A stretch of 64,000 nt of DNA from Aestuariivita sp. (GTDB lineage Bacteria > Pseudomonadota > Alphaproteobacteria > Rhodobacterales > Rhodobacteraceae), in NCBI GenBank assembly GCA_026709985.1, contig JAPORY010000078.1:1-64000 (forward strand). The letters run 5' to 3'. The notes beneath the pieces are model-generated. The model was not told where the DNA came from. It saw nothing but the letters and a program-made list of their open reading frames with translations, and searched no databases. The stretch's first letter is position 1. Each line of letters opens with the position of its first letter. A program made the position numbers and the translations under genes. This document shows, piece after piece, positions 1 through 64,000 of this stretch.

Positions 1-439
1 CGTTTGATGTGAATAAAGTCTTTAGATCAAGGCTCATACCAAATCCACTGACTGTCGGAAGGTGTGATGACCACTTATTACCAAACTTTAATAGAGCTTT
101 GCTCCAGCCAGCCGATGTTGCCATGCCGGCATATGCAATTGCTTGCAAGACCTTAGGAATATGCTTGGTTACATCTGCTTCTGAAGCCTGGACAACGCGA
201 ACATTATTCTCGTAAGATGAACGTTTATTTATCTCACCTAGAACCGAACTTTTCCCCGCGCCGGGTGCGCCCGTGATAACAGTGGTGTTGCCGGGGATGC
301 CGCTTTTTCGGACAGATGTGCGGGTGACCTTTGTGAGAATATGTTGCAGGATATCCTGTCGACCGATAAAGACCGGGGGATGGTCTTTCTCGCCATCATC
401 TACAAAGTGCTGTAATTCTGAGAGTTTGAAATATGCCAT
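1..439 (-). CDS. P-loop ATPase, AAA_16/ORC-like, partial at window edge
   Basis: The minus strand reads open from an ATG at 439 to the window edge, giving the first 146 residues of a larger protein. Residues ~22-31 (PVFIGRQDIL) resemble the FVGRE box that begins AAA_16/ORC1-Cdc6-like and STAND-type ATPases. Residues ~57-64 (GAPGAGKS) form a Walker A motif preceded by a hydrophobic strand (TVITGAPG). After it comes a region mixing Ala/Gly helices. Walker B and any C-terminal effector or sensor domain lie outside the window. Family knowledge says such proteins use ATP in regulation or defence-type switching, but the function cannot be set from the N-terminus. It is next to gene debris, so it may sit at the edge of an accessory region. 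The ATPase call is firm; the role is unknown. Confidence 0.75.
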   Translation of the reverse strand, partial: MAYFKLSELQHFVDDGEKDHPPVFIGRQDILQHILTKVTRTSVRKSGIPGNTTVITGAPGAGKSSVLGEINKRSSYENNVRVVQASEADVTKHIPKVLQAIAYAGMATSAGWSKALLKFGNKWSSHLPTVSGFGMSLDLKTLFTSN

Positions 440-860
440 TGGATCATTTCTCTAGATCATCATAAGTTATAGCGTAAGTTGTGGAGGTTGCAAGTTTGAG
501 AGGCTAATTGCTAATTTTAAGTTTGAATCTTGAGTTCAGACATAAATTCCCTTAACTGGTTGATTTTGTTGACTTTGTATTTTTGAAAGCACACTACATT
601 TCCCCTCATGACGGGGTCATGAGCAGGTAAAGAGGATGGCGACATTACGGTGTAGTTGGTGCCGTGCTCCGTGTTGTATGGGGGCGATGCGGTTTCCGAG
701 GTGGTGTGTAGAGAAAGGGTGCGGGATTCCAGGTGAGACCCATGTCCGATAGATCGTGTGTGCGTCCTGGGTGGCGCGGCTGGGCAGGCCGAACCTGCGC
801 GACCCGTTGGCTTCGTAGAGCAGGGTGATCTGCTGGGCGTTGAGCGCCTCATGGATGCGG
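440..860. other. Non-coding or debris stretch, GC-rich after ~600
   Basis: No gene is recognised here. 440-600 is AT-rich and probably holds the promoter side of the minus-strand ATPase gene. From about 600 to 860 composition turns GC-rich and unlike the neighbours, and short frames on the minus strand stay open into the acyl-CoA synthetase remnant only because they shadow it. This looks like a leftover of an inserted or recombined segment that replaced the 5' part of the synthetase gene. I could not assign it to a transposase family. Confidence 0.5.
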
Positions 861-1360
861 GGGGTTATGCACACGGCTATTCTGTGACGAAGGGATACTG
901 GAACGATCTGGAGCAAACCGCGATGGTCATCGATTCGGATGGCTGGATGCACTCTGGTGATCTAGCAGTTTTTGATGAACGGGGATTTTGCAATATTGTT
1001 GGCCGGGTCAAGGACATGATTATTCGCGGCGGGGAAAATATTTACCCTAAGGAAATAGAAGATTACCTCCATCGACATCCCAGAATTCAGGATGTTCAGG
1101 TGTTCGGTGTTCCAGACCGCCAACTTGGTGAACAAATATGTGCTTGGGTAGTTCCTAATAACCCCGAAGGATAAAGATTTAGCGAGAAAGACGTCAACAA
1201 TTTCTGTAAAGGCCAAATTGCTCGCTACAAGATTCCTCGCTACGTACGAATCTGTGGCAGTTTGCTAATGACGGTTATTGGCAAAGCGCAAAAGTATAAA
1301 ATGAGAGAGGCCGTGATCAAGGAATTGAAATTGGAAAACCATATTCAACGCGAAGCATAA
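861..1360 (+). pseudogene. Acyl-CoA synthetase (AMP-binding) C-terminal remnant
   Basis: From about 861 the plus strand encodes the C-terminal third of an ANL-superfamily acyl-CoA synthetase: [11 protein letters not shown], then the A7-A8 region ([36 protein letters not shown]) and the A10 region with a lysine (TVIGKAQKYKMRE). The reading frame is broken by an in-frame TAA at 1172-1174, after which the same frame continues the family sequence (NNFCKGQIARYKIPRY) to a stop at 1358-1360. The N-terminal ~350 residues, including the P-loop, are missing and replaced by GC-rich unrelated sequence. Both the truncation and the stop argue for a dead gene. Acyl-CoA synthetases commonly accompany isovaleryl-CoA dehydrogenase in liu clusters, so this may be the original partner of the operon downstream. 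Confidence 0.8.
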
Positions 1361-1639
1361 TGATCGCTGCAGATTCCCATGACTTTATTGCGTTCTGATG
1401 TCTTCAACTACTGTGAGAGATTCAGAATTCACATTGCTCGTAATCGAATGACAATATTTGTTTCGGGAATTGCCTCATATGCTCATCGCTAGGCATCAGA
1501 ATTTGACAACAAAGCAAATTCGCCAGCCTTCACGTTGCTTTTCAAACCGGTAAGATGATCAGCTTAGGGGTGGAGGATAATCCCGAGTTAAACTTTGGTT
1601 AGGACGCCCGGCTAGATTGGTGCACATAGGACAGTTCTG

Positions 1640-2806
1640 ATGTTCAACGCGAATATGCGATTTGATTTGAATGACGATATCGTTGCCATTCGTGATTTGG
1701 TGCATCGCTGGGCGCAAGATCGCGTTAAACCAATGGCAGCGCGGATTGATACAGATAACGCCTTTCCCCACGACTTATGGCAAGAAATGGGCGAACTCGG
1801 CCTACTCGGAATTACTGTCGAAGAAGACTACGGTGGTACCGCACTCGGTTATCTTGCCCATGTGATCGTCGTCGAGGAAATTGCACGGGCCTCCGCAAGC
1901 GTCTCACTTTCATATGGTGCTCATTCCAACCTTTGCGTCAATCAGATTCGCCTGAACGGAACCGAAGAGCAAAGGGCAAAGTACCTGCCGGGTCTGATTT
2001 CTGGAGAGCATGTCGGCGCACTTGCGATGTCAGAAAGCGGGGCGGGCTCCGACGTAGTGTCAATGAAATTGCACGCTGAAAAACGCAATGATCATTATCG
2101 GCTGAATGGCCACAAATATTGGATTACCAATGGGCCCGATGCCGACACACTCGTTGTCTACGCCAAATCCGACCCCAGCGCCGACGCGAAAGGAATAACG
2201 ACATTTATTGTCGAAAAAGAAATGCCTGGCTTCTCCACCTCTTGCCATTTCGATAAGCTTGGAATGCGGGGGTCAAACACAGCCGAGCTAATTTTTGCGG
2301 ATGTCGAAGTACCCTTCGAAAACGTTCTTGGTCAAGAGGGCGAAGGCGTCGCGGTGCTTATGTCAGGACTTGACTATGAACGCGTGGTTTTAGCAGGGAT
2401 TGGGACCGGCATTATGGCAGCTTGCCTTGACGAAGTACTCCCGTATGTAACGCAACGCGAACAGTTTGGGGAACCGATTGGTAATTTCCAACTAATACAG
2501 GGTAAACTCGCCGACATGTATACCGCAATGAACTCAGCTCGCGCCTACGTTTACGAATGTGCAAAAGCGTGTGACCGTGGCGAGATCACCCGACAAGATG
2601 CCGCAGCCTGTTGCCTGTATGCTTCCGAAGCCGCAATGACTCAGGCGCATCAAGCCGTTCAAGCGCTTGGCGGTGCGGGATTTTTGGCTGATAGTCCTGT
2701 AAGTCGGCTTTTTCGCGATGCCAAGCTCATGGAAATAGGGGCAGGCACTTCAGAGATTCGCCGGTTGCTGGTTGGCCGAGAACTAACACGCGCTATGGCG
2801 ACATGA
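1640..2806 (+). CDS. ivd: Isovaleryl-CoA dehydrogenase
   Basis: A 388-residue acyl-CoA dehydrogenase, the normal family length, that oxidises isovaleryl-CoA to 3-methylcrotonyl-CoA in leucine breakdown and passes electrons to ETF. The FAD/substrate motifs are present ([16 protein letters not shown] near 130-143; [10 protein letters not shown] near 160-169; [10 protein letters not shown] near 208-217). The catalytic base typical of isovaleryl-CoA dehydrogenases is visible as Glu247 in [11 protein letters not shown], while the C-terminal position used by medium-chain enzymes is not Glu ([11 protein letters not shown]). That pattern supports isovaleryl specificity. The gene opens the liu operon and overlaps the next gene by 4 bases. 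A second ATG lies five codons in, so the start could be 1655. No clear operator is visible upstream. Confidence 0.93.
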
Positions 2807-4326
2807 GTTTACCGGGACTTTCAGACGATGGGCGTTGGCACCTGCCAAAGCGCCTCAATATGGCAGCGCAATGTTTAGAGCACCCAAAGGATAAGATTGC
2901 AATCGTCGAAATCAATCGTCGTGATCGCCACGAGGTTACTTACGGCGAGCTTGGCGCCATGGTCGACGATGTCGCGAGAGCTTTACTAACAAGCATACGA
3001 GCGGGAGATCGGGTCGGAGTTTTATTGAGTCAATCAGCTTGGTGTGCTGCTGCGCATCTGGCAATTTGGAAGATCGGCGCCATCTCGGTCCCGTTATTCA
3101 AGCTCTTTCGATCTGAAGCGCTACGCAGCCGCATTGATAACGCTGGTTGTCAAATTGTATTGACTGATTCAGAGGGGGAATTGCTCCTTAAAGGATTAGC
3201 GCAATCATGGTTGATTAACCAAGTTGGGCAATCAGGAGAGCCCATAGCTTACGCTGAAACAAGTCCTGACTCTCCCGCTATATTGATTTATACGTCGGGC
3301 ACGACCGGGCAGGCTAAGGGGGCGCTGCATGGTCATCGTGTCCTCACAGGTCATATACCGGGGGTTTATCTCAGTCATAATCATCTCGGAATAGCGGACG
3401 ATATGCTTTGGACCCCCGCAGACTGGGCATGGATTGGAGGTTTGTTTGACGTGTTAATGGTTGGCCTCGCTCTGGGCGTACCAGTGATCGCAGCGCGGTT
3501 TGATAAGTTCACCCCCGAACTCTGCGTCGAACTGATAGGATCAGCAGGGATTCGAAATATATTCTTTCCTCCAACAGCACTCAAGATATTGAAGGCTGCC
3601 AATCAAAAAATATCGGGGTTACGATCGGTGGCGGCAGGTGGTGAACCGCTCGGCAAAGAGATGTTACAGTGGGGACAGGAAGCTTTTGGATTGAATATCA
3701 ACGAATTCTACGGTCAAACCGAATGCAACATGTTCGTCTCATCTTGCGCAGAGGAATTTTCACCGAAGGCTGGTTGTATCGGCAAGGTAGTGCCGGGTTT
3801 CACGGTCGACGTCATTGACGCGAACGGTAACCCAACGACGGCTGAAGGTGATATCGCCGTGCGAAAAGGCGCTGCGGCCATGATGCTATCTTACTGGGGT
3901 CGCCCCAAAGAAACCGAGGCAAAATATCGAAACGAATGGTTGGTGACCGGCGATAGAGGTATTTGGGACGGCGAGTTTCTTCGCTTCCTCGGTCGCGAAG
4001 ATGATGTGATTACATCAGGGGGCTATCGCATTGGTCCCGCTGAGATCGAAGACTGTTTGTTGACCCATCCTGACGTCCAAAATGTCGGCGTGGTCGGAAA
4101 ACCAGACCCGACCCGAACGGAAATCGTAAAAGCTTACGTTGTGTGCAAGGCTGGGCGTCAGCCGTTGGCTGATGAATTGCAAGATTGGGTCAAACAGCGG
4201 CTTGCGAGCTACTCCTATCCACGAGAGATAGAGTTCATTAACGAACTACCAATGACTGTCACCGGTAAAGTGGTGAGAAAAGTTCTCAAAGATCGGGCTA
4301 TTTCAGAGGCTGAGTGCGGCGAATGA
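2803..4326 (+). CDS. AMP-forming acyl-CoA synthetase (ACSM-like)
   Basis: A 507-residue ANL-superfamily ligase that activates a carboxylic acid with ATP and CoA. The P-loop [16 protein letters not shown] lies near residue 165, the A5 motif [11 protein letters not shown] near 300, the A7 aspartate in TGDRG near 385, the hinge region [21 protein letters not shown] near 398-418, and the catalytic A10 lysine in [10 protein letters not shown] near the C-terminus. All key residues are present, unlike the remnant at 861-1360. It resembles medium-chain/acetyl-CoA-like synthetases. In this operon it may activate isovalerate or the acetoacetate released by HMG-CoA lyase; the substrate is inference. It overlaps ivd and mccB by 4 bases each, so it is translationally coupled. 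Confidence 0.85.
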
Positions 4327-5927
4327 AGTTCCAGTCGAAAATCGAAACGCGCTCGGCGGAGTATGCCGCGAATCGTGAGGCGAATCTCAACGCCTTGGCA
4401 GCGGTGAGAACCGCCGCCGAATGCGCTAGCGAAGGCGGCGGCAAGGGTGCGCGACAGCGGCATGAAGAACGGGGCAAACTGTTGCCACGAAACCGTATTG
4501 CAAATCTGCTTGATGCCGGGGCACCGTTTCTAGAGATCGGGGCGACCGCAGCTCATGATATGTATGCCAATGAAGCACCGTGCGCTGGTCTGATCGCCGG
4601 CATTGGACAGGTGCACGGTCACGACGTCATGGTCGTTTGCAACGACGCCACTGTCAAAGGGGGGACCTATTTCCCAATCACTGTAAAAAAACATCTTCGT
4701 GCACAAGAGATTGCTGAAGAAAACCATCTGCCTTGCATTTACTTGGTTGATTCAGGCGGAGCTAATCTCCCGAACCAAGATGAGGTATTTCCGGATCGGG
4801 ACCACTTTGGCCGCATTTTTTATAACCAAGCGAGAATGAGTTCCAAAGGAATCGCGCAAATTGCTGTGGTCATGGGGTCATGCACGGCAGGGGGTGCCTA
4901 CGTTCCAGCCATGTCCGATATAACCATTATTGTACAAGGGCAGGGAACCATTTTCTTGGCCGGCCCGCCGCTCGTTAAGGCCGCAACCGGAGAGATTGTG
5001 AGCGCTGAGGATTTAGGCGGTGGTGATGTCCATACCCGTCTATCCGGTGTGGCCGACTATCTAGCCGCAGACGATACGCACGCGTTAGCGCTTGCACGAC
5101 AGGCGGTAAGCGGCCTCCGCAATAAGACGGCAAACTATAGCCCTGACCCTTCGTATGAGGAACCGATCTACGACCCAGAAGACATTCTCGGGATAGTTCC
5201 GGCTGACTTGCGAACGCCCTATGATATTCGCGAAGTTATTTCTCGACTTGTCGACGGCTCACGCTTTGACGAGTTCAAAGCAAGATTTGGAGAAACGTTG
5301 TTTTGCGGTTTCGCACGGATAAAGGGGTACCAAGTTGGCTTCGTCGCCAATAACGGCATAATTTTCAGCGAAGCGGCGCAAAAGGGAACTCACTTTGTGC
5401 AGATTTGCTCACAGCGGCGGATTCCTCTGATTTTCCTACAGAACATTACTGGCTTCATGGTCGGGCGAAAGTATGAAAGTGAGGGAATCGCTCGCCACGG
5501 CGCCAAAATGGTGAACGCGGTAGCAACGACATCAGTCCCAAAGATCACGATGATCGTCGGCGCATCGTTTGGTGCTGGAAATTATGGCATGGCGGGTCGT
5601 GCTTACCAACCGCGCTTTTTATGGACCTGGCCAAATTCACGCATTGCCGTTATGGGCGGCGAGCAGGCAGCCGGGGTTCTTGCCTCTGTGCGCCGCGCCG
5701 CAATTGAGCGAAAAGGCAAGTCTTGGTCGGAACAAGAGGAGGCCGAATTCAAGCGTCCGACGATAGAAGTGTTTACTCGACAGTCACATCCTCTCTATGC
5801 CTCCGCGAGGATTTGGGATGACGGCATTATTGATCCGCGAAAAAGCCGCGAGGTCTTGGCGTTGTCGCTCAAAGCCGCCTTAAATGCGCCAATCGAAGAA
5901 ACCCGCTTCGGCGTATTTCGTATGTAA
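4323..5927 (+). CDS. mccB: Methylcrotonyl-CoA carboxylase, carboxyltransferase (beta) subunit
   Basis: A 534-residue biotin-dependent carboxyltransferase subunit that moves the carboxyl group from carboxybiotin to 3-methylcrotonyl-CoA. Two crotonase-fold halves are seen: the N-terminal half with GKLLPRNRI and the oxyanion region [13 protein letters not shown] near 180-190, and the C-terminal half with [13 protein letters not shown] and [16 protein letters not shown] near 415-428, typical of MCC beta. Length matches the family. The ATG at 4323 overlaps the previous stop as ATGA; a GTG three codons earlier is possible but gives a longer overlap. About 230 bases separate it from mccA, so mccA may have its own promoter. 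Confidence 0.95.
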
Positions 5928-6157
5928 TTCAATTACTTTATCGCGTGTTGTAATGGGTAACGGTAGCAAGCGGGGGCGTTTTTCGCCAAGCGTTGAGAGA
6001 AGTTTTAGCGGTCTTGAGGTTCGATAGTCGCAATTGATCAAGACAATCTGAGCGTCGAAAGGCGCGAGTCTAACGGTGATGTAATCGGACTTTCTAGGGC
6101 TTCGATTGATCGTGGGATGGGCTCGACATGTCAGGCACCTAAACGGAGATTATTGCT

Positions 6158-8101
6158 TTGTTCAACTCAATCTTGATTGCCAATCGCGGTGAGATTGCGT
6201 GCCGCGTCATGCACACTGCTCAAAGTATGGGCGTGCGTTGCATTGCGGTTTATTCGGAGGTCGATCGTAATGCTCTGCATGTGGCAATGTCGGATATTGC
6301 GGTACCGATTGGCGGGAAAGCGGCAAGAGAGAGTTATTTGCAAGCTGACCGCATTGTTTCGGCGGCTCTTGCGAACGGCGCTGAGGCGATTCATCCGGGC
6401 TACGGCTTTCTGAGCGAGAATCCTGAATTTGCCGAAGCGGTTGAAGCCGCCGGACTGACCTTCATTGGCCCGCCGGCCGAAGCCCTACATGTCATGGGAA
6501 AAAAAGACGCCGCCAAGCGACTAATGTCGCAGGCTGGGGTTCCGGTCGTGCCAGGCTATCACGGCAGTGAGCAAGATCCTGACTGCTTGTACCAAGAGGC
6601 AAAGCGGTTGGGATTTCCGGTTTTGATCAAGGCGGTTGCTGGCGGCGGCGGTCGGGGACTACGAAAAGTAGAAGCACCTGAAGACTTTATCGACGCGTTA
6701 AAGAGCTCAAAAAACGAAGCCATAGCCGCATTTGGCGTTGGTGATGTAATCATTGAGAAATTAATCCAAAAGCCGCGGCACATTGAACTGCAGATATTTG
6801 GTGATGATGAACAGGTCGTGCATTTATTTGAGCGCGATTGTTCGCTCCAGCGCCGGCATCAAAAAGTTATTGAGGAAGCGCCGGCACCGGACATGCCAAG
6901 CGAAGTCCGAAAAGCCATGAGTGATGCCGCCGTGCAGGCGGCGCAGGCCATAAAATACAAGGGTGCAGGAACGGTAGAGTTTATCGCTGACGCGAGTAAA
7001 AGGCTGCGGCCTGACGGGTTCTGGTTTATGGAAATGAATACGCGATTGCAGGTCGAGCATCCAGTCACGGAGGAGATCACTGGGATTGATCTAGTCGAGT
7101 GGCAATTGCGGGTAGCTGCCGGCGAAAAACTCCCCCTGAGCCAAGCGGATATCGGAATATACGGGCATGCAATTGAAGCGCGGCTTTATGCGGAGAATCC
7201 TGAAACCGGATTTCTTCCCGCCACTGGTAAGATCCGACGGCTATCTTTCCCGTCAGAGGCAAGGTCGGATAGCGGGCTACAAAACGGTGACACGGTTAGC
7301 TCTTGGTATGATCCGATGATCGCCAAAATAATTTGTCACGGCGCGACTCGCAAAATTGCTCGCGAACGCCTAAAGCAAGCACTAACGCAAACCCAAGTGT
7401 ACGGTTGCGTCACCAACCTAGGGTTCCTCGCGGCCCTCGTTGATCATCAAGATTTCATCACCGGAAACGTTCATACTGGCTTGATTGAAGAAAACCTTGA
7501 TGGACTCGTTGTCAAAACCACTCCCGCACCGGAAACAGTTGCGTGGGCAGCAATGGTTGCCTTGGGGATCCAAGAGAATTCGAATAAGGCTGGTTTCACT
7601 TTATGGAAAGGTCTTGAGCAAACGGTGCAACTCCAACATGCCGACGATTTCTTTTCGGTGTCAGTAGAGTTCGAAGGTCGCGATCAAGTGAGGCTCAATA
7701 TTAATGGTCATCAGGTATTCGCCGAACGGTTGGCGGGCATCTGGAGACTCAATGACAAGACTGCACCCGACGCCGTCCGGCATGATTCTGAGGTTTATGT
7801 CGCGTCTCAATATGGAGTCATTTTTTCTGTTATTGACCCGCTCGCGCAAGCTACTGACCTAGTGGCAAATGAGGGTATTTTAACAGCCCCGATGCCAGGT
7901 CAAATTCAAGAGATTTGTGTTACCATAGGTCAAGCGGCAACCAAGGGGCAACGGTTAGCGATTCTAGGAGCGATGAAAATGGAACATAGCCTGTTGGCCG
8001 CGCACGATGGTCGTATCGCAGAAATCTATGTTACCGTCGGGCAGCAGGTCGAGCTTGGGGACTCATTGATTGACCTGAAAGCGGAGGAAGCGAGCGCATG
8101 A
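6158..8101 (+). CDS. mccA: Methylcrotonyl-CoA carboxylase, biotin carboxylase/BCCP (alpha) subunit
   Basis: A 647-residue alpha subunit that carboxylates its own biotin using ATP and bicarbonate. It begins with the biotin carboxylase N-domain (NSILIANRGEIACRVMHTA), has the glycine-rich ATP-grasp loop (AGGGGRGLRKV near 165-175), the catalytic region FMEMNTRLQVEHPVTEEITG near 290-310, and ends with a biotinyl domain whose AMKMEH lysine near residue 607 takes the biotin. The start is a TTG preceded by GGAG nine bases upstream; the conserved N-terminus leaves no room for a later start. It overlaps the GST-like gene by 4 bases. Confidence 0.95.
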   Translation: MFNSILIANRGEIACRVMHTAQSMGVRCIAVYSEVDRNALHVAMSDIAVPIGGKAARESYLQADRIVSAALANGAEAIHPGYGFLSENPEFAEAVEAAGLTFIGPPAEALHVMGKKDAAKRLMSQAGVPVVPGYHGSEQDPDCLYQEAKRLGFPVLIKAVAGGGGRGLRKVEAPEDFIDALKSSKNEAIAAFGVGDVIIEKLIQKPRHIELQIFGDDEQVVHLFERDCSLQRRHQKVIEEAPAPDMPSEVRKAMSDAAVQAAQAIKYKGAGTVEFIADASKRLRPDGFWFMEMNTRLQVEHPVTEEITGIDLVEWQLRVAAGEKLPLSQADIGIYGHAIEARLYAENPETGFLPATGKIRRLSFPSEARSDSGLQNGDTVSSWYDPMIAKIICHGATRKIARERLKQALTQTQVYGCVTNLGFLAALVDHQDFITGNVHTGLIEENLDGLVVKTTPAPETVAWAAMVALGIQENSNKAGFTLWKGLEQTVQLQHADDFFSVSVEFEGRDQVRLNINGHQVFAERLAGIWRLNDKTAPDAVRHDSEVYVASQYGVIFSVIDPLAQATDLVANEGILTAPMPGQIQEICVTIGQAATKGQRLAILGAMKMEHSLLAAHDGRIAEIYVTVGQQVELGDSLIDLKAEEASA

Positions 8102-8757
8102 TACTCCATCATATTGCCCTTTCGCGATCGTTTCGGGTCCTTTTTACGCTCGAAGAGTTGGGTCTAGAGGCTGATTTGAAGTATTATTCAGTCTTAGACG
8201 GTTCTTTGCGATCTCCTGAGTTCTTACAGATTTCACCAGCGGGACGGGTACCAGCGCTTGAGTTTGATGATGGTCGGGTGATGTTTGAGAGCGGGCCAAT
8301 CTTGCAGTTTTTGGCTGAAACTCATCCTGAGGCGAACTTGGGTCGGCCGGTTGATCATAGTGAACGGGCGCGTTTTCTTGAAATGCTCTCCTTGTCAGAA
8401 ACAATTTCGTGCGAACTCGAAATGTTGAATATGCAGCATCTTTTTCTGCGCGAGCCAAAAGACGCATCAGCGACAGTCATTAAACTCAATACGCTGCGCT
8501 TTCGAGCGGGGTTAAGAGCAATTGACGCTATTTTGGCAAACCAAGATTGGTTGTGCGAGAGTGGTTTTTCGGCGGCTGATATAATGATGAGCTTCAATAT
8601 TTTGGTTGCCCCCTACTTTCTTGAAATGAGTGAACTACCCAATATCAATCGGTATCGTGAGCAATTGGAAGAACGAGCTGCATTTCGTCGAGCCCGCGCT
8701 AAGGATGGCGAACAAAAGTTCTATGATCGTGACTTCTATCCCGTCCCAACCTCGTGA
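8098..8757 (+). CDS. Glutathione S-transferase-like protein
   Basis: A 219-residue cytosolic GST-fold protein. The N-terminal thioredoxin-like domain shows the cis-Pro segment GRVPALEFDDG near 47-57 followed by the glutathione-contacting ESGPILQFLAE near 63-74. The all-helical C-terminal domain contains WLCESGFSAADIMMSFNI, which matches the family N-capping/hydrophobic staple region. Ser10 of LSRSFRV is a candidate catalytic serine. It sits between mccA and the HMG-CoA lyase gene with overlaps on both sides, so it is part of the liu transcript. Its reaction is unknown; protection from, or handling of, reactive enoyl-CoA thioesters would be a reasonable idea but is only inference. Confidence 0.82.
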   Translation: MILHHIALSRSFRVLFTLEELGLEADLKYYSVLDGSLRSPEFLQISPAGRVPALEFDDGRVMFESGPILQFLAETHPEANLGRPVDHSERARFLEMLSLSETISCELEMLNMQHLFLREPKDASATVIKLNTLRFRAGLRAIDAILANQDWLCESGFSAADIMMSFNILVAPYFLEMSELPNINRYREQLEERAAFRRARAKDGEQKFYDRDFYPVPTS

Positions 8758-9635
8758 TGGATACGTTTGAAATTTTTGAAGTTGGCCCACGCGATGGGCT
8801 GCAAAACGAAACTACTTCGATTGCTCTAGCGGATAAAGTTCGTTTCATTGATTATTTGAGCGCGGCTGGTTTTCGGCGGATCGAGTGTGGCAGCTTTGTC
8901 AATCCGACTCTCGTGCCGCAAATGGCCGATAGCGCTGCTGTTTTTGCTGCGATTAGTCGTCGCCCTGCAATTTCATACGCGGCTCTCACGCCGAATATGC
9001 AGGGATTTAAGGCAGCAGTTGCGGCGAGGGTCGATGAAGTCGCAATCTTTGCCTCGGCGAGCGAGGGTTTTTCGCAAAAGAATATCAATGCGACGATTGA
9101 GGAAAGCTTTGAGCGATTCAAGCCCGTTATAGAGGCGGCAAAGCGTTATGGAATTGTGGTTCGAGGTTATGTCTCTTGTGTCACGGATTGCCCGTATGAC
9201 GGTTGCATTGACCCCGAACAAGCAGCCAAAGTTGCAGCGCGACTGTACAGTATGGGTTGCTATGAGATCTCGTTGGGCGATACAATCGGCAAGGGTACGC
9301 CAGAACGGATTTCACGCATGATTGCGACCGTTGCCAAACAGGTTCCAATCGAAAAACTTGCGGGTCACTATCATGACACTGATGGGCAGGCGTTGGCAAA
9401 TATCAGTGCCTCAGTTGCTTTGGGAATGCGGGTTTTCGATGCCTCTGTTGGTGGATTAGGGGGGTGTCCCTTTGCTCCCGGCGCCAAGGGGAATGTTGCA
9501 ACGGAGGCGGCGGTGCGGCATTTGCTCGCGGCCGGTTTTGAGTCCGACTTGGATCTTGAAGTGCTTGATCAGAGTGCAGATTTTGCGCGAAAGCTATGTG
9601 GCAAACCCAACGGCAGCCCCGTTTCTTTGGAATAA
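8757..9635 (+). CDS. mvaB: Hydroxymethylglutaryl-CoA lyase
   Basis: A 292-residue DRE-TIM-barrel lyase that splits HMG-CoA into acetyl-CoA and acetoacetate, the last step of leucine catabolism. The N-terminal VGPRDGLQNE motif carries the substrate/metal-binding Arg-Asp. GHYHDTDGQALAN supplies metal-binding histidines, and the signature SVGGLGGCPFAPGAKGN contains the catalytic cysteine. Family length is normal. I chose ATG 8757, which overlaps the previous TGA by one base; a GTG one codon earlier is the other option. Confidence 0.94.
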   Translation: MDTFEIFEVGPRDGLQNETTSIALADKVRFIDYLSAAGFRRIECGSFVNPTLVPQMADSAAVFAAISRRPAISYAALTPNMQGFKAAVAARVDEVAIFASASEGFSQKNINATIEESFERFKPVIEAAKRYGIVVRGYVSCVTDCPYDGCIDPEQAAKVAARLYSMGCYEISLGDTIGKGTPERISRMIATVAKQVPIEKLAGHYHDTDGQALANISASVALGMRVFDASVGGLGGCPFAPGAKGNVATEAAVRHLLAAGFESDLDLEVLDQSADFARKLCGKPNGSPVSLE

Positions 9636-9739
9636 CGATTGCAATAGCGGGTGGAAATTTGGGTGTCACTAAGACGGAACAGTGAGGCATTGGCAAGCAA
9701 ATTGATGTTTGTAACAATTTTATTGGATTGAGTGGGGCG

Positions 9740-10531
9740 ATGGAGAATTTTGAAACGATTGATTTGAATGCGGATCAGAACGGCATAGCGTATTTGACCC
9801 TTGATCGAGAAGACAAACGCAACGCGCTGTCAGCATTGATGTTGACTGAACTTGCGGCTGCTGCCAAGAAAATTGATCAATCGGATGATATTCGGGTGGT
9901 CATTTTGACCGGCGCTGGTGAAACATTTTGTGCTGGCGCTGATCTCGCTTGGATGAGAGAGCAAATGGCCGCCGACGTCGATACCCGCGCCCGCGAGGCG
10001 ACGCGCCTAGCCGAAACATTGTTTGCGCTCAATACCTTGTCGAAACCGTTAATTGGTGCTTTGCAAGGCAATGCGTTTGGTGGCGGCGTTGGTTTAGCGA
10101 GTGTTTGTGATGTCGTGTTTGGCGCTTCACATATCAAGATGGCCTTGACCGAGGTTAAACTCGGAATCATACCGGCCACAATTGGGCCGTATGTGTATGC
10201 TCGGATCGGCGAAGCTGAATGTCGTCGGCTGTTCCTAAGTGGACGGACTTTTGAGTCAGACGAGGCTCTGAATTGTGGGTTGTTGTCAAGAGTTACGCAT
10301 TCTTCTGAACTTTGGGAAGAAGTGGAGGACGAAGCTTACAGCTTTCTGAGCTGCGCTCCGGGTGCCGTGGCCGCTGCAAAGAAACTTGCTCGATCTTTTG
10401 GGGTATCCATTGATCAAGATACAATAGCGATGACAATCGCAGCACTAAAGGAAAGATGGGAGACAGAGGAAGCTGCGGAGGGGATTAGTGCCTTTTTTGA
10501 AAAGCGCCCCCCGTATTGGAAGCTGAAGTAA
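9740..10531 (+). CDS. liuC: Enoyl-CoA hydratase/isomerase, probable methylglutaconyl-CoA hydratase
   Basis: A 263-residue crotonase-family protein. The first oxyanion-hole segment (AGETFCAGADLAWMREQ) and the second (QGNAFGGGVGLASVCDVVFG) are present, as is the EVKLGIIPATIGPYV segment that supplies the second catalytic acid. Placed last in the liu operon, it is the expected hydratase converting 3-methylglutaconyl-CoA to HMG-CoA; that specific substrate is inferred from context. ATG 9740 is preferred because it begins just before the conserved fold and has AGTGGGG upstream; a TTG at 9728 is an alternative. About 100 bases separate it from mvaB. Confidence 0.87.
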   Translation: MENFETIDLNADQNGIAYLTLDREDKRNALSALMLTELAAAAKKIDQSDDIRVVILTGAGETFCAGADLAWMREQMAADVDTRAREATRLAETLFALNTLSKPLIGALQGNAFGGGVGLASVCDVVFGASHIKMALTEVKLGIIPATIGPYVYARIGEAECRRLFLSGRTFESDEALNCGLLSRVTHSSELWEEVEDEAYSFLSCAPGAVAAAKKLARSFGVSIDQDTIAMTIAALKERWETEEAAEGISAFFEKRPPYWKLK

Positions 10532-11218
10532 GTCTTTGAGAATGACTTTACCAAGTCCTTTACCACTGCGGGAATGCTGAGCGTTAATCCTTGAAAGACC
10601 TAATCTTCAAGTGCGGTTTCTCTTAAAAATATGATGCGAAGCAAACTAATCGCTCGCGTTGGTCTTGTCTAAACTTGCAAGAATTTGAGTGCTTTTTCGA
10701 GACTTGTGTCGGCCTGAGTCTTTAGCGTTCCCAACGCATTGAGACCGAGCATTTTCTGCTCCAAATCCAAATTCATGAATTGTTCCTTTTGGAACGAGGA
10801 GAGCGTCTTGGATATCTTTCGATCTTGCAAACAAGAATGATGGCCGATAATTCGTCTTTATCAAGCAATGACAATTCATTCTGGTGCGAAACAACAACTG
10901 GACAGGATTCGCTCACCACAGCAAAAAAGAGGTTTCTTAACGGAAGGGCAGGGCGCCACTGTGCGAACAAACAAGTAAGGGAGAATGGAATATGGTTCGT
11001 TTGTACGAGGCAAAAGACAGCAATACAAACGGAGATTCAGGCGGATCCCCCGTAAAAAATATTTCTTATGACCGCGAGAATCATATGACTTAGCACCCGA
11101 TGTCGTAAAACTGTGAATTTGTGACAACATACGGGCAACGAAACGGCGAATCGTGCTAAGAGGAATTTCAAAAATTAGCGTGGGATCATCCTGCAAGTGG
11201 TCACATCTACCCTTGATA
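10532..11218. other. Gene-poor stretch downstream of the liu operon
   Basis: Frames here are short, cysteine-rich or shadowing and none is recognised as a family protein, apart from the small minus-strand frame listed at 10669-10776. The stretch separates the liu operon from a degraded toxin-antitoxin locus. Confidence 0.4.
10669..10776 (-). CDS. Possible 35-residue small protein
   Basis: A minus-strand frame of 35 codons starts at ATG 10776 with AAAAGGA about 7 bases upstream, a reasonable ribosome binding site. The product (MNLDLEQKMLG... to ...ALKFLQV) is one amphipathic helix with regularly spaced leucines and no cysteines, unlike random frames nearby. I do not recognise a family. It may be a real small protein or the tail of an eroded gene. 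Confidence 0.25.
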   Translation of the reverse strand: MNLDLEQKMLGLNALGTLKTQADTSLEKALKFLQV

Positions 11219-11242
11219 AATTGTGAACCATGGTTTACAATT
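11219..11242. promoter_or_regulatory. 24-bp near-perfect palindrome, likely toxin-antitoxin operator
   Basis: The left half AATTGTGAACCA and right half TGGTTTACAATT are inverted repeats with a single mismatched pair. The palindrome lies just upstream of the toxin frame. Type II toxin-antitoxin operons are commonly autorepressed through such palindromes bound by the antitoxin, so this is the natural operator candidate. Confidence 0.55.
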
Positions 11243-11247
11243 ATCAA

Positions 11248-11542
11248 ATGCCTGACGTTGTTGAGAGTTCTGCATTCAAATCTTGGATCCGCACCTTGCG
11301 CGATCGGGGCGATTGCCCGGATCAATGCACGGATAAGGAGTCTATCACTGGATCACCGTAGCGATGTCAAGGCGGTGGGAAATGGCGTGAACGAAATACG
11401 TATTCATCATGGGCCTGGTTACCGTGTGTATTTTATCCGCGATTCAGGGACAGTCGTTGTGTTGTGCGGCGGCGACAAGAACAGCCAGCAACGTGATATT
11501 AAACGTGCCGAAAAACTAGCCCGGAACTGGAGACAAAGATGA
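11248..11542 (+). pseudogene. RelE/HigB-type addiction-module toxin, frameshifted
   Basis: Two frames together give one ~98-residue toxin of the COG3657-like RelE/HigB family (mRNA interferase fold). The first frame starts at ATG 11248 (MPDVVESSAFKSWIRTLRDR). The rest (IARINARIRSLSL, GVNEIRIHHGPGYRVYF, VVLCGGDKNSQQRDI) is in the +1 frame. The switch falls in a run of four G at 11306-11309; removing one G would restore LRDRAIARINARI, the family pattern. This could be a true inactivation, phase variation or an assembly error. It overlaps the antitoxin by 4 bases. An upstream ATG at 11230 lies inside the palindrome and is less likely. Confidence 0.8.
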
Positions 11543-11874
11543 ACAAGACTTTCACTAAATGGGATCCTGCAGAACACCTGAAAACGCCGGTAGATGCGCG
11601 ACTCCATTTGGAAGCCTGTGCGGCGGAGGATCCGGGCGACGGCAATTTGATCCGTGCAGCACTCAACGACATCGCACGCTCCAGAAACATGAGTCGACTG
11701 GCACATGAAGCAGGGATGACCCGTGAGGGTCTATATAAGGCCTTATCCGAGAATGGTAATCCCAGTTTTGCGACAGTTATGCGGATCACTCGAGCCTTGG
11801 GAATGCATTTGAGGATTACGGCACAAAATCGCGTCTTGGATGATTCAGCGATGCTCCCTGGCGAGGCATCGTAA
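11539..11874 (+). CDS. Addiction-module antidote protein (HigA-like, helix-turn-helix)
   Basis: A 111-residue antitoxin of the 'putative addiction module antidote' family. The N-terminal part (FTKWDPAEHLKTPVDARLHLEAC) is the usual toxin-facing segment, and the C-terminal half is an XRE-like helix-turn-helix (MSRLAHEAGMTREGLYKALSENGNPSFATVMRI split over 50-90). The gene is intact while its toxin is frameshifted, which is the tolerated direction of decay because a free antitoxin is harmless. It overlaps the toxin stop by 4 bases and probably represses the operon through the palindrome at 11219-11242. Confidence 0.87.
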   Translation: MNKTFTKWDPAEHLKTPVDARLHLEACAAEDPGDGNLIRAALNDIARSRNMSRLAHEAGMTREGLYKALSENGNPSFATVMRITRALGMHLRITAQNRVLDDSAMLPGEAS

Positions 11875-12389
11875 ATCCAGCGACAGTCCCGAATTCAAAT
11901 TCGGAACTATTCGGCAAATCTGCGAAAGCAGATTCCAGATGCCGCCAGTCTGCACCCGCCCGAAAAAATTGCCGAATGCCGCAGATGGGCTCTGTTCACT
12001 CGGCCAACCAAGCTGCTTCGGTCGGGCTATGCCTTCCCTCAGCCCATGGCCGCAGTCGCCGATCGCATTGACCTCGCGATAGGATTGCGAATGTCGTTTA
12101 TGAGCCTAAACCTCAAGAAAACCCGCTCCTTCGCCACTGCATTCTAGCTTCCTTGGGTCGACACACATTACGGAAGAAGGCGGTTTTCGATCCGACGGCA
12201 AAACAAACTATCGCCCCTATAGGAATAATGCCGCTATTCTAGTCCTATCCTACGAACTTCAGCACCGCGACACAATCTGCGCCGATCAAGCAAAATAAGT
12301 ATCCATGCCTAAAAGACAAATTTCATTACTTTACCCAAATAATTCACTCGGTCTAAGATTTCGGGGTTTTATAAATCAGTGTTGTGCAA
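11875..12389. other. No recognisable gene
   Basis: Frames are short on both strands. I see no family motif, RNA gene or repeat. Together with the broken gene that follows it looks like eroded accessory sequence. Confidence 0.4.
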
Positions 12390-12793
12390 CTAATTCTTTG
12401 GAGTTTGCGGAGAACCTTTTTCAAATTCCAACAGAAGGCGGCGCAGTTCTTTCGCGTCCTCAATTGGAGCAATAGAGACATTTACCAAAAAATCCATGTC
12501 GAATTCATCCGCTTTATATTTCCTTGGCAACCCCGTTTTCATAGCCACAACCCAAAAGGCATAGGGACGTGGCCTGCCGAGATATTTCTCAACTTCCGCC
12601 GCTTGCTCCTGAATCGAGTCACAAGAGCCTTGCAGATGCAGCTGCGTTTCTCAGAGTTGAGAAAGGCCGATAAATCTTGCGTGATGTCTATTTTTTTCGT
12701 CGCATATGTCGACCATTGTTTAATCATGGAGGTCAACCAGCTTTCATAGGTCGGATCTTGAAAGTTAATGCGGGACTCGCAAACACTTCGCAA
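12390..12793 (-). pseudogene. Broken gene of unknown function
   Basis: Two minus-strand frames appear to be halves of one protein. The upstream half (12793 to about 12640) reads ...YATKKIDITQDLSAFLNSE, and the downstream half in another frame reads IQEQAAEVEKYLGRPRPYAF, then WVVAMKTGLPRKYKADEFDM and EDAKELRRLLLEFEKGSP before a TAG at 12390-12392. The downstream half has ordinary protein composition with alternating charged helices. A single-base shift near 12650 would join them. I do not recognise the family and the 5' end is unclear. Confidence 0.4.
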
Positions 12794-14431
12794 TCAGTTG
12801 CCGGCACTTTCCATTTGCCGATTCTCCAAAACATCTTCTAGCCAGCCGAGACGCATTTCTGGAACCGAACTCAAGAGCAAATCTGTATAGTCATCGTAAG
12901 GCGGGCTCAAGACTTTGGATTTGCCGCCATAACGCTGAACTCTGCCTTGGTACATCACCGCTATACTATCAGCGATGGCCCGCACCGTTGCGATGTCGTG
13001 CGTAATAAAAAGATAGGCAACATTTTCAATACGTTGCAAATCTAATAATAGCCGCAAAATGCCATCCGCAACCAATGGATCTAGGGCCGAGGTTACCTCA
13101 TCGCAGATGATCAATTTGGGCTTTGCAGCAAGCGCACGAGCGATACAAACCCGCTGCTTTTGTCCCCCTGACAGTTCGGCCGGATAGCGATCAATGAAAT
13201 CAATTCCCATCTCAATCTCATCAAGAAGATCAATCACACGCTGTCGCTTCTCCTCTCCCTTTAGACCAAAGTAAAACTCGACTGGCCGGCCGATGATGGT
13301 GCCTACAGTGTGTCGAGGGTTCATGGCGACGTCGGCCATCTGATAGATCATCTGGAGTTGCCGGAGATCTTCGCGCGAACGAGAAGCTAAGTCGGGCGTA
13401 AGTTCTTGACCATCAAAGACCAGCCGCCCGATTCTCGGTGGCAATAGACCAGTGATCACCCGCGCTAAAGTTGATTTTCCGGAGCCTGATTCGCCCACAA
13501 CTGCGAGGGTTTGGCCCGCGTGAATTTCAACGTTTACATCGGTGAGCACATCTAATTTTGTACGCGGATAACTGGCCGTAATGTCGATACAACGCAAAAT
13601 TGGTTCATCAGTGGGCGTATTTTCAGGATGTTCAATCGAACGTACCGAAACCAACGCTTTCGTATACTCCTGTTTCGGAGAATTTATGATTTGCTGGGTT
13701 GTTCCATACTCAACCATGTCTCCGAGACGAAGAACCATGATCGCATCGGATACTTGTGCAACCACCGCCAAATCGTGGGTAATATAGACTGCAGCAACGC
13801 CAGTCTCGTGAATCGCCTTTTTGATTGCTGCTAGAACGTCAATTTGAGTGGTGACGTCGAGTGCCGTTGTTGGTTCATCAAAGATCACAAGTTGAGGCTG
13901 CGGGCACAGGGCCAAGGCCGTCATACAGCGCTGAAGTTGGCCGCCAGAAACCTGATGTGGATAGCGATTGCCGATGGTCTCTGGCTCTGGGAGGCCTAGT
14001 TGTTCAAACAGATCGACGGCTCGGCTTTCCGCCTCCGAACGCGAGAATTTTCCATACCGCACCGATGCCTCAACGACTTGATCTAAGATTTTCTTTGCTG
14101 GATTGAAGCTAGCTGCGGCTGATTGTGAAACATAACTCACCTCGCCCCCGCGCAACGAGCGAACATCGGTGCGCGACGTCTGTAGAATATCGCGGCCATT
14201 GACCCAGACCTCACCCCCTGTAATTTTAATACCGCCACGACCAAAGGCGAGAGTGGCAAGACCTATCGTCGATTTTCCAGCGCCCGACTCGCCAATCAAC
14301 CCCAAAACCCTTCCCGACTCCAAATCAAAATCAACGCCGTGAACAATTTCGATATCATGCGGTTTTTCATTCGGGGGGTAGACGGTTGCACCGATCCTCA
14401 AATCACGCACACGAACTAAGGGTTCAGTCAT
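12794..14431 (-). CDS. Dual ATP-binding subunit of peptide-type ABC importer (DppD-DppF fusion)
   Basis: A 545-residue protein with two complete ABC ATPase domains. In the first half: Walker A GESGAGKST near 43-51, signature VSGGQLQRC near 165, Walker B LVIFDEP. In the second half: Walker A GESGSGKST near 315-323, signature LSGGQKQRV near 428, Walker B LIICDEV. This matches the GsiA/YejF arrangement in the peptide/opine/nickel family. The two permease genes and the binding-protein gene lie directly upstream on the same strand, giving a complete importer. A 153-base gap separates it from the permease, with no visible gene. Peptides or short oligomers are the likely substrates, but the cargo is not determined. 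Confidence 0.92.
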   Translation of the reverse strand: MTEPLVRVRDLRIGATVYPPNEKPHDIEIVHGVDFDLESGRVLGLIGESGAGKSTIGLATLAFGRGGIKITGGEVWVNGRDILQTSRTDVRSLRGGEVSYVSQSAAASFNPAKKILDQVVEASVRYGKFSRSEAESRAVDLFEQLGLPEPETIGNRYPHQVSGGQLQRCMTALALCPQPQLVIFDEPTTALDVTTQIDVLAAIKKAIHETGVAAVYITHDLAVVAQVSDAIMVLRLGDMVEYGTTQQIINSPKQEYTKALVSVRSIEHPENTPTDEPILRCIDITASYPRTKLDVLTDVNVEIHAGQTLAVVGESGSGKSTLARVITGLLPPRIGRLVFDGQELTPDLASRSREDLRQLQMIYQMADVAMNPRHTVGTIIGRPVEFYFGLKGEEKRQRVIDLLDEIEMGIDFIDRYPAELSGGQKQRVCIARALAAKPKLIICDEVTSALDPLVADGILRLLLDLQRIENVAYLFITHDIATVRAIADSIAVMYQGRVQRYGGKSKVLSPPYDDYTDLLLSSVPEMRLGWLEDVLENRQMESAGN

Positions 14432-14584
14432 GGCGCAATCTCACAGTTTGACTTGAGGGTTGGATTACCGCTATCGTGGCACAATGGCGCCGAGGAGCGG
14501 AAAAGTTATGGGGCGTCAAGAAAGATGATCGGCAGGCTTTGCCGCACACTAATCCGCCGGTAAGGTCACACAGATCCCATCGCA

Positions 14585-15412
14585 TCATCCGCGTCCTCCC
14601 TTGAGCGATGTCGTCCGGCTCAAGATCCAATCAGCTACGAGATTTACGGAAATCGCCAAGATCGCGATCGTAATCGCCGGGTATAGTGCCGCGCCGATAC
14701 CGTACGTTAACCCCTCCGCGTTTTCTTTCACGATTCCTCCGAGATCGGCTTGCGGCGGCTGTATGCCAAGTCCAAGAAACGATAGGGTAGAAATGAACAA
14801 CACCGCAAAAATAAACCGCAGCCCCATTTCTGCGACGAGAGGTGAAAGCGCATTGGGAAGAATTTCTCGGAAAATTATCCACCACCGGTTCTCACCGCGA
14901 AGTTTTGCTGCTTCCACATAATCCATAACGTTAATGTCGACGGCTACCGCACGCGCCAAGCGGTACACTCGGGTTGCGTCAAGTAACCCCATCACAAGAA
15001 TGAGTATCAAGATGGTGATGGGGGTGATTGAGAGAATAACCAGCGCAAAGATCAGCGACGGGATTGACATCAAGAGGTCGACGAAGCGTGAAAGAGCTTG
15101 ATCAATCCAACCACCCATAACGGCTGCCAAAAACCCCAATACTGAGCCAGTGGTAAAACTTAGAATTGTTGCCAGTGTTGCAATCCATATGGTCGTACGC
15201 AGACCATAAATCATGCGGCTGAGCAGATCACGACCGATACCATCGGTGCCGAGCAGGAACTCGGAGGTCGCCGGTTCCCAAAAACCGTTCGACACAACTT
15301 CATCGTACCCATACGGCGCGATGAGCGGTGCAAAAAGCGCGATCAAAAAGAACGATAGGGTAAAGCAAATACCGATGATTGCGGCAAAAGGGATGCGAAC
15401 AAACACGCTCAA
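14585..15412 (-). CDS. ABC transporter permease, DppC-like
   Basis: A 275-residue inner-membrane permease of the peptide/nickel family. The N-terminal membrane helix (IIGICFTLSFFLIALFAPLI) is followed by the characteristic periplasmic segment with LLGTDGIGRDLLSRMIYGLR, and the cytoplasmic EAA loop reads YVEAAKLRGENRWWIIFREI, which docks on the ATPase. Start is TTG with AGAG upstream, five bases after the DppB-like stop. It pairs with the gene upstream to form the channel. Confidence 0.92.
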   Translation of the reverse strand: MSVFVRIPFAAIIGICFTLSFFLIALFAPLIAPYGYDEVVSNGFWEPATSEFLLGTDGIGRDLLSRMIYGLRTTIWIATLATILSFTTGSVLGFLAAVMGGWIDQALSRFVDLLMSIPSLIFALVILSITPITILILILVMGLLDATRVYRLARAVAVDINVMDYVEAAKLRGENRWWIIFREILPNALSPLVAEMGLRFIFAVLFISTLSFLGLGIQPPQADLGGIVKENAEGLTYGIGAALYPAITIAILAISVNLVADWILSRTTSLKGGRG

Positions 15413-15417
15413 TTCTC

Positions 15418-16377
15418 TTATCTAGGATGCCGTAATCGCGGATTCGCCAGAATCGAGACCAAGTCAGCGATCAAGTTAAGACCAATATAGATGGTCGCAA
15501 ATATCATGCCGCACGCTTGCACAACCGGAATGTCGCGTTTGGTGACATGGTCAACCAGATACTGACCCATGCCGGGGTAAACAAAAACAACCTCAACAAC
15601 GACCACACCGACGACTAGGTAGGCTAAATTCAACATGATTACGTTAATGACTGGCGAGATTGAGTTCGGAAACGCATGACGGCTGATCACGGCAAAGCGT
15701 GTTAGGCCCTTAAGTTCAGCGGTTTCAATATAGGCAGATTGCATCACGTTGAGGATCGCTGCACGGGTCATGCGCATCATGTGTGCAAGTACAACGAGTG
15801 TGAGCACCAAGATCGGTATCGCAATCGAGTCGAGACGAGTGAGCAAATCGGCGTCTGGGCGATATCCGACCGCTGTCGGCGAAAACCAATTCAGTTTTAC
15901 GCCAAGAATAAACATCAAGATATAGCCAATGACAAACTCTGGCATTGAGATGGTGGTTAACGTCGTAGCAGAAATTGACTTGTCGGGCCATCGGTCGCGG
16001 TAGCGTACCGCGAGCAATCCAAGAAAAATCGCGAGCGGCACGGCTATAATTGCTGCCCAAAAGGCAAGAAACAGGGTGTTGGCTAATCGACGACCAATTG
16101 CCTCGTTGATATCTTGACCCGAGGTCAGGGCAGTACCAAGATCGCCAGTCAGCAGGCCGCCGAGCCAATCAAGATAGCGTTCGACGGGAGGTCTATTGAC
16201 GCCCAACTCTTCTCTGAGATTGGCGAGCGCTTCAGGCGTTGCTGATTGTCCTAAGATTTGTTGGGCGACATCGCCAGGCAGGAGAATCGTTCCCACAAAT
16301 ATCAGTAACGAAACCAGAAAAAGCAACAGCAAGCCCAGCGCAATGCGCTGGGCCAAGACACTGGCTATTGACCCCAT
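15418..16377 (-). CDS. ABC transporter permease, DppB-like
   Basis: A 319-residue permease. It begins with a membrane helix (LGLLLLFLVSLLIFVGTILL) and the family segment PGDVAQQILGQSATPEALANL, and carries the EAA-type loop YIETAELKGLTRFAVISRHA before the last helices, with PGMGQYLVDHVTKRD near the C-terminus. This is the usual DppB layout. It starts one base after the binding-protein stop codon, so translation is coupled. Confidence 0.92.
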   Translation of the reverse strand: MGSIASVLAQRIALGLLLLFLVSLLIFVGTILLPGDVAQQILGQSATPEALANLREELGVNRPPVERYLDWLGGLLTGDLGTALTSGQDINEAIGRRLANTLFLAFWAAIIAVPLAIFLGLLAVRYRDRWPDKSISATTLTTISMPEFVIGYILMFILGVKLNWFSPTAVGYRPDADLLTRLDSIAIPILVLTLVVLAHMMRMTRAAILNVMQSAYIETAELKGLTRFAVISRHAFPNSISPVINVIMLNLAYLVVGVVVVEVVFVYPGMGQYLVDHVTKRDIPVVQACGMIFATIYIGLNLIADLVSILANPRLRHPR

Positions 16378-17961
16378 TTAAGCCTTCACCCACATCCTCA
16401 TTGGCGCGGTGTAGTTCATAAAGGCAAACCCAATCGGGATATCTTCCCAACCCTCTATTCGATCAGACTGCGCGTCAATAAAGTCGTTGAACATCGGGCA
16501 AATCAGTCCGCCTTCGTCTCTAATCAAGTTGCTCATATCGGTATACATCTGTTGACGCTTGGTTTGATCAAGTTCCGCACGAGCGGTCAGGAGGAGTTGG
16601 TCAAATTGATCGTTAAAGAAGCGGGTATCGTTCCAATCGGCAGTTGAGAGATACGCCGTAGAGAACATCTGGTCTTGGCTCGGGCGGCCGCCCCAGTAAG
16701 AAGTGCAGAACGGTTGTTTGTTCCAAACCTCTGACCAGTAGCCATCATTTGGCTCACGCTTAATTTCGAGCGGTATTCCTGCCGCTGCTAGAGACTGTTG
16801 GAAAAGAGCCGCTGCGTCGGGAGCGCCGGGGAAAGAATTGTCCGAAGTACGAAGCAAAATAGTGCCGTCGAAACCAGACTTATCGAAGTGGAATTTTGCC
16901 TTATCGGGATCATATTCCCGTTGCTCAATATCGTCGAAGAGAGGGTAGGATTCGTTGATCGGGGTATCATTACCGACTGATCCGTACCCAAAGAGAATCT
17001 TGTCAACCAATTCTTGACGGTTGATTCCATACTTTAGTGCTGTCCGTAAGTCATTGTTATCAAATGGCGCGGAATTACAGTGCATGATAAAGACGTAATG
17101 CCCAGCACTTGGAACCGAATGGACATTGATATTCGGTGCGCGGCCAACTAGACCAGCGGTGCGGGGAGGTACGCGGTCAATGAGGTCAACTTGTCCCGAC
17201 TGGAGGGCCGCCACCCTTGCCGTATTGTCATTAATCACGATGAGCTCAATTTCGGACGCGTACCCATAGTCACCCCAATAGTTGGGATTTTTTTCGAATA
17301 GGAACCTGACGCCCATTTCGTGATCCTTCAGCACATAGGGCCCAGTGCCAACGGCTGCCAGTGGGTCATTCTTGCCGCCCTCCGGTTGAATAACGAGGTG
17401 ATAGTCCTGCATGTAATAGGGCAGGTCAGCGTTGGCGTTCTTAAGGCCGATCACAACGGTATTGCCATCAGCCGAGACCGAATCAATGTCCCGTAGCAAA
17501 CCGAGCGCACCCGATTTTGTATCTTCTCCGACGTGCCGATCAATAGTAGCGATCACATCCTGCGCGGTAACCGAGCGACCGTTCGAAAAGGTGATACCGT
17601 CGCGAATTCTAAATCGCCAAGTTTTTGCGTCATCTGAACCTTCGAAGCTTTCAGCGACGCGACCCTCAAGGCCGCCGCCCTTTACGAGTTGCAGGAGCGT
17701 TTCTCCCCAAAGAAGATTGACTTGACTCGCCACGGAGTTTGCGGCAAGCGCGGGATCAAGACTGTCGGTGGTTGCACCACCCTGAATGCCGAGCCGAATG
17801 GTGCCGCCAGTTTGTGGGCCGGCCGCGCGTACGGCGTTCGCTAACATCGCATTGGCCGTTGTCGCCGCAACCCCCAGCGCCATTGCTCGACCAACAAACT
17901 CGCGCCGGCTCATTAGGCCTATTGCTGCGCGTTGGGCATAATATTTCAATTGCTTGTTCAT
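16378..17961 (-). CDS. Extracellular solute-binding protein family 5, Tat-exported
   Basis: A ~527-residue periplasmic binding protein of the peptide/nickel class. The N-terminus has a twin-arginine motif (SRREFVGRA) and a hydrophobic Ala-rich stretch ending in AVRAAG, so it is exported by Tat. Family features include LRDIDSVSADGNTVVIGLKN and VGTGPYVLKDHE in the first lobe. I placed the start at ATG 17961, six bases after GGAG; nearby ATG and TTG starts differ by at most four residues. It is first in the operon and delivers the ligand to the permease pair. The ligand is unknown. Confidence 0.9.
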   Translation of the reverse strand: MNKQLKYYAQRAAIGLMSRREFVGRAMALGVAATTANAMLANAVRAAGPQTGGTIRLGIQGGATTDSLDPALAANSVASQVNLLWGETLLQLVKGGGLEGRVAESFEGSDDAKTWRFRIRDGITFSNGRSVTAQDVIATIDRHVGEDTKSGALGLLRDIDSVSADGNTVVIGLKNANADLPYYMQDYHLVIQPEGGKNDPLAAVGTGPYVLKDHEMGVRFLFEKNPNYWGDYGYASEIELIVINDNTARVAALQSGQVDLIDRVPPRTAGLVGRAPNINVHSVPSAGHYVFIMHCNSAPFDNNDLRTALKYGINRQELVDKILFGYGSVGNDTPINESYPLFDDIEQREYDPDKAKFHFDKSGFDGTILLRTSDNSFPGAPDAAALFQQSLAAAGIPLEIKREPNDGYWSEVWNKQPFCTSYWGGRPSQDQMFSTAYLSTADWNDTRFFNDQFDQLLLTARAELDQTKRQQMYTDMSNLIRDEGGLICPMFNDFIDAQSDRIEGWEDIPIGFAFMNYTAPMRMWVKA

Positions 17962-18449
17962 CATGTTCTCCAAAAATGCTTTCAGTATCCGAAGGTTCGG
18001 ATGATCTCAAATGTAATCATCTCTCGAAACAACATCCTCTATACTGACCTAACGGCCTGCTTGCAGGCAACTTCAAGAACAGATAAAGGCTCTGTTTTTC
18101 TTGTTACGCAAATACACAATTATGTCAACAGTACTGTCGCATTTGCTGTATATTCGCAATGAGACTCCCGTTGTAGATAACGGGGTTTCTTACTTCTTGA
18201 GCTGCCGTAACCCACCAGTGTAAGTCCGCTTTTTGCATGCTTCTTGAAGCAGAAATTGGCGTCCTGCCGTGGACGGCTTCGTTATCGCCATAGCCTTACC
18301 TTACCACACACAACGTAAAATGCAATGATTTATATCACAACTCTAAACACGGCGGTTGTTGTGGCATTGGATAGTTCAAAGCTCGCAAAGAAATCGAGTT
18401 CGGGTCGGTTTTCCTACTAATGGTAGGCAGACCGCTAAGCCTTTATACA
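17962..18449. other. Intergenic region upstream of the peptide ABC operon
   Basis: No gene is seen. A perfect inverted repeat GCCTGC-TT-GCAGGC lies at 18055-18068, about 90 bases upstream of the binding-protein start, and may be an operator or leader hairpin. A second small hairpin, CCCGTT-N6-AACGGG at 18167-18184, is followed by GTTTCTT on the plus strand. A promoter for the ABC operon should be here but no convincing -35/-10 pair stands out. Confidence 0.35.
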
Positions 18450-19967
18450 CTAGCCCTGCGACAACGTAGCGGGGAATTTGCTCCGCAACGCATTCTTTTG
18501 TATTTTGCCCCTCGCATTTCGTGGCAACGAGTCGAGGATTTGATAGTAACGCGGGTGCTTGAAGCGAGCCAATGAACCCGTCACTTGAGCCTTGACCGCT
18601 TCCAGATCTATTGTTTAATTGTCCTCTGCAACCAAAGCCACAACAACGATTTCGCCATACTCTTCGTCGAGAATGCCGAATACAGCGGCTTCTTTGACGC
18701 CAGTCAGCGCATAAACAGTGTCTTCAATCTCTTCGGGATAGACGTTGTAACCGCTAGTAATAATTAAATCTCTTGCGCGTCCGACGATTGACAAATAACC
18801 ATCTTCGCTAAGTTCCCCCAAATCTCCCATAACAAAAAAGCCATCTTCACCAAACTCAGACGCAGATTTTCCTGGCTTATTCCAATATCCAGCGCAGACG
18901 TTTGGTCCTCGAACTTCGATCATCCCTAGAGAATTTATAGGCAGTTCAGCACCACTGTCGATATCGGTGATTCGCACCGCAATATCGGGAAGTTTTGTGC
19001 CAACACTGTTGGCACGACGCTCTCCGCCGACAGGATTTGAGGTAATCATTCCCGTTTCAGTCATGCCGTAGCGCTCAAGGATGGTATACCCGGTGCGTTT
19101 AGCGAAATCAGAGAGGGTTTCGGGTCGAAGGGGCGCACTTCCCGAAATAAACAAGCGCATCTTCGCCGCTCGGCGTTGGTTAAGGTCGGGATGCGCCAAT
19201 AGCCGCGTGTAAAAGGTCGGCACCCCCATCAACAAGGTCGCCGCCGAAAGGTTCTTGATGATTGCCTCTTCATCAAACTTCGGCATAAAGAGTATTTTCG
19301 CGCCTGCCAACAGACAGATGTTCACAGCGACAAAAAGCCCGTGTGTATGAAAGATGGGCAACGCGTGAATAAGAATATCTGACTTACAGATTCGCCAACA
19401 ATCAACCAAAGCGAGTGCATTCGATAGGAGGTTGCCGTGAGTCAACATCACCCCCTTCGGACGACCAGTTGTCCCCGAGGTGTACATCAGGGCAGCAAGA
19501 GCTTGCGATCCTTACGGCATAGGATCGAACCCGATATTTTCTCGGTGCACTTGCTGCGTTAGGCTTCCTCTGCCGTCAGAGTCGAGGGTCAAAACTCTTG
19601 CTCCGCAACTAACAGCGAAGGCCGAAACCTGATCATATGCCTTCGTGCTACAAACAAAAATGCTCGGACTGGCGTCTTGTAAGATGAAAGAAATTTCGTC
19701 GACAGTATAGGCTGTATTGAGCGGCAAGAACACACCGCCTGCTTAAATAGTTGCGGCATAGAGGGTTAGAACTTCGAGGGATTTTTCTGCTTGAACCGAA
19801 ACCCGATCATTGGGCTTTAAGCCATTCTTAACCAGCACATTTGCCATCTTGCTCGAAAGTCGAACAAAGTCAGCATAAGAGGTCGTTTTCCGTGGAGCTT
19901 GCTCTACAAAGACATCAGAATTGTTCCTGTGATGCGAGAACAAGCTATCGGATAGGTGATTTGACAC
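18450..19967 (-). pseudogene. matB: Malonyl-CoA synthetase (MatB-like), three in-frame stops
   Basis: One minus-strand frame of 506 codons, the full MatB length, is interrupted only by three TAA codons at 19743-19745, 19512-19514 and 18615-18617. Between them the family sequence is continuous: AGGVFLPLNTAYTVDEISF, the P-loop MYTSGTTGRPKGVMLTHGN, HALPIFHTHGLF, LERYGMTETGMITSNP, GRARDLIITSGYNVYPEEIE, and after the last stop LARFKHPRYYQI and the catalytic-lysine region LPRNARGKIQKN. There is no frameshift or deletion. A functional enzyme would make malonyl-CoA from malonate. As read it yields only fragments. Sequencing error is unlikely to create three stops of the same kind. Confidence 0.88.
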
Positions 19968-20375
19968 GGATATTGGGTATTCAGATCTGATTAGTTGCCG
20001 GTATCAAATAAACGCTGGTAAGAGCCCCTCGTCGGCGGACTAGCGCTTGATCGTCTGGGTGTCGTTCGCTGCCGAAGTTGGTACACCGCCACCCTGTATG
20101 CTTTAGCATTTATGCGTTCATCTTTGCAGCCGCCATAAAGAGAACTTTGCAGGCTCTAGTGTACACGGAAAAAGTATAGCCATAGGCTACTGGTTCGCAC
20201 AAGACTTACGCCGACGATCAATATTCGATTTATAAGGCGCGACATTTAAGACCCTGCGATCAACGGTAATCAATGGCGATCAAATTTGATCGGGATAAGC
20301 CTTCGTTTCGCGGTCTCAAATCGAGTGCCGTAGTTGAAGCAATAGGATTGACGCCGCCTTCCAACACTGATAGCA
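19968..20375. other. Intergenic region before the thiamine operon
   Basis: No gene is recognised. A perfect 16-bp palindrome (CGATCAAATTTGATCG, 20277-20292) lies about 85 bases upstream of the TPP riboswitch and could be an operator. The thiamine operon promoter must lie between here and 20376. Confidence 0.4.
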
Positions 20376-20503
20376 CTTTCCCTACCTCGGGGTGCCGTGT
20401 GCGGCTGAGACGCAATTTAGCGAACCCGTTGAACCTGAACCGGATAATACCGGCGGAGGGAAGGTCGAGCGTTCTCATCCTTTCCCCGAAATCATGAAAG
20501 GAG
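20376..20503 (+). promoter_or_regulatory. TPP riboswitch (thi box) with ribosome-site-sequestering platform
   Basis: The conserved thi-box core is clear: CTCGGGGTGCCG, GGCTGAGA, ACCCGTTGAACCTGA and GGATAATACCGGCGGAGGGA, ending with GGGAAGG (20458-20464) that pairs with CTTTCCC (20376-20382) as P1. Downstream, TCCTTTC (20478-20484) can pair with GAAAGGA (20496-20502), which overlaps the thiB ribosome binding site. The P1 3' strand GGGAAGG can alternatively pair with CCTTTCC (20479-20485). So without TPP the ribosome site would be free, and with TPP it would be hidden. The aptamer is certain; the switch mechanism is inferred from the pairing. Confidence 0.95.
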
Positions 20504-20509
20504 AGAAAG

Positions 20510-21502
20510 ATGCTTAGCCTTATTCCTGCAATTGCCCTTGTATTATTGTCAACCGGCATCGCGTGGGCGGATGATCGACCACAACTGACAGTCTATACCT
20601 ACGACAGTTTTGTTTCGGAGTGGGGTCCCGGCCCTGCTGTAAAAGCAGAATTCGAACAATTCTGCGACTGCGACCTAAATTTTGTTGCTGCAGGAGATGG
20701 TGCTTCATTATTGGCACGCTTGAAACTGGAAGGTGAAAGGAGTGACGCCGATGTGGTGTTGGGCCTTGATACGAATCTAATGGCTGACGCGTTAGATTCC
20801 AACTTGTTTGCTCCGCACGGCGTTTCTGACCTTGATTTAGATTTGCCAATTGATTGGATAGATGAGATCTTTTTGCCGTTTGATTGGGGGTATTTCGCAT
20901 TCGTGCACGACACGGCGTTGTCCAATGTTCCCAGTAATTTCGAAGAACTTGCTGCGAGCGATCTATCGATTATTATCCAAGATCCACGTTCATCAACTCC
21001 CGGCCTAGGGCTATTGCTCTGGGTAAAAGCAGCATACGGGGAACGAGCCGATAAGATTTGGGCAGATTTGGCGGATAACGTAGTCACGGTAACCCCTGGT
21101 TGGTCAGAAGCCTATGGTTTGTTTCTAGAAGGCGAATCTGACATGGTTTTGTCTTATACGACCTCACCAGCCTATCATCTGATTGCCGAGGAGGATCCGA
21201 GTAAAGCAGCGGCTTTATTTTCGGAGGGGCATTACCTGCAAATTGAGGTGGCGGCAAAGCTGACATCGACAGATAATTCGGAGTTAGCGGATCAGTTCTT
21301 TGAATTTATGCTGACGGAGGGATTTCAGGGTGTGATTCCAACGACGAACTGGATGTATCCTGCGGCTATTCCGACCGCCGGCTTACCAGACGGTTTTGAG
21401 ACCCTAATTCAACCGGAAACGTCGCTCCTATTGTCACCGAACGAGGCTCGTGACCTCCGCTTACGGGCGCTAGTTGAATGGCGAGCGGCCCTCAGTCGTT
21501 AG
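20510..21502 (+). CDS. thiB: Thiamine ABC transporter, periplasmic binding protein
   Basis: A 330-residue periplasmic protein with an N-terminal signal peptide ending near WADDRP. Family features are LTVYTYDSFVSEWGPG after the signal, DADVVLGLDTNLM, LPFDWGYFAFVHD, IIIQDPRSSTPGLGLLLWV and TSPAYHLIAEE. It binds thiamine or its phosphates and hands it to ThiP. The start has GGAG six bases upstream. It directly follows the TPP riboswitch, so thiamine pyrophosphate should shut it off. It overlaps thiP by 25 bases. Confidence 0.95.
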   Translation: MLSLIPAIALVLLSTGIAWADDRPQLTVYTYDSFVSEWGPGPAVKAEFEQFCDCDLNFVAAGDGASLLARLKLEGERSDADVVLGLDTNLMADALDSNLFAPHGVSDLDLDLPIDWIDEIFLPFDWGYFAFVHDTALSNVPSNFEELAASDLSIIIQDPRSSTPGLGLLLWVKAAYGERADKIWADLADNVVTVTPGWSEAYGLFLEGESDMVLSYTTSPAYHLIAEEDPSKAAALFSEGHYLQIEVAAKLTSTDNSELADQFFEFMLTEGFQGVIPTTNWMYPAAIPTAGLPDGFETLIQPETSLLLSPNEARDLRLRALVEWRAALSR

Positions 21503-23043
21503 GGTGGATTGGCCGGACCGGAATTGCTTTTGCGGTTAGTGTCCCGACAATCATCCTGCTATCCGTTGCCGCAATAATCTCTGTTGCTGAGGCGGGTAGC
21601 GGACTGACGTCAGGTGATTGGGCAGCGCTACGCTTTACCATTTGGCAGGCGACACTGTCGGCTGTGATCAGCGTCTTACTTGCGGTGCCACTGGCCCGCG
21701 CCTTAGCCCGACGAAATTTTGTCGGGCGGGGTGTCGTCATAACGCTGCTTGGTGCGCCATTTCTTCTGCCTGTCATTGTTGCGGTATTTGGGTTGTTGGC
21801 AGTATTCGGTCGTAACGGTGTGCTGAACGCGGTTCTTGAGACCTTTGCTTTTGAACCGATTTCGATTTTTGGATTGCACGGCGTTGTATTAGCGCACGTT
21901 TTTTTTAACCTGCCGCTAGCAACACGTTTTATCTTGCAAGGATGGCAGGAGATTCCTGCGGAGCGCTTTCGGCTTGCTGCCAGCCTCGGGATGGATACGC
22001 AAGCGATCAATCGGCACCTTGAATGGCCGATGCTGAAGAAAGTGCTGCCCTGCGCCTTTGTCGTCATTTTCGCGGTGTGCACAACCACCTTTGCCGTTGC
22101 CCTCATTCTTGGCGGGGGACCGCGTGCCACGACGGTCGAATTGGCAATCTATCAATCGTTGCGATTCGAATTTGATCTCCGCCGTGCGGCTTTTCTAGCT
22201 CTCATGCAAATCGGAATAATGGTCTTGCTTGCGTTTATCGCTCATCGAATTTTGGCTCCAGCGCTCTTATCGCACCGCATGGACCGACCCGTTATTCGAT
22301 GGGACGGACGGGGTTTTGCGATACGGATGATTGATTACGGTGTCATTGTGGGCGCTATAGGATTTCTTTTGATGCCGATTACTATGGTTATGATACAGGG
22401 CTTGCCGAAAATTCTGAGCTTACCCGCGGTTGTCTGGGAGTCTCTTTTTCGGTCGCTCATTGTTGCGGTATCTTCGACCATAATCGTATTGGGTATTTTG
22501 ATCCCGATGTCCTATGCCGCCGCCCGTCGTCCACGCCAAAGTGTTTGGATCGAATCGGCGGGGCTGATGTCTTTTGCGGTATCTTCTTTGGTTCTGGGTA
22601 CCGGACTATTTGTTGTAATCAATCCGATCATGCGCCCTGACATGCTGGCTCTGCCGATTACGGCTTTGGTAAATGCGCTTGCAACGCTGCCATTTGCGTT
22701 GCGGTCTGTCCTCCCCGCATTTTGTCAGGCCGAAGCTGATTACGGTCGTCTAGCCGACTCGATCGGACTAACACCATGGGCACGGCTTAAATTTATCTTC
22801 CTACAGCGTAGCAAGAGAGAGATTGGATTTATTGCCGGATTGGCTGCGGCATTATCAATGGGGGATCTGGGTGTCATCACGCTGTTTGCCTTGCCCGATA
22901 CGCCAACACTACCCTTACAAATATATCGTCTCATGGGTGCCTATCGTATGCAGGAGGCGGCGGGCGCATCAGTGTTGCTTTTGCTGTGCAGCTTCGGCTT
23001 GTTTTGGCTGTTGGATCAAGGGGCGCGCCGTGTTGAGATTTGA
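21478..23043 (+). CDS. thiP: Thiamine ABC transporter, permease
   Basis: A 521-residue inner-membrane permease made of two homologous halves, as in E. coli ThiP. The first half carries the EAA-like loop RFRLAASLGMDTQAINRHLEW and the GGGPRATTVELAIYQ segment. The second half has LADSIGLTPWARLKFIFLQR. About twelve hydrophobic segments are visible. The ATG at 21478 lies inside the end of thiB, but the first membrane helix follows soon after (IAFAVSVPTIILLSVAAIIS), so a much later start is unlikely. It overlaps thiQ by 14 bases. Confidence 0.94.
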   Translation: MASGPQSLGWIGRTGIAFAVSVPTIILLSVAAIISVAEAGSGLTSGDWAALRFTIWQATLSAVISVLLAVPLARALARRNFVGRGVVITLLGAPFLLPVIVAVFGLLAVFGRNGVLNAVLETFAFEPISIFGLHGVVLAHVFFNLPLATRFILQGWQEIPAERFRLAASLGMDTQAINRHLEWPMLKKVLPCAFVVIFAVCTTTFAVALILGGGPRATTVELAIYQSLRFEFDLRRAAFLALMQIGIMVLLAFIAHRILAPALLSHRMDRPVIRWDGRGFAIRMIDYGVIVGAIGFLLMPITMVMIQGLPKILSLPAVVWESLFRSLIVAVSSTIIVLGILIPMSYAAARRPRQSVWIESAGLMSFAVSSLVLGTGLFVVINPIMRPDMLALPITALVNALATLPFALRSVLPAFCQAEADYGRLADSIGLTPWARLKFIFLQRSKREIGFIAGLAAALSMGDLGVITLFALPDTPTLPLQIYRLMGAYRMQEAAGASVLLLLCSFGLFWLLDQGARRVEI

Positions 23044-23725
23044 GCAGGTTTGGTTTCGGCGAGCAGAGTTTTCGTTGTCTATCGACGGGTCCATCTTGGG
23101 ACCAGGTATAACCGCGGTCATTGGTCCATCTGGTGCCGGCAAATCGACACTAATTTCGCTCATCGCCGGTTTCGAAGTGCCGACAGCCGGCCAAATTTAC
23201 TGGGGCGAATCGCCGATCACAATGATGCCCCCGGACCAGCGACCGGTATCGGTAATTTTTCAAGATCATAATTTGTTTCCGCACCTCAATGCCGTCACAA
23301 ATGTTGCACTTGGTTTGTCTCCGTGCGCAAATCCCAATGACACTTCAAGAGAAGCGGCGCGCTCAGCGTTGTCCATTGTTGGATTGGAAAAGTTAGGCGC
23401 GTCATTGCCGGGTGAACTCTCTGGTGGCCAGCAAAGTCGTGTGGCATTGGCTCGCGCTTTGGTAACAAAAAAGCCGCTCATCTTACTTGATGAAGCCTTT
23501 TCTGCCTTGGGTCCTGCCTTGCGGACAGAGATGCTCAACCTCCTGAAGTCAGTATTGGCAGAACGAACTGTATTGTTGGTCACGCACAACCCTGAGGACG
23601 CGCTACAGGTATCACAGCAGACTCTTTTTTTGGAAGGGGGACGGGTCTGGTCAGCAATCGGCACCGATGAACTCTTTGCGCGACCGCACAAGCACTTGAA
23701 AGCCTATCTGGATAAGGGAGACTAA
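23030..23725 (+). CDS. thiQ: Thiamine ABC transporter, ATP-binding protein
   Basis: A 231-residue ABC ATPase. Walker A GPSGAGKST is near residue 36, the Q-loop in VIFQDHNLFPHL near 80, the signature LSGGQQSRVALARAL near 128, and Walker B LILLDEAFSALGP near 150, with the H-loop LLVTHNPEDAL. I chose GTG 23030 (or TTG 23033), which begins just before LRFEQVWF; the open frame reaches further upstream, but that part overlaps thiP and has no family match. It completes the thiBPQ importer. Confidence 0.93.
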   Translation: MLRFEQVWFRRAEFSLSIDGSILGPGITAVIGPSGAGKSTLISLIAGFEVPTAGQIYWGESPITMMPPDQRPVSVIFQDHNLFPHLNAVTNVALGLSPCANPNDTSREAARSALSIVGLEKLGASLPGELSGGQQSRVALARALVTKKPLILLDEAFSALGPALRTEMLNLLKSVLAERTVLLVTHNPEDALQVSQQTLFLEGGRVWSAIGTDELFARPHKHLKAYLDKGD

Positions 23726-23743
23726 GCTCTCCAAAATTGAACT

Positions 23744-23783
23744 CGCGCTGAAAACTGAAACGAAGCCAACTTTTGTCAGCGCG
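23744..23783. terminator. Inverted repeat between convergent genes
   Basis: CGCGCTGA (23744-23751) and TCAGCGCG (23776-23783) form a perfect 8-bp stem with a 24-base loop, with AAAACTG and CAACTTTTG continuing imperfect pairing inside. It sits between the convergent thiQ and Rap1a-like genes, where a bidirectional terminator is expected. There is no strong T-run, so confidence is limited. Confidence 0.3.
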
Positions 23784-23846
23784 GTTTGCGTCTACCCGCG
23801 CCGATACACCAGAGTTTCGGTGAGGGTTGAGCGGAGGGTGAACCAG

Positions 23847-24233
23847 TTACCCGCAGGGAAAGGCGTCTTGAAGAGTGGCGAGGATCGACTCGGCTGCGGG
23901 CATCTTTGTACGCCGCGTGTAATTCCCGTGTACCCAGCGCATAAATGCCCAACGGATTTCATCGGGCGCGTTTTGTGCAGGTAAGCAGATGCCGCTATCC
24001 GGGCCAACCGAACCTGTTGCCTCCAAAGCGTCGACATATCCGATGATATATTGCTCACATTCGATCTCTGCCACTTGACCCCATCGAGCATCATTGTCGG
24101 CTTCTTGACAGGGCGAAAGCAATTCTTCGGTCGTATAGTTCGAATGAATCTTTAGCACTGATCGTGAGCCCGCATGAACTGAACTTACCAAGGCAATTGC
24201 GGCGGCTGCACACAAAAGCAATGTTATTCGCAT
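23847..24233 (-). CDS. Secreted Rap1a/Tai-like protein
   Basis: A 128-residue protein with a clear signal peptide (MRITLLLCAAAAIALVSSVHAG) and a mature region that matches the Rap1a/Tai immunity-like family: TTEELLSPCQEAD, YIIGYVDALEA, ICLPAQ, AFMRWVHGNYTRRTKMPAAE and a terminal ALQDAFPC-like segment (TLQDAFPCG). Four mature cysteines fit disulfides in the periplasm. The original family members neutralise secreted amidases, but many relatives stand alone with unknown roles, and no toxin gene is next to this one. It lies 65 bases upstream-to-downstream from the multiheme cytochrome gene on the same strand and may share its transcript. The start has GGGAG upstream. Confidence 0.7.
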   Translation of the reverse strand: MRITLLLCAAAAIALVSSVHAGSRSVLKIHSNYTTEELLSPCQEADNDARWGQVAEIECEQYIIGYVDALEATGSVGPDSGICLPAQNAPDEIRWAFMRWVHGNYTRRTKMPAAESILATLQDAFPCG

Positions 24234-24298
24234 GATAATGCTCCCTTATGATCGCGCAACATCAAACGGCGACGACAAATCATAGCTTACTATTTTGG

Positions 24299-26671
24299 CT
24301 ATTTTGACGCCTTTCGCCTGTCTGCCAAGGCATGGATTGCCTCGTCCATGACGGCCTGATGCTCTTGGTTATTAACGAATTTCTCCGAATTGACAGCGTC
24401 CCATACCTCCGCATCAGTCATGTTCTGGTGACATCCCATGCACAGGCCTGTGCGCTCCATTTTTTCTCGCATATCCTGTGGCAGCGGACCGGTGAGAGGC
24501 CAATGCGAGCCCACTGTAACGAGTTGCTCGCCGTCCTCGGTTACAATCCGACTCAGGTCATGATCCAGTGATGGAACTGGCTGCGATTGTAGCTGGGTTT
24601 GCTGCGGAATGATTTCGCCCAGTGCCGTTTCAAGATCAACGGTAAAGCCGTCCTCGTAGCCTTTTAAGAAGCGCCCGCCAGAAATCCCGTATCCGAGAGC
24701 CTTGGGATTGTTGTGGCAGCTTTCGCAGGTACGAGCTTCGCGACCAGCAGTGTGCGGTTGCACCGCTGCGTGATCTAAACCTTTCGTCCCGCCCGCGTCA
24801 GGTGTCATCCAAGTTTCGTTATGCGCGACGGTATTTCCATCCTTGTCAATGACCGTCGTGATTACTTGGCACCCTGGCATCAGTGGCGATACGCGACCCT
24901 CGCCGTTAATACCAAGAGTCGGCTCCTCCCAGCGAAGGTAAGATCGCGTCTCTGATACTTTGCCGGGTGATGTTAAGCCATTGGTACCAAGCGCATAATC
25001 TGCGGTCAGGCCATCTTCACCGCGGGCATTCGCATTGTTAATCCAGTCGATGTCTGTTTTGCCTTCAGAATAATCAACAGTAATGTGGCAGCCGTAGCAT
25101 TGTGGTGCCCAATCGGCATGGCACGCATAACACTCCATCGACTCCATGTGCTGACCAACACTCATCATAGCAACCTCGGCATTCGGTGATTTCCAGTCAC
25201 CGCTGAGGGCGATCTGCTTCAACACGGGGACCTCAAAATCCAAACCGGAGGCTGAATGTAAAACAACTTTTTCGCCGCTCTTGACAACGTTGCCGAACGG
25301 ATTGCCGCGTGCTGTCAGCAAATAGCCATCTTGAGGTTCGTATACTTGGGCCGAATATTGTTCGGGCAAGATATCATCCGCAAGTCCACGCGGTGTTTGA
25401 GAGATGTCTTGCTGAAATTCCTCCCCGTGTCCGATGGGAAGTTCCCACGGAAATTTGCTCACGGTACCGTGGCAATCTTCACATTCAATTTCGACTTGCG
25501 CTAGAGTCGTGCCGGGAAGATTGCCATCGCCATGCATATCCACCGTCGTGTGGCAATCTTGACAAAGCATGCCGCCTTCTGGGTTGCCGGGGCGAGATTC
25601 TACCTGATGATGTAAGTCATCTTTAATAAACAGATAGTTTTTGGTGTGAAGTTTCGGTTGTTTGCCACCCGTTGCCGTGTAGGGTGAGCCATAAGGAAAC
25701 TCCATAATTCCTTGATAACTAACACCGATCCGTTTGCCGCGGTTGTGACAGGAGTTGCAGGTTTCTGACGGGATCCCCGAATAGGTCAGATCACCATGGG
25801 TCACTTTGGATTTGCGCGAACCCTGCATTTGATGGACCAACAGCTTACCCGGTTGATCACGCGAAATCATCGGGTCGTTGCCTTCATACAGGCCCTCATT
25901 CGAGTACGGAACGTGACAAGATGAGCAACCCGTACCGCGAAAATCCCCACGCTTTTCGCGTCCCGAGACCCCAACGTGGCACCGCTGGCACTGCTGTCTT
26001 GAATAGGTAATTCCGGCAAGATTGGGGTGTTCGGAAATATCGTCAACATTGACTGCGGGAACTTGTTCCATCGAGTCGACTAACTGGTCAGGATGAGCCT
26101 CGGCGTAAGCGATCATATATTCGCGGTAAGTCTCGGTTCCAATCGTTGGTTCAAAACCGTCTTCGTCCACCAGTGAATAATTGCCATAAACCGACCGATG
26201 GGTATCAATGACCCCCCAGGACCAAAGATTACCTTGCAACTTGCCGGCCTCAGTATTCATCAACGACTTCATAAGACGCTCCGAATAACCTTCATGACAT
26301 TGGCCGCACGCACGATCGGCAACCCATAATGCGCCCGGATCAGGATAGAAGGTGTGGGGGCCATACTCTGCGAGATCTGCGGGCGAGCCGGCATGGGCTG
26401 CTTCCACCGTTGTGGCATTCGGCGTGCCGCCATGACAAACAACACAGCCACCCGGGTCGCCAAAATCAGGGCCTATGGCGTGAATGGTGTCCATCATCGG
26501 GCCTTGGGTAAAATCTTCAATTCCTTCGTGACAGGATAAACAACCCATTTCGGCCGCACGTTCAGGTGACACCGTGATGACTTCTTCGTCAGAACTCGCA
26601 GACTCGTTTGTTTGTGCCCAAGCTGAGCAACCGAGTCCCAAAGCCACGCAGATTGAAATGAACGTGCGCAC
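24299..26671 (-). CDS. Twelve-heme periplasmic cytochrome c
   Basis: A 790-residue protein with a signal peptide (cleavage near SAWAQ) and twelve CXXCH haem-binding motifs. Motifs begin near residues 44, 76, 122, 228, 249, 305, 370, 397, 514 and 525, with two more near the C-terminus (CESCH, CMGCH). There are two haem clusters separated by a haem-poor part (about 405-510 and 530-650) that may be a catalytic or binding domain. No membrane anchor is seen, so it is likely periplasmic. I do not recognise it as a named reductase; octahaem tetrathionate/hydroxylamine-type enzymes are smaller and have fewer haems. The GTG start has GGAGGAC upstream. Its divergent neighbour is an FNR-ccm operon with a shared FNR box, suggesting a low-oxygen respiratory role. 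Confidence 0.85.
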   Translation of the reverse strand: MRTFISICVALGLGCSAWAQTNESASSDEEVITVSPERAAEMGCLSCHEGIEDFTQGPMMDTIHAIGPDFGDPGGCVVCHGGTPNATTVEAAHAGSPADLAEYGPHTFYPDPGALWVADRACGQCHEGYSERLMKSLMNTEAGKLQGNLWSWGVIDTHRSVYGNYSLVDEDGFEPTIGTETYREYMIAYAEAHPDQLVDSMEQVPAVNVDDISEHPNLAGITYSRQQCQRCHVGVSGREKRGDFRGTGCSSCHVPYSNEGLYEGNDPMISRDQPGKLLVHQMQGSRKSKVTHGDLTYSGIPSETCNSCHNRGKRIGVSYQGIMEFPYGSPYTATGGKQPKLHTKNYLFIKDDLHHQVESRPGNPEGGMLCQDCHTTVDMHGDGNLPGTTLAQVEIECEDCHGTVSKFPWELPIGHGEEFQQDISQTPRGLADDILPEQYSAQVYEPQDGYLLTARGNPFGNVVKSGEKVVLHSASGLDFEVPVLKQIALSGDWKSPNAEVAMMSVGQHMESMECYACHADWAPQCYGCHITVDYSEGKTDIDWINNANARGEDGLTADYALGTNGLTSPGKVSETRSYLRWEEPTLGINGEGRVSPLMPGCQVITTVIDKDGNTVAHNETWMTPDAGGTKGLDHAAVQPHTAGREARTCESCHNNPKALGYGISGGRFLKGYEDGFTVDLETALGEIIPQQTQLQSQPVPSLDHDLSRIVTEDGEQLVTVGSHWPLTGPLPQDMREKMERTGLCMGCHQNMTDAEVWDAVNSEKFVNNQEHQAVMDEAIHALADRRKASK

Positions 26672-26838
26672 AGTAAGTCCTCCTGCCAGATTCTTGCCGA
26701 TAGATGGAACTATGTATTCTGTCAGACGGGTTCGCTCTGATATTTATCAGTTTTCGAAAAATAAATTTTTGATGGGAAATTGAACCAAGTTCAGCGAGAG
26801 TTGGTCTGTCTCTCGTGATCTGTTGACGGCGGCGGTGC

Positions 26839-26852
26839 TTGATCTGAATCAA
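26839..26852. promoter_or_regulatory. FNR box in divergent promoter
   Basis: TTGAT-CTGA-ATCAA is a perfect match to the FNR/FixK consensus TTGAT-N4-ATCAA. It lies between the 12-haem cytochrome gene (start 26671, minus) and the FNR-like gene (start 26922, plus). A TAAGAT at 26896-26901 could be a -10 for the fnr side, putting the box near -61.5. The regulator encoded next to it is the obvious binder. Confidence 0.8.
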
Positions 26853-26921
26853 TGTCAAATGTTCGATTGGATGCGACGAACGCTCCAACTGTTCGTAAGA
26901 TAAGTCGACTAATCGTGAGAA

Positions 26922-27668
26922 TTGAGAATGTCGGTTGTTGAATTACGCAGACCCCCGCGACAACGCCTAGATGCGCCCTCAAAGCCTTGTGACTGCTGTC
27001 CTTTAGGAGAATGCCGCCTGCGGGAATTTGCGCGGCAATCGGGTACAATGGCACGTCGTGAACTCGGTCGCGGCGATTATTTGACTGACCGCTCAACAAA
27101 TGGCTGCCGATTTTGGACGGTGAAACGCGGCACGGGCGCGATCAGTAGAGTTCTACGGGATGGGCGGCGCCAATTGGTTTCAATTGAGACAACCGGAAGC
27201 GTGGTCTCGGGCACGATGGCGACTGATGACAATGAAAGTTCGTTGGAGGCACTAACCGATTGCGAAATTTGCGATATCCACTTCTCTCCAACGGCAAGAG
27301 AATTGCATGAAGATCCACAATTTGTCCGACTCCGGGGTGACTTGATAGAAAAGCGCGTGCAGCGAAGTGCCGTTCATCTCTCTGTACTCGGTCGCTTAGA
27401 TAGCCATGAGCGCGTGATTTTCTTTCTGGCGTCAATGGCGGCGAAGGCTGGTCGAAGCGGGCAGTTGGTTTCGCTACCAATGTCGCGTGAGGATATTGCG
27501 GACTATCTTGGCTTGAACACTGACTCCGTGAGCCGAATCCTCACCCACTTACGAAAAACCGGTTTGGTTCGCTTCCATTCGCCGACCGAATACAGTTTAA
27601 GCGACTGGTCTTCGATCAAGCGGCGGTTGCCAATATCCGTCGAGGCGGTCGAGCAGCATTTCTTGTGA
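26922..27668 (+). CDS. Crp/FNR-family regulator with iron-sulfur type cysteines
   Basis: A 248-residue transcription factor. The N-terminus holds cysteines 21, 23, 24 and 29 (CDCCPLGEC), and the cyclic-nucleotide-like domain has Cys112 and Cys115 (DCEICDIHF) at the position of the fourth FNR ligand. This suggests an oxygen-labile [4Fe-4S] sensor, though spacing differs slightly from E. coli FNR (C-X2-C-X4-C rather than C-X2-C-X5-C). The DNA-binding helix-turn-helix is MSREDIADYLGLNTDSVSRI, with the Ser-Arg that reads TTGAT half-sites. It is 12 bases upstream of ccmF and so controls, or is co-expressed with, cytochrome c maturation. A perfect FNR box lies in its own promoter. Confidence 0.88.
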   Translation: MRMSVVELRRPPRQRLDAPSKPCDCCPLGECRLREFARQSGTMARRELGRGDYLTDRSTNGCRFWTVKRGTGAISRVLRDGRRQLVSIETTGSVVSGTMATDDNESSLEALTDCEICDIHFSPTARELHEDPQFVRLRGDLIEKRVQRSAVHLSVLGRLDSHERVIFFLASMAAKAGRSGQLVSLPMSREDIADYLGLNTDSVSRILTHLRKTGLVRFHSPTEYSLSDWSSIKRRLPISVEAVEQHFL

Positions 27669-27680
27669 CGGTGGCCTAGA

Positions 27681-29663
27681 ATGTTTGTCGAACTGGGACA
27701 TTTTGCTCTTTGGTTAGCGCTTGCTGCCGCTATTATTCAATCGACTATACCGCTATGGGGCGCACTCAAGGAAAATCCAGCGGCCATGAGTATCGGCGAT
27801 ACTGCTGCTGATGTTCAGCTTGTCGCAATCGCGTTGTCTTTTGGCGCCTTGACCTACGCGTTTGTCGTATCTGATTTTTCAGTGTTGCTTGTGGCGTTGA
27901 ATTCGCACTCAATGAAGCCAATGCTCTACAAGGTCACGGGTGTTTGGGCCAATCATGAAGGGTCGATGCTTTTGTGGGTGCTGATGTTAAGCCTGTTCGG
28001 CGCAATGATTGCGCGTTTTGGTCGGACGATACCGCTGATCATGCGATCAACCGTGCTATCGGTGCAGGCGATGATCGGTGTTGCCTTCTTGCTATTTATT
28101 TTGCTGACGTCGAATCCATTCCACCGCTTGACCAATCCTCCACTTGATGGCGAGGGCATGAATCCATTGCTGCAAGACCCCGGCGTGGCCTTTCATCCGC
28201 CGCTTCTCTATCTCGGGTATGTCGGATTTTCGACGGCATTTGCTTTTGCGGTTGCCGCCTTAATCTTGGGTCGAATTGACCCAGCTTGGGCGCGTTGGAT
28301 GCGCCCATGGGTTCTGCTCGCTTGGTCGGGGCTTACGGCAGGAATTGCTCTTGGATCTTGGTGGGCCTACTATGAATTGGGCTGGGGCGGCTTTTGGTTC
28401 TGGGACCCGGTCGAGAATGCGTCGTTCATGCCGTGGTTAATCGGTACGGCCTTGCTTCACTCATCGCTCGTTGTTGAGAAGCGTGCGAGTTTGTTGCAGT
28501 GGACCGTGCTGCTTGCAATTCTGACATTTTCGTTGTCACTTATCGGTACTTTTTTGGTCCGGTCAGGCATTTTGACCTCGGTTCATGCGTTTGCCACCGA
28601 TCCCGAACGCGGTGTTTTTATTCTATTAATTCTTGTCATCTTGATCGGCGCCGCGTTGACCCTGTTTATTGTGCGGGCTTCCACCATTCGTGATACCGGC
28701 GTTTTTGCCACTGTTTCGCGAGAGACGGGGCTATTGGCCAATAACTTGTTTTTGGTGACGGCTACCGGTGTTGTATTCGTCGGAACCTTGTATCCGTTGG
28801 CTCTTGAGTTACTGACTGGCGATAAGATTTCGGTTGGTGCGCCTTATTTCAATCAAACGTTTCTGCCAATTTTTGCGATAGTGATGTTCGCCGCTGGCGT
28901 CGGACCGTTTCTTGCTTGGAAACGAGGACGCTTGCACGATGTACTGCGACGGACTGGGATCGTAACAGCGATTGCCGTTGCCGGCGTTGCGGTGGTCGCC
29001 GTCAGCTTCCAGTTGCATGAACCCGTCGGTTTGTTTGGAGCATTCATTGCGATGTGGCTCGGTACGGCCACACTTGTTGATCTTGCCTCACGTGTTGGTT
29101 TGCCGCGGGTGAATCTTCTTGTCGCCGTCCGCCGGTTTATTGGCTTGCCGCGTTCGGCTTTTGGTCTGTATCTCGGTCATCTCGGTCTTGCAGTTGCCGC
29201 TGCGGGCGTGGTCGCCGTGTCGGTGTGGAGCGAGGAGGAGATTCGCGTTGTGAACAAAGGGGACGGATTGGCAGTGGGGGCGTATGAGTTTACCTTGATC
29301 GACATTGAAAATCTGTCAGGGCCAAATTATCAGACATCGGTGGCGGCTGTGCGCGTTACGAATGATGACGAACTTGTCACGATGTTGTTTCCCGAACGGC
29401 GCTGGTATCCGGTTGAGCGTCAACCCACGACCGAAGCTGGCATTCGGACGTTATGGCACGGCGATTTATACGCGGTGCTAGGCGATCCTGACGGTACCGG
29501 TCGTTTTGTTATGCGGTTCTATTACAATCCCGGCGTACCCTGGATGTGGCTTGGAGCGATGCTCATTGTTTTTGCTGGGTTGCTTTCGCTCACAGATCGG
29601 CGATTTCGAATTGGCGTTCCCTCAAACCTACGCGCTCGCGCCGAGAGTTTTCCAGCGGAGTAA
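27681..29663 (+). CDS. ccmF: Cytochrome c haem lyase subunit CcmF
   Basis: A 660-residue polytopic membrane protein with about 15 hydrophobic segments. The WWD motif GWGGFWFWDPVENASFMPW near 233-251 is the haem-handling signature, and conserved periplasmic histidines such as in FHPPLLYLGY are present. CcmF joins haem, received from CcmE, to apocytochrome cysteines with CcmH and CcmI. It begins the ccmF-ccmH-ccmI set; ccmG, often found between ccmF and ccmH, is not here. Its position behind the FNR-like gene and opposite a 12-haem cytochrome makes functional sense. Confidence 0.96.
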   Translation: MFVELGHFALWLALAAAIIQSTIPLWGALKENPAAMSIGDTAADVQLVAIALSFGALTYAFVVSDFSVLLVALNSHSMKPMLYKVTGVWANHEGSMLLWVLMLSLFGAMIARFGRTIPLIMRSTVLSVQAMIGVAFLLFILLTSNPFHRLTNPPLDGEGMNPLLQDPGVAFHPPLLYLGYVGFSTAFAFAVAALILGRIDPAWARWMRPWVLLAWSGLTAGIALGSWWAYYELGWGGFWFWDPVENASFMPWLIGTALLHSSLVVEKRASLLQWTVLLAILTFSLSLIGTFLVRSGILTSVHAFATDPERGVFILLILVILIGAALTLFIVRASTIRDTGVFATVSRETGLLANNLFLVTATGVVFVGTLYPLALELLTGDKISVGAPYFNQTFLPIFAIVMFAAGVGPFLAWKRGRLHDVLRRTGIVTAIAVAGVAVVAVSFQLHEPVGLFGAFIAMWLGTATLVDLASRVGLPRVNLLVAVRRFIGLPRSAFGLYLGHLGLAVAAAGVVAVSVWSEEEIRVVNKGDGLAVGAYEFTLIDIENLSGPNYQTSVAAVRVTNDDELVTMLFPERRWYPVERQPTTEAGIRTLWHGDLYAVLGDPDGTGRFVMRFYYNPGVPWMWLGAMLIVFAGLLSLTDRRFRIGVPSNLRARAESFPAE

Positions 29664-29693
29664 CGGCAGTCATATCGGCACATAGGCTTGCTC

Positions 29694-30113
29694 ATGCGTT
29701 ACCTTCCTTGCATTCTGCTGATGGTTTTGGCAACGGCGGTTGTTGCGATTGAGCCTTCAGAAATGTTTGAGGACCCCGCGCAGGAAGCGCGAGCAAGAGA
29801 GATCGGGCAGCAATTGCGATGTTTGGTTTGTCGCAATCAGTCAATTTTTGATTCAAATGCCGGTTTGGCGTATGATATGAGAGTGGCGGTTCGCGAGCGA
29901 ATGACGGCAGGTGATAGTGATGCAGAGGTCTTGGACTACTTGAAGGATCGCTTCGGTGACTATGTTTTACTCAATCCGCCCTTAAGTTGGTATACCATTG
30001 TCCTTTGGTTCTCGCCAGTTGTTCTTTTGCTGATAGGCGGTTTTGTTGTTGTTGGGTATATGCGCGGTCGCCCCCGCTCGGAATTGGACGATAAGTCGGA
30101 GTTCATCTCGTGA
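29694..30113 (+). CDS. ccmH: Cytochrome c maturation thioredox protein CcmH
   Basis: A 139-residue membrane-anchored periplasmic protein that reduces apocytochrome cysteines. It has a signal sequence (MRYLPCILLMVLATAVVA), the conserved LRCLVCRNQSI CXXC active site near 43-46, the three-helix domain, LLNPPLSWYTIVLWFSP, and a C-terminal membrane helix. ATG 29694 is preferred to the TTG two codons upstream. It overlaps ccmI by 4 bases. Confidence 0.95.
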   Translation: MRYLPCILLMVLATAVVAIEPSEMFEDPAQEARAREIGQQLRCLVCRNQSIFDSNAGLAYDMRVAVRERMTAGDSDAEVLDYLKDRFGDYVLLNPPLSWYTIVLWFSPVVLLLIGGFVVVGYMRGRPRSELDDKSEFIS

Positions 30114-31492
30114 TTTGGGTTGCCGTAATTTTCTTGTTGCTGATTACTGCGGGTTGGATAATTTGGCCGTTCTTGCGAGCGAAAGTGACGGCCAACGGTG
30201 ACAGCGATGCGATTATTTCAATCTATGCCGATCAAATTGAAGAAGTAGCTCTAGACCAAAAGCGGGGACTGATAAGCCCTACAGAAGCGAAGGCTGCGTG
30301 CACCGAGATTGAGCGGCGTCGATCTAAAGCTATCGGTGAGATGGTTGGAGGATTTCGGATCGCGCACCGGGCACCCGTTGCTGCTGTTGCGAGTGCATTG
30401 GTCTTAGCTGCCGTAGCGATGGGGGGATATATCGGAATTGGTAATCCCGCCAAACCGGACATGCCGCTGGCAGAGCGAAAGCAAGAGTTGCTCGCCGCTC
30501 GTGCTGCTGCCGGCGATATGACGAGTCGCATACAATTATTGATTGAACAAACGCGTGAAGAGCCGGACGACTTTGAGAGCTGGTGGGTTCTTGCGCGCTC
30601 TCATGCCGCCGTGGGTGACTATGCAAGTTCGGCCGAGGCCTATCGACGGGCTCTGGACCTTGCTCCAGACAACCCGGGGGTGCAGTCGGCGTACGCTGAG
30701 GCTGTGACGCTCGCGAATGGCAACAAGGTACCGAAAACGGCTGAGATTATTTTTTCGCAGTTGGCTCGCAACCATGCCGATCCTCGTGCTCTCTATTATT
30801 TGGCGCTAGCGCGGGCGCAGCGACAAGATTTTGAGGGGGCTTTGCTTGATTGGGCAGAATTGGCAAAGAGCTCGAACGCTGACGCGCCTTGGATGGCGTT
30901 GGTGCGCCGCGATATTGCCAATATGGCGCGGTTCTTAAAGCGAGAAATTACGGCGTATTTACCAGACGCAACGGCGGCCGAAATCGCGTTGGCTTCCGGC
31001 GAAGCCCTCGCACCAACACAACAACGCGATGATTTAAGAGAGAATCTTGCTGCGAACCCCGGATCTTTTGCTGACTGGATTGCGTTGGCAGAAGCAGAGG
31101 TTGCCAATGGCGACTACGCGGCGGCGGCCGAGGCCTTACAAGAGGGACGGCGTCACTTCAGCGCCGCGCCGTTTGTTCTGCAAAAGTTTGCCGAAGCCGA
31201 ACGTGAACTCGGATTGGATCTAACGGCACCCGATGTAAGGGGTCCAAGTGCTGCCGATGTCGCAGCTGCGGCGAAGATGTCGGCGGCAGATCGGACGGCA
31301 ATGATTGAAGGCATGGTTGATGGATTGGCAGTGCGCTTGAGCGAGTTTCCGAACGATCCCGACGGCTGGACGATGTTAATTCGCTCTTATCGCACGATGG
31401 GACGCGTTGATGATGCAGAGGCCGCATTGGCGCGTGCCCGCGATTTGTTTGACGGAACCCCGACAATGCAACAGATATTGTCCAATCTCTAA
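30110..31492 (+). CDS. ccmI: Cytochrome c maturation protein CcmI
   Basis: A 460-residue apocytochrome chaperone. Two membrane helices (VAVIFLLLITAGWIIWPFL and VAAVASALVLAAVAMGGYIG) flank a cytoplasmic loop containing the family motif YADQIEEVALDQKRGLIS. The periplasmic C-terminal part holds TPR-like repeats (FESWWVLARSHAAVGDYASS; PDGWTMLIRSYRTMGRVDDA). It starts with GTG overlapping the ccmH stop. It is the last gene of the fnr-ccm set and is followed by a convergent TRAP operon. Confidence 0.93.
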   Translation: MIWVAVIFLLLITAGWIIWPFLRAKVTANGDSDAIISIYADQIEEVALDQKRGLISPTEAKAACTEIERRRSKAIGEMVGGFRIAHRAPVAAVASALVLAAVAMGGYIGIGNPAKPDMPLAERKQELLAARAAAGDMTSRIQLLIEQTREEPDDFESWWVLARSHAAVGDYASSAEAYRRALDLAPDNPGVQSAYAEAVTLANGNKVPKTAEIIFSQLARNHADPRALYYLALARAQRQDFEGALLDWAELAKSSNADAPWMALVRRDIANMARFLKREITAYLPDATAAEIALASGEALAPTQQRDDLRENLAANPGSFADWIALAEAEVANGDYAAAAEALQEGRRHFSAAPFVLQKFAEAERELGLDLTAPDVRGPSAADVAAAAKMSAADRTAMIEGMVDGLAVRLSEFPNDPDGWTMLIRSYRTMGRVDDAEAALARARDLFDGTPTMQQILSNL

Positions 31493-31510
31493 CCGTGATC
31501 AGATGTGCGC

Positions 31511-31547
31511 GGGTCGAATTTTGAGTGCGTTTGTAGCCTGTCGACCC
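31511..31547. terminator. Inverted repeat between convergent operons
   Basis: GGGTCGA (31511-31517) and TCGACCC (31541-31547) form a perfect 7-bp stem with a 23-base loop between ccmI and the convergent dctM. The layout resembles the repeat at 23744-23783. It may terminate both operons; there is no clear T-run. Confidence 0.3.
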
Positions 31548-31570
31548 AACAGCAATAGTCGTCGAGAATG

Positions 31571-33118
31571 CTAGAACATCATGCTTGGAAGCCAAGTTGA
31601 AAGCGTTGGCAACCACCACACCACCAACATGCCCAAGATTTGCAAGCCGATAAAGGGAATTACGCCCCGGTAAATGTCAGTTGTTCGGACTTCTTTGGGT
31701 GCTGCGCCGCGCAAATAAAATAGGGAGAATCCAAATGGCGGGGTTAAAAAACTCGTTTGGAGATTAATGGCGATCAAAATTCCCAGCCAAATGGGTTCAT
31801 GCCCCATGAGAATGAGTTGGGGGATTACAAGTGGCAATACAATGATAGCGATCTCGACAAAGTCCAGCACAAAGCCGAGGAAAAACAAGAATACCATAGT
31901 AAAGAGCAAAGCGCCGTCCGCGCCGCCTGGGAGTTGCGATAGAATCGAATCCACCCGTGCTTCGCCGCCAAGTCCAATGAAGATCAAAGAAAAGAAACTA
32001 GCAGCAAGTATCGTCGCAAAGATCATGGCCGTCATTTGCATCGTTGCGCCAGCGGCATCATGAAGCGTTCGAGTCCTTAAGCATGAGCCAATTGCGGCAA
32101 CTACCGAAACCGCGGTCGCGACAACCAGTACGATGTAAAGTGACCCGAACAGGTAATCCGTCGTTGCTAGCGTGTCGCGCTGCAGTCGGACGGGAAAAAT
32201 GCCCGACAATACAAGCACCAGTCCTAACGAAAGTGCGCCGATGATAGGAATATATCGGCGTAATCCCGCCTGTGCGCCAGCCATAAGCAGCGCCCCAATG
32301 GCTCCGACAGAGGCAGCTTCTGTGGGGGTCGCAACGCCTCCGAGTATGGACCCAAGAACGGCGAGGATTAGAAAAATCGGTGGCACAATAGCCGCAGACA
32401 TTTCTCGAAAAGAGGGTTTGAGTCCGGTTATGACGGGTGGGGCAGCAGCCGGCGTTACCAGCCCGCGCAAGATGATATAAATTAGATAGAGCCCCACCAG
32501 GAACAGGCCAGGGACAAGTGCGGCCGCAAAAAATTGCCCTACAGATAAGGCCTCAACATTAAATTTTCCTTGTTCATACTGCGCTTGTTGAAAGGAATTA
32601 GACATTACTTCCGATAAAATAATCAGCAGCGTTGAAGGCGGGATGATTTGTCCGAGCGTCCCGGCAGTGCAAACAATTCCAGCAGCAAATGACTTGGAAT
32701 AACCGGCCTGCAGCATCGCCGGTAGCGCGATTAATCCCATCGTCACAACGGTCGCACCAACGATGCCCGTTGATGCGGCAAGTAAAGTGCCGACAAAAAC
32801 GACGGAGATGCCGAGCCCACCCCGCAGATTGCCGAACACCCGCCCCATCATCTGGAGCAAATTTTCCGCAACCCGGCTTCGTTCGAGGAGTGCGCCCATG
32901 AAGATAAAAACCGGGATTGCAATCAGAACTTGATTCGTAATCAAGCCGAACGCCCTTTGACCGAGGGCACCGAGAAGTGCGATATCCATGGCTTGGGTTA
33001 GCCAACCGATGTAGGCAAAGAGTACCGCAGTGCCTGCAATCGCGAAGGCAACGGGGAAACCAGATAAGATGGCCGCCAATAGCGCCACAAACAGAACTAC
33101 ATCAAGGTACGCGCTCAT
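31571..33118 (-). CDS. TRAP transporter, large permease (DctM-like)
   Basis: A 515-residue polytopic protein with about 13 hydrophobic segments, longer than the ~430-residue DctM norm, as in the TakM/large-subunit group. Family motifs are ALPAMLQAGYSKSFAAGIVCTAGTLGQIIPPS split over 140-175 and GGVATPTEAASVGAIGALLMAG near 255-275, and the C-terminal LQTSFLTPPFGFSLFYLRG. ATG 33118 overlaps the small-subunit stop as ATGA. It is last in the hutI-G-U-dctPQM run and uses an ion gradient to import an organic acid. Confidence 0.93.
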   Translation of the reverse strand: MSAYLDVVLFVALLAAILSGFPVAFAIAGTAVLFAYIGWLTQAMDIALLGALGQRAFGLITNQVLIAIPVFIFMGALLERSRVAENLLQMMGRVFGNLRGGLGISVVFVGTLLAASTGIVGATVVTMGLIALPAMLQAGYSKSFAAGIVCTAGTLGQIIPPSTLLIILSEVMSNSFQQAQYEQGKFNVEALSVGQFFAAALVPGLFLVGLYLIYIILRGLVTPAAAPPVITGLKPSFREMSAAIVPPIFLILAVLGSILGGVATPTEAASVGAIGALLMAGAQAGLRRYIPIIGALSLGLVLVLSGIFPVRLQRDTLATTDYLFGSLYIVLVVATAVSVVAAIGSCLRTRTLHDAAGATMQMTAMIFATILAASFFSLIFIGLGGEARVDSILSQLPGGADGALLFTMVFLFFLGFVLDFVEIAIIVLPLVIPQLILMGHEPIWLGILIAINLQTSFLTPPFGFSLFYLRGAAPKEVRTTDIYRGVIPFIGLQILGMLVVWWLPTLSTWLPSMMF

Positions 33119-33609
33119 TTGCGGACGAGGCAACCGAGACGAATCAAAATCGAAATCGACTGTACCATGATTAGGACACAGAAAGCTGGGATGAGAGATT
33201 TAAGGAGAAATACGGCTTCAATGCCGCCGACCGAGATCGGGCCCTCAAGAATAGCCCAGGAATTAATCACGGATGGCCATGACCAGTACAGTAGGGCTAA
33301 CATCCCGGGAATGAGCAAGAATAAATGACCGAGGATGTCAATCAAGCGCTGCTTTGAAGGTGAAATGCGGCTGTAAAATACATCGACGCGAACATGACCG
33401 TCTACCAGCAGCGTATATCCAGCCCCCAACATAAACAGCGTTGCGTGCATATACAGAACGCTTTCTTGCACGACGATTGAGTTCACGCCGAAGACGTACC
33501 GTCCCAACACAGCGCCAAACTGAACCAACACCATAATCACGATCAGCCAGCGGACAGGTCGAGCGACCGACTTATTTACTTCATCTAATCGATCAGCAAT
33601 TTTGAACAT
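33115..33609 (-). CDS. TRAP transporter, small permease (DctQ-like)
   Basis: A 164-residue protein with four membrane helices, including WLIVIMVLVQFGAVLGRYVF and LIDILGHLFLLIPGMLALLY, and the family periplasmic segment VDVFYSRISPSKQRL. It forms the membrane complex with the DctM-like subunit, whose start overlaps its stop by 4 bases. Length is typical. Confidence 0.9.
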   Translation of the reverse strand: MFKIADRLDEVNKSVARPVRWLIVIMVLVQFGAVLGRYVFGVNSIVVQESVLYMHATLFMLGAGYTLLVDGHVRVDVFYSRISPSKQRLIDILGHLFLLIPGMLALLYWSWPSVINSWAILEGPISVGGIEAVFLLKSLIPAFCVLIMVQSISILIRLGCLVRK

Positions 33610-33662
33610 GTTGCCTCTCGATTGAGGAACCTGACACTCGCGAGAAGTGTCAGGCCTTCAGT

Positions 33663-34745
33663 CTAATATCCGAGTATTGCGGCTCTCGCATTCATCTGAC
33701 CGTTATCGGCAAAGGTCATGTAGCGACCGACACTATCTCTGTAGCTGATAAAGCTTTCGGTAATTCGACGAACAAGGTCATCGTCATCTTGCCGTAATTC
33801 GTCAATTACTTCCGCAGTAGCGTCTCCCATAGCGCTGATGACGCTGTCTGGAAAGCGATGAAGTTGAACGCCTTCTTCGTCAGTCAGTTTCCTAAGGGCG
33901 GTAGCATGCTTGGTGGTGTATTCCGTCCAAACCGGATTGTACAAGCTTTCGCAGGCAAAGCTGACCGCCTGTTGGAGATCATCAGGAAGCGCATTGTACG
34001 TTGACAGATTAATAGCGCACTCTTCGGCCGAAGAAGGTTCGCCAACTCCCGGCCAATAATAGTTTTTGGCAACTTGAAAGTAGCCGAGAGCACTGTCGGT
34101 CCAAGGGCCGATAAATTCGCCCGCGTCGAGGGCGCCGGTTTGCAGCGCTTGAAACATCGCTGGCCCAGACATAGCCTCTGCTGCCATGCCGATTTTTGAG
34201 GCCATTTCGGAGGCGAGGCCAGTCGTTCGGTACTTCAGCCCCTTGAGGTCATCAACCGAATTGATTTCGCTGCGGAACCAACCGCCCCACTGCGGCCCAG
34301 AGTTCCCGCAAAGGAACGGCTTGAGATCAAAACGGGCATACATCTCATCATAGAGTGATTGCCCACCACCGTGAAAGAGCCAACCGAACTGTTCGTCAGC
34401 TCGCAAGCCAAATGGCTGCGAACCGAAGAGCAAGATACCCTTCGACTTTGAGCCCCAATAGGCCGGAACTGCGTGATATAGATCAGCAGTACCCTCGCTT
34501 ACGGCGTCGAAGACTCCGCGACCAGGAACGAGTTCGCCAGCGGCATATAGGGCAACTTCAATTCGCCCGCCCGACAAAGCGGTAATGCGATCCGCCAGCA
34601 TTTGTGCGGCAACGCCCGGACCGGGTAGATTTTTGGGCCAAGCAGTAACCATAGTCCACTGACGTTTCTCTTGCGCGAGCGCTGGAGCCGCCAGAGAACC
34701 TGCGAGTCCAAGCCCGCCAGCTGTAACAAATGTCCGTCGTTTCAT
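33663..34745 (-). CDS. TRAP transporter, periplasmic binding protein (DctP/TakP-like)
   Basis: A 360-residue binding protein with a twin-arginine-like signal (MKRRTFVTAGGLGLAGSLAA, cleavage near ALAQ). WTMVTAWPKNLPGPGVAAQM resembles the start of TakP-type 2-oxoacid binders, followed by LKYRTTGLASEMASKIGMAA carrying the conserved ligand-binding arginine and GALDAGEFIGPWTD. Start ATG 34745 has AGGAGG eight bases upstream; longer frames ignore that site. It lies 69 bases after hutU on the same strand. Ligand is unknown; context suggests an intermediate of histidine breakdown, family similarity suggests a 2-oxoacid. Confidence 0.9.
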   Translation of the reverse strand: MKRRTFVTAGGLGLAGSLAAPALAQEKRQWTMVTAWPKNLPGPGVAAQMLADRITALSGGRIEVALYAAGELVPGRGVFDAVSEGTADLYHAVPAYWGSKSKGILLFGSQPFGLRADEQFGWLFHGGGQSLYDEMYARFDLKPFLCGNSGPQWGGWFRSEINSVDDLKGLKYRTTGLASEMASKIGMAAEAMSGPAMFQALQTGALDAGEFIGPWTDSALGYFQVAKNYYWPGVGEPSSAEECAINLSTYNALPDDLQQAVSFACESLYNPVWTEYTTKHATALRKLTDEEGVQLHRFPDSVISAMGDATAEVIDELRQDDDDLVRRITESFISYRDSVGRYMTFADNGQMNARAAILGY

Positions 34746-34814
34746 AATCTTTCCTCCTTGAGTTACGGAAATTAGAACCACTGCTCTACAATTGGTTAAT
34801 TTTTACGCCTGCAA

Positions 34815-36488
34815 TCACCCGCCAAAAATCGAAGGTAATCTCAATCCGTGTTCCTTGGCACATTCAATTGCCTCTTCGTAACCGGCGTCAGCATGACGCC
34901 AGACGCCAGACGCTGGATCGTTCCAAAGAACACGATTGAGTTTCTGCGCCGCTTCCGGGGAGCCATCGGCGCAGATGACAACACCGGCGTGCTGGCTAAA
35001 GCCCATTCCCACGCCGCCACCATGGTGAAGACTCACCCAAGTCGCCCCTGATGCCGTATTGACTAACGCATTGAGAAGTGGCCAGTCTGAGACCGTATCG
35101 GAGCCATCGCGCATGGCTTCAGTCTCACGATTTGGTGAGGCGACCGAGCCGCTATCAAGATGATCACGGCCAATCACAATCGGCGCTTCTAACTCGCCGC
35201 TTGCCACCATTTCATTAAACCGCAACCCAGCCCGATGACGATCCCCAAGACCCAACCAACAAATTCGTGCCGGCAGCCCCTGAAACGCAATCCGTTCATT
35301 GGCCATGTCAAGCCATTTGTGGAGATGTGAGTTGTTTGGAAATAACGCCTTCAGTGCCTGATCAGTTTTGTAGATGTCATCGGGATTGCCCGACAGAGCG
35401 CACCACCGAAACGGACCAATACCGCGACAAAATAGCGGCCGAATGTAGGCCGGTACAAATCCGGGGAAGGCAAAGGCATCTTGCAAGCCCTCCTCCAAGG
35501 CAACTTGGCGAATGTTATTGCCGTAATCTAATACTGGGATTCCGGCATTCCAGAAATCAAGCATTGCGGCAACTTGGATCCGAATTGACGCTCGGGCTGC
35601 CGTCGCAACCGCCTTCGGGTTGGCTTCGCACTGTTCCTTCCAGTCTGAAATCGTCCAACCAATCGGAAGGTATCCATTCGTCGGATCGTGAGCGCTGGTT
35701 TGATCGGTAACAATATCGGGACGAACTCCGCGACGATAAATTTCAGCAAAGATTTCGGCGGCATTCCCAAGCAATCCGACGGACTTCGCTTCTTTCGCTT
35801 TGGTCCAGCGGGCAATCATGGTTAAGGCGTCGTCAAGTGTAGCCGCCCGTTCATCAAGATATTTGGTGCGAATTCGAAAATCGATGCTTTCAGAATTACA
35901 TTCAACCGCCAAGCAGCACGCACCCGCAAAGACGGCGGCGAGCGGTTGCGCGCCACCCATGCCGCCAAGCCCAGCCGTCAGAATCCACTTGCCAGTCAAG
36001 CTACCATCATAGTGCTGTCGACCAGCCTCAGCAAAAGTTTCGTAGGTTCCTTGAACAATTCCCTGACTGCCGATGTAAATCCATGACCCTGCGGTCATTT
36101 GACCATACATCATCAAGCCTTTTTGTTCGAGTTCATTAAAGTGATCCCAGTTCGCCCAATGCGGCACAATGTTGGAATTCGCGATCAGTACCCGCGGGGC
36201 ATCTACATGGGTGGTGATGACGGCTACAGGCTTGCCGGATTGTACGATGAGCGTTTCGTCGGATTCGAGTACCTTTAACGTCGTACAGATCCGGTCGAAG
36301 TCTTGCCACGTTCGAGCGGCCCGTCCGATGCCGCCGTAAACGACCAACTCGTTGGGATTTTCGGCGACATCTGGATGCAAATTATTCATCAACATCCGGA
36401 GCGGGGCCTCGGTTTGCCAACTTTTTGCCGTCAGGGTGTTGCCGGTTGGAGGCAATATTTGACGAGCGTTTCTGAGTGCTTGTCTCAA
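34815..36488 (-). CDS. hutU: Urocanate hydratase
   Basis: A 557-residue NAD-dependent enzyme that converts urocanate to imidazolonepropionate. Highly conserved segments are visible: [20 protein letters not shown] near the N-terminus, [34 protein letters not shown] (NAD site), [38 protein letters not shown] including the active-site cysteine, and [19 protein letters not shown] chose TTG 36488, because it overlaps the hutG stop as TTGA and has GGAGG five bases upstream; the longest frame begins 12 bases earlier inside that ribosome site. Confidence 0.96.
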
Positions 36489-37276
36489 CGGGGCCTCCAA
36501 CCCTTAAGTTTCTCTAGAATTGCCGAAAGATACGAACGGAGTTGGGACACCTTCCGTTCGTCATAATCCCACGGGGGTGCCTCAGCCCGCAAATAGGTTG
36601 ATTGCGCAAGTTCCATTTGTATCGCATGGACCCCGTTTGCGGGATCACCGTAGTGACGGGTTGTCCAGCCACCAACGAAACGGCCATTCAATGTAGTCGT
36701 GTAGCCTTCCGTACTCTTGCATAGCTGGAAAACGACTGCTTCAAGATCGGGCGCACAGGTGTGGCCAAAATTCGTACCGATATTGAAGTCGGGTAGCTCA
36801 CCCTCGAACAGGAAGGGGAGGCGTGATCGTATTGAATGACAGTCATAGAGGATTGCAAAACCGTGGATCGCACGAACCCTTTGGATTTGTTTTGTGATCG
36901 CGGCATGGTAGGGGGCGTGATAGGCTTGTTGTCGCCATTCAATTTCGATTTCGTCGGGCTCTTCATCGTCGTGATAGATTCGATTACCGTCAAAGTCTGT
37001 CGTTGGGCATAGGCTCGTGCTGTTGTGTTCAGAATACAGATCAATTCCATTTGGATCGCGATTCACGTCGACTGCGTAACGATGAATTGTCGTCTTGACG
37101 CTACTCACATCGGCGACAAGATTTTCATAGAGTTGGTCGATATGCCAATCGGTGTCTGCTAAACCCCGGCCGATCGAATTGAGTTTCGGCGTGATATGAT
37201 CTGGCAGATCAGTACCCGTGTGCGGAAAGCCCAGAATGAGAGGGCTGTCGCCATGAACCATGTGCAAGAACGTCAT
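36485..37276 (-). CDS. hutG: N-formylglutamate deformylase
   Basis: A 263-residue N-formylglutamate amidohydrolase that releases formate and glutamate, the last step of the HutF route. Motifs: [13 protein letters not shown] near the N-terminus (metal-binding His), [29 protein letters not shown] (metal His) and [19 protein letters not shown] 37276 overlaps the hutI stop as ATGA; the longer frame upstream lies within hutI and is rejected. Confidence 0.93.
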
Positions 37277-38463
37277 ACCGCACCCCCGAAGATTCGGTGC
37301 GAGAGCGTGTTTTGTGCGATTCGGTAACTCAGCTCTGCTGGTGAACTCACATCCCATACGCACAGATCGGCTCGAAAGCCTGTTGCCAATTGACCGCAGT
37401 CGTTGAGACCAAGTGCTCTGGCGGCATTACGGGTCGTGCCAGCGAGGGCTTCATAGGGCGTCAAACCAAACAATGTACAGACCATGTTCATTGCTAATAG
37501 CAATGACCCCAGTGGTGAGGTGCCTGGATTCCAGTCAGTCGCGACCGCCATCGGAACCTTATGGCGCCGAAACGAGGCGATGGGCGGCCGCCGTTTTTCG
37601 CCGAGCGTATAGAAGGCTCCAGGCAATAAGACCGGAACCGACCCTGCGTGTGCCAGAGCAACGATATCGGCATCGTCAGCATATTCGACATGATCAACGG
37701 ATATCGCGTTGTAGCGCGTGGCTAGTTGGATGCCACCGGAATGGCTTAGTTGTTCGGCATGCAATTTAATTGAGAGATCAAGATCACGCGCTACTTGAAA
37801 AAGTGGCTCGAGTTGGACTGGCGAGAAGGCGATCTTTTCGCAGAAGCCATCAACCGCATTGACGAGGTGTTGGGCGTGCGCCTGTTTCAGGGTTGGGATA
37901 CAAATTTCGTGGATATAGGCTTCAGGATCAATGTCGGATGGCACGGCGTGGGCACCAAGAAAGCTTGTCCGTACGCGAATTGGTCGGGCCTTTTCGACTT
38001 CTCGTGCGACTTGCAGGATTTTGAGTTCCGTGTCGGTATCAAGGCCATAACCGGACTTGATTTCAACGACACAGGCGCCTTCCGCAATGAGGTTATCGAC
38101 TCGCACAAGGGATTCGGCAAGAAGGGTCGATTTTGGCGTAAGGCGGGTTGCCTGAACCGTCGCGTTTATACCGCCGCCTGCTCGGGCAATTTCTTCATAG
38201 CTCGCCCCTTCAAGTCGCATTTCAAATTCTTGGGCACGATGTCCGCCGAAGATCAAATGGGTATGGCAATCAATTAGTGCTGGCGTAATAAGTTGACCAT
38301 CAAACGAAATACGTTCAACTGCCTCGAACTTGCTTGGTATGTGGTCACGAGGTCCAACCCAAGCGATGTGAGCACCGTCGATCACAATCGCACCGTCGTC
38401 CAACAGTCCGTATCCCTGTTCGGTGCTCATGGTGGCAATTTTGGCGGCTTCGAGCAGTTTCAA
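37273..38463 (-). CDS. hutI: Imidazolonepropionase
   Basis: A ~396-residue amidohydrolase that hydrolyses imidazolonepropionate to formiminoglutamate. Metal ligands are visible in ALIDCHTHLIFGGHRAQEFE, KLHAEQLSHSGG and VDHVEYADD, and the catalytic aspartate in MAVATDWNPGTSP. The TTG at 38463 is preferred: it follows AAGGG by nine bases and starts right at LLEAAKIATM, whereas the GTG at 38508 would put the predicted operator inside the gene. First gene of the minus-strand hut operon. Confidence 0.94.
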   Translation of the reverse strand: MKLLEAAKIATMSTEQGYGLLDDGAIVIDGAHIAWVGPRDHIPSKFEAVERISFDGQLITPALIDCHTHLIFGGHRAQEFEMRLEGASYEEIARAGGGINATVQATRLTPKSTLLAESLVRVDNLIAEGACVVEIKSGYGLDTDTELKILQVAREVEKARPIRVRTSFLGAHAVPSDIDPEAYIHEICIPTLKQAHAQHLVNAVDGFCEKIAFSPVQLEPLFQVARDLDLSIKLHAEQLSHSGGIQLATRYNAISVDHVEYADDADIVALAHAGSVPVLLPGAFYTLGEKRRPPIASFRRHKVPMAVATDWNPGTSPLGSLLLAMNMVCTLFGLTPYEALAGTTRNAARALGLNDCGQLATGFRADLCVWDVSSPAELSYRIAQNTLSHRIFGGAV

Positions 38464-38481
38464 TCGACGGCACCCTTTATT

Positions 38482-38525
38482 TTGTAGACAATTATCTATA
38501 AAAAGCACCTACATAATAATGTCAA
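38482..38525 (-). promoter_or_regulatory. hutI promoter with tandem HutC operator candidates
   Basis: On the minus strand TTGACA (38525-38520) and TTTATA (38502-38497) are 17 bases apart and form a good sigma-70 type promoter for hutI. Overlapping and following the -10 are two abutting 10-bp imperfect palindromes, TTGTAGACAA (38482-38491, plus) and TTATCTATAA (38492-38501), each of the form TTRT-N2-AYAA. A GntR/HutC repressor is encoded by hutC nearby, and such GT...AC half-sites suit that family. Binding here would block hutI and possibly the divergent hutF. Confidence 0.55.
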
Positions 38526-38546
38526 CATGAATCTTTGATCGTAACT

Positions 38547-39914
38547 ATGCAAAAAATTCGAGCCGAGCACGCCCTGACGGTGGACGGATGGCGAGCAGAT
38601 ATTGATGTCGAAATCCAAGATAATGGACGGATTGGTAGGATTGAACCGGCAAACGGTGCTGTCGATCACCACGTTGGGTTACTGTTGACCGCACCGGTCA
38701 ACCTACACAGTCATAGTTTTCAGCGAGCGTTCGCTGGCCTAACTGAGGCGCAGAGCGGCGATAGCAGGAACAGCTTTTGGTCGTGGCGACGGCTGGCTTA
38801 TAAATTCCTGCAGCAATTCAATCCTCAGCAGCTTGAGGTGATCGCGCAGCAAGCCTTCATGGAGATGGCGGAGGTCGGATATGGCGCTGTGGTGGAATTT
38901 CATTACTTGCATCACGATTGCGACGGCAAGCCTTACGCCAATCTTGTGGAGTTGACGGATCGGATCGCCGCCGCCGCTGAACTTATCGGTATCGGTCTAA
39001 CCCATCTGCCCGTTTTATACCAATTTGGTGGTTGTGACCGACGCGAACTGTCTGGTGCGCAGATGCGGTTTGGCAATTCAATGGATCGCTATTTGCGACT
39101 TCATGAAGCGGCTCGCACAACGATTGCTGACGGTCCCGCAGATTGGGCGATTGGGGTCGCACCCCACAGCTTACGCGCTGTTGATCAGAGAGGACTAAAT
39201 CTGGCAAGAGACTTGGAGGGCTTGGGCCCCTTTCATATGCATCTGGCGGAACAAACCAAAGAAGTTGGCGAAGTTATCGCGCACTGGCAGGTGCGCCCAG
39301 TCGAGTGGGTGCTCGACAATCTTGAACCCGACTCCTCGTGTTGCTTCATCCATTGTACCCAGATGACACCGAGTGAAACCATCAGACTGGCAAAAACCGG
39401 TGCGGTGGTTGGAATTTGTCCCATTACCGAGGCTAATCTTGGCGATGGAATATTTGAGTTGTTCAACTACACCAATGCTAGCGGTGCCTATGGCGTGGGA
39501 ACCGACAGCAACATACAGATTAGTCTGTGGGATGAACTTCGTATGCTAGAATATTCGCAACGGTTGCGCGACGGCTATCGAGCGCTATCCGCGAGAGACT
39601 CGTATTCGACTGGTCGCGCTTTATTTGAGTCGGCTATTGTCGCTGGTGCGCAAGCCGCCGGTCGTTCCAGCGATGGTCTAGGGGTAGGACAATGGGCTGA
39701 CTTAATTGGTCTCTCAATTGCGAATGAATTCCTTTGTAATCGGCAGGGCGATGCACTTCTTGATAGTCTGATTTTTTCTGGCGGCGGCAACGCTAGCATT
39801 CGAGATGTGTGGAGTGCGGGACGGCACATCGTAAAAAATGGCCGTCACGTAAAGCGAGAGCAAGTTACGGCAAACTTTATATCAGTTTTGAACGAGTTGG
39901 AATTGGATTGTTGA
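38547..39914 (+). CDS. hutF: Formimidoylglutamate deiminase
   Basis: A 455-residue amidohydrolase that turns formiminoglutamate into N-formylglutamate and ammonia, feeding HutG. Metal-binding motif VNLHSHSFQRAFAGL near 55-69, the family-specific WSWRRLAYKF, GVAPHSLRAVD, FHMHLAEQTKEV, CFIHCTQMTPSE, and the catalytic region GVGTDSNIQISLWDEL. Starts at ATG 38547; a TTG four codons earlier is possible. Divergent from hutI and 8 bases before hutC. Its presence with HutG marks the five-step histidine pathway. Confidence 0.94.
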   Translation: MQKIRAEHALTVDGWRADIDVEIQDNGRIGRIEPANGAVDHHVGLLLTAPVNLHSHSFQRAFAGLTEAQSGDSRNSFWSWRRLAYKFLQQFNPQQLEVIAQQAFMEMAEVGYGAVVEFHYLHHDCDGKPYANLVELTDRIAAAAELIGIGLTHLPVLYQFGGCDRRELSGAQMRFGNSMDRYLRLHEAARTTIADGPADWAIGVAPHSLRAVDQRGLNLARDLEGLGPFHMHLAEQTKEVGEVIAHWQVRPVEWVLDNLEPDSSCCFIHCTQMTPSETIRLAKTGAVVGICPITEANLGDGIFELFNYTNASGAYGVGTDSNIQISLWDELRMLEYSQRLRDGYRALSARDSYSTGRALFESAIVAGAQAAGRSSDGLGVGQWADLIGLSIANEFLCNRQGDALLDSLIFSGGGNASIRDVWSAGRHIVKNGRHVKREQVTANFISVLNELELDC

Positions 39915-39922
39915 GGACTTCA

Positions 39923-40612
39923 ATGAGCCGTGGTTGGAAAGATGTCCGCGATCACATCAAACGGCAGATTCTAAATTCGACTTATAAGCCTGGCGATAAG
40001 TTTCCTCGGGACAAGGACATCGCACTTGAGTTGAATTGCGCAAGGTCGACGGTGCATCGTGCGATGCGGAGTCTTGCGGACGCCGGTATCGTTGAGAGAA
40101 GGCGAAAGGGTGGCACCTTTCTGAAGCCCGAACCGGTTACCCGCACAACTCTGAGCATACCAATTACGCGGGTTGAAATCGAAGATCGCGGCTACGAGTA
40201 CCGACACTTCCTGGTTTCGGCAAAGGCAACAAAGGCAACGCCAGCAATCGCGACGCGGTTTGGTGCCGATAAGGCCAGCCGCCTGTTACAAATCCAGGCG
40301 TTGCACCTTGCCGATAATCGTCCTTATGTTATGGAAGATCGTTGGATTTCGCTTGATACAGTGCCTGAATTTGTTGATGTTGATCTTACACAAATCAGTG
40401 CGAACGAATGGCTCGTTTGCAATCGGCCGTATAGTCGATGTGACGTTCAAATCTCGGCGCATACAATTACTGGTGAAGCGGGAAAATTTCTTGAAGCCGC
40501 CGAAGGGGCAGCGACCCTAGTTTTGGAGCGTACAACTTGGATTGATGATAATCCGATCACGCATGTTACGGCGACCCATACGCCGGGGTATCGGCTCGTG
40601 ACCAAGGGCTGA
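39923..40612 (+). CDS. hutC: GntR/UTRA repressor of histidine utilisation
   Basis: A 229-residue regulator with an N-terminal GntR winged helix (PGDKFPRDKDIALELNCARS then TVHRAMRSLADAGIVERRRK) and a C-terminal UTRA ligand-binding domain (RLLQIQALHLADNRPYVMED; TTWIDDNPITHVTATHTPGY). HutC proteins repress hut genes and release DNA on binding urocanate. It follows hutF closely. Its likely sites are the tandem palindromes at 38482-38501. Confidence 0.92.
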   Translation: MSRGWKDVRDHIKRQILNSTYKPGDKFPRDKDIALELNCARSTVHRAMRSLADAGIVERRRKGGTFLKPEPVTRTTLSIPITRVEIEDRGYEYRHFLVSAKATKATPAIATRFGADKASRLLQIQALHLADNRPYVMEDRWISLDTVPEFVDVDLTQISANEWLVCNRPYSRCDVQISAHTITGEAGKFLEAAEGAATLVLERTTWIDDNPITHVTATHTPGYRLVTKG

Positions 40613-40685
40613 GAACTCAAGACCAACCAACCGTCGTTTTAGAGAGTCTTCTGTTGAACTTGACGAGTGCCAAGAGGACACGTCG

Positions 40686-42734
40686 TTACTTGCCGATGTT
40701 CGGAGTATGAGCATTCATCGTAAGAAGTTCGTACTCCGCGACAGGGCGATTGTGTTGATTCATGACGGTTACATGCCAGCGAATCTCACCGTAGTCTGGA
40801 TTTCTTGGGGTTTTTTCTTTGACTGTTAGGCGAACCTTAATGTGATCACCGGGATATACAGGCTCAAGGAAGTTCAGCTTATCAAGCCCAGTATTCGCTA
40901 ACACCGGTCCTTCATCGGGCTGGACAAACAATCCCGCCGCAAAACTCAACAATAAGTATCCGTGGGCAACGCGTCCTGAGAAAAACGGATTACGCTCAGC
41001 CGCCGCGTCATCCATATGGGCGTAAAACCGATCACCAGTAAACTCGGCAAAGTGTTCAATGTCCGCAATGCTGATCAGGCGCGACGGCGTGTAGAGGGTA
41101 TCGGCGACGGCGAGTTCATCGTATGTTTGTGTAAATGGATGAGTTGCCGACTCTCGCTCGTGAGCCCCTGATACCCAGCTGTTGGCAATCGCAGTCAGCA
41201 TGGTTGGACTGCCTTGGACCGCAGTTCTTTGCATATAATTCAGGACGCCACGTATACCGCCGAGCTCTTCGCCACCGCCAGCCCGACCGGGACCGCCGTG
41301 CACGAGGTGGGGGAGCGGTGACCCGTGACCCGTCGCTTCCTCGGCGACCAGTTGATCACGAAAGTACAACCGGCCATTATAGGCACCTGCGATTTGAACC
41401 GTATGCCGGGCAACTTCTGGATCATTCGTAAAAACTGATGTGACCAGCGATCCACCCCCTCGGTTCGCCAATTCGAGCGCGTGGTCAAGATCGCGATAGC
41501 CGATCACCGTCGCAACGGGACCAAAAGCTTCGGTTCGATGAATAATATCGGCGGTATCAGGATGCTCGCAATAAAACAGTCTGGGCAGCAAGAACGCCCC
41601 TACCGCTGCGTCGGCGTCAAGCAGCGAGACCTCCTCCTGTGTCCCAAAAACGCAATCGGCCTCTTGAGCAATTTGCGCCACATTTTGCAAAACTGCCTGC
41701 CGATGGTGCACCGAGACTAACGGTCCCATTTGTGTCTTTTGGTTTCGCGGATTGCCGAGTCTCAGCACCGCGAGCCGGCGGCGCAACTCGTCAATTGTTT
41801 GTTCGACCTGTTGATTGGGCACGAGGATACGACGAATAGCTGTGCATTTCTGACCCGTCTTGCTTGAAATTTCATCACGAACTTCTGACAAAAAACGGTT
41901 GAAGTCAGGCGGGCGAAGACCAACATCGGGGCCCATAATTAATGCATTCAAACTATCCTGCTCGGCGATAAATCGAACGGAGTTCGCGAGCAGTGTCGGC
42001 GACGAGCGCAGTGTCAAAGCGGTGTCAGCCGATCCCGTAAAGCTTACCACATCTTGGCCAGTAAGCTGCTCGAAGGTATTGCTTAATCTGCCAGTAACAA
42101 ATTGGAAGGCTCCCGTCGGAAGATGCCCACTCGCAACCATAAATTTGGCAGCGAGTTCGGCAACATGGCAAGTTACGGTTGCGGGTTTGACGATGACGGG
42201 CAGACCCGCAAGGAATGCAGGTGCGAGTTTTTCGAGCATTCCCCAGATGGGAAAGTTGAAGGCGTTGATATGCACAGCGACCCCATGTCGCGGCGTGTAT
42301 ATGTGCTGTCCGACGAAGGTGCCAGTTTTTGAGATCTGCTCAACGCGGCCCTCGCGGTAGATATGGTCGTCTGGTAACTCGCGCCGACCTTTTGAGGCGT
42401 AGACAAAGAGCGTCGAAATCCCACCGTCAATGTCAAGCTTTTGATCTGCTGACGTCGCACCAGTGGAAAAACTGATGTCATAGAGCGCTTGCTTCTTTTC
42501 GTTGAGGGTGAGTGCGAGTTGCTTGAGACACTGTGCTCGCTCATGGAAGGTCATGCGGCGCAATGCGGGTCCGCCCGCCTTGCATGCGAAAGCGAGCATT
42601 GCGTCGGCGTCAAGCTTATCGCTTCCCGCCTCGGCAATTATTTTGCCCGTCGTTGCGTCGGCGATTTCCTGATAACCGTCATCGGGAGGGTGCCACTGCC
42701 CGGCGATATAACTTTGGACCCGTTGCATGCTCAT
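40686..42734 (-). CDS. paaZ: PaaZ-type aldehyde dehydrogenase-enoyl-CoA hydratase fusion
   Basis: A 682-residue bifunctional protein. The N-terminal ~520 residues are an aldehyde dehydrogenase (NAFNFPIWGMLEKLAPAFLA; catalytic Glu in FIAEQDSLN; catalytic Cys in KTGQKCTAIRR). The C-terminal ~150 residues are a MaoC-type hot-dog hydratase (DIEHFAEFTGDRFYAHMDDA; FFSGRVAHGYLLLSFAAGLF). In phenylacetate catabolism PaaZ opens the oxepin-CoA ring and oxidises the aldehyde. No other paa gene is in the window. ATG 42734 gives the usual PaaZ N-terminus; the frame stays open 77 codons further upstream, but that part is unlike the family. Confidence 0.9.
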   Translation of the reverse strand: MSMQRVQSYIAGQWHPPDDGYQEIADATTGKIIAEAGSDKLDADAMLAFACKAGGPALRRMTFHERAQCLKQLALTLNEKKQALYDISFSTGATSADQKLDIDGGISTLFVYASKGRRELPDDHIYREGRVEQISKTGTFVGQHIYTPRHGVAVHINAFNFPIWGMLEKLAPAFLAGLPVIVKPATVTCHVAELAAKFMVASGHLPTGAFQFVTGRLSNTFEQLTGQDVVSFTGSADTALTLRSSPTLLANSVRFIAEQDSLNALIMGPDVGLRPPDFNRFLSEVRDEISSKTGQKCTAIRRILVPNQQVEQTIDELRRRLAVLRLGNPRNQKTQMGPLVSVHHRQAVLQNVAQIAQEADCVFGTQEEVSLLDADAAVGAFLLPRLFYCEHPDTADIIHRTEAFGPVATVIGYRDLDHALELANRGGGSLVTSVFTNDPEVARHTVQIAGAYNGRLYFRDQLVAEEATGHGSPLPHLVHGGPGRAGGGEELGGIRGVLNYMQRTAVQGSPTMLTAIANSWVSGAHERESATHPFTQTYDELAVADTLYTPSRLISIADIEHFAEFTGDRFYAHMDDAAAERNPFFSGRVAHGYLLLSFAAGLFVQPDEGPVLANTGLDKLNFLEPVYPGDHIKVRLTVKEKTPRNPDYGEIRWHVTVMNQHNRPVAEYELLTMNAHTPNIGK

Positions 42735-43289
42735 GTCGTTGCTTGGGAGGTCATTGCGTTGCGGATATTGGTCATGGGCGGGCAAGTCTCTTGCGGGGTG
42801 AAACGCCTCGTTTTGATTGCGACCGTCGCGGTCATATTCTATGAAACTCGCCCTTGATTGACCAGCTACGGTTCTCTTGACCATATGACAATCGGAACTT
42901 TTTGCGCCGACGCTGATATCGTTCAGTTCGACCTCAGAGAAGCATATTGATAACCAAAGTCGCATCGAAACGACGCTAACCCGAGCCGGTGAGAGGTCGC
43001 GTCATTCCGTTTGCCAATGGGATCGCAAGGACTTGTTGCACGTTGCGCCGTATTCGTCCAGTTTGAAGATCATTGAATCTGTCTCGGAGTTGGCTACCGG
43101 CATAGACTTTGCTATGACGGTCGATGCGTCATTTAATCTCGCTTGCACTATCGCTATAGAGTTAAGTATCGTCAACGCTCGTGAACCAGCGTGCTCTCTT
43201 TGAACTGTTTCCAGAGACCGCAGGGCTTAGTTCAGCGCGGGTTTTGAAGAGAATATGATTCCAAACAACGCCGAATAGGAGCAGATGTA
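42735..43289. other. Divergent intergenic region between paaZ and puuD
   Basis: No RNA gene or further protein gene is recognised. It should contain the promoters for both divergent genes. The first 230 bases are open in the paaZ frame but look non-coding. An AGGAG ribosome site for puuD lies near 43277. Confidence 0.4.
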
Positions 43290-44507
43290 ATGGAGCCGAT
43301 TATACTAATGGCGTGGCTCGAATTTGCCGTGCGCTGGGTGCATGTGATCACCGCGATTGCTTGGATCGGATCAAGCTTTTACTTCATCGCTTTGGATCTC
43401 GGCCTGCACCGCGACCGCGCGTTGTCCTCTGGTGCCGATGGCGAACAGTGGCAAGTGCACGGCGGCGGATTTTACCATCTGCAAAAATACTTGGTCGCCC
43501 CTGAAAATTTGCCGACAGATTTGGTCTGGTTCAAGTGGGAAAGTTACTCCACCTGGTTGTCAGGTTTTGCTCTGCTAATCATCGTCTACTACTATGGCGC
43601 TGAACTCTATCTGGTCGATCCGACAGTTTGGGATGCACCAATTTGGCAGGCTATCGTCGTCTCTTTAGCATCATTGGGGTTCGGGTGGATCGCTTACAAT
43701 CTAACCTGTAAACTGTTTGTAAATGCCGACCAGACAGCATTGATGATCGCATTGTTTGTTATTCTGGTCGGCGTGTCTTGGATATATACCCAAGTTTTTT
43801 CTGGCCGTGCGGCCTTGCTGCATCTCGGTGCGTTCACCGCAACAATTATGTCTGGCAACGTCTTCTTCATTATCATTCCCAATCAGAAAATTGTGGTCGC
43901 AGACATGAAGGCGGGACGCCAGCCAGCGGCAATCTACGGCAAAATCGCAAAGCAACGCTCGACTCACAATAATTACCTAACTCTACCCGTGATATTCCTG
44001 ATGTTATCAATCCACTACCCGTTAGCTTTTGCTTCGGAGTGGAATTGGTTGATTGCCTCACTTGTTTTTCTGATCGGCGTTCTCATTCGACATTTCTTCA
44101 ACACCATGCATCAGCGCGGTGGTCACCGCTGGTGGACATGGGGCGTTAGCGCGGCACTATTTGCGGTAATTGTGTTCTTATCAGTACAAAGTATGCCACT
44201 CGACGCCCGCGAAGAGGCAACGAGTTCAGAACGCGTCTTTATCGACGCAGAGGGTTTTGAAGAGGTCTACTCTGTGGTGCTTAGTCGCTGCTCAATGTGC
44301 CACGCCGAGGAGCCGGCGTGGGAAGGGCTTGGTTGGGCGCCGCAGGGGGTGGTACTTGAGACGCCGGTGCAAATCGCTCGTCATGCTCATGCGATCTATC
44401 TACAGTCGGCCGCAAGTATTGCGATGCCACCTGCGAATGTGAGTTATATGGAGGATCAAGAGCGCGTGCAGATCGCTGCCTGGTATCAATCAGTTCGCAG
44501 TCAATAA
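43290..44507 (+). CDS. puuD: Urate hydroxylase PuuD, membrane bound, with cytochrome c domain
   Basis: A 405-residue inner-membrane protein. The N-terminal ~300 residues have eight or nine helices with family segments FAVRWVHVITAIAWIGSSFY, GGGFYHLQKY, HNNYLTLPVIFLMLSIHYPL and IRHFFNTMHQRGG. The C-terminal periplasmic domain has one CSMCH haem motif and a distal MPPANVSYM methionine segment. PuuD oxidises urate to 5-hydroxyisourate, passing electrons to its cytochrome. It stands without other purine genes here. The ATG has AGGAG upstream. Confidence 0.93.
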   Translation: MEPIILMAWLEFAVRWVHVITAIAWIGSSFYFIALDLGLHRDRALSSGADGEQWQVHGGGFYHLQKYLVAPENLPTDLVWFKWESYSTWLSGFALLIIVYYYGAELYLVDPTVWDAPIWQAIVVSLASLGFGWIAYNLTCKLFVNADQTALMIALFVILVGVSWIYTQVFSGRAALLHLGAFTATIMSGNVFFIIIPNQKIVVADMKAGRQPAAIYGKIAKQRSTHNNYLTLPVIFLMLSIHYPLAFASEWNWLIASLVFLIGVLIRHFFNTMHQRGGHRWWTWGVSAALFAVIVFLSVQSMPLDAREEATSSERVFIDAEGFEEVYSVVLSRCSMCHAEEPAWEGLGWAPQGVVLETPVQIARHAHAIYLQSAASIAMPPANVSYMEDQERVQIAAWYQSVRSQ

Positions 44508-44615
44508 GAACAGCGGACACTGTGTGCCATCTTTGCGCACTGTTGAATGTTTTGAGTTTTGCATGAAAAAAACCATGAAATCCTCTTCGATATCAGAAGC
44601 ACTTGGCGGACAGCA

Positions 44616-46448
44616 ATGAACCAGAGCACTTCAGATATTGTGGGTAAACGTCCCGTTATTCGGCAACTGGACGATGTGGTCGTTAGTCGGATTGCCGCCG
44701 GCGAGGTCGTCGAAACGCCGGCTTCGGCCGTTAAAGAACTGGTTGAGAATTCTCTTGATGCCGGCGCAAAACAGATAACGATTGATTTTGCTAATGGCGG
44801 CAAATCTCTCATTCGGGTGTCGGATGATGGCATCGGCATTGAACGCCATGACTTAACGCTCGCTGTTGCTCGCCATGCCACCTCCAAGACGGATGGATCA
44901 GACCTGCGACATATTCCGACCTTTGGTTTCCGCGGTGAGGCACTTGCCGCGCTAGCTTCGGCAGGGCGATTGACCATAATCAGTCGGGTTGCTGGTTTTG
45001 AAGCGGCGACTCTGCGGGTGTCGGGTGGGCAACTTGAACCCATCAAGCCAGCCGCTTTGCGAAATGGAACCGTGGTGGAGTTGCGCGATTTATTCTATGT
45101 TACGCCAGCGCGACTAAAATTTCTGCGGACAGATCGCGCCGAGTCGCAAGCGATTATTGATATCGTCAAGCGGATTGCAATGTCAGAACCTGCAGTCGGC
45201 TTTACGCTGAACGATACAACGCTCCCGTATAGACGACGCCTATTGCTGAACGTGGCACCCGAGAGGGCAGAATTTGCCGAGGCGATACGGGATCGACTGC
45301 TGCATGTTATTGGATCGGACTTCGTTGCAAATGCATTGACAGTGGAAGGCCAGCGAGGCGGATATCGCTTATTTGGCCTTGCGGCCCTTCCGACCTATAC
45401 TCGAGCGACCTCGATTGCACAGTATCTGTATGTGAATGGCCGGTCTGTCCGTGATCGAACCTTGAGCGGCGCGCTTCGTGGCGCCTACCGCGATCTCATC
45501 AAGCAAGGACGGCACCCATCGGTCGTGCTATTTTATGACTGCGAGCCTGGCCAAGTCGATGTTAACGTGCATCCGACAAAGTCAGAGGTTCGGTTTCGGG
45601 ATGCGGCGGCGGCTCGGAGCCTTTTGGTTTCAGCCATCCGAGATACGCTCGCAAAGTCGGGACATCGCTCGTCATCAACCTGTGCCGATGCCGTACTAGG
45701 CGCGATGCGAACGCCGCCGGTGGGCGCAAAAACCACTGCAATCGGGGCAACGGATGACCTAGGAAATTGCGCACAGCCAATGACCGCCGCTGATGGATTT
45801 TCTGGCTTGAGCGGCGCGTTATCCGGTCAAACACTAAGCGAGGCCGAGTATGTGTCGCCCGCCGAGACAAGCCCACTCGGAGCAGCAAGAGGTCAGATTC
45901 ACGAAAACTATATCATTGCGCAAACACAGGACGGTATGGTGATTGTTGATCAGCACGCTGCCCATGAACGATTACTGTATGAAAGGCTAAAGCGACAAAT
46001 GGCTGAGACTGGCGCGTCCGCACAAGCCTTGTTGATTCCCGATATCGTTGAAATGAGTGAGAATGATTGCGCACAATTGCTAGCGAATGCAGATGACCTA
46101 CGGAAATTCGGACTGACAATCGAAGACTTTGGCGGCAGTGCTATCGCGGTAAGGGAGACACCATTAATTTTGGGCGAGGTAAACTCGCAAGCAATGCTAA
46201 AAGATATTGTCGACGAATTGAACGAACAGGGCGACAGTTTGACGGTTGCCGAGCGGATTGATGCCATTCTTAGTAAGGTGGCTTGCCACGGTTCAATTCG
46301 CAGCGGTCGACGAATGCAAGGTGAAGAGATGAATGCATTATTGCGAGAAATGGAAAACACGCCGCACTCGGGACAATGTAATCATGGGCGACCAACCTAT
46401 ATTGAACTCAAATTATCCGACATTGAGAGATTGTTTGGCAGGACATAG
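44616..46448 (+). CDS. mutL: DNA mismatch repair protein MutL (endonuclease type)
   Basis: A 610-residue protein. The N-terminal GHKL ATPase carries IAAGEVVETPASAVKELVEN, the DDGIGI motif and TFGFRGEALAALAS. The C-terminal domain contains DQHAAHERLLYE, matching the DQHAX2EX4E metal-binding motif of nicking MutL proteins, plus ACHGSIRSGR and CNHGRP. This implies a latent endonuclease, as expected where MutH is absent. I chose ATG 44616; the frame is open 19 codons further upstream but without conserved sequence. Confidence 0.95.
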   Translation: MNQSTSDIVGKRPVIRQLDDVVVSRIAAGEVVETPASAVKELVENSLDAGAKQITIDFANGGKSLIRVSDDGIGIERHDLTLAVARHATSKTDGSDLRHIPTFGFRGEALAALASAGRLTIISRVAGFEAATLRVSGGQLEPIKPAALRNGTVVELRDLFYVTPARLKFLRTDRAESQAIIDIVKRIAMSEPAVGFTLNDTTLPYRRRLLLNVAPERAEFAEAIRDRLLHVIGSDFVANALTVEGQRGGYRLFGLAALPTYTRATSIAQYLYVNGRSVRDRTLSGALRGAYRDLIKQGRHPSVVLFYDCEPGQVDVNVHPTKSEVRFRDAAAARSLLVSAIRDTLAKSGHRSSSTCADAVLGAMRTPPVGAKTTAIGATDDLGNCAQPMTAADGFSGLSGALSGQTLSEAEYVSPAETSPLGAARGQIHENYIIAQTQDGMVIVDQHAAHERLLYERLKRQMAETGASAQALLIPDIVEMSENDCAQLLANADDLRKFGLTIEDFGGSAIAVRETPLILGEVNSQAMLKDIVDELNEQGDSLTVAERIDAILSKVACHGSIRSGRRMQGEEMNALLREMENTPHSGQCNHGRPTYIELKLSDIERLFGRT

Positions 46449-47072
46449 TGGATAGCATCCGCGTCCCTCTGATTTTGATTGATAGCCCGCATCAAGGGAT
46501 ATTCCCCAATCATACAACGCCGTCAATCATACCAGATATACCGAAGGCCATTGAGGTGTCTATCCGCCTACGCGTACTTTATCACGCCAAGGCGAGCATT
46601 GAACGCCCAGTAGAACCCCCCACGTGCTCCGTTCCTGTCACCAACAAGTGTATTCAACGGGATAACCAAGGGTTGTGGCAACTCTCTTGCGCTGTCAGAA
46701 AAGACTTGAAAAACGATAACGGATTTTGCGGCTTACGGTTATGTGTTTCTTGCGCAAGGTCAGGGATTTTAAGTCGAGCTATTCGATGTCGACTGGTCGA
46801 AAATTGGATCTTGCTCACGATAAAAAGTCGATCGACGGGCGTTAGATGCGTCGGGGCTGACGAAAATGAGGAATTTTTGGTTTTATTGAACGCTAATTGT
46901 TCACATCCTTGTGAAAGTGTGGTATGCGAGAGTCAAACAACGGTCGTGGCAAAACCCGCAAACAGGGTTTGTTTGATTGGTTCGGATAATCCTAGCGTAT
47001 GCGACCACGGTAAGAGAGATGATAGGGCGCTAGCGTGAATGCCTGAGTTTGCTTTTGATAGGAGGGCTGGGT
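46449..47072. other. Stretch after mutL with a doubtful 196-codon open frame
   Basis: A plus-strand frame from GTG 46448 stays open to 47038. Its product has more than ten cysteines, a patternless composition and no motif, so I do not treat it as a gene. No alternative gene is visible on either strand. The region ends at the ribosome site AGGAGGG of the GOLPH3-like gene. Confidence 0.35.
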
Positions 47073-47726
47073 GTGCTAACACTTGCTGAAGAGATTGTTC
47101 TGCTAACGCTTGATGATGAAGGCGGAAAATTCCTGTACGTACCAGAGCATTCAATGCGTTATGCGCTTTCAGGTGCGGTTTTGATGGAACTCGCCTTTCG
47201 AGGTAAGATTGACGCCGATCCCGATAGCCTCTTTATTCTTGACACCACGTCCACCAACGATGGGATGCTGGACTCTATTTTGAAACAAATAGCGAAAGAA
47301 GAAGAACGACACGATTGTAGTTACTGGATTCAGTATTTTGGTCGTGAAGCCTACCGGATTCAACAAGTGGCACTTCAGCGGCTCTGTGACGCTGGTATCC
47401 TCAGAGCCGAAGATAAGTCTTTTCTGTGGGTTTTTAAAAGTCGTCGATACCCAATCCGAAACGATTTGGCAGAAAAAGAGGTAAAACAGCGCATTATGGC
47501 GCTGCTCTTTAGCGATGATATTCCTGACCCGCGCGACATTGCCATTATTGGTCTTGCGGAGTCTTGCCGCTTGTTTGAGAGGATGTTTTCTCGCAGTGAG
47601 TACGAGCGTGTTCGAGGTCGCATTGAAGAAATCGGAAGATTAGAACTGATCGGCCAGACAATCTCCAAGGTTGTTCGCGAAATCGAGTTTCAACTTGGGC
47701 AGGCGACCGCAATCGGTCCGATGTAA
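47073..47726 (+). CDS. GOLPH3/VPS74 (GPP34) family protein
   Basis: A 217-residue protein of the GPP34 family, best known from eukaryotic Golgi phosphoprotein 3, which binds phosphoinositide and glycosyltransferase tails. It starts LTLAEEIVLLTLDDEGGKFL, the usual N-terminal segment, followed by ALSGAVLMELAFRGKID and the later helical part ending QTISKVVREIEFQLG. Bacterial members are common but their role is largely unknown. GTG 47073 is chosen from AGGAGGG seven bases upstream; the longest frame begins inside that site. It stands alone upstream of amt. Confidence 0.85.
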   Translation: MLTLAEEIVLLTLDDEGGKFLYVPEHSMRYALSGAVLMELAFRGKIDADPDSLFILDTTSTNDGMLDSILKQIAKEEERHDCSYWIQYFGREAYRIQQVALQRLCDAGILRAEDKSFLWVFKSRRYPIRNDLAEKEVKQRIMALLFSDDIPDPRDIAIIGLAESCRLFERMFSRSEYERVRGRIEEIGRLELIGQTISKVVREIEFQLGQATAIGPM

Positions 47727-47836
47727 GCCTGATCACATCCCTCCCGATTCATAAGCGCATTAAGTTTGATGAGAATAGCAATGCAATGACATCAGACACA
47801 ACAAACTTACGTCAATTTTATGAGAAGAAAGAACCT

Positions 47837-49219
47837 ATGATCAAAGCAAACGATAAGAATAAATCATTTCGCAGAGTCATTCCTATCCTTTCAATTAGTG
47901 CCGCGCTACTTTTTTTGGGGTTCGTAACGCCAGCACACGCAACTGAGCCCGACGAGATGTCATTCATTCTCAACTCATTTAGCTTCCTCATATGGGGGGT
48001 GCTCGTCATGTGGATGTGCGCCGGGTTCACAATGTTAGAATCGGGCTGTGTACGAACAAAAAATGTCTCGGTGATTTGCCTTAAGAATATCGGCCTGTTT
48101 TCGATTGCGAGCTTGGCGTATTACACCGTTGGCTACAATGTTATGTACGTTGACGTCGAGGCTGGCGGGTTTTTTGGCTCCTTCAAATTGTTCTATGGTT
48201 CAAATGAAGCCGAACTTGCCTTGATTGAGGGATTGACGGAAGACACCGCTGCCGTTGTCGAGGGTGGCTATTCGACGATGTCAGATTGGTTTTTCCAAAT
48301 GGTTTTCGTCGCAACGACGGCCTCAATTATTTCTGGCACTCTCGCGGAGCGCGTGCGCTTGGCGCCGTTCTTTGTGTTTGTCGCTGGCTTAACAGCGTTC
48401 ATTTATCCGACGGTCGGTGCTTGGCACTGGGGCGGGGGTTGGCTGGCTGAAATGGGCTTCCAAGACTTTGCCGGATCAACGATTGTGCACTCTACTGGCG
48501 GCTGGGCAGCGCTCGCTGGTGCAATCTTACTTGGTGCACGTGGTGGACGCTTCCAAGCCGACGGAACGGTCAGGTCAATGCCCCCCTCAAATGTGCCAAT
48601 CGTTACCCTTGGTGTCTTTATTCTATGGATGGGTTGGTTCGGCTTCAATGGTGGCTCGCAACTCGCTTTGAGTTCAGCCCTTGATTTAGTTGCGATCAGC
48701 AACATTCTGGCCAATACCAACATCGCAGCGGCGGCGGGCGTCATTATGTCGCTGATTGTCTCCCGCCCCTTGCTCGGAAGAATCGATTTGATGGCGACCC
48801 TAAACGGGGCAATTGCAGGATTGGTTGCGATCACCGCTGGTCCCGATATTGTTAACCATCAGTGGGCAATTTTCATCGGAGCAATAGGGGGGCTGATTTC
48901 AGTTCTGGGAATCAAACTCCTTGAAGTCAGCAAAATCGACGATGTTGTCGGAGCGATTCCGGCACACTTGTTTGCCGGCGTCTGGGGTACCCTAGCGGTT
49001 TGCATCGCAGCAGGGGGCGACATCATTGTGCAAGCCATCGGTATCGCTGCAATCGGGGTATTCGTATTCGGGACATCAATCATCCTATGGTTTGTGATCG
49101 ACAAACTCATCGGACTAAGAGTTTCGCCGCAAGCCGAGGCACTGGGCCAAGATGTCACGGAGCTAGGGATCGAAGCTTATCCTGAGTTTGTCGCCGTACC
49201 AGAGGATATTGACATCTAA
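47837..49219 (+). CDS. amt: Ammonium transporter
   Basis: A 460-residue Amt with a signal-like first hydrophobic segment ending AHATEPDE and eleven further helices. The twin histidines of the pore are in STIVHSTGGWAALAG and GAIPAHLFAGVWGTLA, and the conserved TASIISGTLAERV loop is present. No glnK gene is adjacent. ATG 47837 has a purine-rich site upstream and precedes the signal; the frame is open 17 codons further. It lies just before glnE, giving a nitrogen-supply pair. Confidence 0.94.
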   Translation: MIKANDKNKSFRRVIPILSISAALLFLGFVTPAHATEPDEMSFILNSFSFLIWGVLVMWMCAGFTMLESGCVRTKNVSVICLKNIGLFSIASLAYYTVGYNVMYVDVEAGGFFGSFKLFYGSNEAELALIEGLTEDTAAVVEGGYSTMSDWFFQMVFVATTASIISGTLAERVRLAPFFVFVAGLTAFIYPTVGAWHWGGGWLAEMGFQDFAGSTIVHSTGGWAALAGAILLGARGGRFQADGTVRSMPPSNVPIVTLGVFILWMGWFGFNGGSQLALSSALDLVAISNILANTNIAAAAGVIMSLIVSRPLLGRIDLMATLNGAIAGLVAITAGPDIVNHQWAIFIGAIGGLISVLGIKLLEVSKIDDVVGAIPAHLFAGVWGTLAVCIAAGGDIIVQAIGIAAIGVFVFGTSIILWFVIDKLIGLRVSPQAEALGQDVTELGIEAYPEFVAVPEDIDI

Positions 49220-49250
49220 ACGAGGACCGTAATCTTTCGGAGGGTAGACG

Positions 49251-52100
49251 ATGGGAAGGAGTTTATGTAACAGTATTTCTCGCCATCCGATCCCCTTCGA
49301 TTCTGATCAAGCGGTCAATGCTTGCTCTGATCTGCCGTCAGAACTGGCAGCTGACGCCATTGCCGATCTCTTGCGGGGAACGGCAGGGTCAAGCCCGTTC
49401 CTTGCCAAGTTGATATCGGCTCACTCTGAGTGGCTTATCAAAGTCTGTCAAACCCCCTCTGACGCTGTCATTAATGATCTGCTTGCAGACGTTAACCAGC
49501 ATGTTGAGGGCGCCGACTGGTCCGACTTACTATCGCACTTGCGGCGGGCAAGAGCCCGAGCGGCCCTATTTATCGCACTCTGCGATCTCGGCGGAGCTTG
49601 GGAGTTCGTTGACATTACAGGTCGATTATCCGACTTGGCTGACGGATTGACGTCAGCAGCATTGCGCTGGATCGTTGCTAAAGAAATTCGACGCGGCAAA
49701 CTTCCTGGGGTTGATGAGTCAGACCTCGACACGGCGGCAGGCCTGTTTATCATCGCGATGGGCAAAATGGGAGCACAGGAACTCAATTATTCGTCCGACA
49801 TTGATCTCATATGTTTGTTCGACCAAGATAAATTTGAAGCCACTGCTCGCGGTGACGCTCGCGCTCGGTTCATTCATGTCATTCGAACACTGGTTAAGGC
49901 ATTATCCGATTGGACAGCGGATGGATATGTATTTCGAACCGACTTGCGCTTGCGTCCGACCCCGTCAACGACTCCGGTCTGCATGGCTATGGCTGCGGCC
50001 GAAAATTATTACGCCTCAATTGGCCGCACGTGGGAACGAGCAGCGCACATAAAGGCGCGAACCGCCGCCGGTGACCTACAGGCCGGTCGTCGGTATTTGA
50101 AAAACCTAGCGCCGTTCATTTGGCGCGAACCGTTAGACTTTCCGGCCATCGAAGATATTGAGGAGATACTGCGAAAGATTCGTGTGAAGAAGGGACATTT
50201 TTCGTTGGCGGCTATTCCGGGCTGCGACATCAAGCTCAACCCCGGTGGCATCCGAGAAATCGAACTTTTTGTGCAGACCCGTCAACTCATAACGGCGGGG
50301 CGCTTGCCGAGCCTTCGCGAGCCGACAACGCTTGGTGCTCTCGCGGCGCTTCGAGATGAAGGAATCATCACCACAACGATGTGCTCATCGCTATCAGAGA
50401 TTTACGTCGCCCACCGAACGATTGAGCATCGATTACAAATGATTGATGATAAGCAAACGCAAACAATTCCCAAAGACGAAAATGCGAGAAGCCGTGTTGC
50501 CGCCCTAGACGGGTACGGTGATCGAGAGGTGTGGGAAAATGAGATTGCGCAACGACTTGCGGCGGTGAATCAAAATACGCAGGAGTTCTTTGATGCTAGC
50601 GCTCGTGTCCCGACAGAAAGGGAGAAATTTGTTCTTGATCAGCCGACATTGTCGGCCTTAGGCTTTGAAAATCCAGAGACGGTACTGCAGATAATCCGTC
50701 GTTGGCGGGACGGCAGCGTCGCGGCCATGGCATCCGAAAATGTGCAACGACTTTACGAGTCGATTGAGGCGGATATTATAAAATTGTTGGCGAAGGCGGA
50801 CGCAGCAGACGCCGCAGTTGATGCCTTTGATCGATTTCTCAGTGATTTAACTAACGGACGACATGTCTTTTCGTTACTGAAGGCAAACCGACACTTGATT
50901 GACGACGTCATTGAAATCCTCGTAACGGCTCCGAGGCTCGTCAATCTCTTGGGGCGCTGGCCGCAAACTCTAGATGCTCATCTTGACGAAGCCTTTTTTC
51001 AGCAATTTCCATCGCAGGAATGGCTCGCAGCAGATCTGCATATTCGAATCGGTGAGACTGGGCATTATGAACGGATTTTAGAAATCGTGAGAATTTGGGC
51101 CCGAGAACTCCGATTTCGTGTCTCGGTTCATGTTCTGAAGGGCCTGCTTGATGAAGTCAGTGCGGGACAGGCCTTTACTGCAATTGCGGAAGCAACTCTT
51201 GAGGCGTTGACCCCAATCGTTATCACAGAATTTACCAAACGTTACGGTCAATCGCTAGGGCGAGGGATCGGTATTGTCGGCATGGGTAAACTCGGTACCC
51301 GCGAGATGACGGCGCGTTCGGATCTTGATCTAATTGTGATTTATGATGATCGTCACTGTGCTGATGAAGAAGAACGGCGCTCTGCAGCGGGATATTTTGG
51401 GCGGCTGACGCGGAATTTGATCACAGCTTTTACTGCAGATACGGCAAAAGGGCGGTTGTACAATGTCGACTTGCGTCGGCGGCCTTCAGGGAATCGTGGG
51501 CCGATCGCGGTTTCATTAACGACATTTGAAGATCATCAAATAAAGCAAGCTGGAGTTTGGGAGCATCTTGCATTGATGCGCGGTCGTGTTGTATTTGGTG
51601 AGCGCGAACTGCGTCAGGAGATTGAACAGATCATTGATCAGGCTTTGTCAAGCCGACAACAAGACGAGCAAGTGATGTCGGAAGCTCGCACTCTGCGCGA
51701 ACTCAGAATTGCGACCCATGAAGAGGCGAGTCCGAACCCGTGGTTGCTCATGTCGAACACCGGCGGACTGCGGGAGATTGATTTTCTCGCCCAGACCAAC
51801 GGGCTCTATCGGGGAGTGGGTTTTGGCTGTTCAGCCCGAGAAATTTTGCCAAAGATTGCCGGGACAAAACGGCTGAGTTCAGAAGATATTGATCATTTAG
51901 AACGGGCGATCGCGATTCAAACACGTCTGCAACAGATTGATTGCGTCGCACGCGAAAACGATTACAATAACAGTAACGAGCGACTGCGTCGCGTTATGGC
52001 GTTGGCGACGGGAGAAGAAGATTATGACATGCTCTCCAAAACCCTTAAAACTGTGCAAGCAAAAGTTGCGGGGATCTGTAGTACCGCTTTTTTCCCTTGA
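49251..52100 (+). CDS. glnE: Bifunctional glutamine synthetase adenylyltransferase/adenylyl-removing enzyme
   Basis: A 949-residue protein with two nucleotidyltransferase domains. The N-terminal adenylyl-removing domain contains GKMGAQELNYSSDIDLICLF near 166-185 and the C-terminal adenylylating domain contains GKLGTREMTARSDLDLIVIY near 678-697, each with the SDxDL metal-binding acids. It tunes glutamine synthetase in response to PII. The ATG has GGAGGG upstream. Family length is normal. Confidence 0.96.
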   Translation: MGRSLCNSISRHPIPFDSDQAVNACSDLPSELAADAIADLLRGTAGSSPFLAKLISAHSEWLIKVCQTPSDAVINDLLADVNQHVEGADWSDLLSHLRRARARAALFIALCDLGGAWEFVDITGRLSDLADGLTSAALRWIVAKEIRRGKLPGVDESDLDTAAGLFIIAMGKMGAQELNYSSDIDLICLFDQDKFEATARGDARARFIHVIRTLVKALSDWTADGYVFRTDLRLRPTPSTTPVCMAMAAAENYYASIGRTWERAAHIKARTAAGDLQAGRRYLKNLAPFIWREPLDFPAIEDIEEILRKIRVKKGHFSLAAIPGCDIKLNPGGIREIELFVQTRQLITAGRLPSLREPTTLGALAALRDEGIITTTMCSSLSEIYVAHRTIEHRLQMIDDKQTQTIPKDENARSRVAALDGYGDREVWENEIAQRLAAVNQNTQEFFDASARVPTEREKFVLDQPTLSALGFENPETVLQIIRRWRDGSVAAMASENVQRLYESIEADIIKLLAKADAADAAVDAFDRFLSDLTNGRHVFSLLKANRHLIDDVIEILVTAPRLVNLLGRWPQTLDAHLDEAFFQQFPSQEWLAADLHIRIGETGHYERILEIVRIWARELRFRVSVHVLKGLLDEVSAGQAFTAIAEATLEALTPIVITEFTKRYGQSLGRGIGIVGMGKLGTREMTARSDLDLIVIYDDRHCADEEERRSAAGYFGRLTRNLITAFTADTAKGRLYNVDLRRRPSGNRGPIAVSLTTFEDHQIKQAGVWEHLALMRGRVVFGERELRQEIEQIIDQALSSRQQDEQVMSEARTLRELRIATHEEASPNPWLLMSNTGGLREIDFLAQTNGLYRGVGFGCSAREILPKIAGTKRLSSEDIDHLERAIAIQTRLQQIDCVARENDYNNSNERLRRVMALATGEEDYDMLSKTLKTVQAKVAGICSTAFFP

Positions 52101-52358
52101 GTGCCGGTAGCGTCGCAGCTAGCGGCAATAACGTAGGCAGTTCGCTTATGATTGGAACAAATCGGTTTCTACGCTTGCAAAAGGAGCATCTCGAAAGCTT
52201 TGCAAGCGAGTCGCAGAGACCGATAAACGCGTTTTTGCGGTTGACGGTCACGACGGAATAGAGCAACAGAGGGCAGCAAGGGGTGTCCTGTCCACGCCTG
52301 ATATCGCTCAAGTGAGCCCTGTAACCCATTGGATGAACATTAGGAAAGACGACTCGCG

Positions 52359-52697
52359 ATGGAATTGAGAGTTTCGAAACATAATGCCGTAACAATTGCT
52401 GAGGTTGACGGTCGCATTGATGGCATGACCGCCAAGGAATTTGAAGAAAAGATGGCAGAGGCGATACCCGAAGGGGGTGGGCCGATGGTGTGCGACCTGT
52501 CGCACGTATCCTACGTCAGTAGCGCGGGATTGCGCGCTATTCTTGTAATTGCCAAGCGATTCTCGAAAGATGGAAATTTTTTCTCTGTGTGCGGACATAG
52601 CGGCCCAGTAGCGGAAGTTTTACGAATCTCGGGATTCGAGAAAATCATCCCAATGCACGAAAGTCGCGCTGACGCCGTGGAAAAAGCCGAAGGCTAA
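52359..52697 (+). CDS. STAS anti-sigma-factor antagonist (RsbV/SpoIIAA-like)
   Basis: A 112-residue single STAS domain. The core CDLSHVSYVSSAGLRAILVI near 45-64 carries the serine that RsbW-type kinases phosphorylate; by alignment with SpoIIAA Ser58 this is Ser55 (SSAG). In partner switching, the unphosphorylated form binds and frees a target from its ATPase partner. The next gene, 14 bases on, is an RsbW-like ATPase, so this pair is the likely switching couple. It is the first gene of the cluster running to 60638. Confidence 0.92.
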   Translation: MELRVSKHNAVTIAEVDGRIDGMTAKEFEEKMAEAIPEGGGPMVCDLSHVSYVSSAGLRAILVIAKRFSKDGNFFSVCGHSGPVAEVLRISGFEKIIPMHESRADAVEKAEG

Positions 52698-52711
52698 TTG
52701 GAGCTGGCTCC

Positions 52712-53146
52712 ATGGTGGACATGGCAAAAAAGCGGCAATTAGAACTCCCCGCTAAAGCCGAGAATTTAGAAAAAATTTTTGACTGGATTGAGGCATCATG
52801 TGCCGCATATGATCCGGCCAAACAGTTTATGTTTGGCATGCAGCTTGTCGTGGAAGAGCTCTTTCTCAATGTGCTGAACCATTCAGCAGAAACGGCCAGT
52901 GCGGACGGTCGGGTCAGTCTTACCTTTAGCCCACAACCGAACGGAATCATGTTGGTATTTTCTGACGATGGCTCACCATTCGATCCCCTATCAGAGGCGC
53001 CGGAGCCAGATACAGATGCGGCAATTGAAGACCGAAAGATTGGTGGGCTGGGGCTCAAGCTAGTGCGCGAAATCCCTAGTCAATTATCCTACAATCGCAC
53101 CGATTGGGGTAATCAATTGACCCTGATATTTAATGAGGGAGAATAA
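52712..53146 (+). CDS. RsbW-like GHKL ATPase (anti-sigma-type serine kinase)
   Basis: A 144-residue HATPase_c protein of the anti-sigma regulatory type. The N-box is VVEELFLNVLNHS near 46-58, the G1 region ISFSDDG-like LVFSDDGSPFDP, and the glycine box KIGGLGLKLVREI near 112-124. Such proteins phosphorylate STAS antagonists and bind either the antagonist or a target. An Asp/Glu/Pro-rich segment (APEPDTDAAIEDR) precedes the glycine box and is shared with the ATPase domain of the large fusion protein downstream. No partner sigma factor of the SigB/SigF type is encoded here. Confidence 0.9.
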   Translation: MVDMAKKRQLELPAKAENLEKIFDWIEASCAAYDPAKQFMFGMQLVVEELFLNVLNHSAETASADGRVSLTFSPQPNGIMLVFSDDGSPFDPLSEAPEPDTDAAIEDRKIGGLGLKLVREIPSQLSYNRTDWGNQLTLIFNEGE

Positions 53147-53513
53147 CCGGCAATTGAGAAAATTGGCCTCGGTTCCTTTTCTAGTCACGAAGTCTTGATG
53201 GTACCGATAGCAGTACTGTTCAAGTCGAGATGCGGTTTTAACGATCTTACGGTTCTTGTCAAAATCGCTGCAAGGATGAAAGCGTGATCGGTACCGAATT
53301 GGGCGAACCGGTCGAAAAATGTGTGAGAAATGAGAAGGCTGCAGAGAAGCTTACAGTTGGTGCAACGACAAACAGTCAGAACTACAGCAGTGCCTAAGAC
53401 GATAAAGGAAAGCGTGCGCAACGGGACAAGATTGCGTTTTACGCCGAAGTATCAATTTGTCCTACAAGGTAGGCCGTGCAATCGTTATTCCGTATCGCCA
53501 TAGAGGGAAGATT
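53147..53513. other. Intergenic gap inside the partner-switching cluster
   Basis: No gene is recognised; frames are short and without motifs. The gap may hold a second promoter for the fusion gene. The fusion start is preceded by AGAGGGAAG just before 53514. Confidence 0.4.
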
Positions 53514-56500
53514 ATGTCAGAAGTAGAACATCTCGAACTCACGGCGGAGACCAAGAATCTTGAGGTTCTTGTTGAATGGATAGAGGAATTTTGCGCAGAA
53601 CATTGGGAAGCTGCTGCTCACGAATATAGAATTCAACTCGTTGTTGAGGAGCTTTTTCTCAACCTTATCCACCACGTTGAGGATGAGGAAGGCTTAGACG
53701 ACACCGTTACTTTTCAATTGAAAAGAACTCCGCAGGGGGCGGAGTTGACAATAGTGTCGTCAGGACCAGAATTTGATCCGTTTGACGACGCGCCAGAACC
53801 CGACCTTGATTCCCCAGTGGATGAAAGAACGGTCGGCGGTCTCGGGATAGTGATTGTTCGAGAACTTACCGATGATCAGAGCTACAAGCGAGTTAGCGGC
53901 AAGAATCAGCTGATCTTGTCATTCGGAAAGGAAACATCGGAACAGTCTGGTTCTGAGAATAATCATGAACATAGTTCTTCGGTTGGCGACAGCGAAGACC
54001 AAACGAACCTTTCTGCAGCGGCTGCGCCTTCAGAGAGTTGTCGTCCGAGAAGTATCACGTTCCAAATTCTTGCGGTCTTACTAGTTTTGGTGACGGCAAG
54101 CGTCGCATCAACGGCTGTCTTGAATTATATTAAGTTCGAGAGAATTCTAACCAATGCGACGGCCGCTCGGTATGATCCGGTTCTTCGTGAGGTCGATCGC
54201 AGTATCGGCGAGAGTCTTCTGCGTGGGTTAACGCTATCCTCAACTCAAACGACACAAACTTTTCTTGAGCGATCAACGCAGCAGTTCGGACAAAACTTCT
54301 CGCTCACTGTTCACGATTTAGACGGCGCTACCTTGTTTCATTCTGGTGAGGCGGTTCTAGCACCCGACCCCGTGCCAGCGATTGGCGAGATTATGAGTGG
54401 TTCTTCGCAACCGGATCAATATGTGCGCCACGCGGCAATTACCCAGAATGGAGTTATTGTAGGCACAATTACGCTTTCTCATCCGACAACGGAAGCCTCT
54501 TGGGATATTGAAGAGGTCAGTGATGAACTCGAAACGGCGGCGATTATTTCACTGGTTCCATTTTTGCCCCTTTTGCTTGTGTTAACCATATTGATGATTG
54601 GTCGAATCGAGGGTCGATTGCACGCAGGAATGTTGGCCGTTGAACGCGCGTCCGAGAAGTTGACGGCGCAAAATCCTGTTGAGGGGATTTGGCGCGTTCA
54701 ACGCTTCCTAGGAATTGTTCGAAAGGGGCAAGATTGGACGCGTGAAATGACCGGGTCTCGGCCTATTCTCTTAATTTTGTTACTGGGTTTGCTCGCCTTC
54801 CCGTTCTTAATTTTTGGTTTTTTATCGGTTCGGGTTCTTGAGCCAAAATACTTGAACGAGTTTGAAACTCAGACCATTACCGCCGTGACCGGGGTGCAGA
54901 GGCGAGTTGATTATGCGGTCTCAGCTTTTGGTGGTTTATCAACCTTGCGGGACGTTGAGAGAGTTTTAGATCGTGCGCGATCGTCGGCGCCTGGTATGAG
55001 TTTTTTTGCGCTAACCGATCCAGATGGTGACATACTGCATCTTTCTGCAGATTTTCCGCTTGAGGTTCGTAGTCAAATTTCAATGTTGTCGGCTGCGTCT
55101 ACGGCTGCACCGGTAACACCCTTCGAACAGACATTCTTTGATCTAACGGGAATTGCTTTGAATTCGCCAGTTGCAATGGCGGAAGATGGCGATAGTGACT
55201 TGTTAATTACTAATCTTCCTATCACTGGAGAAAACGGTGATACAATTGGTCTCTTGTATGCAGGTGTCGACATTGAAACGTTAAATGCGGTCAAGCGAGA
55301 TATATGGATTGACACCGGGGTTGTGATATTCGCGGTAATATTGATCGCAACTGAGCTCTTGATCCTTGTTTTCTCGGTGCTTCTCATTCGGCCTGCTTGG
55401 GCGATTGACTTTCTCATGGCGCGCTTGCGGCACCGAGATTTGCGCTTTACCCTGCCGGCTTTTGGCGGTGGCAGCGCCAAGCGGGTGATTCAAAGGATTA
55501 ATGAGGCGATCAGTCAGGCGGCCGCATCTGCCCGATCAACGCTTTGTTTAATTTTGCCGAGTTCAAAAGGGCCTGATACCGTTCACATACCCGCCCTTAG
55601 TCATGTGCGCTTGCCGTTATTTCTATTTTTTCTCGCAGAAGCTCTACTGCGACCAATATTGCCGCAATTTCTGGGTACGTTTGCACCAACGGAGAGCGAT
55701 TCCAACTTCTGGACTGGAATCATCATGGCTGGTTTCATGGCGACCTCTCTTTTTTCTGTGTTGGTCGGTTCCTTTCTTTCTGAGCGAACCGGTGGGCCGC
55801 GCCTCGTATTCTTCGTTGGCGCTGTTTGCTCTGGCTTCGGCATGTTTGGGCATCTCATCGCAAATGACTTTTATAGCATATTGGGTTCGCGCATGCTGGC
55901 AGGGCTCGGTTACGGACTGGTTTATGCAGCAGCTCAAGTCCACGTGGCAAAACACACTGATCCGATTCGACGCACAACGGGCTTTTCTTCGTTTTTGGCG
56001 GTAATCGTTGCGGCGGAGGTTTGTGGTCCTGCGATCGGCGGGATAGTCGCAGACCGTTTCGGCCTCTTCCCGGCATTTTCTACAGCATTTGCTCTGATCG
56101 TTTCGTCTGGGGCCTTATGCTTGTTATTACTGCCAAGAATCTCGCCGAGTATAACTAATCCGAATATGAGGCCAGAGTTGAGCCGAACGGAGGCCGCTTC
56201 TAATCAAGCGTTACAGATGACCGGTTGGCGTTCACAATTAGAGATGGCCCGGGAAATCCTGTCAAACAAACGTTTCTCTGTTGCGATTATATGTTTTGCT
56301 ATTCCAGCAAAGGCTCTTCTGACCGGTGGGTTGTTTTTGTTAGTACCGCTGATCGTCTTTGCGAGTGGCGGTGGTGCGGCCGAGAGTGCGCGAGTTCTCA
56401 TGGGGTATGGTCTCGCGATATTACTGTTGTTGATCTTTGTTGCTCCACTTGCGGATCGCTGGCGAGGATTTAGTCTCTGGGTAGCGGCTGGTAGTATGGT

Positions 56501-56891
56501 TGCAGCGGTTGGTTTCATTGTTCCTAACGGCTGGATATTGTTGGGTGACGGTGGATTACTATTCTTGTTTATTGCCACGGTCTTATTTGGTATTGGTCAG
56601 ACACTATCGATCCCCACGCAAATCAGTTTTTTGCTCGAGTCGACTGATCGACAGACTATGCGCTTTGGCTCAGGTCCCGTTTTAGGTCTTTTTCGCTTTC
56701 TGGAGCGATTGGGTTCGTTTGCAGGGCCATTGATTGCGGGGGTGCTGTTGTTGCACTATTCCCCAGACATTGCTTTGAAATGGATGGCCTTGGGCGCTGT
56801 TTTGCTCTCGGCTTTGGGACTGAGTTGGTTCCTAGCATTTGGTCAACAAGACGAGGAGAGCCAGATTAATGCTTTACTTATCGAGACGTGA
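53514..56891 (+). CDS. RsbW-like ATPase fused to dual sensor and MFS transporter
   Basis: One uninterrupted 1125-residue frame. Residues 1-140 are an RsbW-like GHKL ATPase (N-box VVEELFLNLIHH at 43-54; glycine box TVGGLGIVIVREL from 106). A Ser/Asn/Glu-rich linker runs from 141 to 180. A membrane helix at about 181-203 is followed by a first extracytoplasmic region (204-340), then a helix pair (341-363 and 417-440) around a HAMP-like cytoplasmic part. A second extracytoplasmic, Cache-like region (441-600) contains FFALTDPDGDILHLSADFPL, and a helix at 601-625 leads to a cytoplasmic linker. From about 700 to 1110 there is a complete twelve-helix MFS module, with loop-2-like LVGSFLSERTGGPRLVF and GSRMLAGLGYGLVYAAAQ. 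I know of no named family with this order. It could be a transporter gated by, or gating, a partner switch. Start ATG 53514 is supported by a ribosome site. Confidence 0.85.
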   Translation: MSEVEHLELTAETKNLEVLVEWIEEFCAEHWEAAAHEYRIQLVVEELFLNLIHHVEDEEGLDDTVTFQLKRTPQGAELTIVSSGPEFDPFDDAPEPDLDSPVDERTVGGLGIVIVRELTDDQSYKRVSGKNQLILSFGKETSEQSGSENNHEHSSSVGDSEDQTNLSAAAAPSESCRPRSITFQILAVLLVLVTASVASTAVLNYIKFERILTNATAARYDPVLREVDRSIGESLLRGLTLSSTQTTQTFLERSTQQFGQNFSLTVHDLDGATLFHSGEAVLAPDPVPAIGEIMSGSSQPDQYVRHAAITQNGVIVGTITLSHPTTEASWDIEEVSDELETAAIISLVPFLPLLLVLTILMIGRIEGRLHAGMLAVERASEKLTAQNPVEGIWRVQRFLGIVRKGQDWTREMTGSRPILLILLLGLLAFPFLIFGFLSVRVLEPKYLNEFETQTITAVTGVQRRVDYAVSAFGGLSTLRDVERVLDRARSSAPGMSFFALTDPDGDILHLSADFPLEVRSQISMLSAASTAAPVTPFEQTFFDLTGIALNSPVAMAEDGDSDLLITNLPITGENGDTIGLLYAGVDIETLNAVKRDIWIDTGVVIFAVILIATELLILVFSVLLIRPAWAIDFLMARLRHRDLRFTLPAFGGGSAKRVIQRINEAISQAAASARSTLCLILPSSKGPDTVHIPALSHVRLPLFLFFLAEALLRPILPQFLGTFAPTESDSNFWTGIIMAGFMATSLFSVLVGSFLSERTGGPRLVFFVGAVCSGFGMFGHLIANDFYSILGSRMLAGLGYGLVYAAAQVHVAKHTDPIRRTTGFSSFLAVIVAAEVCGPAIGGIVADRFGLFPAFSTAFALIVSSGALCLLLLPRISPSITNPNMRPELSRTEAASNQALQMTGWRSQLEMAREILSNKRFSVAIICFAIPAKALLTGGLFLLVPLIVFASGGGAAESARVLMGYGLAILLLLIFVAPLADRWRGFSLWVAAGSMVAAVGFIVPNGWILLGDGGLLFLFIATVLFGIGQTLSIPTQISFLLESTDRQTMRFGSGPVLGLFRFLERLGSFAGPLIAGVLLLHYSPDIALKWMALGAVLLSALGLSWFLAFGQQDEESQINALLIET

Positions 56892-57891
56892 ACTGTGTGG
56901 GGGATTGGTTGCAGCCACAGTCCTCAATCCAATCGGGGTATCTGCCACGACATCAAAGACGATATTCATGGTCTTGTGGCGTGGCGAGACAGAGGTTGAG
57001 AAAGGTTTTCGCGGTCACTTTGAACAGCTGGATCAGCCCGTCGACATCATTGTCCGTTCGGTTGAGCGTGACGCTGACAAGGTGAAAGAAATTGTGGAAG
57101 AGATCAAGAGTGTGGGGCCGGACCTCGTATATTCGTGGGGAACTTCGGTCACTTTGGCAATTGCAGGTCGAGATCCAGACTTAAGTGAGGGACCCGATGA
57201 TTATCCGCCACAGATCACTGACATTCCCGTTCTCTTTACGATGGTTTCGCAGCCAATCAAGTCGAGAATAATAAAGGAGTTCGGGCCAACAGGACGCAAT
57301 GTGACGGGAGTCAGTCATTTGGTCCCTCTAGAAACCCAGTTTGAAGCGATGCAGGCTTATATGCCCGTAGATCGGATCTCAATCATATTCACCCCGACAG
57401 AGACAAACTCAATGATCGCGGCAGATCGGCTTGTCGAGATTGGTCAACGGATGAATGTGCGCGTTGACCAGTTTCCGGTACCCAATACGACTGACGGTAG
57501 CCCCGACCCTGAAGCATTGCCGAGTTTGATTTCAGAGGCATCGGCCTCTGGAGCGCAGTTTCTGTATCTGGGGCCTGATAGCTTTCTTGGTCAGTATGCG
57601 CAGCGAGTTACTGACTTGGCTAACGCTCTGCAATTACCGTCTTTTGCCTCGGTTGAACGGATGTTGTCAGCCTCGGACGCACTCTATGGATTGGTCGCTC
57701 GTTATCAGAAAGTTGGACAATTTACCGCAACAAAAGCGGAACGCATATTGTTTGGCAATGAGGATCCGGCCAATATACCGGTAGAGCTCTTGCCCGAATT
57801 TTCTTATTTGATAAGGTCTGACGTCGCGCGTAAGTTGAACATTTATCCAAGTTTAGCACTCATGGACTATGCTGAGACCATTGAACCGTGA
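56869..57891 (+). CDS. ABC_sub_bind-type periplasmic binding protein, no cognate permease
   Basis: A 340-residue periplasmic-binding-fold protein of the ABC_sub_bind (TrpX-like) family. It starts with a twin-arginine-like signal (LSRRELCGGLVAATVL, cleavage near GVSA) and shows family features VGPDLVYSWGTSVTLAIAGR, IPVLFTMVSQPIKS, GPTGRNVTGVSHLVPLETQF and ASGAQFLYLGPDSFLG. The ATG at 56869 lies inside the end of the fusion gene with GAGGAGAG upstream, so the two are co-translated. No ABC permease or ATPase is nearby, so it may present a ligand to the sensor regions of the fusion or phosphatase instead. Ligand unknown. Confidence 0.88.
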   Translation: MLYLSRRELCGGLVAATVLNPIGVSATTSKTIFMVLWRGETEVEKGFRGHFEQLDQPVDIIVRSVERDADKVKEIVEEIKSVGPDLVYSWGTSVTLAIAGRDPDLSEGPDDYPPQITDIPVLFTMVSQPIKSRIIKEFGPTGRNVTGVSHLVPLETQFEAMQAYMPVDRISIIFTPTETNSMIAADRLVEIGQRMNVRVDQFPVPNTTDGSPDPEALPSLISEASASGAQFLYLGPDSFLGQYAQRVTDLANALQLPSFASVERMLSASDALYGLVARYQKVGQFTATKAERILFGNEDPANIPVELLPEFSYLIRSDVARKLNIYPSLALMDYAETIEP

Positions 57892-58038
57892 GAAGAGTTC
57901 GAGAGCAACACTTCGACTGCGTCCTTGGCAGTAACGTTGGCCCCACTAGAACCTTTGGTCTTCGCCCGCTAGACATTAAACTGGTCGTTTTGGGTCAAGC
58001 GAGATTGTGTTCATCATGTCAATATTCTGCTTTCGGTA

Positions 58039-58770
58039 TTGCAAGTGAACGAAGCTGAGTTTCAAAGTTTGCGACGGTGGCTTCATGGTGATCGAGAAGA
58101 CAGAGTCTTTTGCCGGCAAGGCATCGAAGTGCGTATGGGTAGAATTACAGATATTCCGGCGTTGGTCGAAATAAATACTCGTGCGATTAAAGCACTGGGC
58201 AGTGAGGGGTTATTTATGCCGATGTCAGAAACCTTTTTCAGGGACGTTATTCCGGCACGGTTATCATTTGTATTGGAGCGTGAGAGGCGAATTGTAGGGT
58301 ATAGTATTGCTGTACCGGTTGGGGCGTCGCATCCAGTTTTTTGGGATACCGATCGAAGTAAGATTGGGTTATTGTTTGGTACAGCATTGGATCGAGGTAT
58401 GTGGCACAAAGGCTGGCAGAGATGGCTTGTCAATTTACGCCGGCGGGCATTTGAGGCTTTGGGTTTTGATGAGGTTCAATGCACCGTATCGCCCTTTAAT
58501 GTACCGTCGTTGTTTAATTTAATCGAAGCCGAGTTTGAGATTATCGGGCTCAAGTCCCTGCTTGACGGTCATCCGCGATTTATTGTTCGGCATCTTTTCG
58601 GGGGTCAACACCGCGGCCCTCCAGCTGATCTTCAGCAACAACGACAAGAATTATCTTCGGATCTGGCACCTCATGCCGCGTTCTTGCAGCAAGGATATCG
58701 CGGGGTCAAAATTCACCGAAGCGAGCCGGTGATGATTTCCTATTCTAAGCCCAAGGATGATCCAAAATGA
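58039..58770 (+). CDS. GNAT-like acetyltransferase protein
   Basis: A 243-residue protein whose first ~190 residues fit the GNAT fold: GRITDIPALVEINTRAIKAL for the first strand-helix, LSFVLERERRIVGYSIAVPV for the middle strands, and RRRAFEALGFDEVQCTVSPF and NVPSLFNLIEAEFEIIGLKS for the acetyl-CoA and C-terminal region. The usual acetyl-CoA loop (R/QxxGxG/A) is weak (LFGTALDRGMWHKG), so catalysis is not assured. The C-terminal ~50 residues are Gln-rich and unlike the family. It overlaps the phosphatase gene by 4 bases. The start is TTG 58039 or GTG 58045. Its job in the cluster is unknown; it might modify or sense a cluster component. Confidence 0.65.
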   Translation: MQVNEAEFQSLRRWLHGDREDRVFCRQGIEVRMGRITDIPALVEINTRAIKALGSEGLFMPMSETFFRDVIPARLSFVLERERRIVGYSIAVPVGASHPVFWDTDRSKIGLLFGTALDRGMWHKGWQRWLVNLRRRAFEALGFDEVQCTVSPFNVPSLFNLIEAEFEIIGLKSLLDGHPRFIVRHLFGGQHRGPPADLQQQRQELSSDLAPHAAFLQQGYRGVKIHRSEPVMISYSKPKDDPK

Positions 58771-60638
58771 TTTTTTCTCGGCGTCAGCAGAGGAGCCTTC
58801 ATCAAGACATTAGTATTGCCGCCGGACTTGCAATTCTGGCGGTGTCACTTGTTCTAATTGTTTCAAGTGAGATCCGTAATACAGCCCGCGTCCAGCAAGA
58901 TCGGGTTGCTATGATGTCGCTGCACGAAGGTTTGCTGCAAACGATGCTTGATCTTCAGCGAACCGAGCTAGAAGACTTGGCGCGGCAAATTGAAGCAGAT
59001 CGGCAGGTGATTGCCGCCTTTCGTGGCGAAGGAGATAAGACAGAACTTGAACGAGTACTCGATAGTTCACGGGATGGTCTGCCACTGGCGGTGGTTTTGG
59101 TTGATGAGCAACGGCAGATTATGGCGGCGTCAAGTGATGTTTCAGCCCTTGTTGATGAGTCTTTTTTTCAGCGGCCGCTGAACGCACTCGCAAGAACAGA
59201 TCTTCTGATCGGCCCCGGTGGGGCACCAGCACTCATGCATCACGCACCGGTTCGACACGGGACGCAGGTTGCTGGCATGATTCATATTCTATTACCAATC
59301 GCAAATGTCGTTGACGACTATTTTCCAGGGCTTGCCGGATTGATGTTTCGATCTTTTGGTGGAGCGCTGACACCTCTAGAAGGTGCTTCTATCAGTAGTT
59401 CGCATTCCAACACGCGGGATACGATCACGATTGTTCCGATTGCATCGGATAAACGCTTGGAAGCGGCATTTGTTCCCATACGACTTGGAAAAATGCCATA
59501 TATTGGCGATTTGATTTTCTTGCGTGATGTTACCCAAGCCATTCAGCAAGAGGAGCTTTTGTCGAGTTTAACCTTCGTCGCTGTGATCGTTCTCATTCTT
59601 ATTTCTCTTGGATTGTTATCGCGGTCGCTTCGTCTGGGATTTCGACCTTTAGAAGCCGTGGTTCAACTTCTTGAGGCGATGTCTGAAGGAAACCGAAATC
59701 TGCGCTTTCGGCGCGCCGCGCTAGTAAATGCGAATGCAAATTCAGGCCGCGACAAAGCGTTTGGTGTTGAGGTTCCGCATCGTGAAATTGGCTCTCTTTT
59801 GAGAGCCGTCGAGAGCTTCAGGAGCGGCCTTGATGCTCAGCGGTCATTGCTTGTCGTGCGCGAGCAGTTGGAAAACGCCAAACGAATTCAACAGTCACTC
59901 TTACCCCAAAGTTTTGACCAACATATGGGGCTAGATATTTTCGGGCGTATGCGGCCAGCCCTTGAGGTCGCTGGTGACTTTTTTGATATTTTTCGGTTGA
60001 ATGATGACAAGCTGGCAGTTGTTATTGCCGATGTATCTGGCAAAGGTTTGGCGCCGGCTTTATTCGCTTCTCAGGCTAGCGCACTTTTTCGGGCGCAATT
60101 TGCTCAGTACCATGATCCGGCCGAAGCGATTCGGGTAGCCAACAAGGCATTATGTGAGCGAAATCCAGAGGACATGTTTTTGACATGTATTCTCGCGGTG
60201 ATCACACCCGATACGCAAGAGGTCTCTTTTGTTAATGCCGGGCACTGTCCGCCTATTGTCATTCGTGCCGATGGGACCATCCATCAGGTGGAGACGGAGC
60301 CAGAGCCAATCGTAGGAATTATTCCTGATCTTGAGTGGTCGGAGCACAAGTTCATTCTGAAGGAGGGTGAAAGCTGTTTGCTATACAGTGATGGTTTCGA
60401 CGAGGCGCAAAAGGAAGATGGGGAAATGCTCGGAACCGATCGTGTGCTTGAAATGTTCCGTGAGGCGAGTGTCAAGAATTCGGTTGTGAGTGAGAAAGTT
60501 GCGTTATCTCTGTTTAACGAAATTGATGAATTTTCGGCGGGAGCCCCACAAGCTGATGACATTACGATCATCACAATACGCACCCTAAAAAAGGGTCGAA
60601 CCAAGCGGGGTAGGGCGCAAGCAACGGCCAAGAATTAG
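58767..60638 (+). CDS. Membrane-bound SpoIIE/RsbU-type PP2C phosphatase
   Basis: A 623-residue sensor phosphatase. A first membrane helix at about 15-34, a periplasmic sensor region to about 265, a second helix near 268-288 (FVAVIVLILISLGLL), a HAMP-like linker to ~365, a coiled segment (LENAKRIQQSLLPQSF), then a PP2C domain with the metal-binding residues in VAGDFFDIF, VIADVSGKGLAPALFASQAS, FVNAGHCPPIVI, LLYSDGFDEAQ and APQADDITIITI. All acids needed for Mn-dependent catalysis are seen. It would dephosphorylate the STAS protein in response to a periplasmic signal and so flip the partner switch. Last gene of the cluster. Confidence 0.93.
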   Translation: MIFSRRQQRSLHQDISIAAGLAILAVSLVLIVSSEIRNTARVQQDRVAMMSLHEGLLQTMLDLQRTELEDLARQIEADRQVIAAFRGEGDKTELERVLDSSRDGLPLAVVLVDEQRQIMAASSDVSALVDESFFQRPLNALARTDLLIGPGGAPALMHHAPVRHGTQVAGMIHILLPIANVVDDYFPGLAGLMFRSFGGALTPLEGASISSSHSNTRDTITIVPIASDKRLEAAFVPIRLGKMPYIGDLIFLRDVTQAIQQEELLSSLTFVAVIVLILISLGLLSRSLRLGFRPLEAVVQLLEAMSEGNRNLRFRRAALVNANANSGRDKAFGVEVPHREIGSLLRAVESFRSGLDAQRSLLVVREQLENAKRIQQSLLPQSFDQHMGLDIFGRMRPALEVAGDFFDIFRLNDDKLAVVIADVSGKGLAPALFASQASALFRAQFAQYHDPAEAIRVANKALCERNPEDMFLTCILAVITPDTQEVSFVNAGHCPPIVIRADGTIHQVETEPEPIVGIIPDLEWSEHKFILKEGESCLLYSDGFDEAQKEDGEMLGTDRVLEMFREASVKNSVVSEKVALSLFNEIDEFSAGAPQADDITIITIRTLKKGRTKRGRAQATAKN

Positions 60639-60905
60639 TGCCGATTAAGTTGAGTTTCACGATTGGGAACTGTAGTCGCGTCCAAGATTTTCCCGTGCCG
60701 ATCTGCGGTTGTCATCTCGCGTCCGAGTTCCGACTATTCGAGGAAGGATCCGCTTTCGAGCTTAGGGTTATTACCTAGCGAGTTTGAGCATGTCCCTCAC
60801 TGCTCAGGTTGCTTGGAGGGATCGTCAATTCTTGCCGCTAAAGGCGATGAATTTCGAGGTGATCGCCTGCTGTTCCCGAAAAACTGAGCATTTGCGTCCT
60901 ACCAT

Positions 60906-61565
60906 CTAAATGCGGCGGAAAACCTGAGCTAATTTGGATGACAGTGACTTGAACCGCAAAGCGCCTTCGGTTGCCGTTAAGCAAATGCAATTTGAACTAA
61001 TGTCTGCGATTGGTAAGTGCGTGCAGTGTTGATCAACTATTGAGATATCTCCGCGCTGCAAGGTTGACGGATGATCAATTAATGCCCCCTGTAAAACTAA
61101 AGTCATCTCAAGACCTTCGTGACCATGCTCTGGCACTGCGACCCCGGCGGGAACCTTCAGAAGACGGACGGTGGCAGGGCCGCACGTTTTCACCACAACT
61201 TGCTCTACTCCCAGACCAACTGACTTCCAAGGTACCGCAGCAATATCAGTACCGACATACTCTTGAAGGGGGATCGGTAATAGGCTTTCAGATTCCTTTG
61301 GGGCCGGTTGTTCGCGAATTGGACCGCCGCGAATGAGTGCCAACGTGGAGATTAATAGATTGTCATCCGACTCTAGGCGCACGGGCTCAATTGAATTCAA
61401 AAGCGCACCGCCAACGGCATCAAAGCCCTCTACAGATGCGCGACTCTCATCACACATCGACAAATGGCTGGCGACCACGATACTTAAGGCTTCGGGGAGG
61501 GTACCCGCTGCGTAGGCCATGGCTACTTTGTCGGGTAAGCAGTGAGTTGTTGGCATAACTGTCAT
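60906..61565 (-). CDS. chrR: ChrR-like cupin anti-sigma factor
   Basis: A 219-residue anti-sigma factor with an N-terminal zinc-binding domain and a C-terminal cupin. N-terminal His8, His34 and Cys38 match three ChrR zinc ligands, but the fourth position in HLSMCDES is Ser41 instead of Cys. The cupin has VPEHGHEGLEMTLVLQGALI and ends CICLTATEGALRF, as in Rhodobacter ChrR. ChrR holds RpoE inactive until singlet oxygen appears. It overlaps the sigma-factor stop as ATGA. The Ser substitution could weaken zinc binding. Confidence 0.92.
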   Translation of the reverse strand: MTVMPTTHCLPDKVAMAYAAGTLPEALSIVVASHLSMCDESRASVEGFDAVGGALLNSIEPVRLESDDNLLISTLALIRGGPIREQPAPKESESLLPIPLQEYVGTDIAAVPWKSVGLGVEQVVVKTCGPATVRLLKVPAGVAVPEHGHEGLEMTLVLQGALIDHPSTLQRGDISIVDQHCTHLPIADISSNCICLTATEGALRFKSLSSKLAQVFRRI

Positions 61566-62107
61566 TTGATTTGGTGACGCAATCGTTCTAAGGCTAATCG
61601 TATTCGTGATTTGATGGTTCCGAGTGGCAATCCGGTGACTTCGGAAATTTCGTTATGGCTCATCTCGCCGAAATAGGCGCGCTCAATCATCTCTAGCTGC
61701 GCTTTAGGAAGCGACTTGAGGGCTTCTCCCAATTTAGCGCAGTCTTGTTGAAATTCAATTAACTCTTCTTGACTCGCCGCCTCTTTGTATCTTCTGTCGA
61801 GTTCCTCTGGCTCAGGGCGACGTTGCTTTCTCTGAATGTCGATCCGACGGTTTCGAGCGATTGTATAAATCCAGGTTGAGACGGATGCCCGCGAGGGATC
61901 AAATTGTTTTGCCTTATGCCATACTGTTGCCATTACATCTTGAACACATTCTTCTGCGAGGGTTGAATCGGTACCACCACGCATCAAGAAAGCCTTGATT
62001 CGCGGACCAAAGTAATGAAAGAGTTCGGCAAAGGCCGCCTCGTCACCGTACTCGCTAATGCGTTGTACATGCTCGGTCCAATCCACGCCCACGATACTAT
62101 TCCTCAT
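61562..62107 (-). CDS. rpoE: ECF sigma factor, RpoE/ECF11-like
   Basis: A ~181-residue group IV sigma factor. Region 2 contains DEAAFAELFHYFGPRIKAFL and AEECVQDVMATVWHKAKQFD, with RASVSTWIYTIARNRRIDI as region 2.4-like; region 4 contains LPKAQLEMIERAYFGEMSHN and EVTGLPLGTIKSRIRLALER. It resembles the singlet-oxygen sigma factor of Rhodobacter. ATG 62107 gives the family N-terminus; an ATG at 62158 in the same frame is possible. Neither has a strong ribosome site. It lies upstream of chrR and behind a matching promoter at 62199-62228. Confidence 0.9.
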   Translation of the reverse strand: MRNSIVGVDWTEHVQRISEYGDEAAFAELFHYFGPRIKAFLMRGGTDSTLAEECVQDVMATVWHKAKQFDPSRASVSTWIYTIARNRRIDIQRKQRRPEPEELDRRYKEAASQEELIEFQQDCAKLGEALKSLPKAQLEMIERAYFGEMSHNEISEVTGLPLGTIKSRIRLALERLRHQIK

Positions 62108-62198
62108 GATGACCGTGTCTGCAGTACACTCTTTCGTGGCTAAGATTCTCAAAAGCATCAAGGCCGAAGAGTAGTATAGCAGTCGGGTTCATCTTTTC

Positions 62199-62228
62199 AT
62201 CATACGTTTTCAACATGGTATTGGATCA
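62199..62228 (-). promoter_or_regulatory. Predicted RpoE (ECF11) autoregulatory promoter
   Basis: On the minus strand TGATCC (62228-62223), an 18-base spacer and TATGAT (62204-62199) match the TGATCC-N18-TA promoter pattern of Rhodobacter RpoE. It points at rpoE-chrR, with transcription expected from about 62192. Autoregulation of this pair is known in Rhodobacter. Confidence 0.65.
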
Positions 62229-62320
62229 CAAGATTGAGGCAATGAGCTTTTCACTTGAGATTCGAAAATTAGATTACCCTTTCTCCAAGGGTGGAATAGG
62301 TGGAGGAGAGTACAAGTTCA

Positions 62321-63598
62321 ATGCCAGTTGAGCGAGAAGGGTCGCGAACCAAGTCGGTTGCAATTGTCGGTGGTGGAATTTCGGGCATGGGCGCGGCGTT
62401 CCTATTGTCACAAGATTACCAGGTAACTCTTTTTGAAGCGGAGCCTAGCCTCGGCGGTCATGCACGCACGGTGATCGCCGGAAAGCGGGGTGACCAGCCT
62501 GTCGACATTGGCTTTATCGTGTTTAATTTTTCCAATTATCCTTTGTTGAAGGCGCTATTTGAACAATTGGGGGTTCCGGTTTGCAAGAGCAATATGAGTT
62601 TTGGTGTATCGATTAATTCGATCAAATTGGAATACAGCTTGCAATCACTTGATGCCCTGCTTGCGCAGCGTCAGAATCTTGTTCGACCCAAATTTTTGCA
62701 GATGGTTTTTGATATCAAACGGTTTAATCGACGGGCTCTTGATATTGTTGAGGTCCGCCCAGCGGAAACGATTGAGACGCTATTGCGATTGCTGAAAACA
62801 GGTTCTTGGTTTCGTGACTACTACTTACTACCGCTTTCTGGAGCAATCTGGTCGACACCAAAGCATCGAATTCTAGACTTTCCAGCACGGACATTAGTGC
62901 AGTTTTTTAAGAATCACGCACTGCTGAACTACACCGGACAACATCAATGGTATACGATAGAGGGTGGGTCAATTGAGTATGTCAGCCGCCTTGGGTCAGC
63001 TTTGCGAGGTCGCGGCGTTGACTTAAGAACGAACGCCAAGGTTCTTGGCGTTAAGCGTGAAGCGTCGGCTGTTCATATCAAATGCACGGGCGCGGCTTGG
63101 GAAGCTTTTGATGAGGTCATTCTCGCGACCCATTCGGACGATAGTTTGCGGATGCTTTCAGACCCACGACCAGACGAGAAGGCGGCGTTAGCTTCTATTG
63201 TCTATCAGCCCAATCAAGTTATCTTGCATGCCGATGACCGGGTTATGCCGAGGCGGCGAAAAACATGGTCCAGTTGGGTTTATTCGGAACCGTTGTCAGC
63301 AGCGCCCCCGGGCATCGCGATGACCTATTGGATGAATTCTTTGCAGCCAATACCTATTGACGATCCTCATTTTGTAACCTTAAATCCTAGTCACAGCATT
63401 CGAGAGGATCTGATCTATGAACAGACGATCTTTCGTCATCCGGTCTATGATCAGGGCACGATTGCGGCGCAGGCTCAACTAAGACGAATCAATGGGAAAA
63501 ATCATACTTGGTTTTGTGGAGCTTGGATGCTCAATGGGTTTCACGAAGACGGTTTGTCGAGCGCAACCGCTGTTGCTAATGCGTTATTGTCGGCATGA
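62321..63598 (+). CDS. FAD-dependent amine-oxidase-like oxidoreductase (UfaD-like?)
   Basis: A 425-residue flavoprotein. The dinucleotide motif VAIVGGGISGMGAAFLLSQD is near the N-terminus, followed by LFEAEPSLGGHARTV and DIGFIVFNFSNYPLL; the C-terminal FAD segment is FCGAWMLNGFHEDGLSSA. This is the family often written 'NAD/FAD-binding protein' beside DUF1365 and cyclopropane-fatty-acid synthase genes. In Rhodobacter sphaeroides a member (UfaD, as I recall) desaturates methylated fatty acids on the way to furan fatty acids under RpoE control. The divergent rpoE-chrR pair supports that reading. ATG 62321 has GGAGGAG about 12 bases upstream. Confidence 0.85.
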   Translation: MPVEREGSRTKSVAIVGGGISGMGAAFLLSQDYQVTLFEAEPSLGGHARTVIAGKRGDQPVDIGFIVFNFSNYPLLKALFEQLGVPVCKSNMSFGVSINSIKLEYSLQSLDALLAQRQNLVRPKFLQMVFDIKRFNRRALDIVEVRPAETIETLLRLLKTGSWFRDYYLLPLSGAIWSTPKHRILDFPARTLVQFFKNHALLNYTGQHQWYTIEGGSIEYVSRLGSALRGRGVDLRTNAKVLGVKREASAVHIKCTGAAWEAFDEVILATHSDDSLRMLSDPRPDEKAALASIVYQPNQVILHADDRVMPRRRKTWSSWVYSEPLSAAPPGIAMTYWMNSLQPIPIDDPHFVTLNPSHSIREDLIYEQTIFRHPVYDQGTIAAQAQLRRINGKNHTWFCGAWMLNGFHEDGLSSATAVANALLSA

Positions 63599-63619
63599 TG
63601 GAGGCCTGAGCGCAACTCA

Positions 63620-64000
63620 ATGACCGACACAGTACGTCATTTGGCGGGGCATACTTGGCATGGTCGCAAGGGCAAGGTGGCGAATAGCTTTCGGTACTCA
63701 ATTGACTATGTACTGATAGACGCAGAAGCTCAACAACAATCGCCATGGTTGTTTGGTCGAAATCGCTTTGATTTATGTGCATTGTACGATCGTGATTATG
63801 GCGGCGATCCGCGTAACGGCAGAGGCCCGCTTTGGGTCCGCGACGTAATTGATCAGCGTAAGTTGCCGAGCCCTGAACGTATTATGTTGCTTGCACAACC
63901 ACGTTTTTGGCACCACGTTTATAATCCTGTTAGTTTTTGGTTGTGTCTCAACGCTTCTGGTGACGTCGTAATGGTTATAGCCGAGGTGACAAATACTTTT
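63620..64000 (+). CDS. DUF1365 family protein, partial at window edge
   Basis: The first 127 residues of a DUF1365 protein, open to the window end. Early AGHTWHGRKGKVANSFRYSI and the highly conserved RFWHHVYNPVSFWLCLNASG with VIAEVTNTF identify it. The function is unknown; members sit between the FAD oxidoreductase and cyclopropane-fatty-acid synthase genes in many alphaproteobacteria, and a synthase may follow outside the window. It starts 21 bases after the oxidoreductase stop. Confidence 0.9.
   Translation, partial: MTDTVRHLAGHTWHGRKGKVANSFRYSIDYVLIDAEAQQQSPWLFGRNRFDLCALYDRDYGGDPRNGRGPLWVRDVIDQRKLPSPERIMLLAQPRFWHHVYNPVSFWLCLNASGDVVMVIAEVTNTF

Follow-up and report, generated by a model that had tools for sequence, protein, structure and literature searches.

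A partner-switching gene cluster associated with a sensor–MFS transporter fusion and a periplasmic binding protein in Aestuariivita sp.

The six genes and their products

The window, which is the whole stretch of 64,000 nucleotides analysed from Aestuariivita sp., contains a cluster of six intact genes carried by the same strand. These genes encode successively a STAS protein, an RsbW-like ATPase, an RsbW–sensor–sensor–MFS fusion, a binding protein of the PF04392 family, a GNAT protein and a membrane phosphatase of the SpoIIE type (Table 1). The source of the cluster is a marine bacterium. The gene content, order and strand given in the first-pass annotation were confirmed. The tight overlaps that it reported for the last four genes are observed between the fusion and the binding protein (23 bp) and between the GNAT and phosphatase genes (4 bp), but a gap of 154 bp separates the binding protein from the GNAT gene. 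The stand-alone RsbW gene and the fusion are spaced by 370 bp. Sequence conservation was looked for in this spacer and none was detected, and the scans for promoters and terminators gave results no better than shuffle level. Neither a sigma factor nor a response regulator is encoded within the six-gene cluster. A pair of genes for an ECF sigma factor and a ChrR-type anti-sigma factor, absent from the first-pass annotation, begins 267 bp downstream of the cluster, convergent with the phosphatase gene and adjoining it.

Table 1. Position of the genes and domains of the cluster and of the adjoining gene pair in the window.
Feature	Position	Strand	Evidence
STAS-domain protein (RsbV/SpoIIAA-like)	52359..52697	+	PF01740 1.3e-18; TIGR00377 above cut-off
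Stand-alone RsbW-like ATPase	52712..53146	+	PF13581 1.7e-18
Fusion of 1124 aa: RsbW-like domain, two membrane sensor units, MFS	53517..56891	+	Model pLDDT 86.9, pTM 0.79
RsbW-like domain of the fusion	53517..53936	+	PF13581 1.4e-16; G1 Asp replaced by Ser
sens1, first TM-periplasmic-TM sensor unit, Cache-like	54066..54599	+	TM at 184-202 and 343-361
sens2, second TM-periplasmic-TM sensor unit, Cache-like by model topology	54765..55388	+	TM at 417-435 and 606-624
MFS transporter domain	55584..56891	+	PF07690 1.8e-25
Periplasmic solute-binding protein, PF04392 family	56869..57891	+	PF04392 3.4e-22; 6hni, 3lkv and 3lft by sequence
GNAT-fold acetyltransferase-like protein	58045..58770	+	Model pLDDT 91.5; Foldseek to Ard1 1.9e-9
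Membrane sensor phosphatase, TM-periplasmic-TM and SpoIIE PP2C domain (60003-60584)	58767..60638	+	PF07228 2.4e-48
ECF sigma factor and ChrR-type anti-sigma factor	60906-62161	-	

The sequence hallmarks of the RsbU/V/W systems are present in the cluster, namely a STAS protein with a conserved Ser, an RsbW protein with the N, G1 and G2 boxes and a PP2C phosphatase of the SpoIIE/RsbU type. The phosphorylatable Ser of the STAS protein is included in the motif YVSSAGLR and is kept in 47 of 47 aligned relatives. The stand-alone RsbW retains the N box ELFLN, the G1 box DDG and the G2 box GGLG, and this protein is likely the STAS kinase. The metal-binding Asp residues of the PP2C domain are intact, and they are kept in all 51 aligned sequences.

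The reading frame of the fusion likely starts at ATG 53517 rather than at TTG 53457, hence the length given in Table 1. The map of transmembrane segments and the predicted model place the RsbW-like domain in the cytoplasm, followed by two TM-periplasmic-TM units and an entire MFS domain. For the sensor part, the model shows a periplasmic alpha/beta unit. The Cache models matched neither sens1 nor sens2 of the window, and sens2 has no Pfam match; among 31 relatives, dCache_1 was matched in three and sCache_3_2 in two. The modelled MFS domain has a complete MFS fold that aligns structurally to SLC37A4, NorA and VMAT2 (Z 33-36), and it also matches NorA by profile (5e-11). When the whole fusion was used in a fold search, the result rows were filled by MFS structures. 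This domain represents a putative transporter. The binding protein is only distantly TrpX-like (91.6 bits for a cut-off of 390). The GNAT-like protein has no Pfam match of its own, its relatives match PF00583 above the cut-off, and its predicted fold matches the Ard1/Naa10 acetyltransferases.

Related loci, fusions and associated signalling enzymes

The alignment of the binding protein alone was used as query to scan species genomes, and 79 loci were retrieved in which the neighbouring genes had no part in the selection. These neighbours were then scored with profiles built from the window and its relatives. An MFS gene was found in 77 of the 79 loci, nearly all of which also contain a Cache-like membrane protein. 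An ABC importer was considered for the binding protein and rejected, because neither an ABC permease nor an ABC ATPase lies beside it in the cluster and the MFS gene is its partner in these 77 relatives. SpoIIE is present in 45 loci, STAS in 40, RsbW in 39, GNAT in 47, a class III cyclase in 15 and a Ser/Thr kinase in 10, these counts being drawn from a set of uneven relatedness (several near-identical MAGs) and not corresponding to independent events. The loci span the Alpha-, Beta- and Gammaproteobacteria, with more than 20 genera and varied gene orders, and the module is present in cultured isolates, for example of Pseudooceanicola, Azorhizobium, Albimonas and Mesorhizobium. The first-pass annotation had proposed to search for the co-occurrence of the six families; the same genes do recur together across many genera, in an order that varies, and the transporter genes are conserved with those of STAS, RsbW and the phosphatase. 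The system is uncommon in the family to which the window belongs: among the 198 genomes searched, about five have a close sens2-MFS relative.

The four-part fusion has an uninterrupted reading frame in each of three genomes (the window, L034 and L049), with 53-60% identity. An assembly artefact or a pseudogene is ruled out by these three independent intact fusions. The plasmid search gave only partial matches, at the level of the MFS domain, and a scan of the genome contigs with the whole fusion as query found nothing. In the tree of the RsbW domains, the three fused copies form one clade (99/97) placed among the Rhodobacteraceae; since they group together, the duplication of RsbW and its fusion are recent and local, and represent a derived state of this three-genome clade. 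Elsewhere, the parts of the fusion are separate genes. Partial fusions are also observed: RsbW is joined to sens1 in seven loci, sens1, sens2 and MFS are joined in about ten, and all four parts in three. Because these fusions join them, RsbW, sens1 and the MFS protein probably belong to one complex. The locus L037, with a single RsbW, presents STAS, RsbW-sens1, sens2-MFS, binding protein, GNAT and PP2C as a tight series.

The signalling enzymes encoded beside this unit differ among the loci. In the Rhodocyclaceae (L078, L086, L100 and L101), a dCache-HAMP Ser/Thr kinase begins within 4 bp of the stop of the binding protein, and a dCache-HAMP cyclase is encoded immediately before sens1 in L102 and L111; such enzymes belong to tight operons. 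The loci L054-L056 contain PP2C, STAS and a Ser/Thr kinase and are devoid of RsbW. Many alphaproteobacterial loci have a PAS or another class III cyclase adjacent to PP2C or RsbW, and L081 has a cyclase-RsbW fusion; the search for a class III cyclase in the genome of the window was negative. Because the transporter, binding protein and sensor unit pairs with differing signalling enzymes, the sensor, the sensor–MFS protein and the binding protein seem to form a sensory module whose outputs can be exchanged, and not only a regulated transporter. Additional transporters are encoded between the RsbW and STAS genes, a Na/Pi cotransporter in L082, L095 and L104 and an NCS2-type permease in L050 and L073; they give a hint that transport may be a recurrent client of the module.

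Possible function of the cluster

We lean towards reading the cluster as a transporter-coupled sensory system that would set the phosphorylation of the STAS protein, with a return effect of STAS on the transporter in the lineage of the window. A periplasmic solute would be captured by the binding protein. It would be read by a receptor/transporter complex formed by the two sensor units and the MFS protein, as suggested by their constant linkage and their repeated fusions. Two enzymes with intact catalytic residues, the membrane phosphatase and the stand-alone RsbW, would turn this signal into the phosphorylation state of the single STAS protein, the output enzyme differing among relatives. In this lineage, RsbW was duplicated and one copy was joined to the transporter with loss of its ATP site; the fused domain probably serves as a docking site for STAS. 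In the least certain step, the phosphorylation state of STAS would gate or report the transporter. A broader proposal, which we regard as doubtful, is that of a widespread and so far undescribed class of binding-protein-dependent MFS receptors/transporters with interchangeable signalling outputs. In the present clade, it would have turned into a partner-switching system having the transporter, instead of a sigma factor, as its client, with STAS docking on the fused pseudo-RsbW and gating transport through its phosphorylation state.

The transporter unit could also be a sensor input only, the stand-alone RsbW or the free STAS acting on a distant regulator and the fused RsbW-like domain only keeping STAS near the membrane phosphatase. 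We give this possibility a tentative place. It is consistent with the retention, beside the fusion, of a stand-alone RsbW with intact motifs, with the response regulators available in the genome as possible clients, and with the RbaVWY system, which affects gene expression with no known sigma factor (PMC3999984). However, RsbW is often fused to sens1 in the relatives with a single RsbW, and the inventory of the genome (completeness of 97.7%) offers few partners. The profile search detected a single SpoIIE domain, a single STAS domain and two clear ATPases of the RsbW type, all at the cluster. Two weaker PF13581 matches, both on another contig, belong to longer reading frames; one of these immediately precedes a response-regulator match, so that the two proteins are probably histidine kinases. 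Four genes matched sigma region 2, and none of them is of SigB/SigF type: an RpoD-like gene, two RpoH-like genes and the ECF gene of the window. This inventory therefore leaves neither a client of SigB/SigF type nor a further STAS or SpoIIE protein as partner, and control of the SigB type was rejected.

The first-pass annotation considered that two ATPase domains set the phosphorylation state of STAS. Both domains would then be active kinases, the fused one phosphorylating STAS in response to transport, which is unlikely from the residues of its ATP site. In GHKL ATPases, the Asp of the G1 box (DxG) contacts the adenine base. This residue, whose column coincides with the Asp of the solved RsbW, is conserved in 44 of the 46 RsbW domains that do not belong to the three fusions, whereas it is replaced by Ser in the fusion of the window and by Thr and Ala in the two other fusion-bearing genomes. 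The fused domain of L034 has additionally lost the Asn of the N box and the glycines of G2. On the other hand, the fused domain of the window retains Glu/Asn in its N box and GGLG in its G2 box, and the stand-alone RsbW of L049 is also devoid of the G1 Asp (Thr), and the loss of this residue may perhaps not be decisive. The comparison of the fused domain with solved structures by sequence gave nothing useful. Because the nucleotide-binding Asp is lost in three fusions out of three, we consider that the fused domain is more likely a pseudokinase used for docking than another active kinase.

The lack of a SigB/SigF partner announced by the first-pass annotation holds for the genome as a whole, and a sigma factor occurs in only one of 91 related loci, as a FliA-like gene in L097, a locus without partner-switching genes (single-sequence phmmer). 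The pattern named in the first-pass annotation as refuting its reading was not observed in the related loci. Control of a sigma factor by the set, such as the neighbouring ECF factor or an RpoH copy, is very improbable. The convergent ECF/ChrR pair adjoins the phosphatase gene, but the ECF gene already has its own anti-sigma factor and was not found in the related loci by single-sequence phmmer, which divergent ECF sigma factors may escape; a link with this pair is unlikely. Just as improbable is a solute transporter placed by chance beside an ordinary RsbV/W/U set without shared function, as could be proposed from about 14 loci that have MFS and binding protein with no scored signalling gene in the available locus DNA (several are short contigs), because the association extends over the genera, classes and gene orders described above, its parts are repeatedly fused, and SpoIIE, although common in the phylum (between none and 12 copies in each genome of the sample listed), lies near the binding protein in 57% of loci whereas our estimate of its chance presence in 20 kb is about 1% at 1-2 copies per genome and below 10% in the richest genomes.

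Comparison with known systems

The transporter-coupled sensory system favoured here shares with RsbU/RsbV/RsbW and SpoIIE/SpoIIAA/SpoIIAB a PP2C phosphatase, a STAS protein with a phosphorylatable Ser and an RsbW-type ATPase. It differs from them in that its genome is devoid of a SigB/SigF-type sigma factor, its genes are linked to those of a transporter, a GNAT protein and a binding protein, and the transporter carries a second, fused RsbW domain. RbaV/RbaW/RbaY of Rhodobacter capsulatus is likewise a partner-switching set of Rhodobacterales without a known sigma target, and an action of RbaV on a distant regulator was proposed; however, RbaY, which is unlinked, carries a REC domain as input, the transporter and binding protein are absent, and the output is gene expression (PMC3999984). 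SiaABCD of Pseudomonas aeruginosa, which responds to carbon availability, also combines a membrane PP2C sensor, a kinase and a STAS-like switch with no sigma client, but its output is the diguanylate cyclase SiaD, its kinase and phosphosite (Thr68) are different, and it has no MFS or binding protein (PMC7647112). UhpB/UhpC (PMC7607045) and the SLC5/STAC kinases such as CbrA (PMC7096432) similarly represent a transporter-type receptor or a fusion of transporter and signalling ATPase; they have a histidine kinase/response regulator output, no STAS or PP2C and no separate binding protein. The TRAP and TTT transporters are also secondary transporters working with a periplasmic binding protein (PMC8276074), whereas in the cluster the membrane component consists of an MFS protein joined to sensor units and the binding protein belongs to PF04392. 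None of RbaVWY, SiaABCD, UhpC and CbrA combines partner switching free of sigma factors with a transporter-type receptor, and no description of this gene set was found in the open-licence papers searched.

The known targets of partner switching are sigma factors and a few others. In the present loci, the partner that recurs with the switch is a transporter complex, to which some relatives add the Na/Pi or NCS2 transporters between STAS and RsbW. The gene set suggests a kind of secondary transporter using a binding protein outside TRAP and TTT. It also suggests a modular receptor in which phosphatase/STAS, a Ser/Thr kinase and a nucleotide cyclase have replaced one another as output. The link between solute capture and serine phosphorylation in Proteobacteria thereby becomes testable.

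Flanks and internal spacing of the cluster

The six-gene cluster lies directly 3' of amt and glnE (47786-52100), and one or both of these genes border the related clusters of other genomes (L037, L038, L040-L043, L045, L048, L049) in a variable gene order. This adjacency may reflect either a common genomic location or a link to nitrogen. The only ECF sigma factor found in the genome is encoded beside the cluster with a ChrR cupin anti-sigma factor, and the two resemble a standard RpoE-ChrR pair. A 370-bp gap (53147-53516) separates RsbW from the fusion (RsbW-like domain, two sensor units and MFS transporter); the corresponding gaps of the other two fusion-bearing genomes span roughly 325 and 740 bp, and the sequence of the gap is not conserved.

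Features adjoining the cluster or found in related loci (local coordinates for L-numbers)
Feature	Position	Strand	Context
ECF sigma factor and ChrR cupin anti-sigma	60906-62161	minus	convergent with phosphatase gene
Na/Pi cotransporter or NCS2-type permease gene	L082:13437-15092		between RsbW and STAS
Same	L104:13584-15209		between RsbW and STAS
Same	L050:4840-6636		between RsbW and STAS
Same	L073:15742-17496		between RsbW and STAS
Class III cyclase-RsbW domain fusion	L081:7041-8780		adjoins STAS
Hanks-type Ser/Thr kinase	L054:12443-14545		adjoins STAS and PP2C

Atypical relatives

The L047 cluster comes from a MAG labelled Gammaproteobacteria and its RsbW groups among Rhodobacteraceae, indicating either gene transfer or a binning error. 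In the Rhodobacteraceae MAG locus L025 (the same locus as L035), the second sensor unit joined to MFS is split over two overlapping frames and accompanied by the binding protein, with neither phosphatase nor STAS in the vicinity; this locus is a remnant. A second partner-switching set linked to a binding protein, composed of PP2C, RsbW, a Peripla_BP_6 protein and a HAMP histidine kinase, occurs in L030 and L032 of the same family.

Possible other partners of STAS and RsbW

The same kinase arrangement as in L054 is found in L055 and L056; RsbW is absent from all three clusters, and the Hanks-type kinase is a possible substitute for the STAS kinase. The L081 fusion may place a nucleotide cyclase under direct control of partner switching. 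The Na/Pi or NCS2-type genes located between RsbW and STAS suggest that further transporters are partners of STAS/RsbW.
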